From Halorubrum sp. Hd13 (GTDB lineage Archaea; Halobacteriota; Halobacteria; Halobacteriales; Haloferacaceae): a stretch of 35,572 nucleotides of DNA. Under the pieces are notes generated by a model that did not search any database, was not told the origin of the DNA, and worked only from the letters and a program-made list of their open reading frames with translations. Where the stretch lies: positions 1 through 35,572 of the forward strand of contig NZ_NHOY01000055.1 of the NCBI RefSeq assembly GCF_002252755.1, in the 5' to 3' direction. The translations under genes and the position numbers were made by a program. Below, piece by piece: positions 1-35,572 of the stretch. Every line of letters starts with the position of its first letter. Position 1 is the stretch's first letter.

Positions 1-117
1 CCGCGGTCGAAACCCCTGGGAGGGCCGAAGCGCACGACGACGGAAGGGACCGGTCCCGGCGCGAACCCGGCCGCCAACGAAACGGCGAGCGCTCAACGGG
101 CGACCGCGGTCCCGAAC

Positions 118-2379
118 CTATCCGCCGTTTCCGCCGCCGTTCCCGTTTCCGTTGCCGTTACTGTTTCCGCCGCCGTTTCCGTTGCCGTTACTGTTTCCGC
201 CGCCGTTCCCGTTACCGTTCCCACCGCTGTTCCCGTTCCCGTTTCCACTGCCGTTCCCGTTGCCCGGCGGATCGCCACCGGGTGGCCCGCGCCGTTCGGT
301 TTCCTCGGGCTCGTAGACGTACATCGCGTCGTTCGGATAGCTTCGGTTTCCGCCCCGCCAGCCGTCCTCACAGAGGAGGACGCGGCCGTCGCGCATCGCG
401 TAGACGTTGTCGACGTTGCGCAGCGAATCGTCGACGTCTTTCATCGCCTCCTCGCTGGTGAAGTCGGGCCCGACGACGACCGGTTCGAGCGTCGAGACGT
501 CGTATCGCGGCCCGAGCTCGGCGCGGTAGACGACGCCGCCGTCGACGCGGTCGAGCGCGATGTCGCCGCCGTCGTTGGTCGGGCCGGCCAGGTCGTCGTT
601 GAACTCGGAGATGCCGAAGTAGACGTAGTCGCCCGGCTCGGCGTCGTCGACGCTGTCGACGCCCTCCGCCTTGTTGAACTCGATGGAAGCGCCCATCTCC
701 TTGGCCGCGGCCCGCGTCTCGATGAACGGCACCCGCCTGAGCTCCTCGTCGACGCCGTCCGGACCCCGTTCCGCGTACTGCTCGGCCCACTCCACGATCT
801 GCTCGTCCGAGACGTAGTCTTCGTTGCCGTTCGCGATGACTTCGAGATCCGCCTGCTTGAGGACCGCCTCGGTGACCTCGTCGCCCTCGCTCCAGTCGGC
901 GTGGCTCTCGAGGTAGTCGACTTGGGTGACGCCGTCGTACTCGGCGATCCACGACTCGACCTCCCGATTCGAGGCGTGTCCCATCGGCAGCCACTCGACG
1001 TCGAGGGGGACTTCGGCCGGCGACTTCCCGGACGCGGCCTCGTCGTTGGTGATCTTCGGCGCGTAGAGCGTCCCGGCGACGTCCATCGGATCGCGGTAAC
1101 TCGAGATCGGTCGGTCGGCGACGAACTTGTAGATGCCCTTGCTGTCGCCGTCGGAGCAGCCGTAGACCGTCCGCTCGTCGGGGAGGAAATCGGGGGCCTC
1201 CCACGCGGCCCGACCCATCACGTAGTACTTGACTGGGTCGAGCTCTCCGGGCGCGCCCGTCGGGTTCCGGACGTCGACGTGATAGCCGTAGCGGTACGGG
1301 TTGGGGTAGACGTCCCCGATCGGTTCGATCGGGTTCCCGTCGCCGGACTCGACCGGCTCGGCGCCGAGGTGGTAGGCGAGGTGTTCGACGCCGGTCATGT
1401 TCCAGTAGCCCTGGACGTACCAGCCGTCGACCTCGTCGTAGTCGTCGACCGCCGGCTGGATCTCCGAGGGGTTCGGCCGGTTCCAGAAGTAGGCCGCCCC
1501 GCGCAGTCCTTCGCCGTCGCCGGCCTCGACGATATCGCCGATCGTTCCCGTGAGGTTCGCTCGGGGGTGGGCGTAGTTCTCCTCGGAGGACAGCGGCGTG
1601 TTCCACGGGCTGAGGTCGCCGTAGCAGTTGATACGGGTCCCGCCGATCTCTCGGAACGCGTCCGTGTTGACCGCGTTGATCGCGTTCTCGGCGTCGGCCT
1701 CCCACTCGCCGTCCTCGGTCTGTGACAGCGGGGTCCGCATGACGTTCCCGGGACTGTTCTCGTCGTTCGTGAAGAGGAATCCCTCCGTCCCGTCGTCGTC
1801 CGTCGCGACGAAGTGGTTGGCGTCCGGGTTGTACCCCGAGTCGCCGTAGGTCGTGCCCGCGAAGTTCTCGGTCGTGACGTCCCGTCCGTCGGGGGTCTGG
1901 GTGATCCCCCAGCGCTCGGTGCCGCCGTTGATCGCGTCCCCCTCTCGGATCAGGTACTCGAAGTCGCCGGCGGCGGCGAAGACGCCGTCCTGCTGTTCCT
2001 CGACCGGGGCCGGGGACTCGCTGAAGTCGTCGTTCTCCCCATCGAACGAGAACTGGAACCCCTCGTAGTAGCCGACTCCGGCCCTGTCGTACGGTGCCGG
2101 GTTGTCGCGGCTCGGGTGCTGGACGCTGATCAGCAGCGAGCCGTCCTCGAAGACGAACGGTCCGGTCATCTCCGCGCCGAAGGCCGTCGTCGAGAACCGC
2201 TTGAGGTCGCCCACGACGCTCGGTGCGCCCGAGGTCTGCGTGTCCTCGTCGTCCGTCGAGTCAGCGGGGCTGTACCCCCGGTAGCTATCCTCCGCTCCGC
2301 TCGCGGTGCCAGAGACCCCCGCGCCGACCAGGGCGGCGACGGAGGCTTTCATCAGACGCCGTTTGGATTGGTCAACCAT
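118..2379 (-). CDS. phoX: Secreted PhoX-type (DUF839) alkaline phosphatase with Gly/Asn-rich tail
   Basis: About 753 aa. An N-terminal Tat-like signal is visible (RR at residues 7-8, then a hydrophobic Ala/Gly/Val stretch), so export in folded form is likely. The body carries hallmarks of the PhoX/DUF839 family: an NCYGDLSPWNT block followed by LSSEE, and RAAAKEMGASIEFNKAEGV near the middle. PhoX enzymes are Ca/Fe-dependent phosphomonoesterases that release phosphate from organic esters outside the cell. The last ~60 residues are almost only Gly, Asn and Ser, after a Pro/Gly linker; this tail is not part of the enzyme fold and may be a surface spacer. Start: ATG at 2379 gives the cleanest Tat signal; in-frame ATGs at 2385 and 2397 are alternatives, but 2397 lies upstream of the start site predicted from the TATA box. 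Family call is firm; substrate is inferred. Confidence 0.85.
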   Translation of the reverse strand: MVDQSKRRLMKASVAALVGAGVSGTASGAEDSYRGYSPADSTDDEDTQTSGAPSVVGDLKRFSTTAFGAEMTGPFVFEDGSLLISVQHPSRDNPAPYDRAGVGYYEGFQFSFDGENDDFSESPAPVEEQQDGVFAAAGDFEYLIREGDAINGGTERWGITQTPDGRDVTTENFAGTTYGDSGYNPDANHFVATDDDGTEGFLFTNDENSPGNVMRTPLSQTEDGEWEADAENAINAVNTDAFREIGGTRINCYGDLSPWNTPLSSEENYAHPRANLTGTIGDIVEAGDGEGLRGAAYFWNRPNPSEIQPAVDDYDEVDGWYVQGYWNMTGVEHLAYHLGAEPVESGDGNPIEPIGDVYPNPYRYGYHVDVRNPTGAPGELDPVKYYVMGRAAWEAPDFLPDERTVYGCSDGDSKGIYKFVADRPISSYRDPMDVAGTLYAPKITNDEAASGKSPAEVPLDVEWLPMGHASNREVESWIAEYDGVTQVDYLESHADWSEGDEVTEAVLKQADLEVIANGNEDYVSDEQIVEWAEQYAERGPDGVDEELRRVPFIETRAAAKEMGASIEFNKAEGVDSVDDAEPGDYVYFGISEFNDDLAGPTNDGGDIALDRVDGGVVYRAELGPRYDVSTLEPVVVGPDFTSEEAMKDVDDSLRNVDNVYAMRDGRVLLCEDGWRGGNRSYPNDAMYVYEPEETERRGPPGGDPPGNGNGSGNGNGNSGGNGNGNGGGNSNGNGNGGGNSNGNGNGNGGGNGG
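121..285 (-). repeat. Gly/Asn-coding tandem repeat in the phoX 3' end
   Basis: Degenerate GGN/AAC-rich repeat encoding the Gly-Asn-Ser tail. A unit of about 30 bases is repeated almost exactly twice (around 145-174 and 175-204), with looser copies towards 280. It is in frame and so should vary in length without breaking the gene. Confidence 0.8.
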
Positions 2380-2412
2380 CCACATAGGGGCGCGCATCCC
2401 AGCGTAAAACCC

Positions 2413-2423
2413 GTTTATAATAG
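2413..2423 (-). promoter_or_regulatory. TATA box of the phoX gene
   Basis: CTATTATAAAC on the minus strand. The expected transcription start is near 2391, giving a leader of 6-12 bases to the ATGs at 2385 or 2379. Confidence 0.5.
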
Positions 2424-2629
2424 GTTAACACCCCTGATTAGAGCGGTTACCGTCGCTATATAGCCGACGGAAGCGGAACGGACCGATCCCCCGCGGTCGT
2501 GACCCGTCGGGTCCGCTCGCGTCGGCCGCCGTACCGCTACCCGTTCAGCCGAGAGGAAACAACCGCGGCGCTGGCCCCGCCTCCCGACGGTCCGTACGTC
2601 CCGCCGAAAACGAACTGCGTTCGTCCCGC

Positions 2630-3049
2630 TCAGAGATCGGTCTCCGCGTCCTCCATCTCCGAGACGTTCCGCCGGATGTTGTCCGCCCGCTTCCGGACTC
2701 GCGATGCGTATCGCTCTATCTTCCCGGGCTGGACGCCCATGAACGAGCCGACCCACTGACGGTCCGCGTACGGCTGGGTGAGGAGGTACGCCGCGAGCGT
2801 GTCTCGGCCGGCTTGGATGATGATCGGCGGGACGCCCCGATCGCCGGTACCGGCCTCCTCGAACCCGTTGACGTCGAAGTAGATGTCGGCGTAGAGCTCG
2901 GCGGTCTCGGCGTCGCCGAACTCGATCCCGTCGTGACGCGGCGCTTCGAACCGGTAGCGTCCGCCGTCCAGTTCGACGACGCGGACGTCCATGACGTACT
3001 CCCGGTACGTCCCGATCGACGTCTCGCCGATCCGCTCTGTCGAGGCCAT
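2630..3049 (-). CDS. Unknown haloarchaeal protein with possible C-terminal HTH
   Basis: 139 aa, acidic, soluble, no signal peptide or membrane segment. I do not recognise the family. Residues ~84-124 (DTLAAYLLTQPYADRQWVGS followed by a Val-Gln-Pro turn and IERYASRVRKRA) have the spacing and basic second helix of a helix-turn-helix like that of sigma-factor-type or transposon-associated regulators, so a DNA-binding role is possible but unproven. The N-terminal half (residues 20-80) is a mixed alpha/beta segment with no motif I can name. Start: ATG at 3049 lies ~26 bases below a TTTATGAT TATA box (minus strand, 3071-3078), so the mRNA should be leaderless; a GTG at 3058 is less likely. Confidence 0.7.
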   Translation of the reverse strand: MASTERIGETSIGTYREYVMDVRVVELDGGRYRFEAPRHDGIEFGDAETAELYADIYFDVNGFEEAGTGDRGVPPIIIQAGRDTLAAYLLTQPYADRQWVGSFMGVQPGKIERYASRVRKRADNIRRNVSEMEDAETDL

Positions 3050-3070
3050 GCCCGCCACTCGTCGCGGCCG

Positions 3071-3078
3071 ATCATAAA
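3071..3078 (-). promoter_or_regulatory. TATA box of the unknown 139-aa gene
   Basis: TTTATGAT on the minus strand, ~26 bases upstream of the ATG at 3049. Just upstream the sequence TCTATAGCCG occurs twice in tandem (about 3099-3118), each copy holding another TATA-like core. Confidence 0.45.
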
Positions 3079-3175
3079 CCTCGGTAATAGCGGTCTATAG
3101 CCGTCTATAGCCGTAACGAGGCCTGCGGACGGACACGGAGCCGTCCGAAACGCGGGCGATTCGCGCGCGACGGGG

Positions 3176-3853
3176 TTACAGCTTGTCCAGCAGCGTCGCC
3201 GCGGCGTCCGCCGAGGAGCCCGGGCCGCGGGCGGTGATCAGGTCGCCGTCGACCGTGACGCTGGTGTCGGCGTCGAGCTCGGCGTCCCAGTCGGCGCCGG
3301 CGAGGACGACCTCGTCTTCGACCCAGTACGGGAGCTTCCGGCCGTCCGGCATCACGTCGTGGTCGTCCACGATGCCGTCCTCCCAGTCGTTCGGGAAGCC
3401 GGTGACGGAGCGGCCCTCCACGAGCGGCGTCCCGTCGGCCTCGCGGGTGAACGCCAGGATCCCGACCGCGTGACAGACGACGAGCGCGACGCCATCGTCG
3501 CCGCCGACCGCGTCCAGCAGCAGCTGGCGCGCGTGCCGGTCTTGGTTCACGTCCCAGACGGTGCCGTGGCCGCCCGGGAAGACGACCGCGTCGTATCCCG
3601 CGGCCTCGACCGTCGCGATCGGCTCCGGATCGTTGAGCCCCGGATGCTCCTCGTCGACCTCGCGGAGCTCCGCGACCCGCTCCTCCCCGCCCGCCGCCTC
3701 CGGATCGAGCGACCGCTCGTCGACGACCGGCGGCGACCCCGACGGCGTCGCGACCGTCACGTCGACGCCCTCCGCTTCGAGGGTCGTCAGCGGTTCGATG
3801 CACTCCTCGGCCCAGTACCCTTCCTCGCTCACGACGAACAGCGCGCTACTCAT
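3176..3853 (-). CDS. DJ-1/PfpI (Hsp31-like) glutamine-amidotransferase-fold protein
   Basis: 225 aa. The nucleophile-elbow cysteine is visible as VVCHAVG (Cys127, His128), with an FPGGHG loop at 92-97 and an acidic residue near position 20, the usual DJ-1/PfpI layout. The length and the insert around residues 130-190 fit the Hsp31/class-I-like subgroup, whose members act as glyoxalase III (methylglyoxal to lactate), protein deglycase or stress chaperone; which applies here cannot be read from sequence. Start ATG 3853 is preceded by GAGGAG on the mRNA and by a CTTTTATG TATA-like element about 26 bases upstream, so it is well supported. It stands alone, upstream of the AT-rich accessory patch. 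Confidence 0.88.
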   Translation of the reverse strand: MSSALFVVSEEGYWAEECIEPLTTLEAEGVDVTVATPSGSPPVVDERSLDPEAAGGEERVAELREVDEEHPGLNDPEPIATVEAAGYDAVVFPGGHGTVWDVNQDRHARQLLLDAVGGDDGVALVVCHAVGILAFTREADGTPLVEGRSVTGFPNDWEDGIVDDHDVMPDGRKLPYWVEDEVVLAGADWDAELDADTSVTVDGDLITARGPGSSADAAATLLDKL

Positions 3854-4002
3854 GTGTACTCCTCATTCACGACCGCGACATAAAAGGCGCCCGCGCCCGG
3901 CAGCGACGACGGGCGGACGCGGGGTTTATCAGTTGCCTCGTCAGGACTGTGGCGCACGTCTCCGAGCAGGCCGTCGGATCGGCGCCCGTTCGTCGACGAG
4001 AC

Positions 4003-4551
4003 GGCTCTGTCGAAATCCGTCGCTAATGACAGGTGTCAGCGGCTGTGCTGCATACAGAGGGCGTGTCTCGTATGAAGAGGGGGGAGATTGCGAACAGCCA
4101 ATCGGTCGATAAAGGCGAAGAGCAGACCGTTGACTATAGACAAACCCTGTCAATAAAACACCAGGACTATGTATTCAACCAGTAGAACGCTACTGTGACC
4201 AATCTCAGATTAGCCTTTGCTGCAGGAATTCTTACAGCCCTTAGTGTGGGAGCCACGTTATTTATACACATCCCGTTTGTGGAATCTGAAGTCGCACGCG
4301 TAGTCCTAAACGGTCTTTTCGTAGGAGGTACCGTCTATATCGGTCTCAAAATTCTCGAACGAACTATGGATGCACAGTAATTCGCACGTCCAATTCCTAT
4401 TTGCGGAAGGGATTCACCTATCTGATTATATACACGTTCTGGATGGCGGTTCGGTCAGGTAGAGTATGAACTTCATCAAGTAGTCGTGCTGATTTCACGC
4501 TCTGAATCTCGCACGCCGATTCTATCAGTTCTTAAGTATTTCAACAGAGCC
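4003..4551. mobile_element. Possible non-autonomous IS-like element (MITE) with 14-bp terminal inverted repeats
   Basis: A 549-bp segment starts with GGCTCTGTCGAAAT and ends with ATTTCAACAGAGCC, an inverted pair matching at 13 of 14 positions. The motif resembles terminal repeats of IS6-type elements (GGNTCTGTTGNAA style), from memory only. GC is visibly lower than in the neighbouring genes. There is no transposase; the only ORF is the 61-aa membrane protein. I find no matching 8-bp target duplication (3995-4002 versus 4552-4559), so either the ends were joined by different events or the duplication has decayed. Confidence 0.4.
4195..4380 (+). CDS. Small two-TM membrane protein in accessory patch
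   Basis: 61 aa with GTG start. Two hydrophobic stretches (about residues 5-26 and 34-52) joined by a short polar turn with Glu residues; the C-terminus is basic/polar (LERTMDAQ). No family recognised. Codons are markedly less GC-rich than in surrounding genes, which fits recent acquisition. It lies between the two inverted IS-like ends at 4003 and 4551 and is the only credible gene there. A CAATAAAAC element around 4150-4158 is a possible TATA box, about 40 bases upstream. Possibly an accessory protein of a mobile element (immunity, holin-like or toxin-like) or a vestigial membrane protein; function unknown. Confidence 0.5.
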   Translation: MTNLRLAFAAGILTALSVGATLFIHIPFVESEVARVVLNGLFVGGTVYIGLKILERTMDAQ

Positions 4552-4802
4552 AATCTTATCATTATGAGGGTTGACTCTCATCACACCACCTCTTAGCGAA
4601 TCGTGTTCGTTACCTGGAAATCCTACAATAGATAGCTGTATTCAGCCTGTAGCAGTTCTATTCTCGGCTGAGGAGGGTATTTTGTAGTCGAATAAGGGAT
4701 TCGCGTGCAGGCCGCTACGCAGGTAGTCCGCAGCTAGGCGAGTGAGTACGCGATAAGTGTGTGATACGGTATCTTTATGCTTGCTAAAGCGGGACTCTAC
4801 GT

Positions 4803-4881
4803 TGCTGGCATTCCATATTCGTACACACACGAGCGGGGGGAGTGTGCGGAAACTGGAATGAGACACCACGGAATGCCAGCA
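4803..4881. repeat. 12-bp perfect inverted repeat (long-loop hairpin)
   Basis: TGCTGGCATTCC at 4803-4814 and its exact complement GGAATGCCAGCA at 4870-4881, with 55 bases between. Could be the ends of a tiny mobile element or an RNA stem; no other support. Confidence 0.45.
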
Positions 4882-4891
4882 CTTTCAGAAG

Positions 4892-4921
4892 CGGCTCTGT
4901 TGAAATCCTCTGTATGCAGCA
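4892..4921 (+). repeat. Third copy of IS-like terminal motif
   Basis: CGGCTCTGTTGAAATCC (4892-4908) matches the left end at 4002-4018 in 16 of 17 bases. The adjoining CCTCTGTATGCAGCA (4907-4921) is the exact reverse complement of 4046-4060, so both halves of this end reappear in the left segment, one direct and one inverted. Confidence 0.55.
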
Positions 4922-4992
4922 GGTCCGTCGTGTCCGTTGATAGAGAGTTCGACGGGACTCGACTGACGGAGTGATTAAAACCGAACAGCTCC

Positions 4993-5562
4993 CTAGTCGT
5001 CGCCCTGCGCGTCGACGATCACGACCTCGCCGTCCTCGACGGTGACGTTGATCAGCGTCTTCACGTTGTAGTCGGTGTCGTCGAGCTCGTTGTCGCCGGC
5101 CTTCTTGATCACGGCGACGACGTCGACGACGTCCGCGCCGACCTCGTTCGTCAGCGCGTCGAGGATCGCCTTCATCGTGCCGCCCGTCGAGAGCACGTCG
5201 TCGAGCACGAGCACGCGGTCGCCCTCCTCCACGTCGTTGATATACATCTCCGACTCGGAGTAGCCCGTCTCCTGGAACAGCGGGACCTCGCCGTTGAGGC
5301 CGTACTGGCGCTTGCGGATGACGACCAGCGGGATGTCGGTCATCAGCGAGAGCGCGGTGGAGATGTGGATCCCCATCGCCGCGGGGGTGACGATCTTGTC
5401 GACGTTCTCCAGCTCCGCCTTCCGGATGATCCGGATGACGATCTCCCGGAGCAGCTCCGGTTCGAGCATGGGGACGCCGTCGCTGATCGGGTGGACGAAG
5501 TACTGGTACTCGCCTTTCTCGATGATCGGCGCGTCGAGGAGCGACTGCCGCAACTGGTCCAT
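4993..5562 (-). CDS. hpt: Hypoxanthine/guanine phosphoribosyltransferase (purine salvage)
   Basis: 189 aa, the usual length for the archaeal type-I PRTase family annotated as hypoxanthine/guanine PRTase. The PRPP-binding loop [14 protein letters not shown] is at residues 117-130, preceded by a PAAMGI loop (60-65) and a flexible region with VIRKRQYGL (81-89). It transfers ribose-5-phosphate from PRPP to hypoxanthine or guanine to give IMP or GMP in the cytosol; exact base preference (HGPRT versus APRT) is inferred from family resemblance. Start ATG at 5562: an in-frame extension to 5628 lacks family sequence, and a TTTATTAA box (minus strand, around 5582-5589) places the transcript start at the ATG, leaderless. 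Confidence 0.88.
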
Positions 5563-5581
5563 GTCGCCGGTACTCGGGCGG

Positions 5582-5589
5582 ATTAATAA
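5582..5589 (-). promoter_or_regulatory. TATA box of hpt
   Basis: TTTATTAA on the minus strand about 24 bases upstream of the ATG at 5562. It decides the start in favour of the internal ATG. Confidence 0.55.
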
Positions 5590-5688
5590 AGCGTGGCGAT
5601 CCCCCGGTTCCGTGGACCTCGGTGTCACGGGTCGCAGCGGTGTCGACCGCGTCGACCCGACCGTCTCCTCGGCGTTCTCGGCCGGCAG

Positions 5689-6465
5689 TTACTCGAACTC
5701 CGGCTCGCGCTTCTCGAGGAACGCGCGCATGCCCTCGCGCTGGTCGTGCGTGCCGAACAGCCCGGCCCACGCCCGACGTTCGAGGGCGAGCCCGCCCTTC
5801 TGGGTCCCGTCGTGGACCGCGTTGAGCGCCTCCTTCGCGGCGCGGGTCGCGAACGCGGGCTTCGCGGCCAGCTCACCCGCCAGCTCGTCGATCCGGTCGT
5901 CGAACGCGTCGTCCGCGACGACCTCGCCGACGAAGCCGACCTCGGCCGCCTCCGCGGCGTCGATCCGCTCGCCCAGGAAGACGAGCCGTTTGGCCGTCTC
6001 GTCGCCGACGAGCCGCGAGAGCCGCTGGGTGCCGCCCCACCCCGGAATGATGCCGAGGTCGATCTCGGTCTGGCCGAGCACGGCGCTCTCGGCGGCGACC
6101 CGGAGGTCGCAGGCGAGCGCCAGCTCGCAGCCGCCGCCGAACGCGTAGCCGTCGATCGCCGCGACCGTCGGCGCCGGGAACGACTCGATCGCGTCGGCGA
6201 CGCGGTGGCCGAGCTCGGCGTACGCCTGCGCCTCCGGCGTCGACAGCTCGACCATGTAGGAGATGTCCGCGCCCGCGACGAACGCCTCGTCGCCCGCGCC
6301 GGCCAGCACCAGCGCGCGAGCGCCGTCCGCCTCGGCCTCGTCGAGCGCCTCCCCGATCGCTTCGAGCGTGTCGACGGTGAGGGCGTTGAGCTGGTCCGGG
6401 CGGTCGACGGTGAGCGTCGCGACGCCGTCCGCGTCGACGTCGAGCGTGATGGTGTCCCACGTCAT
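5689..6465 (-). CDS. Enoyl-CoA hydratase/isomerase (crotonase family)
   Basis: 258 aa, single crotonase domain of typical length. The oxyanion-hole segment FVAGADI is at residues 62-68, the helix FGGGCELALACDL at 109-121 carries Glu114, and the second catalytic Glu134 lies in the TEIDLGIIPGWGGTQRL block. Having both glutamates points to true 2-enoyl-CoA hydratase activity (beta-oxidation or branched-chain/aromatic acyl-CoA breakdown, cytosolic) rather than an isomerase alone. Start ATG 6465 is preferred; a GTG at 6474 is possible. No other fatty-acid genes are adjacent, so the acyl-CoA substrate cannot be inferred from context. Confidence 0.9.
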   Translation of the reverse strand: MTWDTITLDVDADGVATLTVDRPDQLNALTVDTLEAIGEALDEAEADGARALVLAGAGDEAFVAGADISYMVELSTPEAQAYAELGHRVADAIESFPAPTVAAIDGYAFGGGCELALACDLRVAAESAVLGQTEIDLGIIPGWGGTQRLSRLVGDETAKRLVFLGERIDAAEAAEVGFVGEVVADDAFDDRIDELAGELAAKPAFATRAAKEALNAVHDGTQKGGLALERRAWAGLFGTHDQREGMRAFLEKREPEFE

Positions 6466-6538
6466 ACCGGTCACTCAGGGGCCGGCGTGAAAGTCGTTCG
6501 GCAGACGCGCTCTCGACGGCAGAGGGGACGCCGCCGCG

Positions 6539-6760
6539 TCAGATCTGCTCGCGGCTGTCGATCTCGCTGTAGATGAACCACGCGGCCGTGTACGCGCCGA
6601 TGAACAGCAGGTAGCCGACCACGAGACCGACGAGCTGGCGCGAGCCGAGCCCGCCGGGCAGCGTCCGCGAGAGGATCCCCAGCGCCACGGCGAACACGAC
6701 CAGCGAGAACAGGCCCGAGAGGGCGTACACGCCGAGGTCGGAGGTGAGACGTTCGCGCAC
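6539..6760 (-). CDS. Small two-TM membrane protein
   Basis: 73 aa with GTG start. Two hydrophobic segments (about residues 10-32 and 42-63) separated by a Gly/Arg-containing loop (LPGGLGSRQ), ending in a polar tail. Family not recognised; it looks like one of the many small conserved haloarchaeal membrane proteins. The GTG at 6760 sits ~25 bases downstream of a clear TATATA element (6783-6788, minus strand), which supports a leaderless GTG start. An ATG at 6768 is out of frame. Confidence 0.72.
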   Translation of the reverse strand: MRERLTSDLGVYALSGLFSLVVFAVALGILSRTLPGGLGSRQLVGLVVGYLLFIGAYTAAWFIYSEIDSREQI

Positions 6761-6782
6761 GCTCCCATCAACGGCGTCGCCT

Positions 6783-6788
6783 TATATA
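6783..6788 (-). promoter_or_regulatory. TATA box of the 73-aa membrane protein gene
   Basis: GTATATAAG on the minus strand centred ~25 bases upstream of the GTG start at 6760. Confidence 0.55.
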
Positions 6789-6880
6789 CTCCCGTCGGTC
6801 GCGGCGAGGCGTCGACCGCGCGGCGCCCGTCCCGGCCGCGGCCGACCGGCCGCCCGTCCGGTTGCGCGGATTGCAACCCC

Positions 6881-6886
6881 TATATG
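6881..6886 (+). promoter_or_regulatory. TATA box of aroC
   Basis: CCCTATATGC, centre ~25 bases before the ATG at 6908. It rules out the in-frame ATG at 6884, which overlaps the box. Confidence 0.55.
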
Positions 6887-6907
6887 CCCCCGGCCACACG
6901 TGCGAGT

Positions 6908-8095
6908 ATGAACGGGAACCGGTTCGGTCGGCTCTTCCAGGTGACGACGTACGGCGAGAGCCACGGCGACGCGATGGGCGTGACGGTCTCGGGCGTCCCC
7001 GCGGGGGTCGAGCTCGACGAGGAGGCGATCCAGGCGCAGCTCGACCGGCGCAAGCCGGGCCAGTCGATGATCACGACCTCCCGGGGCGAGCCCGACGAGG
7101 TCGTCGTCAACTCCGGCGTCCAGGACGGCTACACCACCGGGACGCCCATCGGCATGGTGATCCAGAACAAGGACGCGCGCTCCGGGAAGTACGAGCCGTA
7201 CGTCACGGCGCCGCGCCCCTCGCACGGCGACTACACCTACTCCGCGAAGTTCGGCACGCGCAACTGGGGCGGCGGCGGGCGCTCCTCCGCGCGCGAGACG
7301 GTGAACTGGGTCGCCGCGGGCGCGGTCGCGGAGCAGGTGCTCGACGCCTCCGAACACGACGTCGAGATCAAAGCGCACGTCAACCAGATCGGCGACGTCG
7401 AGGCCGAGCCCGTGAGCTTCGAGCAGTTGCTCGAGCACAGCGAGGAGAACGACGTGCGCTGCGCCGACCCCGAGGCCGCCGCCGAGATGCAGGAGCTGAT
7501 CGAGGGGTATCAAGAGCGCGGCGACTCCATCGGCGGCTCTATCTACTTCGAGTGCCGCGGCGTCCCCCGCGGACTCGGCGCCCCGCGGTTCGACAGCTTC
7601 CCCGCCCGGCTCGGGCAGGCGATGTTCTCCATCCCGGCGACGACCGGCGTCGAGTACGGCCTCGGGACGGACGCGACCCTCGTCTCCGGCAGCGACCGCA
7701 ACGAGGACTGGACGTTCGACGACGGCGAGTCGTTCGACCACGTCGAGAGCGAGGAGGGCGACCCCGTCCCCGTCGGCAACGACCACGGCGGGCTCCAGGG
7801 GGGGATCACGACCGGCGAGCCGATCTACGGCGAGGCGACGTGGCACGCGCCCACCTCGATCCCGAAGAAGCAGCGCTCGGCCGACTGGGAGACGGGCGAG
7901 GAGAAAGAGGTGCAGGTCGTGGGGCGTCACGACCCGGTGCTTCCGCCGCGGGCCGTCCCCGTCGTCGAGGCGATGCTGTACTGCACCGTCCTCGACTTCA
8001 TGCTGCTCGCCGGCCGGATCAACCCCGACCGCGTCGACGGCAACCCGGGGCAGTACGACACCGACTACCACCCGAGCAGTCCGGACAACGAGTAG
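6908..8095 (+). CDS. aroC: Chorismate synthase
   Basis: 395 aa, full length. Near-invariant chorismate synthase blocks are present in order: NRFGRLFQVTTYGESHGDAM at the N-terminus, DRRKPGQSMITTSRGEPD (residues ~43-60), SHGDYTYSAKFG, GGGRSSARETVNWVAAGAVA, and DHGGLQGGITTGEPI plus AVPVVEAML near the C-terminus. It converts EPSP to chorismate with reduced FMN, the last step of the shikimate pathway, in the cytosol. The start is fixed by the TATA box and by the family's N-terminal MNGNxFG sequence. No other shikimate genes are adjacent, which is usual in haloarchaea. Very acidic surface with several EEN/EDxE runs, as expected for a salt-in archaeon. Confidence 0.97.
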   Translation: MNGNRFGRLFQVTTYGESHGDAMGVTVSGVPAGVELDEEAIQAQLDRRKPGQSMITTSRGEPDEVVVNSGVQDGYTTGTPIGMVIQNKDARSGKYEPYVTAPRPSHGDYTYSAKFGTRNWGGGGRSSARETVNWVAAGAVAEQVLDASEHDVEIKAHVNQIGDVEAEPVSFEQLLEHSEENDVRCADPEAAAEMQELIEGYQERGDSIGGSIYFECRGVPRGLGAPRFDSFPARLGQAMFSIPATTGVEYGLGTDATLVSGSDRNEDWTFDDGESFDHVESEEGDPVPVGNDHGGLQGGITTGEPIYGEATWHAPTSIPKKQRSADWETGEEKEVQVVGRHDPVLPPRAVPVVEAMLYCTVLDFMLLAGRINPDRVDGNPGQYDTDYHPSSPDNE

Positions 8096-8122
8096 CGAGC
8101 GAGCGTCCGCCGGTCCGCCGCG

Positions 8123-8332
8123 TCACTCACCCGGCGACCACTCGCAGGCGTTCCCCGCGGTGAGGTCCTCCTCGTCGATGTGCGCCGAGAGGCAGGCGTA
8201 GTTGCAGAAATAGGCGGGCGACCCGCAGTCGTCGTCGCAGTCGCGCACGCAGATCGGGTCGTGCTCGAAGATGCGCGAGCCGCAGTAGGCGCACGTCTCG
8301 TCGGCCGTCGGCGTCGACACGGTGGCGGACAT
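8123..8332 (-). CDS. Small Cys-rich zinc-binding protein
   Basis: 69 aa with eight cysteines: a CAYC knuckle, a CVRDCDDDC cluster, then CNYAC, a His-rich-like turn (SAHIDEED) and a late Cys. The pattern (CxxC...CxxxC...C) suggests one treble-clef or two small zinc sites, resembling the haloarchaeal DUF7576-type small zinc proteins and the MYM/TRASH-like fold (FCNYACLSAH). These are usually metal-sensing or protein-interaction modules. It lies between aroC and the ZIP-type metal transporter, transcribed in the same direction as the transporter, so a metal-related role is plausible but only inferred. Confidence 0.75.
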   Translation of the reverse strand: MSATVSTPTADETCAYCGSRIFEHDPICVRDCDDDCGSPAYFCNYACLSAHIDEEDLTAGNACEWSPGE

Positions 8333-8383
8333 GGTCGGGTCCTGCCACTCGCGGCTCGAAAAGCTGTCGCGGGTCGGCGCGGC

Positions 8384-9250
8384 TCACACCACGACGACCG
8401 CGTCGACGACGACGAGGAGCACGAACCCGACGAGGAACGCCCCGGTGGCGGCGTCGGCGTGGCCGTGACCGTGCGAGGAGGGGATCAGCTCCCGGAAGAC
8501 GACCGCGAGCATCGCGCCCGCGGCGAAGCCGGCGGAGACCGGGAAGAGACCGGCCGCGAGCCCGACGAGCGAGAAGCCGAACACCGAGGCGACGACCTGC
8601 GGGACCACCCCCGAGAGGGTGGTGTACCAGAGCACCCGCGGGCTCGACATCCCGGTGTCTGCCATCGGCACCGCGAACGCGAACCCGTCGGGGACGTTCT
8701 GGAGGCCGATCACGACCGCGAGCAGCAGCGCGACCTCCTCTAACCCGGAGGCGAAGGCGACGCCGATCGCCAACCCCTCGGGGGCGTTGTGGAGGGTGAT
8801 CGCTCCCCCGATCAGCACGGCTTTCCGGAGCGTCACCTCGCGCGCGGCGGCGACCGCAGACGGAGAGCCGTCGGCGTCGACCTCGACGCCCGGCTCGTCC
8901 GCCGTCGGGCCGTCGCCCGTCTGGATGGCGGCGTCGTCGCCGGTCGCGCCGCCCTCGGGGAGCCACTCGCGGTACTGCGCGTGGAGGTGCGGGATCGCGT
9001 AGTTCCCGCCGAGCAGCACGCCCCCGCCGAGCAGGACCCCCGACATCACCGCCCGGAGCGTCCCCTCCTCCATGCCGGGGACGATCAGTCCGAAGACGCT
9101 GGCGGCGACCATCAGCCCGGCGGCGAGGCCGAGCGCGGCGTCGTACACCCGGTGGGTCACCCCCGGCCGGAAGAACACCGGCAGCGCGCCGAGCCCCGTC
9201 GCCAGCCCCGCGATCCCGGTGACGGCCACGACGTTCGGCAGCGTCGTCAT
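8384..9250 (-). CDS. ZIP-family divalent metal transporter (GufA-like)
   Basis: 288 aa, about eight hydrophobic segments. The TM4 metal site is LHNAPEG (His154-Gly159) and the paired TM5 motif is LQNVPDG (184-189), as in the GufA-like branch of ZIP where the TM5 motif deviates from HExPHE. A long acidic loop (residues ~97-135) lies between TM3 and TM4, and a short SSHGHGHAD His cluster follows TM7. ZIP proteins import Zn, Fe or Mn into the cytosol; selectivity cannot be read. Start ATG 9250 lies ~26 bases below a TATATAAA-type box (9273-9280). The small Cys-rich gene starts 51 bases downstream and could be cotranscribed. Confidence 0.88.
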   Translation of the reverse strand: MTTLPNVVAVTGIAGLATGLGALPVFFRPGVTHRVYDAALGLAAGLMVAASVFGLIVPGMEEGTLRAVMSGVLLGGGVLLGGNYAIPHLHAQYREWLPEGGATGDDAAIQTGDGPTADEPGVEVDADGSPSAVAAAREVTLRKAVLIGGAITLHNAPEGLAIGVAFASGLEEVALLLAVVIGLQNVPDGFAFAVPMADTGMSSPRVLWYTTLSGVVPQVVASVFGFSLVGLAAGLFPVSAGFAAGAMLAVVFRELIPSSHGHGHADAATGAFLVGFVLLVVVDAVVVV

Positions 9251-9272
9251 GGCGCGTGCTTCCGCGGCCGCC

Positions 9273-9280
9273 TATATAAA
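9273..9280 (-). promoter_or_regulatory. TATA box of the ZIP transporter gene
   Basis: GTTTATATAGG on the minus strand, ~26 bases upstream of ATG 9250; leaderless transcript expected. Confidence 0.6.
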
Positions 9281-9312
9281 CGCCGTCGATGTGGGAGCGG
9301 CCGTCGACCGCC

Positions 9313-9873
9313 TCACCGCGTGACGACTCCGCGGAGGTCGCCGCCGTACGCGACGACGGCGACCGCGAGCGTCGCGACCGCGCCGACCGGGAGCACGGTG
9401 AAGACGCTCGACGTGGTCCCGACGCCGAACCGCGTCGCGAGCCCGACGGAGACCCACAGGCTCGCGGTCGCCGCTAAGACGAGCAGGCCGCCGGTGACGC
9501 GTCGGTCCTCCCGTCCGAGCGCCACACCGGCCACGGCGCTCGCCGCCGACAGCAGGTGGAACCCGATCGCGAGCGGCCACGCGCGGATCGACGCCGGGAG
9601 CGCCGCGAACGGCCGCGACTGGTCGAGGAAGTACGCCCACACGGGGTACCCGCCGACCCCGGAGCCGGACGCCGCCGCGTTGAGGAACCCCCACAGGCTC
9701 ACGACCGTGAGCTCGCCGCCGGCCGAGATGACGGCCATCGGGACCGCGAGCAGCGCGAGGACGAGGGCCCAGCCGATTCGCGCGACGGGACCGCGCTCGC
9801 TCGCGACGGCCCCGCCCGACCGCTCGCCGTCGGCTCGCTCGGTGCCGGCCCCGCGCGGCGGTCGCTCTACCAT
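9313..9873 (-). CDS. Haloarchaeal membrane protein (possibly TIGR04206-type)
   Basis: 186 aa. A polar Arg/Gly-rich N-terminus (residues 1-28) is followed by four to five hydrophobic segments (about 30-50, 90-115, 120-140, 150-175). The loop between TM1 and TM2 contains FLNAAASGSGVGGYPVWAYFLDQ and ASIRAWPLAIGFHLLSA, which I associate with the haloarchaeal TIGR04206 family of unknown function. Start: ATG 9873 is taken because sequence upstream in the long ORF has no family character. It is divergent from the UDP-sugar dehydrogenase gene with 111 bases between them. Confidence 0.7.
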   Translation of the reverse strand: MVERPPRGAGTERADGERSGGAVASERGPVARIGWALVLALLAVPMAVISAGGELTVVSLWGFLNAAASGSGVGGYPVWAYFLDQSRPFAALPASIRAWPLAIGFHLLSAASAVAGVALGREDRRVTGGLLVLAATASLWVSVGLATRFGVGTTSSVFTVLPVGAVATLAVAVVAYGGDLRGVVTR

Positions 9874-9984
9874 GCCGATCGCTCGGAGGCGGACCCCTAA
9901 GAATCGACCGGGATCGGCTCCCCCGGGCCGGACGGGCCCGCGCGACGCGCAACGCTCTTTGTGTCGGGGGTCGCTCGTTTCGGC

Positions 9985-11307
9985 ATGCGAGTCACCGTCG
10001 TCGGCAGCGGTTACGTCGGTACCACCCTCGCGGCCTGCCTTGCAGACGCGGGTCACGACGTCACGGCGATCGATATCGACCCGGACGTCGTCGACGCCCT
10101 GAACGACGGCCGCGCGGCGATCCACGAACCGGGACTCGACGACCTCCTGGCCGAGCACGCGGGCGACCGGCTCCGGGCGACGACCGAGTACGACGGCGTC
10201 CCCGACGCCGACGTGACGTTCCTCGCGATCGGTACCCCCTCACGCGAGGACGGTAGCATCGACCTCGGTCCCCTCACCGCGGCCGCGGGGATGACCGGCG
10301 AGGCGCTGGCGGACGTAGGAGGAGACTCCGCCGCGGCGGACGACCCCGAGGACCGCCACCTCGTCGTCGTCAAGAGCACGATCACGCCGCCGGGCGTCCG
10401 CGAGGTCCGCGAGGCGCTCGTGGCGGGCGCCGGCGACGCGGCCGACCGCGTCGAGCTCGCGACCAACCCCGAGTTCCTCCGCGAGGGGTCCGCGGTCGAC
10501 GACTTCCAACACCCGGACAAGCTGGTCTTCGGCGCCGACTCCGACTGGGCGACCGACCGGCTGGAGGCCCTCTACGAGCCCCTGCTCGACGCGATCGACG
10601 GCGACGTGCCGGTGATCCGGACCGACCCCGAGACCGCCGTGATGATCAAGTACGCCAACAACGCCTTTTTGGCGTCGAAAATCTCGCTGGCGAACGACCT
10701 GGGGAACGTCTGCAAGCGGTTCGGGATCGACGCCTACGAGGTGATGGACGCGGTCGGGCTCGACGACCGCATCGGGGCGCGGTTCCTGCGCTCGGGGGTG
10801 GGCTGGGGCGGAAGTTGTTTTCCCAAAGATGTTGATGCAATTAGGGCAGCAGCCCGCGAGGCCGGCTACGAGCCGCCGATGCTCGACGCCGCGGTCGCGG
10901 TGAACGACGGCCAGCCGGAGCGCATGCTCGAACTGCTGGACTCGCACGTCGACGTCGCGGGCGAGCGCGTCGCCGTGCTCGGACTCGCATTTAAACCGGG
11001 CACCGACGACACCCGGAACTCCCGGGCGATCCCGATCGTCGAGGGGCTGCGGGCGCGCGGCGCCGACGTCGTCGGCTACGACCCGGTCGCGACCGACGCC
11101 ATGCGCGAGCGCTTCCCCGACCTCGCGTACGCCGACTCCGCGGCCGCCGCGCTGGAGGGGGCGAGCGCCGCGCTCGTCGTCACCGACTGGGACGAGTTCG
11201 CGGCGCTCGACGACGCCTTCGACGCCATGGCCGAGCCCGTCGTGATCGACGGGCGGCGGATAATCGAGCGGCGCGACGGCCTGACGTACGAGGGGCTCAC
11301 CTGGTAG
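9985..11307 (+). CDS. aglM: UDP-glucose/UDP-sugar 6-dehydrogenase (AglM-type)
   Basis: 440 aa, three-domain UDP-Glc/GDP-Man dehydrogenase. N-terminal Rossmann motif VGSGYVG (residues 6-12), central dimer domain with [15 protein letters not shown], active-site GGSCFPKD with nucleophile Cys278, and C-terminal [11 protein letters not shown] substrate-binding block. It oxidises UDP-glucose (or a related UDP-hexose) to the uronic acid with two NAD+. In haloarchaea AglM feeds UDP-glucuronic acid to S-layer N-glycosylation; that specific role is inferred. Start ATG 9985 matches the family N-terminus. Oddity: codons 276-289 (10810-10851), spanning the active-site motif, are about 43% GC with AGT TGT TTT CCC AAA and GTT, ATT, AGG, unlike the rest of the gene; see findings. 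Confidence 0.92.
10810..10851 (+). other. Low-GC, rare-codon patch at the active site of the UDP-sugar dehydrogenase
   Basis: Forty-two bases in frame with ~43% GC (18 of 42) inside a gene of roughly 70% GC. Codons AGT, TGT, TTT, AAA, GAT, GTT, GCA, ATT and AGG cluster here and are nearly absent elsewhere in the gene. Reading frame and protein motif are intact. Confidence 0.85.
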
Positions 11308-11440
11308 CGGCGGCGACTACCGCGTTCGATAACCCGAGGGACGCCGGTCGTCCGGACGTCGTTGCGCTCGGGACCGTCAGTCGCCACTGACATGTAATTC
11401 GATAAATAACTGTGTGACTAGAATATAAACGGTACTACAT

Positions 11441-11448
11441 TATTAATA
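11441..11448 (+). promoter_or_regulatory. TATA box of the methanethiol oxidase operon
   Basis: ATTATTAATAG about 31 bases upstream of ATG 11476 in an AT-rich intergenic stretch. A second TATA-like AATATAAAC at 11422-11430 could serve an alternative start. Confidence 0.45.
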
Positions 11449-11475
11449 GGGTAGGATTCGAACCGGCGATCTGGG

Positions 11476-12879
11476 ATGAGCACCGACGAACCCAGCCACG
11501 ACGCGGAACAGCACGGTCACGAGCACCACGAGGTCGAGGGGCCGGGGTATCCGACGCCGGCCGCGATGCGGACCGAGAGCGGTCGGGAAAAGACGGCGTA
11601 CGTGATGGCGCCACGGGTGGGTATGGAGAACGAGGGGCCGGACATGATCGGCGTCGTCGACCTCGACCCCGCGTCGGACACCTACAGCGAGCTGATCGAC
11701 GCGGTCGAGATGCCCAACAAGGGCGACGAGCTCCACCACTTCGGCTGGAACGCCTGCTCCTCGTCGTGTCATGCCGAGGGGCTCTCTCGGCAGTACCTGG
11801 TCGTTCCGGGCCAGCGCTCCTCGCGCATTCACGTCATCGACGCCGAGGACCCGCGCAACCCCGAGATGGTGAGGGTCATCGAACCGGAGGAGGTGTTCGA
11901 ACACGACCTGTCCGCCCCGCACACGGTCCACTGCGTCCCCGGCGGGAAGGTCGTCATCAGCATGCTCGGCGACGCGAACGGCGAGCTCCCCGGCGGGTTC
12001 CTCCAGCTGGACCAGGAGGACTTCAGCATCGACGGCCGCTGGGAGGCCGACCTCGGCGAGATGGAGATGAACTACGACTACTGGTATCAGCCCCGGCACG
12101 ACGTCATGATCTCCAGCGAGTGGGCCGCGCCGAACACCTACTACCCGGGGTTCGACCTCGAGGACGTCGAGGCGGGCGACTACGGCGACAGCATCCACAT
12201 CTGGTCGTGGGAGGACCGCGAGCACGTACAGACGCTCGAGTTCGGCGAGCAGGGGCGGATTCCGCTCGAAGTCCGGATGAGCCACAACCCGGAGGAGACG
12301 CAGGGGTACGTCGGCGCGGCGCTCTCCTCGAACATCATCCGCTTCTACGAGACGACCGACGGCACGTGGGACTGGGACGTCGTCATCGACGAGGAGCCGC
12401 GCGAACACGAGGACTGGGACATGCCGGTGCCGCCGCTCATCACGGACATCCTGCTGTCGCTGGACGACCAGTACCTGTTCTTCTCGAACTGGCTCCACGG
12501 CGACGTCCGGATGTACGACGTGAGCGACGCCGGCAACCCGCGACTGGTCGATCGGGTGTGGGCCGGCGGTCTCTTCGGCGACCGGCAGACGGTGCAGGCC
12601 GAGGAGATCCGCGGCGCGCCGCAGATGCTCCAGCTCTCCCGGGACGGCGAGCGGCTCTACTGGACGACGTCGCTGTTCTCGTCGTGGGACAACCAGTTCT
12701 TCCCGGACATCGCCGAGGAGGGATCGCTCATGCTCAAGGCGGACGTCTATCCCGACGAGGGACGGCTGGAACTGGACGAGGAGTTCCTCGTCGACTTCGG
12801 CGACGCGCCCGGCGGCCCGGCGCGCGCCCACGAGATCCGCTGGCCGGGCGGCGACTGCACGAGCGACGTCTGGCAGTGA
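11476..12879 (+). CDS. Selenium-binding protein 56 family / methanethiol oxidase
   Basis: 467 aa, the full length of the SELENBP1/SBP56 family. Diagnostic blocks are HHFGWNACSSSC (residues 87-98), with the conserved HH and Cys pair, SRIHVIDAEDPRNPEMVRVI, SAPHTVHCVPGG, WYQPRHDVMISSEWAAPNTY and LSLDDQYLFFSNWLHGDVRM. Family members with demonstrated activity are copper-dependent methanethiol oxidases, giving formaldehyde, H2S and H2O2. An N-terminal His-rich stretch (EQHGHEHHEVE, 11-21) might bind metal. No signal peptide is seen, so it is probably cytosolic, unlike periplasmic bacterial MTO. The ferredoxin gene starts 7 bases after its stop, so they form an operon. No in-frame TGA: the name does not imply selenocysteine. 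Confidence 0.9.
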   Translation: MSTDEPSHDAEQHGHEHHEVEGPGYPTPAAMRTESGREKTAYVMAPRVGMENEGPDMIGVVDLDPASDTYSELIDAVEMPNKGDELHHFGWNACSSSCHAEGLSRQYLVVPGQRSSRIHVIDAEDPRNPEMVRVIEPEEVFEHDLSAPHTVHCVPGGKVVISMLGDANGELPGGFLQLDQEDFSIDGRWEADLGEMEMNYDYWYQPRHDVMISSEWAAPNTYYPGFDLEDVEAGDYGDSIHIWSWEDREHVQTLEFGEQGRIPLEVRMSHNPEETQGYVGAALSSNIIRFYETTDGTWDWDVVIDEEPREHEDWDMPVPPLITDILLSLDDQYLFFSNWLHGDVRMYDVSDAGNPRLVDRVWAGGLFGDRQTVQAEEIRGAPQMLQLSRDGERLYWTTSLFSSWDNQFFPDIAEEGSLMLKADVYPDEGRLELDEEFLVDFGDAPGGPARAHEIRWPGGDCTSDVWQ

Positions 12880-12885
12880 TCGGTC

Positions 12886-13215
12886 GTGACTGACGCGACG
12901 ACCCACGCCGTCGAACTCGTCCGCCCGGACGGGGGGACGGAGACGATCCGCGTCGCGGAGGGCGAGACGATCGTCGACGCGGCGGAGCGGGTCGACGTGG
13001 GCCTCCCGTACGGCTGCCTGTACGGCGCGTGCGGCACCTGCGCCGCGGAACTGCTCGACGGCGAGGTGCGTCACGGACGGTCGCCGCGAGCGCTGAAGCC
13101 GTCCGCCCTCGACGCCGGCTACGTCCTCCCCTGCGTCGCCGCGCCCGAGTCCGACTGTCGACTCCGCGTCGGCCACGAGATCCAGGCCGAGGTCGTCGGG
13201 ACGCCCTGGAAGTGA
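12886..13215 (+). CDS. Plant-type [2Fe-2S] ferredoxin
   Basis: 109 aa with GTG start. Cluster ligands Cys44, Cys49, Cys52 (C-x4-C-x2-C in YGCLYGACGTC) and Cys83 (LPCVA) match plant-type [2Fe-2S] ferredoxins. It is shorter than the standard haloarchaeal ferredoxin (about 128 aa) and lacks that protein's acidic N-terminal insertion, so it is a different, dedicated type, closer to the ferredoxin domains that serve oxygenases. It carries one electron in the cytosol. Seven bases separate it from the methanethiol oxidase gene, so it probably acts with that enzyme or in the same sulfur pathway; the partner reductase is not in the window. Confidence 0.9.
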   Translation: MTDATTHAVELVRPDGGTETIRVAEGETIVDAAERVDVGLPYGCLYGACGTCAAELLDGEVRHGRSPRALKPSALDAGYVLPCVAAPESDCRLRVGHEIQAEVVGTPWK

Positions 13216-13247
13216 GGCCCGCTCCGGCGACGGACGCGGACGGTCAA

Positions 13248-13255
13248 TTTATATA
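13248..13255 (+). promoter_or_regulatory. TATA box of the 281-aa membrane protein gene
   Basis: TTTATATA ending ~22 bases before ATG 13277; leaderless transcript expected. Confidence 0.6.
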
Positions 13256-13276
13256 CGCCGACCGAAACGTGAGGCC

Positions 13277-14122
13277 ATGGCGGCCCTCCACGCCCTCCGT
13301 CCGGCAGTCGGTGGTATCGTTCGCAACCCGGTCCTCCTGCTCGTCACGGCGCTGTACGGGCTCGCGCAGGCCCCGAACCTCCTTGTTCCGCCGACGCGAC
13401 CGATCCTGTCGGCGGGCGTCTCGCTCGCGACCTTCGCCGCGTTCGTTCTCGTGCTCCCGTTCGTCCAAGGCGGGCTGCTCGGCATGGCGAGCGAGGCCCT
13501 CACGGGCCGGACCGGCCTCGGCACGCTGGTCGCCGAGGGGAAGGCGAACTACGTGTCGCTGCTGCTCGGCTACTTCGTCCTGCTCGCGATCAACCTCGTC
13601 TTCGGGTTCGTCGCGTTCGTGGGCGGACTGATCGCCGTGATCGGCGGCCACGCGTCGATGCCCGCGGACGCGCCGGGCGTCGGCGTCGACCCGACGCTGC
13701 TCGCGCTCCTCGCGGTCGTCGGAGGCGGGTTCCTCCTCGCGTACCTCCTCGTCACCTTCGCCGTCCAGTTCTACGCCCACGCGGTCGTCCTCGACGACGC
13801 GGAGCTCGTCGACGGGTTCCGGCGCAGCGTGGGGCTCGTCCGGTCGAACCTCCTGAGCGTCGCCGGCTACACGCTGATTCTCCTCGTCGGGAGCGTCGTC
13901 CTCGGGACGCTGGCCGCGGCGGCCTCGGTCGTCCTCGGTCCCCAGTCCGCGGGGATGCCCGGCACGCCGTTCGCCGACTTGGCGGGGGTCGAGCCGACCC
14001 TGCCCGTGATCGCCGCGGCCGGCGTCGGCTACCTCCTGCTGACGAGCGCGTTCGCCGCGTTCTACGCGACTTACTCGGTCGCGTTCTACGAGGCGGTCAG
14101 CCCCGGCGCCGCGCCGGCGTGA
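13277..14122 (+). CDS. Polytopic membrane protein (DUF7847-like)
   Basis: 281 aa, about six hydrophobic segments (roughly residues 18-38, 48-70, 92-118, 142-165, 190-220 and 238-262). A cytosolic-looking loop reads DDAELVDGFRRSVGLVRSNL (residues ~173-192), a pattern seen in DUF7847 and in YckC/glycerophosphodiester-type membrane domains, where a 'RS..L...N' helix precedes a membrane segment. No catalytic motif visible. Function unknown. It has its own strong promoter and is not clearly part of an operon with the ferredoxin upstream. Confidence 0.75.
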   Translation: MAALHALRPAVGGIVRNPVLLLVTALYGLAQAPNLLVPPTRPILSAGVSLATFAAFVLVLPFVQGGLLGMASEALTGRTGLGTLVAEGKANYVSLLLGYFVLLAINLVFGFVAFVGGLIAVIGGHASMPADAPGVGVDPTLLALLAVVGGGFLLAYLLVTFAVQFYAHAVVLDDAELVDGFRRSVGLVRSNLLSVAGYTLILLVGSVVLGTLAAAASVVLGPQSAGMPGTPFADLAGVEPTLPVIAAAGVGYLLLTSAFAAFYATYSVAFYEAVSPGAAPA

Positions 14123-14189
14123 GTCCGACCCCGCCGCGCGGCGGCTCGACGACCGCCAGCGATAATCCCGTGGCGCACGTGGGATCGGT

Positions 14190-14957
14190 ATGAACACGCA
14201 GGACGGCGGCCACCACGACGCGGCGGTGGACGCGCTCGCGGTCCGCGAGTACGAGCGCGCCGGCGACCGATACACGCGCGGCGGGCGGCGCGTGCTCGCC
14301 GACCCGCGCGAGGACCTCGACCCGTTCGCGCCGGACGAGAAGGGGTGGATCGGCCAGGGGCTCCAACACCTGCTCGCCGCGACCGTCGCGTACCGGGTCG
14401 CGGGCGTCGACGGCCGCGCCACCCAGCGAGCGGTCGAGGGGATCGCCGCGACGCGCGACTTCCAGCGCGTCCTCGACGCGCCCGGGCAGACGGCCTGCCT
14501 CGGGGAGTTCGTCGCCGACTTCCGCGTCGCCGGCGGGCTCGACGGCGCCGCGGAGGCCTACGACGACGCCGCGGAGCGGTACGCGACCGCCGGCGACGCG
14601 ATCGACTCGCCGCAGGCGCTCGCGACGACCCCGCTGTTCGGCGCCGCGGCGGCGACGATCAAGCAGGTCGCCCGCGGGCAGGCGAACGGCGAGATCGCGA
14701 TCCAGTGGGAGGACCTCCACGGGTCGGACCCCGCCAGGGCGGGCGACTTCCTCGCGCACCGCGCCCGGATCAAAAAGCAGCGCTTCGCCGGCCTCGTCGA
14801 GAAGGCGGTCGCGGACGGCCACCTCGCGGCGCCGCGGGGCACGACCGAGTACGGCAACGAGACGCACCGGTGTCCGAGCTGCGGATCGAACGACGTCAAC
14901 TGGGCCGGCACCGACGTGCTCTGTATGCGGTGTTCGACGCCGACCGAGCAGATTTAA
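14190..14957 (+). CDS. Helical-repeat protein with C-terminal zinc ribbon
   Basis: 255 aa. The N-terminal ~200 residues are Ala/Asp/Glu-rich helices with repeated ‘AAxxYxxAG’ elements (EYERAGDRYTRGG, AYDDAAERYATAGDAI) reminiscent of TPR/SNAP-like helical hairpins. The C-terminus has a zinc ribbon, CPSCGSNDVNWAGTDVLCMRC, with two CxxC pairs 14 residues apart. A basic stretch (ARIKKQRFAGLVEKAV) separates the two parts. I recognise no named family; such architecture is common in haloarchaeal proteins presumed to act as adaptors. The M48 protease gene starts 33 bases downstream on the same strand, so the two may be cotranscribed. Confidence 0.75.
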   Translation: MNTQDGGHHDAAVDALAVREYERAGDRYTRGGRRVLADPREDLDPFAPDEKGWIGQGLQHLLAATVAYRVAGVDGRATQRAVEGIAATRDFQRVLDAPGQTACLGEFVADFRVAGGLDGAAEAYDDAAERYATAGDAIDSPQALATTPLFGAAAATIKQVARGQANGEIAIQWEDLHGSDPARAGDFLAHRARIKKQRFAGLVEKAVADGHLAAPRGTTEYGNETHRCPSCGSNDVNWAGTDVLCMRCSTPTEQI

Positions 14958-14990
14958 GCCGGCGGCAGTCCTACGCGGCCGTCGCATACG

Positions 14991-16067
14991 ATGTCGCCCT
15001 CCATCGCCGACCTCCTCCGTCCCCTCCGCGCGCTCGCCCCGCCGAACCGGCTCGACCGAGACCAGCGGCTCCGCCTCCGGATGGCGATCGCGACCGGACT
15101 GGTGATCGCGCTCCCGTTCGCGTTCGTCTACGCGTTCGTCTTCCTGATCAACGCGGTCGGGCTCCCCCTGTTGGAGTGGGCGAACGAGCGCCCGTACACG
15201 GGCGAGTTCTACGTCGACCCCGTCCTCCTGACGGTCGTCGTCCTCGTCGGACTCGCGGTCCAGTACCGGTACGGCCCGCGGACCGTCCTCCGCTCCGTCG
15301 GCGGGCGGCGGGTGTCGCCCGACGAGTACCCGGAGCTCCACGCCGCCGTCACGCGGCTGGCCGCGCAGGCGGACGTCCCGAAGCCGGACGTGGCGGTCGC
15401 GCGGACCGAGCTGCCGAACGCCTTCGCGGTCGGGACGCCCGGGAACGGCACCGTCGTCGTCACGACCGCGCTGTTGGAGGCGCTCGACGACGACGAGCGC
15501 GACGCCGTGGTGGCCCACGAGCTCGCGCACCTCGCGAACCGCGACGCCAGTCTGATGACCGTCGCGTGGGTGCTCCCGACCGTCACCTACTACCTCGCCG
15601 TGCTCGCCTTCTACGTCCTCTACGGCCTGTTCCGATTCCTCAGCGTCGGCGGCGGGTCGGGCGGGAACCGCGACGGCCGGGCGCTCGCGGTCGGGATCGT
15701 CGTGATCACGGTGAGCGCGGTCCTCACGCTCACCGTCTCGGCGATGTTCTGGTTCGGGAGCGTCCTCATTCACCGGGTGCTCTCGCGGTACCGCGAGTAC
15801 GCGGCCGACGGCGCGGCCGCCGAGATCACGGGGTCGCCGGCGGCGCTCGCGAGCGCGCTGGAGACGCTCGACGAATCGATGCCGGCGGTGCCCGAACGCG
15901 ACCTCCGCGAGTTCGACGGCGGCGCCGAGGCGCTGTACGTCGCGCCGCTGGAGAGCCGCGCGTTCGGCGACGAGGAGCTGGTGAGCACCGACGTGTTCCC
16001 GGAGACCCATCCCCCGACCCGCGAGCGGGTCCGGCGGCTCCGCGAGCGCGCGGGTGAGGCCGCGTGA
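14991..16067 (+). CDS. htpX: M48-family membrane metalloprotease (HtpX-like)
   Basis: 358 aa. Zinc motif HELAH at residues 176-180, third ligand in the RYREYAADGAAAEITG segment (Glu269, with Asp273), a canonical M48/HtpX pair. Hydrophobic segments near residues 32-56, 77-92, 190-216 and 233-258 place the active site on the cytosolic membrane face. A NAFAVGTPGNGTVVVTTALL block (143-162) is the conserved M48 substrate-side strand. HtpX proteases degrade damaged membrane proteins under stress. Its last four bases (GTGA, 16064-16067) overlap the start of the lipoprotein gene, so the two are translationally coupled. Confidence 0.92.
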   Translation: MSPSIADLLRPLRALAPPNRLDRDQRLRLRMAIATGLVIALPFAFVYAFVFLINAVGLPLLEWANERPYTGEFYVDPVLLTVVVLVGLAVQYRYGPRTVLRSVGGRRVSPDEYPELHAAVTRLAAQADVPKPDVAVARTELPNAFAVGTPGNGTVVVTTALLEALDDDERDAVVAHELAHLANRDASLMTVAWVLPTVTYYLAVLAFYVLYGLFRFLSVGGGSGGNRDGRALAVGIVVITVSAVLTLTVSAMFWFGSVLIHRVLSRYREYAADGAAAEITGSPAALASALETLDESMPAVPERDLREFDGGAEALYVAPLESRAFGDEELVSTDVFPETHPPTRERVRRLRERAGEAA

Positions 16068-17548
16068 CGGGGCGTGGCTCCCCCGGACACCCCTCACGGC
16101 GCCGGTTCCTCGCGACCGCCGGCGTCGGTCTCGCGGGCGCGCTCGCCGGCTGCGGCTACCGCCCCGGCGGCGGCGACCTCGCGTGGGAGTCGTCGCTCGG
16201 GGGCGGCGGGATGTTCGGCGCCGGCGACCGGTGGTTCCGCCCCGCGGGCGACCGGCTGTTCGTCGTCCGGAACCAGTCGGGACGGACGTTCGACTTCGAG
16301 GAGGACGCGTGGCGCGACTACGAGAACGCCGAGGTGACCGGCCTCGACCCGGCCGGCGACGCCCGGCTCGAGGCGGAGACCGACCGACAGGCGACGGGCG
16401 TCCCGGCCGTCACCGAGACGTCGGTGTTCGTCCCCGTCGAGGGCGGCCGCGTCACCGCGATCGACCGCGAGCGCGCCGCGCTCGACCTCGACGACCCGAC
16501 GGTCGACACCGCCGACAGCGACGGCGACGAGGCCGACGAGCCAGACCCCGTCCGCTGGCGGACCGACGCGGTCGCCGAGAGCGCCGACGGCGGGACCGGC
16601 GACGACGACGGTGCGACCGATGACGACGACGGTGCGACCGATGACGACGACGGTGCGACCGATGACGACGACGGTGCGACCGATGACGACGACGGTGCGA
16701 CCGATGACGACGACGGTGCGACCGGCGACGCGCCCGCGGTGACCGTCGACGCCGTCCGCGCGGGCGGACGTCTCGCGGTCGCCGTCACGCGTGACGACGC
16801 GGTGGTCCTCGACGCCGGCTCCGGCGATCGCGCCTTCGCGGTGGCAGAGGCGTGGCCCGACGCGGGCGACGGGTCGCCGCGCTCGCTCTCCCCCGACCGC
16901 GTCGCTGTCGACGGGGACGCCGTTTGGGTCGCCGTCGACGAGGGCGACTCGGGGGGCGCCCGGATCGCCCGGTTCGACGCGGCCGGCGAGCGGTCGGCGA
17001 CCCGGTCGCTCGAGGCCGGCGTCGACTGGCTCACCGTCGTCGACGACGCCGTCGTGGTCGCCGCCGACGGCGGGCCGTCTGTGCGCGGGTTCGACCGCGA
17101 CCTCGGCCCGCGGTTCGCGTTGGACGTGCCGGCGCCGAACGAGCGCCCGCCCGTCGGCGGGGCGAGCGGGGACGACGCCGCAACGAGCGGCGGCGACGAC
17201 GCCGGGCGGCGCGTGTACCTCCACCGCGGCGAGGTCGTCCGGGCGCTCGACGTCGCTGCCGGCGAGGTCGCGTGGGAGCACGCGGGTCTCCCGGCCTCCC
17301 GCCCGACGGCCGTCGACGATCGCGGAATCTACGGCGTCGGCGAGGACTCGGGCGGAGACGGAGTCGAGCCGGGACCCGCGCTCGTCGCGGTCGGCGCCGA
17401 CGGGGACGGTCGCTGGTCCGCCCCCCTCCCGGAGGGCGTCCGCGTCGAGGAGCTGTTCGCCGTCGGAGGACGGCTGATAGCCGTCGACGGAGAGGACCTG
17501 TACGGGTTTCGGGCCGAACCGGGCGAGCGCTGGTCGCTCCTCGGCTGA
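16064..17548 (+). CDS. Tat-exported lipoprotein with PQQ/WD-like beta-propeller and Asp-rich spacer
   Basis: 494 aa with GTG start. RRRF at 12-15 and lipobox LAGC (Cys30) indicate a Tat lipoprotein anchored outside the membrane. The body has repeated short beta blades of the PQQ-like/quinoprotein type (e.g. FAVAEAW, GRRVYLHRGEVVRALDVAAGEVAWEH split over 380-405, ALVAVGADGDGRWSAPL). Propeller blades of this kind act as binding scaffolds (as in BamB). Between residues ~180 and 220 six copies of DDDDGAT interrupt the domain. Coupling to the M48 protease by a 4-base overlap suggests a shared envelope-quality-control job, an inference. Few recognisable dehydrogenase residues, so not an enzyme as far as I can see. 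Confidence 0.8.
   Translation: MTGRGSPGHPSRRRFLATAGVGLAGALAGCGYRPGGGDLAWESSLGGGGMFGAGDRWFRPAGDRLFVVRNQSGRTFDFEEDAWRDYENAEVTGLDPAGDARLEAETDRQATGVPAVTETSVFVPVEGGRVTAIDRERAALDLDDPTVDTADSDGDEADEPDPVRWRTDAVAESADGGTGDDDGATDDDDGATDDDDGATDDDDGATDDDDGATDDDDGATGDAPAVTVDAVRAGGRLAVAVTRDDAVVLDAGSGDRAFAVAEAWPDAGDGSPRSLSPDRVAVDGDAVWVAVDEGDSGGARIARFDAAGERSATRSLEAGVDWLTVVDDAVVVAADGGPSVRGFDRDLGPRFALDVPAPNERPPVGGASGDDAATSGGDDAGRRVYLHRGEVVRALDVAAGEVAWEHAGLPASRPTAVDDRGIYGVGEDSGGDGVEPGPALVAVGADGDGRWSAPLPEGVRVEELFAVGGRLIAVDGEDLYGFRAEPGERWSLLG
16601..16723 (+). repeat. 21-bp coding VNTR in the lipoprotein gene
   Basis: Five perfect 21-base units (starting 16619, 16640, 16661, 16682, 16703) after one shorter copy at 16601-16618, coding DDDDGAT repeats. 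The absence of synonymous drift between copies indicates recent expansion by slippage or unequal crossing-over; copy number probably varies between strains. Confidence 0.92.
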
Positions 17549-17614
17549 GGTCGCCCGCGGAATCGGCGCCGAGCCCGGCGGCGGAACCGGCGGTGCGCCC
17601 GCGACGGTGACGGT

Positions 17615-18961
17615 CTACTCCGCGATGAGGCTCTCGCCGTCGAAGTCGGCGTCGGCGTCGACGTCCATCAGGTCCAGAATCGTCGGCGCGACGTCGAAGA
17701 GGTTCGAGCCCGCGACGTCGACGTCGGGGTCAGTCGTGTACAGCAGCGAGTTCTCGAACTTGTGCATCCCGTTTCGCGGCCCCTCGGTGAAGACGGCCTC
17801 CTTGCCCCCGAAGCCGGACTTCAGGTCGAAGCCGTCCGCGGGGATGACGACGAGGTCCGGCGCGATCTCGTCGTGGGCGCCGTCGAAGGCGTCCTCGCCG
17901 TTCACGATCCGCTTGCACACCTGCCGGCCGTCGGGGCCGGTGAGCCCCTCCAGGTCGGCGCGGAGCTCATCGCGGACCGCCTCGTACTCCGACTCGGGGA
18001 CGACGCCCTCGGGTTCGCGGCCCTCGAGATTGAGGTAGAAGCGCCCGGGGATGAGCGAGTACGCCCGCGCCTCGTCGTCGATGTCCTCGAGCGAGTCGTG
18101 GTCGTCATCGTCGTACGAGAGCCAGCCCTCGCCGGCGAGGAACTCGTTGCAGTTCACCTCCCACTCCAGCTCGGTGAAGCCGTGGTCGGAGGCGACGATC
18201 AGCGTCGTGTCGTCGTCGAGCGAGTCGCGGATCTCGCCGATGTAACCGTCGAGCGTGCGGTAGAAGTCGAGGAAGTCGTCGCCGTACGTCCCGTCGTTCG
18301 CGTAGTCGCCGAACAGGAAGTGGTTGACCCGGTCGGTGCTCATGAACACGCCGAAAAACAGGTCCCAGTCGTCCTGATCGAGGTAGTGGGTGAACACGTC
18401 CTGTCGGGCGTCGAGGGTGGCGTGAGCGTTCTCGATGAACTCGCTCTTGTCCTCGTCGTGGCCGAGCTTCGCGTTCACGTCGATGCGGTAGTCCCGGTCT
18501 TCGAGCACCCGCTCGACCGCGTCGTCGCTCGCGGCGGCGTCGAGCCCGGGCGAGAGGAAGCCGGAGACCTGTCGCTGGATCCGCGTCGACGGCGGGAAGG
18601 TGACGGGGACGTTGAGCACGGTCGCGTCCCGGCCCGCGTCGGTGACGCGGTCCCACAGCCGCGTCGCCTTCACGTGCCGCCCCATCGGGACGTACGTCTC
18701 GTAGGAGTCGACCTCGCGGTCTTGGAAGCCGTACACGCCCGTCTCGCCGGGGTTCACGCCGGTCGTGAGGCTCGGCCAGCACGCGCTCGACTCGGGCGGT
18801 ACGATGCTCTCCAAGCGCCCGGCCGATCCCGTCTCGGCGATGTCGGTCAGGTTCTCGAACACGTCGGGGTGCTCCTGAACGAGGTCGTACGGTACGCCGT
18901 CGATGCCGAGGAAGACGACGCGCTCGTCGTCGTCGCCGCGCAGCCGGTCGAACAGTCCCAT
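17615..18961 (-). CDS. Alkaline-phosphatase-superfamily phosphodiesterase/sulfatase-fold enzyme
   Basis: 448 aa from ATG 18961 (an in-frame ATG at 18988 adds nine residues). The first metal site is FLGIDGVPYDL (Asp21), the nucleophile region is PPESSACWPSLTTGVNPG (Ser58 aligns with the usual Thr/Ser), a VASDHGFTELEWEVN block gives the paired Asp-His ligands and the C-terminus has GMHKFENSLLYTT (His ligand likely). This matches the type I phosphodiesterase/nucleotide pyrophosphatase (PF01663) group in archaea. It hydrolyses a phosphate or sulfate ester or diester; substrate unknown. No signal peptide, so cytosolic. Divergent from the CysD/CysH-like gene, 125 bases apart, suggesting a shared function around activated sulfate or nucleotides. 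Confidence 0.82.
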   Translation of the reverse strand: MGLFDRLRGDDDERVVFLGIDGVPYDLVQEHPDVFENLTDIAETGSAGRLESIVPPESSACWPSLTTGVNPGETGVYGFQDREVDSYETYVPMGRHVKATRLWDRVTDAGRDATVLNVPVTFPPSTRIQRQVSGFLSPGLDAAASDDAVERVLEDRDYRIDVNAKLGHDEDKSEFIENAHATLDARQDVFTHYLDQDDWDLFFGVFMSTDRVNHFLFGDYANDGTYGDDFLDFYRTLDGYIGEIRDSLDDDTTLIVASDHGFTELEWEVNCNEFLAGEGWLSYDDDDHDSLEDIDDEARAYSLIPGRFYLNLEGREPEGVVPESEYEAVRDELRADLEGLTGPDGRQVCKRIVNGEDAFDGAHDEIAPDLVVIPADGFDLKSGFGGKEAVFTEGPRNGMHKFENSLLYTTDPDVDVAGSNLFDVAPTILDLMDVDADADFDGESLIAE

Positions 18962-19086
18962 GACCCGGTAGTCCGGTTCCGCCGACATATCCCTTGTGCT
19001 ACGCCGAGCGGGACCCGATCGCCGGGAGCGACGGCGCGGTTCGGATTCAGAAGGCCTATTTCGCTTCGCACTGACACTCAGCCCGT

Positions 19087-20058
19087 ATGAGCGATGACTT
19101 CCCGGCGAGCGTCGACGTCGATTACACCGACGGCGAGGGCGAGGATCCGGCGGACTACCCGTCGTTGCAACACAAGCTGGAGAAGGCGATCGAGGTCACG
19201 CGGCGGGGGCTCGAGCAGTACGAGAACCCGGCGGTGATGTGGACCGGCGGGAAGGACTCGACGCTGACGCTGTACTTCATCAATCAGGTGGCCGAGGAGT
19301 ACGGCTACGAGAAGCCGACCGCCGTCTTCATCGACCACTTCCAGCACTTCGACTCGATCACCGACTTCGTCGAGCGCTGGGCCGACGAGTGGGAGATCGA
19401 CCTGGTGTACGCCCGCAACGAGGACGTCGGCGCCTACGTCGACGACCACGGGCTCGAACCCGGCGACGACATCCCCGTCGACGCTCTCTCCGAGCACAAC
19501 CAGCACCACATCCGCGAGATTCTCGAGTACGAGGAGGAGTCGTTCCCGTTCCTGTTGGACACGTACGTGGGGAATCACCTGCTGAAGACGGTCGCGCTCA
19601 ACGACGCGCTCGAAGAGTACGACATCGACGGGGTCATCTCGGGCGTGCGGTGGGACGAACAGGAGGCGCGCGCGGACGAGACGTTCTTCTCGCCGCGCCA
19701 CGACCCGGAGCTGTTCCCGCCGCACGACCGCATCCAACCCATCCTGCAGTTCGCCGAGGCCGACGTCTGGGAGGCGTTCTGGAACTACGTCGTCCCCGAC
19801 ACGGTCGAGGCGTTCCCCGACGAGGGGTACGTCCCCGACTCGGCCGAGGACCTCCCCGACGGAGTCACCCAGGAAGACGTCCCCATCTCGCCGAAGTACT
19901 TCGCGGGCTTCCGCTCGCTCGGCAGCGAGGTGTCCACGGACAAGACGACCGAGGAACCGGCGTGGCTCCAAGACCTCGAGGGGACGACCGAGCGCGCCGG
20001 CCGCGCTCAGGACAAAGAGGACCTGATGGAGCGGCTCCGCGACCTCGGCTACATGTAA
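19087..20058 (+). CDS. PP-loop enzyme of the CysD/CysH (PAPS reductase) family
   Basis: 323 aa. The PP-loop is WTGGKDST (residues 52-59), ATP-binding. A VISGVRWDEQEARADETFFS segment and the C-terminal FRSLGSEVSTDKTTEEPAWL followed by TTERAGRAQDKEDLMERLRDLGYM-type ending closely follow the sulfate adenylyltransferase small subunit (CysD), whose tail ends in an 'ERAGRA.D....M...K..GY' pattern. It may thus form APS from ATP and sulfate, or reduce or transfer sulfur as PAPS-reductase-family proteins do; the redox Cys pair of CysH is absent, which favours an adenylation role. No CysN partner is nearby, so activity without the GTPase subunit or a different substrate is possible. ATG 19087. Confidence 0.8.
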   Translation: MSDDFPASVDVDYTDGEGEDPADYPSLQHKLEKAIEVTRRGLEQYENPAVMWTGGKDSTLTLYFINQVAEEYGYEKPTAVFIDHFQHFDSITDFVERWADEWEIDLVYARNEDVGAYVDDHGLEPGDDIPVDALSEHNQHHIREILEYEEESFPFLLDTYVGNHLLKTVALNDALEEYDIDGVISGVRWDEQEARADETFFSPRHDPELFPPHDRIQPILQFAEADVWEAFWNYVVPDTVEAFPDEGYVPDSAEDLPDGVTQEDVPISPKYFAGFRSLGSEVSTDKTTEEPAWLQDLEGTTERAGRAQDKEDLMERLRDLGYM

Positions 20059-20173
20059 CGCTCGGCGGGACCTCTCGTTCCGACGCCGACGGTCGATCCG
20101 TTCGACTATCCGCCCGTTTCCGGTCGGCGACCCACGCGCTGACCGTCGACGACGCGAACCGCACCGCTTTTGT

Positions 20174-20189
20174 TTTAGGCCCACCTAAA
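20174..20189. promoter_or_regulatory. Palindrome resembling a DtxR-family metal-regulator operator
   Basis: TTTAGG-CCCA-CCTAAA, a perfect 6-bp inverted repeat with 4-base spacer. The TTAGG...CCTAA arms are like the boxes bound by DtxR/IdeR/SirR/MntR-type Fe/Mn regulators. It lies 213 bases upstream of the amphi-Trp gene and 115 bases after the CysD-like gene. Assignment to a regulator is inference. Confidence 0.4.
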
Positions 20190-20232
20190 TGGTCCGACGG
20201 TCACTGATATCCACCCCTGTTCCGAGCCAGCG

Positions 20233-20285
20233 TCGGATCCAGAGGCACACGAGTTCCCAGACATCGGATCCAGAGGCACACGAGT
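20233..20285. repeat. Two direct copies of a 22-bp sequence, period 31
   Basis: The 22-base sequence beginning TCGGATCCAGAGG and ending CACGAGT occurs identically at 20233-20254 and 20264-20285. Nine bases separate the copies. Two copies only: too few for CRISPR. Confidence 0.85.
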
Positions 20286-20402
20286 CCCCGACGTATCGGC
20301 CCGCGAACCCCCCGACACGTCGATGCTCCGGGCGATCCGGGACCGCGGTCGGAGGGAATGCGAGCGACGTGACCGTCGACGACGTTCGAGCGGACCACCC
20401 AC

Positions 20403-20702
20403 ATGTCACACACCGAATCCGACACCGACGAGACCGAGCGCACAGTCATTCGAACCGGCCGCGACTTCGAACAGGAGTACCGGCTGGACGCGAGCGAGGC
20501 GGGCAAGTTCCTGATCGAGCTCGGCGAACAGCTCCGCGACGGGGACGAACTGACGATCGCAACCGACGAGTGGGAGCTCCCGTTCGCGTTCGGTGAGCCG
20601 GTCGAACTCGAGATCGACTTCGAGGGCGTCGGCGAGCCCGAACTCGAGGTCGAACTGGCGCTCCCGGGTCGAACGGACGAGGAAGCGCCGAACGTCGAGT
20701 GA
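20403..20702 (+). CDS. Amphi-Trp domain protein
   Basis: 99 aa, very acidic. The central segment TDEWELPFAFGEPVELEIDF-like strand pair (residues ~58-78) with the alternating hydrophobic/Trp pattern is the signature of the small amphi-Trp domain, found in haloarchaea and some bacteria, of unknown function. The N-terminal half has an EYRLDASEAGKFLIELGEQL helix that is also conserved in the family. Cytosolic, no cofactors visible. ATG 20403. It sits alone on the plus strand; the upstream palindrome may control it, with an unusually long leader. Confidence 0.85.
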   Translation: MSHTESDTDETERTVIRTGRDFEQEYRLDASEAGKFLIELGEQLRDGDELTIATDEWELPFAFGEPVELEIDFEGVGEPELEVELALPGRTDEEAPNVE

Positions 20703-20798
20703 GACGGCCCGCCGTCGTTTTGGCGGCGTTTCGGCGGCGCTCCCGCTCGTTCAGGTCGCGCGGGGCTAGCCTCACCGGCGCACGTCCGCGGCACGCGC

Positions 20799-20826
20799 AG
20801 CGGTCCGCGTTCAGCGGTCCGCGTTC
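20799..20826. repeat. 14-bp tandem direct repeat, two copies
   Basis: AGCGGTCCGCGTTC occurs at 20799-20812 and immediately again at 20813-20826, with a degenerate third relative (CGCGTTCAGCGATCCGCG) at 20834-20851 running into the adjacent gene end. Likely slippage. Confidence 0.75.
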
Positions 20827-20838
20827 AATTCCCCGCGT

Positions 20839-21099
20839 TCAGCGATCCGCGAGCTGAATCCCCCGCGCGACGACGTACATCAGCGTGATCCCGGTGCCGA
20901 CGGCGATCACGAACTGCGAGACGACGGTGAGGAATCCGACGAGCAGGGAGCTCCCGCCGACCAGCAGGGAGATCAGGAACAACAGCAGGGCCGCACCGCC
21001 GAACAGGACGATGAGGCCCGCGAGCGGGAACGCCTCCGCTCGGATCTGCCGGACGTCCAACTCTCCCGATTCGGGGTCGATAAACGGAGGTGACGACAT
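20839..21099 (-). CDS. Small two-TM membrane protein
   Basis: 86 aa. A polar N-terminus (residues 1-25) precedes hydrophobic segments at ~26-47 and ~52-76, with a short Gly-rich turn (VGGSS) between, ending in RGIQLADR. Family not recognised; a conserved haloarchaeal membrane protein by composition. ATG 21099 is used; longer in-frame extensions upstream look like noise. No partner gene on the same strand nearby. Confidence 0.7.
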   Translation of the reverse strand: MSSPPFIDPESGELDVRQIRAEAFPLAGLIVLFGGAALLLFLISLLVGGSSLLVGFLTVVSQFVIAVGTGITLMYVVARGIQLADR

Positions 21100-21376
21100 A
21101 GCGGGGAAGGGACGCCGACACGCATAACATAGGTGGGCGCTCTGAGAGCCCCACTACCGAGCCCCGCAGAGCCCGAATCGCCCGGCGGGTAGCGAATCGT
21201 CAGCCCGGGTACACGGGGAATCACGGGCCACTCCGGTATCGGGCGGCTGAGCGCGTCTCCGCCGGTGGTCGTTCGAGGCGGTCGGCGTCGCGCTCGGCCC
21301 CCTCCGCCGGTGTGCGAGGCCCCGGTTCCCCGGATCGGACCAGAAACGTCTTTTCGCCCGGCGGTGAAACCGCGGT

Positions 21377-22699
21377 ATGTTCGGGACGAGCGGCGTCCGT
21401 GGACGCGTCGGCGACGAGATCACCGCGAGCCTCGCGCTCGACGTCGGCCGCGCGCTCGCGACGGACGGCGCCGACACCGTCGTTCTCGGCCGGGACGCGC
21501 GCGAGAGCGGGCGAACGCTGAGCCGCGCCCTCTCCGCCGGAATCACCGAGTGCGGCGGCGACGTCGTCGACGTCGGCGTCCAGTCGACGCCGACCGTCGC
21601 CCGCGCGGTCGTCGCCGAGGGCGCGGACGCCGGCGTCGTCGTCACCGCCTCGCACAACCCGGCGCCCGACAACGGGATCAAGCTCTGGAGCGCGGACGGC
21701 AGCGCGTTCGACGAGGACGCGAACGCCCGGATCGCGGACGTCGTCGAGGCGGAGGCGTTCGAGTTCGCGGCGTGGGACGAGCTCGGGTCCCACCGCCGGC
21801 TGGAGGGCGCCCGGGACCGCCACGAGCGCGCCCTCCGGGAGTCGGTCGCGCTCCCGGACGACCTCGCCGTCGTCGTCGACCTCGGGAACGGCGTCGGGCG
21901 CGTCACCGCCGACGCGCTCCACGCGGCCGGCTGCGACGTGGAGACGCTCAACGCCCAGCGAGACGGTCGGTTCCCGGGGCGGCCGAGCGAGCCGACCGCC
22001 GAGAACTGCGCGACGGCCCGCGCGGTCGTCGAGGCGACCGACGCGGACCTCGGGGTCGTCCACGACGGCGACGCCGACCGGCTGATGGCGATCGACGAGC
22101 GCGGACGGTTCGTCTCGGGGGACGCGCTGCTCGCGCTGTTCGCCCGGCGGGAGGCCGAGGCGGGCGACCGCGTGGCGGTGCCGGTCGACACGAGCCTCCT
22201 CGTCGCCGACGCGCTCGCCGAGGTCGGCGCCGAGGTGACGTACACGCCCGTCGGCGACGCGTACGTGGCCGCCGAGACGCGGCAGCCGGACGTCGCGTTC
22301 GGCGGCGAACCCAGCGGCGCGTGGATCTGGCCCGACCGGACGCGCTGTCCCGACGGCCCGCTCGCCGCCTGCACGCTGGCCGCGCTGGTCGGCGCGGCGG
22401 GGTCGCTGGCCGGACTCGTCGACGACCTCCCGTCGTACCCGATCCGGCGGGACTCGATCCGACTCGACGAGAAGCGAGCCGTGGTCGACCGCGTCGCCGA
22501 CCTCGCCCGCGAGGAGTTCGACGACGTGTCCGCGCTCGACGGGATACGAGTGGAGACGGAGGCGGGCTGGTTCCTCGTGCGAGCGAGCGGGACCGAGCCG
22601 CTGGTTCGGATCACCGCCGAGGCGCGGGACGAGAGCGACGCCGACGAGCTGTTCGCGACCGCCCGCGGGCTCGTGGACCGAGCGAGCGACGCGGACTGA
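21377..22699 (+). CDS. glmM: Phosphoglucosamine/phosphohexomutase
   Basis: 440 aa, alpha-D-phosphohexomutase superfamily with all four signature sites: catalytic phosphoserine Ser92 in VVVTASHNP, metal loop DGDADR (231-236), sugar loop GEPSG (311-315) and phosphate loop RASGTEPLVRI near the C-terminus. Interconverts hexose-6-phosphate and hexose-1-phosphate; GEPSG and MFGTSGVRG point to the GlmM/phosphoglucosamine mutase or archaeal PMM/PGM group, supplying sugar nucleotides for glycans. It is functionally related to the UDP-sugar dehydrogenase 11 kb upstream, but not linked to it. The ATG is preceded at 21361-21373 by a small hairpin (GCGGT-GAA-ACCGC), the only candidate leader structure I see. 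Confidence 0.93.
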   Translation: MFGTSGVRGRVGDEITASLALDVGRALATDGADTVVLGRDARESGRTLSRALSAGITECGGDVVDVGVQSTPTVARAVVAEGADAGVVVTASHNPAPDNGIKLWSADGSAFDEDANARIADVVEAEAFEFAAWDELGSHRRLEGARDRHERALRESVALPDDLAVVVDLGNGVGRVTADALHAAGCDVETLNAQRDGRFPGRPSEPTAENCATARAVVEATDADLGVVHDGDADRLMAIDERGRFVSGDALLALFARREAEAGDRVAVPVDTSLLVADALAEVGAEVTYTPVGDAYVAAETRQPDVAFGGEPSGAWIWPDRTRCPDGPLAACTLAALVGAAGSLAGLVDDLPSYPIRRDSIRLDEKRAVVDRVADLAREEFDDVSALDGIRVETEAGWFLVRASGTEPLVRITAEARDESDADELFATARGLVDRASDAD

Positions 22700-22738
22700 C
22701 CGCGATCTCCCGGCAATCCTCCCGCCGTCCCCGCGGAA

Positions 22739-22746
22739 TCATATAC
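22739..22746 (+). promoter_or_regulatory. TATA box of the M28 peptidase operon
   Basis: TCATATAC about 27 bases before ATG 22770; leaderless start. It also argues against the upstream ATG at 22758. Confidence 0.55.
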
Positions 22747-22769
22747 GAGACGCACGTGTGTGGGAGCGT

Positions 22770-24164
22770 ATGACAACCCTGCCGTCCGAGACCGTCGGTG
22801 ACGCGTACACGGAATCGACCGCGTGGGAGCTGCTCGGCGACCTCGCAGACCTCGGCGATCGGATGCCCGGCCACGAGGGCGAGGCCGCGGGGGCGTCGCT
22901 CGTGGCCGAGGCGTTCGAGGACGCGGGGCTCGACGAGGTCTCGACGACGCCGTTCCCGATCCCCGGCTGGTGGCGCGGGGAGGCCTCCCTCACCGTCGAT
23001 CGCGGCGGCCGATCGACGACGTTCGACGGGAGCCACGAGCTCGTCGAGCTTCCGGGCACGCCGTCGGGGACGGTCACCGGGAGTATCGTCGACATGGGTC
23101 ACGGCCTCCCGGAGGACTTCGAGGGCGTCGACCTCTCGGGATGCATCGCGATGGCGTCGAGCCTCACCCCCGACGACTACGACCGGTGGGTCCACCGGAG
23201 CGAGAAGTACGACTACGCGGCCGAGTCGGGCGCGGAGGGGTTCCTGTTTTACAACCACATCGAGGGGGCGCTCCCGCCGACCGGCGACGTCGGCCACACG
23301 AACGGGCCGGGGCCGATCCCGGCCGTCGGGCTGAGCAAGGAGCTCGGCGACCGACTCGTGCGCCACTGCGACGACGCCGAGGCGGACCGCGGCGTCGAGG
23401 CGACGCTCTCGGTCGAGGCGCGGAACGAGCCGGCCACCTCCGCGAACGTCGAGGCCGTCGTCGGCCCCGACACCGACGAGGAGGTGTTGTACACCGCGCA
23501 CGTGGACGCCCACGACGTGGGTGTCGGCGCGAACGACAACGGGTTCGGGTCGGCGCTCGTCGTCGGCGTGGGCCGGGCGCTCGCGTCGATCGAAGACGAG
23601 CTCGAGACGCGCGTCCGGCTCCTCGTCTTCGGGGCCGAGGAGACCGGGCTCTACGGCTCGTACTACTGGTCGCACACCCACGACCTCGACCGCGTGAAAT
23701 GCGTCGTTAACATGGACGGCGCGGGCTACTCGCGGGACCTCGAGATCTACCCCCACGGCGCGCCGGAGATCGGCGAGGCGTTCGAGGAGGTGAGCGACGA
23801 GTTCGGCGTGCCGATCGCGGTCGAGGACGGGCTCCGCCCGCACAGCGACCACTGGCCGTTCGCCCAGCGCGGCGTCGCCGCGGCGCAGGGCCGCTCGACC
23901 GCCGAGGACAGCGGCCGGGGGTGGGGCCACACGCACGGCGACACCCTCGACAAGCTCGACGTCCGGGACTTACGCGAGCTGACGGTGCTGTCCGCGGCGG
24001 GGGTCGCGAAACTGGCCGAGGCGGACCGCGAGGTCGCGGGCCGCGACCCCGAGTCGGTGAAAGAGGAGACGATAGCGGAGGGCCACGACGTCGGGATGAA
24101 GGCGACGGACTCCTGGCCGTGGGGCGACGACCGACCGTGGCCGTGGGCCGACGAGCTGCAGTGA
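22770..24164 (+). CDS. M28-family aminopeptidase with PA-type insert
   Basis: 464 aa, no signal peptide, so cytosolic. The di-zinc site is complete: HVD (His244, Asp246), NDNG (Asp256 bridging), GAEETG (Glu290/291), NMDGAG (Asp316) and a late His in GHTHGDTLDKLDV. Residues ~100-200 resemble a protease-associated (PA) domain (GSIVDMGHG... ESGAEGFLFYNH). M28 enzymes remove N-terminal residues from short peptides. The last four bases (GTGA, 24161-24164) overlap the next gene, so both enzymes are translated together. Position upstream of a peptide ABC importer supports peptide catabolism. Substrate range not readable. Confidence 0.92.
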   Translation: MTTLPSETVGDAYTESTAWELLGDLADLGDRMPGHEGEAAGASLVAEAFEDAGLDEVSTTPFPIPGWWRGEASLTVDRGGRSTTFDGSHELVELPGTPSGTVTGSIVDMGHGLPEDFEGVDLSGCIAMASSLTPDDYDRWVHRSEKYDYAAESGAEGFLFYNHIEGALPPTGDVGHTNGPGPIPAVGLSKELGDRLVRHCDDAEADRGVEATLSVEARNEPATSANVEAVVGPDTDEEVLYTAHVDAHDVGVGANDNGFGSALVVGVGRALASIEDELETRVRLLVFGAEETGLYGSYYWSHTHDLDRVKCVVNMDGAGYSRDLEIYPHGAPEIGEAFEEVSDEFGVPIAVEDGLRPHSDHWPFAQRGVAAAQGRSTAEDSGRGWGHTHGDTLDKLDVRDLRELTVLSAAGVAKLAEADREVAGRDPESVKEETIAEGHDVGMKATDSWPWGDDRPWPWADELQ

Positions 24165-26215
24165 CCGGGCGGATCGCCCGCCACGAGGGACTCCGGATCC
24201 CCGTCGGCGACGAGACCGTCGCGGCGACCCGCTACGAGCCCGTCGACGAGCCCGGTCCGTCGCCGGCGCTCCTCAACTACGTGCCGTACCCGCAACAGGA
24301 CAGCATCACGTACGGCGGGTACGACCCGCTCAACCGGTACCTCGCCGCCCGGGGCTACGAGGTTATCGCGGCCGACATGGTCGGCACGGGCGGGTCGACG
24401 GGGTTCATCGACGAACCGTTCACGCGCCGGGAGGGCGAAGAGCCGGCCGCGATCGTCGACTGGCTGGCCGACCGCCCGTGGACGACCGGGAAGGTCGGGA
24501 TGTTCGGGAAGTCCTACGGCGGGATCACCGCGCTCGACGCCGCCGCGCAGCGCCCGGACGCGCTCGAGGCGATCGTCCCGATCCACACCCCGTTCGAGGG
24601 GGTCAGGAACGCGTACACCTACGGCGGCCTCTTCGAGCTGCTCACCATCGGGATGGACTGGCTCACGCTGATGCAGGCGCTCGACGCGAAACCGCCCTCG
24701 GATCCGTCCGGCGACCCGGCGTCGCTCGACGCGTGGCTGGAACGGCTCGGTCAACTCGACGACCGCGACCCGTGGCTGTTCCAGTTCCTCGACGCCGGCC
24801 CCGACGGGGAGTACTGGGCGGACAAAGCGATACCGGTCGAGCGGATCGACGTGCCCGTCCTCGCCGTCGACGGCTGGCGCGACCCCTACACCGAAGACAC
24901 GCTCCGGTACGTCGACCGGATCGACGCGCCGACCCGCGTCCTGCTCGGCCCGTGGCGCCACCGGATGCCCCACCGCGGCCGCGAGTCGGCCGTCGACTTC
25001 CGCCGGCAGGTGGCCGACTGGTTCGACCGGTTCCTGCGCGACGCGGACACCGGCGTCCTCGATCACCCGCCCTACCGGGTCTGGACCGAGCGGGAGGGCG
25101 GCGGGACTCGCGCGGGGGTCTGGCGCGGGCTCGACGCGTGGCCGACCCTCGGCGACGGGGGCGCGGACCGGATGGCGTTCGCGCTCACGCCGGACGGGCT
25201 CGCGGCCGATGGCGCCGACGTTCCCGACGGCGCCGACGTCCTCGACTGGGACGACGAATTCGACGGGTCGACCGCGACGGCTCGCGAGTTCTCGGAAGCG
25301 GCCGCGTTCGCCTGTGAGCCGGACCCGACCGTCGGGCTCGCCTCCGTCGACCCGTACGGCGCGGCGACCGCGCCGCCGCTCACGAACGACGACGACGCGC
25401 GGACGCTCGCGTTCGACACCGACCCGCTCGACCGGCCCGTGGAGCTCACCGGGACGGGCGAGGTCGAACTCCGGATCGAATCTCCCGTCCCGGACCCGAC
25501 GGTCGTCGTGCGACTGGTCGACGTCGACCCCGCCGGTCGGGGTCGGACGGTCGCGCACGGGGCGGTCCGCGGCGCCTTCCGCGACGGGCTGGACTCTCGA
25601 GACCCGCTGCCGACGGACGAGGAGACGGACCTCGCTGTCGCGCTGGAGCCGACGTCGCACCTGTTCGAGGCGGGTCACCGGATCCGACTCGCGGTCGGGA
25701 CGGCGCTCTTCCCCGAGGTGGCGGCGATTCCCGGACCGGACGGGCCGTCGCTCGGCGAGCCGATCACGGTTCGGTCGAGCCCGGCCGCGCCGTCTCGCCT
25801 GCGGTTCCCCGGCCGCCGGCACGCGGCGGCCGACCCCGCGTTCGCCGACGCGATCCGGATGGCGGGACCGGACGAGGAACGGATCTCCGCGCGCGCCGAG
25901 CGGGCGACCGGATCGACCGAGTGGGAGACGTCGCGGACGCACGTCTCGGACGGGGTCCGCGCCGTCAAGTCGAGCGAGCAGCGCGTCGACCTCCCGCACG
26001 GAGCGTTCGCCGCCGAGTCGACTCACGAGGCGACGGTCGACGGGGGCGATCCGGCGTCGATCGACGCCCGGAACCACCACCGGATGACCGTCGAGAACGA
26101 CCTCGGAACGTTCCTCGTGGACGCGACGAGCCGGATCTCCCCGTCGGAGTGTCGCGTCCGGACGACGGTCGCTCACGAGGGAACCACGCTGTACGAGGGC
26201 GAGTGGACCCGGTGA
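24161..26215 (+). CDS. CocE/NonD-family hydrolase (S15 X-Pro dipeptidyl-peptidase type)
   Basis: 684 aa with GTG start overlapping the M28 stop. Alpha/beta-hydrolase domain with nucleophile Ser118 in GMFGKSYGG, acid Asp241 in DGWRDPY and His267 or His271 in LLGPWRHRMPH. The C-terminal ~250 residues form the jelly-roll typical of the family (FRDGLDSRDPLPTDEETDLA, HRIRLAVGTALFP). Family members are X-Pro dipeptidyl peptidases, cocaine esterase or alpha-amino-acid ester hydrolases. Coupling to an aminopeptidase argues for a peptidase that releases X-Pro dipeptides that M28 enzymes cannot cleave. No signal peptide. The start is fixed by overlap and by the homologous 'GLRIPVGDETVAA' N-terminal strand. 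Confidence 0.9.
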   Translation: MTGRIARHEGLRIPVGDETVAATRYEPVDEPGPSPALLNYVPYPQQDSITYGGYDPLNRYLAARGYEVIAADMVGTGGSTGFIDEPFTRREGEEPAAIVDWLADRPWTTGKVGMFGKSYGGITALDAAAQRPDALEAIVPIHTPFEGVRNAYTYGGLFELLTIGMDWLTLMQALDAKPPSDPSGDPASLDAWLERLGQLDDRDPWLFQFLDAGPDGEYWADKAIPVERIDVPVLAVDGWRDPYTEDTLRYVDRIDAPTRVLLGPWRHRMPHRGRESAVDFRRQVADWFDRFLRDADTGVLDHPPYRVWTEREGGGTRAGVWRGLDAWPTLGDGGADRMAFALTPDGLAADGADVPDGADVLDWDDEFDGSTATAREFSEAAAFACEPDPTVGLASVDPYGAATAPPLTNDDDARTLAFDTDPLDRPVELTGTGEVELRIESPVPDPTVVVRLVDVDPAGRGRTVAHGAVRGAFRDGLDSRDPLPTDEETDLAVALEPTSHLFEAGHRIRLAVGTALFPEVAAIPGPDGPSLGEPITVRSSPAAPSRLRFPGRRHAAADPAFADAIRMAGPDEERISARAERATGSTEWETSRTHVSDGVRAVKSSEQRVDLPHGAFAAESTHEATVDGGDPASIDARNHHRMTVENDLGTFLVDATSRISPSECRVRTTVAHEGTTLYEGEWTR

Positions 26216-26349
26216 GTGACCGGCGGTCTCGTCCGCGCCGCGGTCGCCTCCGCCCGCCGGCGTGCGCCGCGGTCGCGTCTGTCCGCTCGCCCGCCGGAGC
26301 ACAAGTCAGCACATAAACTGATAGTGCCGGGCCCACTCGAAGCGACGTG

Positions 26350-26400
26350 ATGACCGCTCGAAACGACGACCACCGAGGGCACGACGGGGGAGACCGATGA
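26350..26400 (+). CDS. Possible 16-codon upstream ORF
   Basis: ATG at 26350 opens a 16-residue frame (MTARNDDHRGHDGGDR) that ends in TGA at 26398-26400, sharing the ATGA at 26397-26400 with the start of the zinc deacylase gene. A CATAAAC TATA-like box at 26312-26318 would put the transcript start just upstream. It may couple translation of the deacylase, or be chance. Confidence 0.25.
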   Translation: MTARNDDHRGHDGGDR

Positions 26401-27446
26401 AGGTCGGCACGGCCGAGGCCGGCCCCGGCGAGACGGCGACCGGGCACCGGACGGTGACGGAGCTCCCGGTCGGGGGGTCAGAGGACCTCCCGGTGACGGT
26501 GCTCAACGGCGGCGAGACCGGTCCGACGGTGTGGGTAACGGGCACGATCCACGGCGACGAGCCGACCGGAACGGCGGTGATACACGACCTCTCGGAGCGA
26601 GTCGACGTCGCCGAGCTCGCGGGGGCGGTCGTCTGTCTCCCGGTGATGAACCCCACGGGGTTCCGAACCGCCTCCCGGACGTCCTCCTATCACGGCGACG
26701 ACCCCAACCGCTACTTCGGTCGTGACGACGGCTCGAAGACGCCGCCGCGCGTCCAACAGGTGATCTGCGACCGGATATACGACGACATCCGCGCGACGGC
26801 CGACGCGCTCGTCTCGCTTCACACCTCGTGGGTCGCGACCCACCCATACACCATTCAGCCGCGGGTCTCGTACGGCGAGGACCGGAGCGTCTCGGACGCG
26901 GCGGTGCTCCGCGACCGGCTCATCGAACTGACGGAGGCCTTCGGGCTGCCGGTCGTCAACCAGTTCCCGCCGGACGAGACCGAGACCCGCGATCTCCAGC
27001 ACTCGCTCAGCGGCGCGGCCGTCGCCGACGGGATCCTCGCGTTCACGCCGGAGCTCGGCGGCCGGCTCGTCGTCGAGCGCGACGTCGTCGCGGCGGCCGT
27101 CGACGGCGTCTGGAACGTCCTCCACGCGCTCGAAATGGTTGACCGGCCCGCCGACCGGCACCCCGAGTTCGCGTTCGACCGCGACGGCGACCTCAGGCGG
27201 TTCGACGGTCCCCACACCGACGTCGCGGGGATCGTCCGCTATCGGGCGACGGAGGGCGACTTCGTCGAGGCGGGCGACGTCGTCGCCGAAATCGTCGACC
27301 AGCACGGCGAGCTGAAGTCCGAAGTCGCCGCCGACCGCGACGGATACGTCCTCAGCCGCCGCGAGCGCGCCGCGGTGTACGAGAACGACGTGCTACTCGA
27401 CATGGCGGTCCCCGACGACGACCCGCTGTTGGTCGAGTCGGAGTGA
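26397..27446 (+). CDS. AstE/AspA-family zinc deacylase (M14-like)
   Basis: 349 aa. Zinc ligands HGDE (His52, Glu55) and SLHTS (His142), with NPTGF and DDPNRYF arginine-bearing loops (Arg ~105) and TPELGG carrying the catalytic Glu, match succinylglutamate desuccinylase/aspartoacylase proteins. The C-terminal ~90 residues (HTDVAGIVRYRATEGDFVEAGD) form the beta barrel that caps this family. It removes an acyl group from an N-acyl amino acid or peptide in the cytosol; substrate is inferred. Near the peptidases and importer, it fits peptide or N-acylamino-acid use. A GGGGGAGA purine stretch upstream of ATG 26397 could act as ribosome-binding site. Confidence 0.85.
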   Translation: MKVGTAEAGPGETATGHRTVTELPVGGSEDLPVTVLNGGETGPTVWVTGTIHGDEPTGTAVIHDLSERVDVAELAGAVVCLPVMNPTGFRTASRTSSYHGDDPNRYFGRDDGSKTPPRVQQVICDRIYDDIRATADALVSLHTSWVATHPYTIQPRVSYGEDRSVSDAAVLRDRLIELTEAFGLPVVNQFPPDETETRDLQHSLSGAAVADGILAFTPELGGRLVVERDVVAAAVDGVWNVLHALEMVDRPADRHPEFAFDRDGDLRRFDGPHTDVAGIVRYRATEGDFVEAGDVVAEIVDQHGELKSEVAADRDGYVLSRRERAAVYENDVLLDMAVPDDDPLLVESE

Positions 27447-27689
27447 GGCCGTTCGCCCCGGTCCCTCGGACGGGCCGGCCCTTTCGCCGCCTTCAGCGGG
27501 CGAACACCGCGCGGTCGGGGGACGAGGCCGAATCGAACGCGGGCTCGGTGTTTCGATTGTTTATAATTAACGACCATGAGGATATGTGGGTTCAGAAATA
27601 GGGGCCAAAACAGTACATTCCCAGGGTGAAACGGCGGTTGTCTCCCACGTTATATGCATAAAAGACTGCTGAAGCGGATGGGCCGTAAA

Positions 27690-27698
27690 TTTATATAC
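27690..27698 (+). promoter_or_regulatory. TATA box of the peptide ABC operon
   Basis: TTTATATAC, centre ~31 bases before ATG 27725, giving a leader of a few bases; too close to the ATG at 27710 for that start. Two further TATA-like elements (around 27559-27571 and 27650-27662) lie upstream in the 278-base spacer, which holds no gene. Confidence 0.6.
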
Positions 27699-27724
27699 TA
27701 TCTCCTGAAATGGTAGGCCGTTCC

Positions 27725-29446
27725 ATGGTCCTGTCAGACGAGGACGTTAATCGACGCAAGTTCCTGAAAGCGACGACTGCGGGCGGTACGGCCGGTCTCA
27801 CGGCCCTCGCCGGCTGTAGCGGCGGCGACGGCGGCGACGGCGGCGACGGCGGCGACGGCGGCGACGGCAACGACAGCAGCGAGGACGGCAGCGACGGCGG
27901 CGACGAAGCCGGCAACGAGGGAAGTAACCTCCCGACGTACACCTACGTCAACAACGCGCAGAGCTACAACCCACCGCGACACGACGCGATCAACCTCATC
28001 GCGAGCCAGTTCGGTGACGAGCTCGGCCTCGACATGGAGGTCGACGTGCTCGAGTGGGGGACGCTGTTCAGTCGCGTCTCCCAGGAGTACAACTACAGCT
28101 TCGCGACGTGGCACACGTTCTTCGTCTCGGAGCCGGTGACCGAGCTGAACAACCTGTTCAACTCGGGGAACACCGACCCCGGCGAGGGCAACTACTCGGG
28201 GTACGAGAACCCCGACCTCGACGAGCTGATGGGCAACTACCTGGGCGAGCCGGACGCCGACACCCGGATCGACCAGTGTCACGAGATCCAGCAGATCCTG
28301 ATGGACGACGTGCCGACGATGCCCATTACCCAGATGCCCCAGGCGGCCATCTTCAACAGCAACCAGGTGAGCAACTGGCAGGCGGACCTCGCGAACGGGT
28401 TCAACTCGTACTGGACGATGATCAACCTGGAGATGGAGGGCGACACGAGCACCCTGAAGGGGTACTGGCCGGAGACGCTCTCGACGATGAACGTGCTCGG
28501 GCACAACGACGAGAGCAAGCACGTCTACCAGTTCAACATGATGTACGACTTCCTGGTCCAGCTCAACAACAACGCCGAGCCGGACCCGGAAGTCAGCCTC
28601 GCGACCGACTGGAACCGCGTCGACGAGACCACGATGGAGTACACGATCCGGACCGACCACTCGTGGCACGACGGCGAGGACCTCACGGCCGAGGACGTCG
28701 CGTTCACGTACAACTACATCAACGACAACGAGGTGCCGCTGTACTCCACGCAGTCGCAGTACATCGACAGCGCGGAGGTCGTCGACGAGGAGACGGTTCG
28801 GATCAACATGGCCGAGGCGCTCGGGCCGTTCAACCTCGCGGTCGCGAACCTCCTCCCGATCATCCCCGAGCACATGTGGGCCGACCGGGACAACCCCAGT
28901 CAGGCGAACATCGAGGAGCCCGTCGGGAGCGGTCCGATGATGTTCGACTACTGGGAGCAGGGCAGCGAGTTCGGGATGGTCAAGTTCGACGACCACTTCG
29001 CGCCCGTCAGCTTCGAAGAGCGCTTCTGGCGCGTCATCCCCGAGGCGTCGACGGTGTGGGAGAACCTCATCAACGGCGAACTCAACTACGAGCCGTTCGG
29101 CCGGATCGACCGCCAGCTCGACCAGAACCAGGACAACGAGAACATCGGGACCCAGTTCCAAACCGCTCCGACGTTCTGGATGTTCACCCCCAACGAGCGC
29201 CAGGAGGGACTCGGCGACGTCCAGATGCGGAAGGCGCTGGTCGAGGCCATCCCGCGGACGGCCATCGTCGACCAGATCCTGTTCGGCTTCCCGGAGCGCG
29301 GGTTCAACATCGTCTCGCCGGCGTTCGGGCCGCTCCACACCGAGGACGTCACCGAGTACGAGGAGAGCATCGACGCCGCCCGGAGCCGGCTCGAGGAGGC
29401 CGGCTACACGTGGAACGACGACGGCGCCATTCAGGCGCCTGAGTAG
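27725..29446 (+). CDS. dppA: Circularly permuted SBP_bac_5 (DppA/OppA-type) lipoprotein
   Basis: 573 aa. RRKF (10-13) and lipobox LAGC (Cys31) indicate a Tat lipoprotein; a GGD-repeat linker runs to ~residue 68. The domain order is unusual. Residues ~71-238 match the canonical C-terminal lobe of DppA: NPPRHDAINLIASQ, then LEWGTLFSRV, GNYSGYENPDLDELM, RIDQCHEIQQILMDDVPTMP and a terminal FNSYWTMINLE strand. Residues ~243-573 match the canonical N-terminal part: TLKGYWPETLSTMN, MMYDFLVQLN, SWHDGEDLTAEDVAFTYN, PVGSGPMMFDYWEQG, GDVQMRKALVEAI and AARSRLEEAGYTW at the very end. The native C- and N-termini are joined by a few residues (GDTS). It binds oligopeptides or related solutes outside the membrane for the permeases encoded next. 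Confidence 0.9.
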   Translation: MVLSDEDVNRRKFLKATTAGGTAGLTALAGCSGGDGGDGGDGGDGGDGNDSSEDGSDGGDEAGNEGSNLPTYTYVNNAQSYNPPRHDAINLIASQFGDELGLDMEVDVLEWGTLFSRVSQEYNYSFATWHTFFVSEPVTELNNLFNSGNTDPGEGNYSGYENPDLDELMGNYLGEPDADTRIDQCHEIQQILMDDVPTMPITQMPQAAIFNSNQVSNWQADLANGFNSYWTMINLEMEGDTSTLKGYWPETLSTMNVLGHNDESKHVYQFNMMYDFLVQLNNNAEPDPEVSLATDWNRVDETTMEYTIRTDHSWHDGEDLTAEDVAFTYNYINDNEVPLYSTQSQYIDSAEVVDEETVRINMAEALGPFNLAVANLLPIIPEHMWADRDNPSQANIEEPVGSGPMMFDYWEQGSEFGMVKFDDHFAPVSFEERFWRVIPEASTVWENLINGELNYEPFGRIDRQLDQNQDNENIGTQFQTAPTFWMFTPNERQEGLGDVQMRKALVEAIPRTAIVDQILFGFPERGFNIVSPAFGPLHTEDVTEYEESIDAARSRLEEAGYTWNDDGAIQAPE

Positions 29447-29482
29447 AGCGAACGGCCGTTCCACGGCTTTATCGACACAAAG

Positions 29483-29488
29483 TTTAAA
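29483..29488 (+). promoter_or_regulatory. Possible internal TATA box before dppB
   Basis: AGTTTAAACG in the 73-base gap after the binding-protein gene, ~34 bases before ATG 29520. Could allow separate expression of permeases and ATPases relative to the abundant binding protein. Confidence 0.35.
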
Positions 29489-29519
29489 CGAATAACTGTG
29501 ATACCAGTGAGCAAGTAAC

Positions 29520-30503
29520 ATGGGAAAAGCTAGTTTCGTCGTCAGGCGCACGCTCCAGCTCGTGGTGACGCTGTGGGCCGTCGGGACGGTCCTGTTCGGG
29601 CTGTTCAGGCTCATGCCCGGCGATCCGACGTCGTACGTGATCTCCTCGCAGATGACGCAGGAGGCCCGCAGACAGCTCATCGAGAGCTACGGACTCAACG
29701 ACCCGTTGTACATCCAGTACTTCCGGTTCCTCGAGAACCTCGTCGTGTTGAACTTCGGCCAGTCGTTCCACTCGAACCAACCGGTCACCGACGTCATCGC
29801 GACGTACCTGCCGAACACGCTCGTGCTCATGCTGACGGCGTTCGTCATCGCGTACGCCATCGGCATCACGCTCGGGGTGTTGTCGGGGTGGTACCGCGGC
29901 TCCCGCTTCGAGCGGAGCACGGTCATCACCGCCCTGACCGCCCGCAGCGTGCCGACGTTCTACGTCGGCCTCATCGTGCTGTGGATCTTCGGCGCGACCT
30001 TCGGCGTCATCCCGATGAGCGGGATGACCAGTCTCGGCACCGGCGGGCAGAGCACTGGGTTCCTCGATATGGTGTTCACGATGGACTTCGTCCGTCACCT
30101 CATCGCCCCGGCGGCGGTGCTCGCCTTCTACTACATGGGGTACCCGCTGTTGATCATGCGCTCGAGCATGCTCGAGGTGCTCTCCGAGGACTTCATCGAC
30201 GTCTGTCGCGCGAAGGGACTCAAAGAGCGGACGATCATGTTCAAACACGCCGCCCGCAACGCCCTCCTGCCGATCATCACCGCGGCGGCGATCGCCCTCG
30301 GCTACGCCGTCGGGGGGAGCGTCCTCATCGAGACGGTGTTCGCGTGGCCCGGTATCGGCCGGGAGATGGTCCGCGCGGTGCTCCGACGCGACTTCCCCGT
30401 CGCGCAGGGGACGTTCATCGTGCTCGCGTCGACCATCATCTTCCTGAACTTCCTCGCGGACCTCGCGTACGGCTACCTCGACCCGCGGGTGACTTACGAC
30501 TAA
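29520..30503 (+). CDS. dppB: Peptide ABC transporter permease (DppB/OppB type)
   Basis: 327 aa, six predicted membrane segments. The N-terminal RTLQLVVTLWAVGTVLFGLF helix followed by RLMPGDPT and GLNDPLYIQYFRFLENLVVLNFGQS is the DppB/OppB signature. The cytosolic EAA loop that docks the ATPases is DVCRAKGLKERTIMFKHAAR (from ~residue 223). The end LADLAYGYLDPRVTYD is also family-typical. It forms the membrane channel with the next gene's product, in the cytoplasmic membrane. Five bases separate it from dppC. No unusual features. Confidence 0.95.
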   Translation: MGKASFVVRRTLQLVVTLWAVGTVLFGLFRLMPGDPTSYVISSQMTQEARRQLIESYGLNDPLYIQYFRFLENLVVLNFGQSFHSNQPVTDVIATYLPNTLVLMLTAFVIAYAIGITLGVLSGWYRGSRFERSTVITALTARSVPTFYVGLIVLWIFGATFGVIPMSGMTSLGTGGQSTGFLDMVFTMDFVRHLIAPAAVLAFYYMGYPLLIMRSSMLEVLSEDFIDVCRAKGLKERTIMFKHAARNALLPIITAAAIALGYAVGGSVLIETVFAWPGIGREMVRAVLRRDFPVAQGTFIVLASTIIFLNFLADLAYGYLDPRVTYD

Positions 30504-30507
30504 CACA

Positions 30508-31488
30508 ATGGCCCAAAAAGAACAATCGAGCCAGTCGATATTCACCGACCTCGACGACGCCAGTACCGACGCGGAGGTCAACAAGTGGCAGCGGACGTTC
30601 CGCCTCTGGCGGGAGACCCTCCGAGAACACTGGGGGATGCTGACCGACGAGCTGTCGGTCAAGCTCTCGATGCTCACGGTGGCGGGGTTCGTCGTCATCG
30701 CCATCTTCGCGCCGTACATCGCGACCCACCAGCCCCTCGTCCGGCAGTACCAGGGCGACGCCGGGGTCCTCATCGACAAGTGGGTGGAGCCGTCGCTGCT
30801 CGGCGCGGACTCCGAGTACCTGCTCGGAACGACGGCCGCGGGCTACGACATCTTCAGTCAGCTCGTGTACGGCACGCGCGCGGCGCTGATGGTCGGCATC
30901 ATCGCCGCGGTGTTCACCGCGGGGATCGGTACCCTCGTCGGGCTCGTCGCGGGCTACTACGGCGGGAAGGTCGACGACGCGCTGATGCGGCTCGTCGACT
31001 TCCTCTACGGGATGCCGCTGCTCCCGACGGTCATCGTCCTCGTCGCGGTGTTGGGGCCGAACCTCTGGAACATCATCCTCGCGCTGATCGTCCTCCAGTG
31101 GCGCTCGACCGCCCGCGTCATCCGCTCGCAGTCGCTGTCGCTCCGTGAGCGCCCGTTCGTGAAGGCCGCAGAGGTCGCCGGCGCCAGCGACTGGCACATC
31201 ATCAGCAGACACCTCGCGCCCAACGTGCTCCCGATGACGTTCCTCTACGGGTCGTTCGGCATCGCGTGGGCCATCCTCGCCGAGGCCGGCGTCTCCTTCA
31301 TCGGTCTCGGCGACCCCAACACGGTCTCGTGGGGAACGATGCTGCAGGCCTCCCGCGCCTACTCCGCGCTCTCGTTCGGGGCGTGGTGGTGGTTCGTGCC
31401 GCCGGGAATCTGCATCGGCCTGCTCGTCATCAGCGGTTTCCTCATCGGCCGCGGCTACGAAGAGATCACGAACCCCAAACTACAATGA
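30508..31488 (+). CDS. dppC: Peptide ABC transporter permease (DppC/OppC type)
   Basis: 326 aa. A polar N-terminal region (residues 1-50, longer than in most bacterial DppC) leads into five to six membrane segments. LLGTTAAGYDIFSQLVYGTR (near 105) is the DppC/OppC hallmark; the EAA loop is EVAGASDWHIISRHLAPNVL, and AILAEAGVSFIGLG...VSWGTML follows as expected. Partner of dppB; with it forms the heterodimeric pore. Its stop overlaps the ATPase gene start (ATGA, 31485-31488), so translation is coupled. Confidence 0.95.
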   Translation: MAQKEQSSQSIFTDLDDASTDAEVNKWQRTFRLWRETLREHWGMLTDELSVKLSMLTVAGFVVIAIFAPYIATHQPLVRQYQGDAGVLIDKWVEPSLLGADSEYLLGTTAAGYDIFSQLVYGTRAALMVGIIAAVFTAGIGTLVGLVAGYYGGKVDDALMRLVDFLYGMPLLPTVIVLVAVLGPNLWNIILALIVLQWRSTARVIRSQSLSLRERPFVKAAEVAGASDWHIISRHLAPNVLPMTFLYGSFGIAWAILAEAGVSFIGLGDPNTVSWGTMLQASRAYSALSFGAWWWFVPPGICIGLLVISGFLIGRGYEEITNPKLQ

Positions 31489-32525
31489 GCCAATTGGAAG
31501 TCGAAGACCTCGAAGTCTACTACGAGACCGAAGACGGGCCGGCACAGGCGGTCGACGGCGTCTCCTTCGAACTCGAACAGGGGGAGAACCTCGGCATCGT
31601 CGGCGAGTCGGGCTGCGGGAAGACCACGCTCGCGAAGGCGATCATCGGTATCCTCCCCGACGCCGGCTACATCAACAACGGGAGCATCAACTTCAAAGGC
31701 GACGACCTGACGGAGATGCCCGAGCCCCAGCGCCGCCGCCTCAAGTGGGAGGAGATCTCCATGATCGCCCAGTCGGCGATGAACTCGCTGGATCCGGTGT
31801 ACACCATCCGCGAGCAGATCGTCGAGGCGATCGAGACCCACCGGCCGGGAACCGGCCGCGTGGAATCCGAGGAGATCGTCACGGAGATGTTCGAGCTCGT
31901 CGGGTTGGACCCGGAGCGCGCCGACGACTACCCCCACCAGTTCTCCGGGGGGATGCGCCAGCGCGCCATGATCGCGATGGCGCTCGCGCTCGAACCGTCG
32001 CTGATGCTGGCGGACGAGCCCACCACGGCGCTCGACGTCATCATGCAAGACCAGATCCTCAAGCGGATCGGCTCGATCCAAGAGGAGATCAACTCCTCGA
32101 TGCTAGTCATCACGCACGACGTGAGCGTCGTCGCCGAGACCTGTGACCGCGTCATCGTGATGTACGCCGGGAAGGTCGCCGAGGAAGGTCCGGTCGAAGA
32201 GATATTCGACCAACCGTATCACCCGTACACGATCGGGCTGAAGCGCGCGTTCCCGAACATCCGACAGAGCAACCAAGACCTCCTCTCCATCTCGGGGTAC
32301 CCGCCGGAACTCATCGATCCGCCGCAGGGGTGCCGGTTCGCCGAGCGCTGTCCGATGGCGACGGACCGGTGCCGAGAGGAGGAGCCCGAGGCCCACTACG
32401 AGAACGGGCTCCGGTCGTACTGTCACTACGCGGACGAGATCGACACCGAGCTTCGGCCGTACGCGGATGACCCCGGGACGTGGAACCAGACGACCGCCGC
32501 CCCCGACGGTGGTGTCGAGGAATGA
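31485..32525 (+). CDS. dppD: Peptide ABC transporter ATPase (DppD/OppD type)
   Basis: 346 aa. Walker [10 protein letters not shown], signature FSGGMRQR, Walker B LMLADEPTTALDV and switch His in LVITHDVS are all present, so it should hydrolyse ATP. The C-terminal oligopeptide-transporter extension contains CRFAERCPMATDRC and a further Cys, as in DppD/OppD, where such cysteines can bind an Fe-S cluster. Cytosolic, docks on dppB/dppC. Start ATG 31485 is set by the overlap with dppC; the longer upstream frame is not coding. Ends overlapping dppF (ATGA at 32522-32525). Confidence 0.95.
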   Translation: MSQLEVEDLEVYYETEDGPAQAVDGVSFELEQGENLGIVGESGCGKTTLAKAIIGILPDAGYINNGSINFKGDDLTEMPEPQRRRLKWEEISMIAQSAMNSLDPVYTIREQIVEAIETHRPGTGRVESEEIVTEMFELVGLDPERADDYPHQFSGGMRQRAMIAMALALEPSLMLADEPTTALDVIMQDQILKRIGSIQEEINSSMLVITHDVSVVAETCDRVIVMYAGKVAEEGPVEEIFDQPYHPYTIGLKRAFPNIRQSNQDLLSISGYPPELIDPPQGCRFAERCPMATDRCREEEPEAHYENGLRSYCHYADEIDTELRPYADDPGTWNQTTAAPDGGVEE

Positions 32526-33613
32526 GCGGCAACGACGTCCTCCTCGAAGTCGAGGACCTGAAGAAACACTTCAAGGTCAATCAGGGCTGGATCGCGAGCC
32601 TGATGGAGTCGTTCGGCGGCGGCGGGCCCGACTACGTCCACGCGGTCGACGGGGTGAGCTTCGAGCTCCGCCAGGGGGAGACGCTCGGGCTGGCGGGCGA
32701 GTCGGGCTGCGGCAAGACCACGACCGGCATGTCGATGGTGAAGCTCCACGAGCCGACCGCCGGCGACATCGTCTACGACGACACGCGGCTCTCCGAGGCG
32801 AGCGACGCCGAGATCAAGCGGTTCAGGCAGAACGCGCAGATGATCTTCCAAGACCCCTTCGAGAGCCTGAACCCGCGGATGACGGTGTACGACACCGTCG
32901 CCGAGCCGCTGCGGATCCACGACATCCGCAACGAGACGGCGCGGGTCCAGCGCGCCCTGGAGTTCGCGGAGCTGCTCCCGCCCGAACAGTACTTCAACCA
33001 GTACCCGCACGAGCTGTCGGGCGGCCAGCGTCAGCGTGTCGCCATCGCGCGGGCGCTCGTGCTCGACCCGGACTTCATCGTCGCCGACGAGCCGGTGTCG
33101 ATGCTCGACGTGAGCCTCCGTGCGGGCGTCCTCTCGCTTCTCGACCGGATGACCGAAGAGTTCGGCCTCTCAGTCGTCTACATCAGCCACGACCTCTCGC
33201 TGCTCCGGCACATGTGCGACCGGCTGGCGATCATGTACATGGGAAAGATCGTCGAGAAGGGCCCCACCGACCAGGTCATCGAGAACCCCCAGCACCCGTA
33301 CACCCAGGCGCTCATCAACGCGGTCCCGGTCCCCGACCCCTCGGTGGGACGGGAGCGCGTCGAGCTCCAAGGGGAGGTCGGCGACATCGTCGACGTCCCG
33401 ACCGGCTGTCGGTTCAAAGACCGGTGTCCCGACTACATCGGCGACGTCTGCGACCAGGTGGTGCCGCCGCTCGAGGCGAAGACGGCGTTCGAACAGGAGG
33501 TCGCCTGTCACCTCTACGAGAGCGCGGAGGGGTACGACCCCTACGAGGAGCTCGAGGGGAGGCCGTCCGCGGCGGCCGGTGACGGCGCCGAGTCGACGCC
33601 GGCCGACGACTAG
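32522..33613 (+). CDS. dppF: Peptide ABC transporter ATPase (DppF/OppF type)
   Basis: 363 aa. Walker [10 protein letters not shown], signature LSGGQRQR, Walker [15 protein letters not shown] and the switch His in [11 protein letters not shown]. After the N-terminal strand there is a short insertion (residues ~18-38, [20 protein letters not shown]), typical of the OppF branch. C-terminal Cys residues ([15 protein letters not shown]) again form the peptide-transporter motif. A tail of ~25 acidic/Ala residues ends the protein. Partner of dppD in the ATPase heterodimer. It is the last gene of the operon and is convergent with the PmbA-type gene, five bases apart, so the two transcripts probably overlap. 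Confidence 0.95.
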
Positions 33614-33618
33614 GCCCG

Positions 33619-35079
33619 TTACTGCTTCTCGCGGATCGGCGCCGTCAGTCGGACGCCCGGCGCGGTCACCGCGAACGGGAGCCGCGACTTGTGTTTCTCG
33701 CAGACGCCCGTCACGGTTTCGCGGACGGTCCCGATCCGCGATATCGTCTCCAACACCTCGGGCGTGTAGTCCACGGCGAGCCCGTCGACGCGGCCGGCCC
33801 GCGCTCCGCCGTCGAGCCGGTACGCCTCGGCGACCGGGAACTCCGCGGAACCGCAGTCGGGCCGGTCCTCGCTCTTCCGGTCGATGTCCCTCGCGTAGAG
33901 GGCGCTCGGCGGGAACAACCCCTCCCGCTGGACGCGTTCGAACTCGTCGCGGAACCACGGCTCCCCGAACCGCTCGACGTACACGTCGGCGCCCTCGCGG
34001 AGCGCTCCGGGGTCGGCGTCGCCGGCGCCGACTTCGAGGTGGCGGGCGTGGATCCGCGGCGGCTCGGCGAACCCGAGGCTCGGGACGCTGTTGCCCGCCG
34101 GATAGGCGTCCTCCTCGGCGGCGGTGGTGGTGTTGTGGAGCCGTCGCTCGATCCGCCCGTCCGAGACCAGCCGCGTCGGCGTGGTCGGCTTCACCTCGGT
34201 GTCGTAGGCGCGGGCGGCCCACGAGCCGGCGCGGATCCCGTCCTCGATATCGAGGTCGTCGGGACCGATCCGGTCGCCGACGGCGTAGGGGCTCATCCCC
34301 ATGTAGCAGGTGTCGGTCTCGAGGTAGTGCGACACGAAGTGGAACAGCTGGCCGGCCGCTTCAGGGCTCAACGCGACCGTCGCCTCCCCGGACGGCGCGT
34401 CGACCGGGTCGGCGCCCGACAGCGAGCGCGCGTCGGCCGCAGCGGTCGCGAACGCGTCACCCATCTCGTCGAGGAAGGCCGCCCCCGCCGTCGACCCGGC
34501 GTGACGGCTCACCTTCGGCCCGTCGGCGAGCGAGAGGCTGAAATCGACTTTCGCCCGGTCGAGCGTCGTGCGGACGACGCTCCCGGTCGTGGTGCCGACC
34601 GCCTCCTCGACGTGCGCGTCCGTGTAGTTCGCCCACCGGCGGTCGAGGGCGAGGTCGTCCGCCGCCGCGAGCCCGTCCTCCACCGCGGCGACCTTCTCGT
34701 CGAGCGGGCGGGCGTGTATCCCCTCGTCCGCCCAGCCGCCGTGGGTCCCCCGGTGAACCGTGTAGGCGTCGAACCGCCCGGGCTCCTCCTGCGCGAGCAC
34801 CTCGCCGCTCCGGATCGCCCGGTCGGCGGCGTCGCGCAGGCTCTCCTCGTCGAGCGCGTTCGTGTAGCGGTAGTCGGCCGCGCCGTCGGCGAAGACGCGG
34901 AGCCACACGCCCGTCTCGGTGAACTCCGTCGCGTTCCGGGGGCCGTCGCCGGTGACGACGAGGTCGGTCTTCTCCTGGTAGACGCCGCCGACCTCCGCGT
35001 ACGACACCGCGTCGTCCGCCTCGAACTCGTCGAGTAGCCAGTCCATCGCGTCCGACACGCTCTCGCGTCCGTCGCTCAT
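33619..35079 (-). CDS. PmbA/TldD-family protein (PmbA-type, no HExxxH)
   Basis: 486 aa from ATG 35079 (in-frame start at 35100 possible). N-terminal TGVWLRVFADGAADYRYTNA is the TldD/PmbA substrate strand region, and LSPEAAGQLFHFVSHYLE (residues ~245-262) aligns with the zinc helix of TldD. The catalytic HExxxH is absent: the segment reads H-F-V-S-H. That is the PmbA pattern, the non-metal partner of TldD in a heterodimeric metalloprotease that trims small peptides. No TldD partner is in the window. Its C-terminal part is divergent from E. coli PmbA, so I give no symbol. Convergent with the importer operon. Confidence 0.82.
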   Translation of the reverse strand: MSDGRESVSDAMDWLLDEFEADDAVSYAEVGGVYQEKTDLVVTGDGPRNATEFTETGVWLRVFADGAADYRYTNALDEESLRDAADRAIRSGEVLAQEEPGRFDAYTVHRGTHGGWADEGIHARPLDEKVAAVEDGLAAADDLALDRRWANYTDAHVEEAVGTTTGSVVRTTLDRAKVDFSLSLADGPKVSRHAGSTAGAAFLDEMGDAFATAAADARSLSGADPVDAPSGEATVALSPEAAGQLFHFVSHYLETDTCYMGMSPYAVGDRIGPDDLDIEDGIRAGSWAARAYDTEVKPTTPTRLVSDGRIERRLHNTTTAAEEDAYPAGNSVPSLGFAEPPRIHARHLEVGAGDADPGALREGADVYVERFGEPWFRDEFERVQREGLFPPSALYARDIDRKSEDRPDCGSAEFPVAEAYRLDGGARAGRVDGLAVDYTPEVLETISRIGTVRETVTGVCEKHKSRLPFAVTAPGVRLTAPIREKQ

Positions 35080-35176
35080 GCTCGTGGTATCTCCGTTCAC
35101 TCACATGAAACCCCGGACTCTCCGGCGGCGATTTCCGGGGACGGGGCCCGGACCGGCGCGGAGCGCGTCCCGCCGA

Positions 35177-35419
35177 TCAGTTCCCGCCGTCCCGGCGCTG
35201 CTCCTCGGCTTTGGCCTCGTACTCCCTCGCCACTCGCTTCTCTTGGAGTTTCTTCCTGTACTCCCAGTAGCCGGCGCCGAAGACGAGGAGGCCGAGGACG
35301 ACGCCCTGAATCGGCGCCCCGGCGATAGCGAAGTAGGCGACGGCGCCGACCGCGAACAGCAGCGAGAGCCCGAGGGTCGCCCTCGCCCACCGCTGTTTCG
35401 GCACGCGAGGGAGGTTCAT
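35177..35419 (-). CDS. Small membrane protein
   Basis: 80 aa. A basic N-terminus (MNLPRVPKQRWARATLG) precedes two hydrophobic segments (about residues 14-31 and 35-52), then a charged helix (YRKKLQEKRVAREYEAKAEE) with coiled-coil character. No family recognised. ATG 35419 is chosen because the in-frame extension to 35512 does not look like protein; a weak TTGATACG promoter element lies ~25 bases upstream. Confidence 0.65.
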   Translation of the reverse strand: MNLPRVPKQRWARATLGLSLLFAVGAVAYFAIAGAPIQGVVLGLLVFGAGYWEYRKKLQEKRVAREYEAKAEEQRRDGGN

Positions 35420-35483
35420 GCACGTGAATCCGACGCGGGACGTATCAACGTTGGGCTTCGAGGGGCGCGTTCGGCTCTCTCCT

Positions 35484-35572
35484 ATGCCCTCGCGGTCGGC
35501 GTTCGAGACCACGGGTCTACGGACCCACGGGCGGGCTACGGCCGTCGCCTCCGGACCCCGAGCCCACGAGAC
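35484..35572 (+). CDS. Possible start of a gene running off the window
   Basis: ATG 35484 opens a frame to the window edge (MPSRSAFETTGLRTHGRA...). No recognisable domain in 29 residues and only a weak TATA-like GTATCAA element ~40 bases upstream. May be chance. Confidence 0.2.
   Translation, partial: MPSRSAFETTGLRTHGRATAVASGPRAHE

Follow-up and report, generated by a model that had tools for sequence, protein, structure and literature searches.

Non-preferred synonymous codons at an empty intein homing site in a haloarchaeal UDP-glucose 6-dehydrogenase gene, and similar codon islands at intein sites of other genes

The UDP-glucose 6-dehydrogenase (UDP-GlcDH) gene of Halorubrum sp. Hd13 carries, at its active-site cysteine, a short run of codons that has been changed to non-preferred, mostly A/T-ending synonyms, leaving the active-site protein sequence unaltered. 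Relatives hold an endonuclease-bearing intein at the identical point, so that the site is an empty intein homing site. We regard the run as a recoded, intein-free target that was probably shaped, if by no wide margin of confidence, by homing-endonuclease pressure, most likely through selection for empty alleles that the enzyme cuts poorly. The same tendency is seen more widely: synonymous codons at intein homing sites are non-preferred and unusually diverse, forming islands within their genes. The link between codon islands and inteins is strong; that recoded alleles would resist the endonuclease is a reading of the sequences. The window is the whole stretch of DNA analysed, 35,572 nucleotides long, and its relevant features are as follows.

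Positions 9985 to 11307, forward strand: UDP-glucose 6-dehydrogenase gene (AglM-like), an ORF of 440 codons plus stop with the Pfam UDPG_MGDP_dh_N, central and C domains
Positions 10810 to 10851, forward strand: AT-rich recoded patch, codons 276-289
Positions 10816 to 10851, forward strand: core recoded block, codons 278-289, an all-or-none unit between sister species
Positions 10815 to 10816, forward strand: equivalent of the intein insertion point (between Ser277 and Cys278), empty here and occupied in relatives by inteins of 471-475 aa

The GGSCFPKD active-site motif, together with NAD-binding, central and UDP-binding domains, identifies the product as an AglM-like UDP-glucose 6-dehydrogenase. 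Codons 276-289 read GGA AGT TGT TTT CCC AAA GAT GTT GAT GCA ATT AGG GCA GCA, with a GC content of 0.429 against 0.714 for the whole gene, and 12 of these 14 codons end in A or T, compared with 25 of the 414 in the remainder. When codons were shuffled synonymously, keeping the protein and the codon set, none of 5000 shuffles had 12 A/T-ending codons in any 14-codon window, which confirms the original prediction of a low-GC recoded patch (~43% GC) at the active-site cysteine. The weaker odd codons that it listed near 10671 (TTT TTG) and 10988 (GCA TTT AAA) are present but far milder (F228, z 3.3; K337, z 6.1, over 113 alleles), and no intein was found at either position. Among 113 empty alleles (114 were kept after removal of ORFs <330 codons, with N or with identical cores, and 113 used), codons 277-290 form the most A/T-ending 14-codon window of the gene, and A/T-ending use is not raised directly upstream, at codons 266-273 and 275. 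A scan of 402 GC-rich ORFs from 80 related loci and the window also drew several of its most extreme 13-codon windows from the GGSCFPKD motif; a number of the other extreme windows look like mis-called starts or wrong frames. Elsewhere in the window, the intergenic stretch 11390-11452 between the dehydrogenase and the next gene, which by reading of its sequence encodes a selenium-binding-like protein, is AT-rich (GC about 0.29-0.31).

When 52 genomes of the genus were searched with the protein, matches split near residues 277-294 appeared in long frames of 931-1122 residues. Eleven of these genomes (G001, G011, G013, G015, G024, G025, G030, G039, G043, G050 and G051) hold inteins of 471-475 residues between S277 and C278 (GGS/CFPKD, the slash marking the insertion), the one in G039 being visible only from its second residue because of a contig end. 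Both inteins examined (n=2) contain Intein_splicing and LAGLIDADG_3 domains, and within the class 19 of 391 genomes, from 7 of 86 genera, show the C-junction pattern of the intein. The window allele itself is a continuous 440-residue ORF without an intein. The suggestion that the patch sits on an intein site is thus borne out within the same genus and at the exact position; the opposite situation, recoding in all close relatives with an intein nowhere, was checked and does not hold. A separate search of 14 genomes with an intein query, run without a positive control for the query, gave 0 matches, which carry no weight on their own. In the parts covered, Soucy et al. 2014 (PMC4071816) list a UDP-glucose 6-dehydrogenase intein in Halobacteria and other taxa; this udp allele has the same host gene and presumably the same insertion site, but it holds the intein and the window allele does not, and those parts make no mention of recoded empty sites.

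Codon islands are also found at intein sites of other genes. We scored 14-codon windows for A/T-ending codons beyond the expectation from amino acid and gene, in comparison genes picked for known inteins and in control genes not known to carry any; the comparison genes were represented by a subset of their alleles (30 loci per search plus 40 regions), leaving out those that were duplicated or covered under 27-30% of the reference. In each of the five intein genes (UDP-GlcDH, MCM, PolB, DP2 and ribonucleotide reductase, RNR), the highest-scoring window falls on an intein site or immediately next to one: at GTGK/SQM in MCM, at YGDTD/S and next at VIMN/SLYG in PolB, at 924-937 in DP2, ending at the site 937/938, and at 419-432 in RNR, where the site is 428. 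Insertion points were taken from alignment breaks, and the MCM 360 position is approximate because only one side is visible. The null consisted of all positions of the same gene >30 codons from any site, with overlapping windows; this within-gene test is safer than P values across alleles, which kinship makes non-independent. Eight of ten intein sites exceed every null position of their own gene: UDP-GlcDH 277 (0/324), MCM 333, 360 and 399 (0/518 each), PolB 603 and 653 (0/701 each), DP2 937 (0/1071) and RNR 428 (0/873). There is no island at PolB 516, which 321 of 701 null positions reach, or at RNR 241 (870 of 873). In the five control genes, where no intein was seen, null maxima are 0.041-0.100, compared with 0.107-0.416 at the positive sites; the null maximum of DP2 itself is 0.132. 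PolB in 25 alleles from a second family again gave 603 and 653 (excess 0.102 and 0.132; 0/701 each) and not 516. Site 653 was first spotted as an island and a gap in profile matches, and its insertion point was confirmed later. The PolB gene of Halorubrum sp. Hd13 has inteins at 516 and 603. As a side observation, G022:C1:148011-149128 and G038:C3:2268472-2269589 each have the RpoB domain (PF00562) divided between two frames, with the break at one and the same profile position (about 251-255), either as a natural split gene or through a shared frameshift.

Synonymous diversity reaches the gene maximum at the sites of UDP-GlcDH (rank 1 of 425), PolB 653 (1 of 913) and RNR (1 of 1035), and ranks high at MCM (16 of 685), PolB 603 (17 of 913) and DP2 (21 of 1172). 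Leu and Arg are encoded by TTR and AGR about 6 to 12 times more often at the MCM, PolB and RNR sites than elsewhere; the factor is about two at the UDP-GlcDH site, and DP2 has hardly any enrichment (0.053 vs 0.044). Relative to the insertion point, the islands extend over codons -3 to +12 in UDP-GlcDH, -11 to +12 at PolB 653, -11 to +32 in MCM and -27 to +32 in DP2; those of DP2 and MCM, up to about 180 bp, exceed the endonuclease recognition length of 14-40 bp quoted in the covered parts of PMC3024317. Flanks >3 times the gene value occur in 18/38 empty alleles of UDP-GlcDH, 11/14 of MCM, 11/13 of DP2, 14/35 of RNR and 18/22 and 29/30 of PolB, with 'nd_short' rows left out of the flank comparison (30 DP2, 6 UDP-GlcDH and 2 MCM). 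Intein-bearing alleles also have raised flanks in MCM (0.39), PolB-b (0.44) and DP2 (0.24), and not in UDP-GlcDH.

In UDP-GlcDH the recoding behaves as a block. In a tree of the gene built without codons 269-299, intein-bearing alleles nest among recoded empty ones, for example L031i with L001-L003, and L035i and L036i with L019-L021. Five sister pairs of clade A differ at 7-9 of 12 synonymous patch codons, compared with about 15% in the remaining gene, and their codons 240-276 and 291-330 differ at the background level; in a clade B pair, 6 of 8 patch codons are different. The clade B block (L019, L020 and L021; codons 284-289) carries amino-acid changes, unlike that of clade A. Divergence between AT-type alleles is 0.25 in the patch and 0.21 in the remainder, that between GC-type alleles of clade A is 0.10 and 0.18, and that between the two types is 0.70 and 0.21. 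The AT-type, defined by a patch fraction of at least 0.4 and >2.5 times the gene value, is found in 25 of the 122 haloarchaeal alleles that remained after removal of the L024 fragment and duplicates. These alleles form 21 maximal pure clades and have several different amino-acid sequences after CFPKD. By the Fitch count the type changes 19 times, compared with 23.0 times in shuffles (minimum 18); the AT-type thus shows hardly any clustering on the tree and changes state frequently. Its independent origins are fewer than 21, a number that the clade count does not fix exactly. Eleven loci of Natrinema, Natribaculum, Natronococcus, Halostagnicola and Natronoglomus (L085, L086, L088, L090, L092, L093, L095, L098, L109, L112 and L134) have a patch fraction of at most about 1.35 times that of the gene. 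A pattern tally of 14/391 excluded Trp at position 274 and gives no count of empty alleles; ten of its 14 loci joined the empty-allele set, the others being too short or duplicates. The G044 assembly breaks at the patch (L024 from 2325 to its end; G044:C25:6297-6809), with two contigs overlapping by about 18 residues, which would fit a block that is repeated or that varies within the sample.

Homing-endonuclease pressure need not act through resistance. Error-prone repair of endonuclease breaks, with purifying selection leaving a synonymous hyper-divergence that drifts to A/T, would involve no selection for resistance, and it fits the peaks of synonymous diversity at the sites, the islands wider than a recognition site and the elevation of both A and T on either side. 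The change in UDP-GlcDH, however, is a sharp block of ~12 codons, all-or-none in sister species, rather than a graded decay, and third positions lack the strand asymmetry expected from damage to resected single strands. Both A and T are raised on both sides of the sites, in 2-fold and 4-fold codons, and strand-specific deamination of resected DNA was therefore rejected. Error-prone repair could make similar islands in the other genes and suits the block replacement in UDP-GlcDH less well; we consider it unlikely, yet worth keeping in mind.

The original prediction had proposed that the patch is a scar: flanking DNA of an AT-rich intein donor would have been co-converted, and the intein then precisely lost. 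The patch does lie on an intein site, and the inteins (0.54-0.61 GC) are less GC-rich than the gene, but among the alleles read the AT-rich block is confined to those without an intein, some of them sisters of intein-bearing alleles, and 0/18 distinct intein-bearing C-flanks are AT-rich. These C-flanks are GC-rich, with TGT in 0/18, TTT in 2/18 and a top A/T-ending fraction of 0.31, compared with TGT at codon 278 in 67, TTT in 40 and an A/T-ending fraction >0.4 in 31 of the 114 empty alleles. Ignoring kinship, the difference gives a Fisher P of 7e-7 for TGT at codon 278 (0/18 vs 67/114) and a Mann-Whitney P of 0.017 for the A/T-ending fraction. The contrast is limited to the C side, since AGT on the N side is common to intein-bearing and recoded alleles. 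Co-conversion from such donors would thus deliver a GC-rich flank, not an AT-rich one. In addition, the tract is just about 36-42 bp long and nearly one-sided, and the amino acids after CFPKD differ among the blocks of different lineages. The GC-rich type of clade A is the less diverse in the patch, which would rather point to GC-rich flanks as the trace of intein passage; this low diversity hints that the clade A empty alleles with a GC-rich block and no patch (L008, L010 and L011), not the AT-rich alleles, may be what intein passage and loss left behind. The scar is therefore not supported, and we hold this history to be improbable.

Causation in reverse, with inteins favouring AT-rich sites, or an unrelated function of AT-rich active-site codons in pausing, mRNA structure or an internal signal, appears to us no less improbable. 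Intein sites are conserved functional motifs, and K337 and I349 of the dehydrogenase are raised as well; against this, intein-bearing alleles of the dehydrogenase are of the GC-rich type, most conserved windows without inteins have no excess, the AtpA P-loop is not raised (-0.017) and the controls RpoB, RpoA', AtpB and RNR2 are flat. The A/T-ending excess is not predicted by conservation (rho 0.05, -0.37 and -0.10), and an effect of conserved motifs was rejected for want of any positive correlation worth naming.

Searches for a donor or an integration site gave little. Nine of 52 genomes contain the haplotype pattern, as a single copy that always lies in the dehydrogenase gene, which makes an att site improbable. 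A viral donor was rejected since a loose pattern gave 68 viral-contig matches of which the best was 33/42 identical and none lay in DNA of at least 60% GC; the intein matched phage sequences weakly, below 30% identity among the three matches listed. A plasmid donor was set aside as well, the haloarchaeal plasmid matches listed (15 of 61 records) being ordinary homologues at 64-73% identity; one record outside that listing has an 80-90% match. G011, G031 and G035 contain broken 3' fragments of UDP-GlcDH that start at residues 290-294, immediately after the recoded block (L409 7608, reverse strand; L410 5016, forward; L412 4390, forward). The ORFs tested beside them include sugar-pathway genes and a TraG-like ATPase; Pfam found no integrase or LAGLIDADG family in these few ORFs, and a yeast WHO-like element was rejected as no endonuclease domain was present in them. 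The least probable account is that a short tract was imported from a virus, a plasmid or an AT-rich relative, or that the patch is the att site of an integrating element: the amino-acid changes within the clade B tract (VNALISSAREV in L019 vs VDALRAAAREQ in its intein-bearing sister) and the three 3' fragments speak for it, but the single occurrence per genome, the poor viral matches and the lack of an integrase in the few ORFs tested speak against it, and it leaves the islands in four other genes unexplained.

A LAGLIDADG intein circulates in haloarchaeal UDP-glucose dehydrogenase genes, inserting between Ser277 and Cys278, and about 12 codons from the insertion point onward have been swapped for non-preferred synonyms. 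What the islands have in common is the endonuclease target. Under selection for poorly cut empty alleles, the reading we prefer, alleles that the endonuclease recognises poorly would stay empty, escape invasion and be retained, the silent changes presumably being cheap for the host. Since the genome prefers G/C-ending codons, departing from the common target sequence means A/T-ending codons. Published work suggests that a few silent changes are insufficient for resistance: the covered parts of PMC3024317 state that homing endonucleases easily tolerate single synonymous substitutions, and those of PMC10643990 that MCM endonucleases of Hfx. mediterranei recognise Hfx. volcanii sites with several, mostly synonymous, differences. 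In UDP-GlcDH, 8-10 silent changes would have to be enough. We also count against this explanation the islandless PolB 516 and RNR 241 sites, the over-wide DP2 and MCM islands, the raised flanks of intein-bearing alleles and the patchless empty alleles of clade A.

Escape from homing through a changed intein target has a parallel in the degenerate VDE target of a wild yeast, reportedly described by Gimble in 2001, although that case concerns one yeast gene as opposed to the class-wide synonymous pattern here. The WHO elements at FBA1 in Torulaspora (PMC7282813) are alike in that sequence differences in a conserved gene decide LAGLIDADG cutting; as the covered parts describe, allele-specific differences block the enzyme at yeast FBA1, and a jump in diversity at the cut site and genomic 3' gene fragments can be likened to the UDP-GlcDH case. 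However, WHO lies downstream and exchanges the entire 3' end, whereas in UDP-GlcDH ~12 codons are changed and the intein lies inside other alleles; unlike at WHO, no endonuclease gene lies near the UDP-GlcDH 3' fragments among the tested ORFs. The resistant MCM-d alleles of Haloferacales (PMC10643990, parts covered) are likewise empty haloarchaeal intein sites that stay empty through their sequence, but there Pro for Ser blocks splicing, not cutting, whereas the UDP-GlcDH changes are synonymous. A near precedent for synonymous change at intein sites comes from fungal RPB2, where, according to the covered parts of PMC1635734, the sequences surrounding two allelic inteins share less than 80% DNA identity, with almost all differences in third codon positions. 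Among the open-literature listings searched, no title or abstract opening described synonymous codon islands at intein sites; most subscription papers lay outside this scope, which makes it weak evidence of novelty.

Altogether, the results may reflect an arms race at silent sites between haloarchaea and inteins, in which empty alleles are kept as synonymous immunity alleles and codon islands mark past or present endonuclease targets and could predict undiscovered intein sites; we see the chances of this broader view as a little short of even. It is commonly assumed, and set out in a published model (PMC3229294, parts covered), that escape from a homing endonuclease costs the host, since the target encodes a conserved motif. 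If our explanation is true, changing many neighbouring codons silently would let the host escape the endonuclease at little cost, and codon islands would give a sequence-only marker of endonuclease pressure. Sister species naturally hold two targets that differ mainly by synonymous codons, which makes the escape idea testable in Haloferax.

Follow-up and report, generated by a model that had tools for sequence, protein, structure and literature searches.

The first gene of an importer operon in Halorubrum sp. Hd13 very likely encodes a genuine and working substrate-binding protein (SBP) of the DppA/OppA/NikA superfamily (PF00496, "cluster C") whose chain is circularly permuted, its activity in transport being inferred. 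Compared with the canonical order, the old N- and C-termini are linked by a short joint, and the chain now begins and ends in the loop that follows the EAG helix. This arrangement, here called type A, is widespread across taxa. The gene was studied in a stretch of 35,572 nucleotides, hereafter the window, and the features given for it below lie on its plus strand unless stated otherwise.

Order of the parts in the window protein

The gene occupies a single open frame without internal stops (27710-29446, 578 aa), in which the ATG at 27725 is the most likely start, giving a permuted family-5 SBP of 573 aa (27725-29446), and 27710 is an alternative one. At the N-terminus, a Tat signal (NRRKFLK) and the lipobox LAGC span 27725-27817, with the lipidation Cys at 27815-27817. 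The NCBIfam model for the TAT signal domain (TIGR01409) was passed with 17.8 bits against a cut-off of 16.7, while Pfam PF10518 scored 18.0 bits at the signal, under its own cut-off. From the presence of RRKFLK and LAGC the protein is predicted to be a Tat lipoprotein, lipidation being inferred from sequence. A flexible Gly/Asp-rich linker follows (27818-27928); GGDGGD repeats run through it, and its length differs among relatives.

Family membership is clear, as PF00496 (SBP_bac_5) scored 185.7 bits against a gathering threshold of 32.4 (E-value 1.8e-54) and was, apart from the signal sequence and one weak DUF match, the only Pfam family found on the protein. The collinear order of that family is nonetheless not met, which makes the protein a homologous member with a permuted topology. 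The profile matches twice in swapped order, residues 296-573 corresponding to profile positions 5-285 of 368 and residues 80-155 to positions 291-366, the latter when 27917-28441 was searched separately. The same swap appeared in phmmer searches of PDB chains, where query residues 275-573 of the window protein aligned with residues 49-352 of AppA (1xoc) and query residues 84-202 with residues 367-482 of the same chain, and likewise in matches to NikZ-II, CtaP, and others. No experimentally solved permuted member was among the PDB matches shown by the searches.

Half-profiles built for the two parts placed the boundaries more closely, with the C-part at residues 74-240, the N-part at residues 248-578, and 7 residues between them. 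The C-part (27929-28429), which is the canonical C-terminal third, starting with the strand ahead of NP..R and ending with the terminal one, is here N-terminal, and the N-part (28451-29443), which is the canonical N-terminal two thirds with the SWHDG block, VGSGP, MRKAL, and EEAGYTW, is here C-terminal and ends at the new C-terminus. Between the profile matches, the joint of the old termini covers 28430-28450; judged by eye, the physical joint is four residues, EGDT. In most type A proteins the joint is 7-10 residues long.

AlphaFold2, supplied with 24 permuted homologues, returned one confident fold (pLDDT 89.5, pTM 0.88). Foldseek, which aligns sequentially, found as PDB neighbors of this model NikZ, AppA, and DppA, all cluster C SBPs, the best matches covering about 350 columns of 511 residues (about two thirds) with a TMq of about 0.5. 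Partial coverage and a score of this size are expected, because a sequential aligner cannot wrap round a permuted protein. We infer from the predicted model that the protein adopts the two-lobed Venus flytrap.

An earlier note, made without database searches, had read the protein as a circular permutation with segments at residues ~71-238 and ~243-573, old termini joined by ~4 residues, and the chain ends moved to the loop that connects the EAG helix to the strand after it. The permutation is upheld by the swapped PF00496 and PDB matches, the half-profiles, and the AlphaFold2 model; the joint and the position of the new termini also held, and the boundaries were right to within a few residues. 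Its prediction that a PF00496 search would give two matches in swapped order was borne out, and neither observation named as a refutation was found, be it a single collinear PF00496 match or, as judged by sequential alignment, a better non-permuted structural match.

Operon partners and putative ligand

The window gene heads a complete importer operon of the peptide/opine/nickel kind, meeting the criterion of BPD_transp permeases together with oligo_HPY ATPases. Downstream of the SBP gene lie genes for a DppB-like permease (29520-30503; BPD_transp_1 3e-40, BPD_transp_1_N), a DppC-like permease (30508-31488; BPD_transp_1 2e-25), a DppD-type ATPase (31485-32525), and a DppF-type ATPase (32522-33613), both ATPases carrying ABC_tran and oligo_HPY. 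The later genes of the operon share overlapping start and stop codons; the start of the DppD-type gene was inferred from an ATGA overlap and that of the DppF-type gene likewise from its overlap. Two flanking genes likely belong to the same pathway, namely an upstream AstE/AspA-type deacylase (26397-27446; PF24827 1e-18), a family also found near the orthologous operon in Haloprofundus, and a TldD/PmbA-type metallopeptidase on the minus strand (33619-35100; PF19289 1e-18), a type of gene that Natrialba, Halorubrum cibi, and Haloprofundus also carry close to their orthologous operons.

In 25 of 33 related type A loci (L062-L068, L070-L094, and L121), the SBP gene has both permease genes and one or more ATPase genes as neighbors. 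Four of the other eight are cut by a contig end, L073 and L077 have a partial set, and L093 and L121 have none in the stretch examined. Many type A loci have genes nearby for M28 or S66 peptidases, TldD/PmbA proteins, AstE-type deacylases, creatininase-type amidohydrolases, or hydantoinases/oxoprolinases, and genes for M24 peptidases and Asp/Glu/hydantoin racemases were also seen in the neighborhood. M28 peptidase genes were seen beside permuted-SBP operons in haloarchaea, Alphaproteobacteria, and Brevibacillus (L063, L067, L069, L081, and L082).

In DppA, Asp436 binds the amino end of the dipeptide, with Arg383 as its partner. The window protein aligns a Phe in the Asp436 column, and because this residue is not conserved, the ligand is perhaps no ordinary peptide; for Arg383 the alignment offered no assignable position. 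The DppA equivalog model NF043070 was not met (51.4 bits against a cut-off of 1005), nor did any other NCBIfam SBP model reach its cut-off on the window protein. A modified peptide, an N-acyl amino acid, or a cyclic amide is possible as the ligand, which in the absence of binding data is a guess. In the mechanism we infer, the lipid-tethered SBP would capture a small extracellular solute, either peptide-like or containing an amide, and hand it to the DppBC-type permease, the DppDF-type ATPases would drive import, and the solute would feed the peptidases and deacylases encoded nearby. The SBP of the dipeptide importer in E. coli closes around its ligand and binds to the permease, whose DppB scoop motif enters the SBP cleft (PMC12136057); by analogy, docking may proceed in a like manner here.

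Spread, cut sites, and origins of the permutation

A junction-spanning query (residues 161-407, 247 residues) was searched in 391 sampled Halobacteria genomes. Of some 150 matches inspected, 148 cross the joint, and these come from at least 121 of the 391 genomes, a tally counted by hand that includes weaker full-span matches and is a lower bound. All 247 query residues are matched by 32 other haloarchaeal genes at 45-89% identity, and since these and the weaker full-span matches cross the junction, chance is excluded. Of the six family-5 SBP genes in the Hd13 genome alone, PF00496 shows three to be collinear; the three permuted ones are the window gene and genes on contigs C50 (656 aa) and C43 (627 aa). 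The C43 gene (L059) and L121 are haloarchaeal type A SBPs whose joint carries a long acidic insert rich in Ala, Thr, and Glu, and L121 appears to be an orphan SBP, as ABC genes are absent from the surrounding stretch examined. The C50 gene (L058) falls with L068 and L088-L090 in a second haloarchaeal permuted subgroup of ~640-675 aa, which includes a Haloferax member.

A permuted SBP is annotated as a single gene in plasmid records, several of which are complete, from Haloprofundus, Haladaptatus, Halorussus, and Natrialba, and tblastn against plasmids also matched Nitratireductor, Maritalea, Roseomonas, Microvirga, and Neorhizobium. A junction-centered scan of GTDB contigs gave full-span matches in Pararhodobacter, Roseibium, Brevibacillus, Dethiosulfatibacter, Clostridiales, Desulfobacterales, Acidiferrobacteraceae, Burkholderiaceae, an actinobacterial MAG, and a Desulfurococcaceae archaeon. 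Type A is thus present, besides Halobacteria, in Proteobacteria (Alpha, Beta, and Gamma), Bacillota, Desulfobacterota, an actinobacterial MAG, and Thermoproteota. When the half-profiles were applied to the GTDB loci, the C-part preceded the N-part in every full-span locus, while those partial matches that could be ordered were canonical except for L121. In a phylum-level sample, permuted forms recurred in Thermoproteota. The Pseudomonadota sample listed no junction-spanning match beyond the genome on which it was centered, and the trait is accordingly sporadic in that phylum. The view that the permutation is an oddity of haloarchaea was rejected on the plasmid and GTDB matches in Bacteria and Thermoproteota.

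The order of parts was tested on the fetched loci with three segment profiles (N1, N2, and C), which revealed the canonical order N1-N2-C, the order C-N1-N2 of the window protein (type A), and a third order, N2-C-N1 (type B). With duplicates counted, the ORFs of these loci comprised 109 in canonical order, 78 of type A, and 23 of type B. Type B, cut after an NPYYW motif, was first met in a Clostridiales MAG (L095, 5176-6903), its gene there preceding one for a DppB-like permease. Sixteen further genomes of the class of L095 have the type B protein conserved from end to end, at 52-77% identity. Type B occurs in Clostridia-type bacteria and in Thermoproteota, where most members bear a stalk and membrane helix at the C-terminus; a single-sequence AlphaFold2 run on a type B protein was useless (pLDDT 35). 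Type B loci observed were L095, L161-L176, L179, L211-L213, L215, L219, L236-L240, and L246. Type C, found in four Thermoproteota genomes (L241-L244, for example L242, 1400-3415), is cut directly before the D..VRqAl helix, so that an N-terminal membrane helix and stalk are followed by a chain that begins at this helix and ends in lgfNf; a CARDB domain was found in the one type C protein scanned. A separate observation concerns a Geothermarchaeota permuted SBP (L093, 94-2406) that continues into two MG2 Ig-like domains and ends in a membrane helix, its new C-terminus serving as the anchor.

If the canonical order is ancestral, three new chain openings imply at least three permutation events. 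The trees, built from rotated sequences in sets of 76 and 87 rows, do not settle how many origins there were. The first tree joins the window group to type A proteins from bacteria and Desulfurococcaceae, although support is modest (82). Type B forms one group (87-89) inside a well-supported set (97-99) that also holds canonical Thermoproteota proteins and the type A protein L093. Approximately unbiased (AU) tests on the 87-row set rejected a single clade of all permuted proteins (p-AU 0.0009) and a single clade of all type A (p-AU 0.0001). On the 76-row set a single clade was not rejected (type A, 0.063; types A and B, 0.15), nor was it on the permease tree (0.64 and 0.60). The choice of groups for these tests was guided in part by a tree already seen, and the trees contain long branches. 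The free permease tree placed the DppB-like partners of most type A proteins together (98, 26 rows, none canonical), those of the C50-like haloarchaeal group in a second set (100), and those of type B in a third (100), but trees joining these sets fit as well or better, so the separations are not firm. Permutation has therefore likely recurred, with the number of origins unsettled given the conflict between the 87-row tree on one side and the 76-row and permease trees on the other. As to how the window protein arose, we infer as the likely route a tandem duplication in which the two copies of an SBP gene fused and the outer parts were then lost.

A bolder reading is that DppA/OppA-type SBPs are topologically plastic, having acquired three or more openings besides the canonical one, more than once independently and in both Archaea and Bacteria, such that all three rotations of N1-N2-C and a further cut inside N2 are in use in importers. 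On balance we lean toward this reading, by a small margin.

Precedents and alternative explanations

The sole precedent we encountered is Tp0684 (TpMglB-2) of Treponema pallidum, a solved, naturally circularly permuted cluster B glucose-binding protein ("Type Ic" or "Cluster Bc"; PMC4990184). It resembles the window protein as a natural permutation of a tethered binding protein of an ABC importer with relatives in several bacteria, but it differs in family, cut site, and ligand, and its authors describe no cluster C members. Assignment of the window protein to cluster Bc, a permuted Type I sugar fold, is not met, since its family and fold neighbors are PF00496 and cluster C. E. coli DppA, B. 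subtilis AppA, and canonical PF00496 proteins share with it the family by sequence, the predicted fold class, and the operon partners; unlike these collinear proteins, it has its termini elsewhere in the chain, and it lacks the amino-binding Asp436 of DppA. The stalked family-5 SBPs of Thermoproteota (L093, L211, L230, and L237), with an Ig or coiled-coil stalk and a transmembrane anchor, are likewise permuted PF00496 proteins; they differ in being C-terminally anchored and in some cases type B, and one clade with the window protein was not shown. No permuted family-5 (cluster C) SBP was found in the open-access literature searched, subscription journals being outside its scope.

Among the alternatives, the one that survives best, though we consider it unlikely, is an adaptive one, also proposed for Tp0684: by shifting the membrane anchor onto the other lobe, the permutation would alter how the protein docks to the permease. 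In DppA, the old termini that are joined here sit in the canonical N-lobe and the new termini in the C-lobe; the lipid anchor would therefore be attached to the other lobe. In favor of this explanation, haloarchaeal and several Bacillota members are predicted lipoproteins (Tat lipoproteins in haloarchaea), and in Thermoproteota types A and B have a C-terminal stalk and transmembrane helix at the new C-terminus, with those of type C being N-terminal. Many alphaproteobacterial type A homologues, however, have a plain signal peptide without a recognizable lipobox or transmembrane anchor, and their permeases are ordinary DppB/DppC homologues. Because so many permuted homologues lack a recognizable anchor, relocation is improbable as a general reason for the permutation, and the corresponding suggestion of the earlier note is weakened.

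We regard as very unlikely a fusion of the C-terminal piece of one SBP gene with the N-terminal piece of another of separate history. Multiple SBP genes per genome are common, and a fusion origin was raised and left open for Tp0684 by its authors (PMC4990184). Against it, the two parts complete exactly one fold with neither overlap nor gap, AlphaFold2 packs them as one protein, and both the order and the short joint are conserved across phyla. An ancestral event joining two paralogous copies remains possible and cannot be distinguished here from the tandem duplication that we favor. It is likewise very unlikely that the permuted SBP is a sensor or an inactive relic rather than an import component; L121, a haloarchaeal paralogue of the C43 type, lacks ABC genes in the stretch examined, but the window gene and most relatives stand first in complete operons and are well conserved, at 45-89% identity. 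An assembly or gene-calling artefact, conceivable in a draft genome of 130 contigs, is all but ruled out by the stop-free frame, the intact downstream operon, the two permuted paralogues in Hd13, and the occurrence of the same order in closed plasmids, annotated there as one CDS, and in more than 100 independent genomes.

Misassembly or frameshift was rejected on the recurrence of the order in closed plasmids and in those genomes, and the earlier note's view of a natural gene held. Haloarchaeal homologues with the same order, for which it had proposed a search, were found, and the permutation proved neither organism-specific nor limited to haloarchaea; the two further cut sites within the PF00496 family lay beyond what that note could see.

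The family, the operon, and the idea of a permuted SBP are known, and it is likely that the permuted PF00496 group and its sister permutations are undescribed. They constitute a large and conserved permuted group, invisible to annotation and with three cut sites, in one of the most abundant transporter families, and the permuted order accounts for doubled or partial PF00496 matches in annotation. Permuted SBPs are also natural templates for permuted biosensors, and together they form a natural experiment that can show which ends of the chain are required for the Venus-flytrap fold and for docking to the permease.
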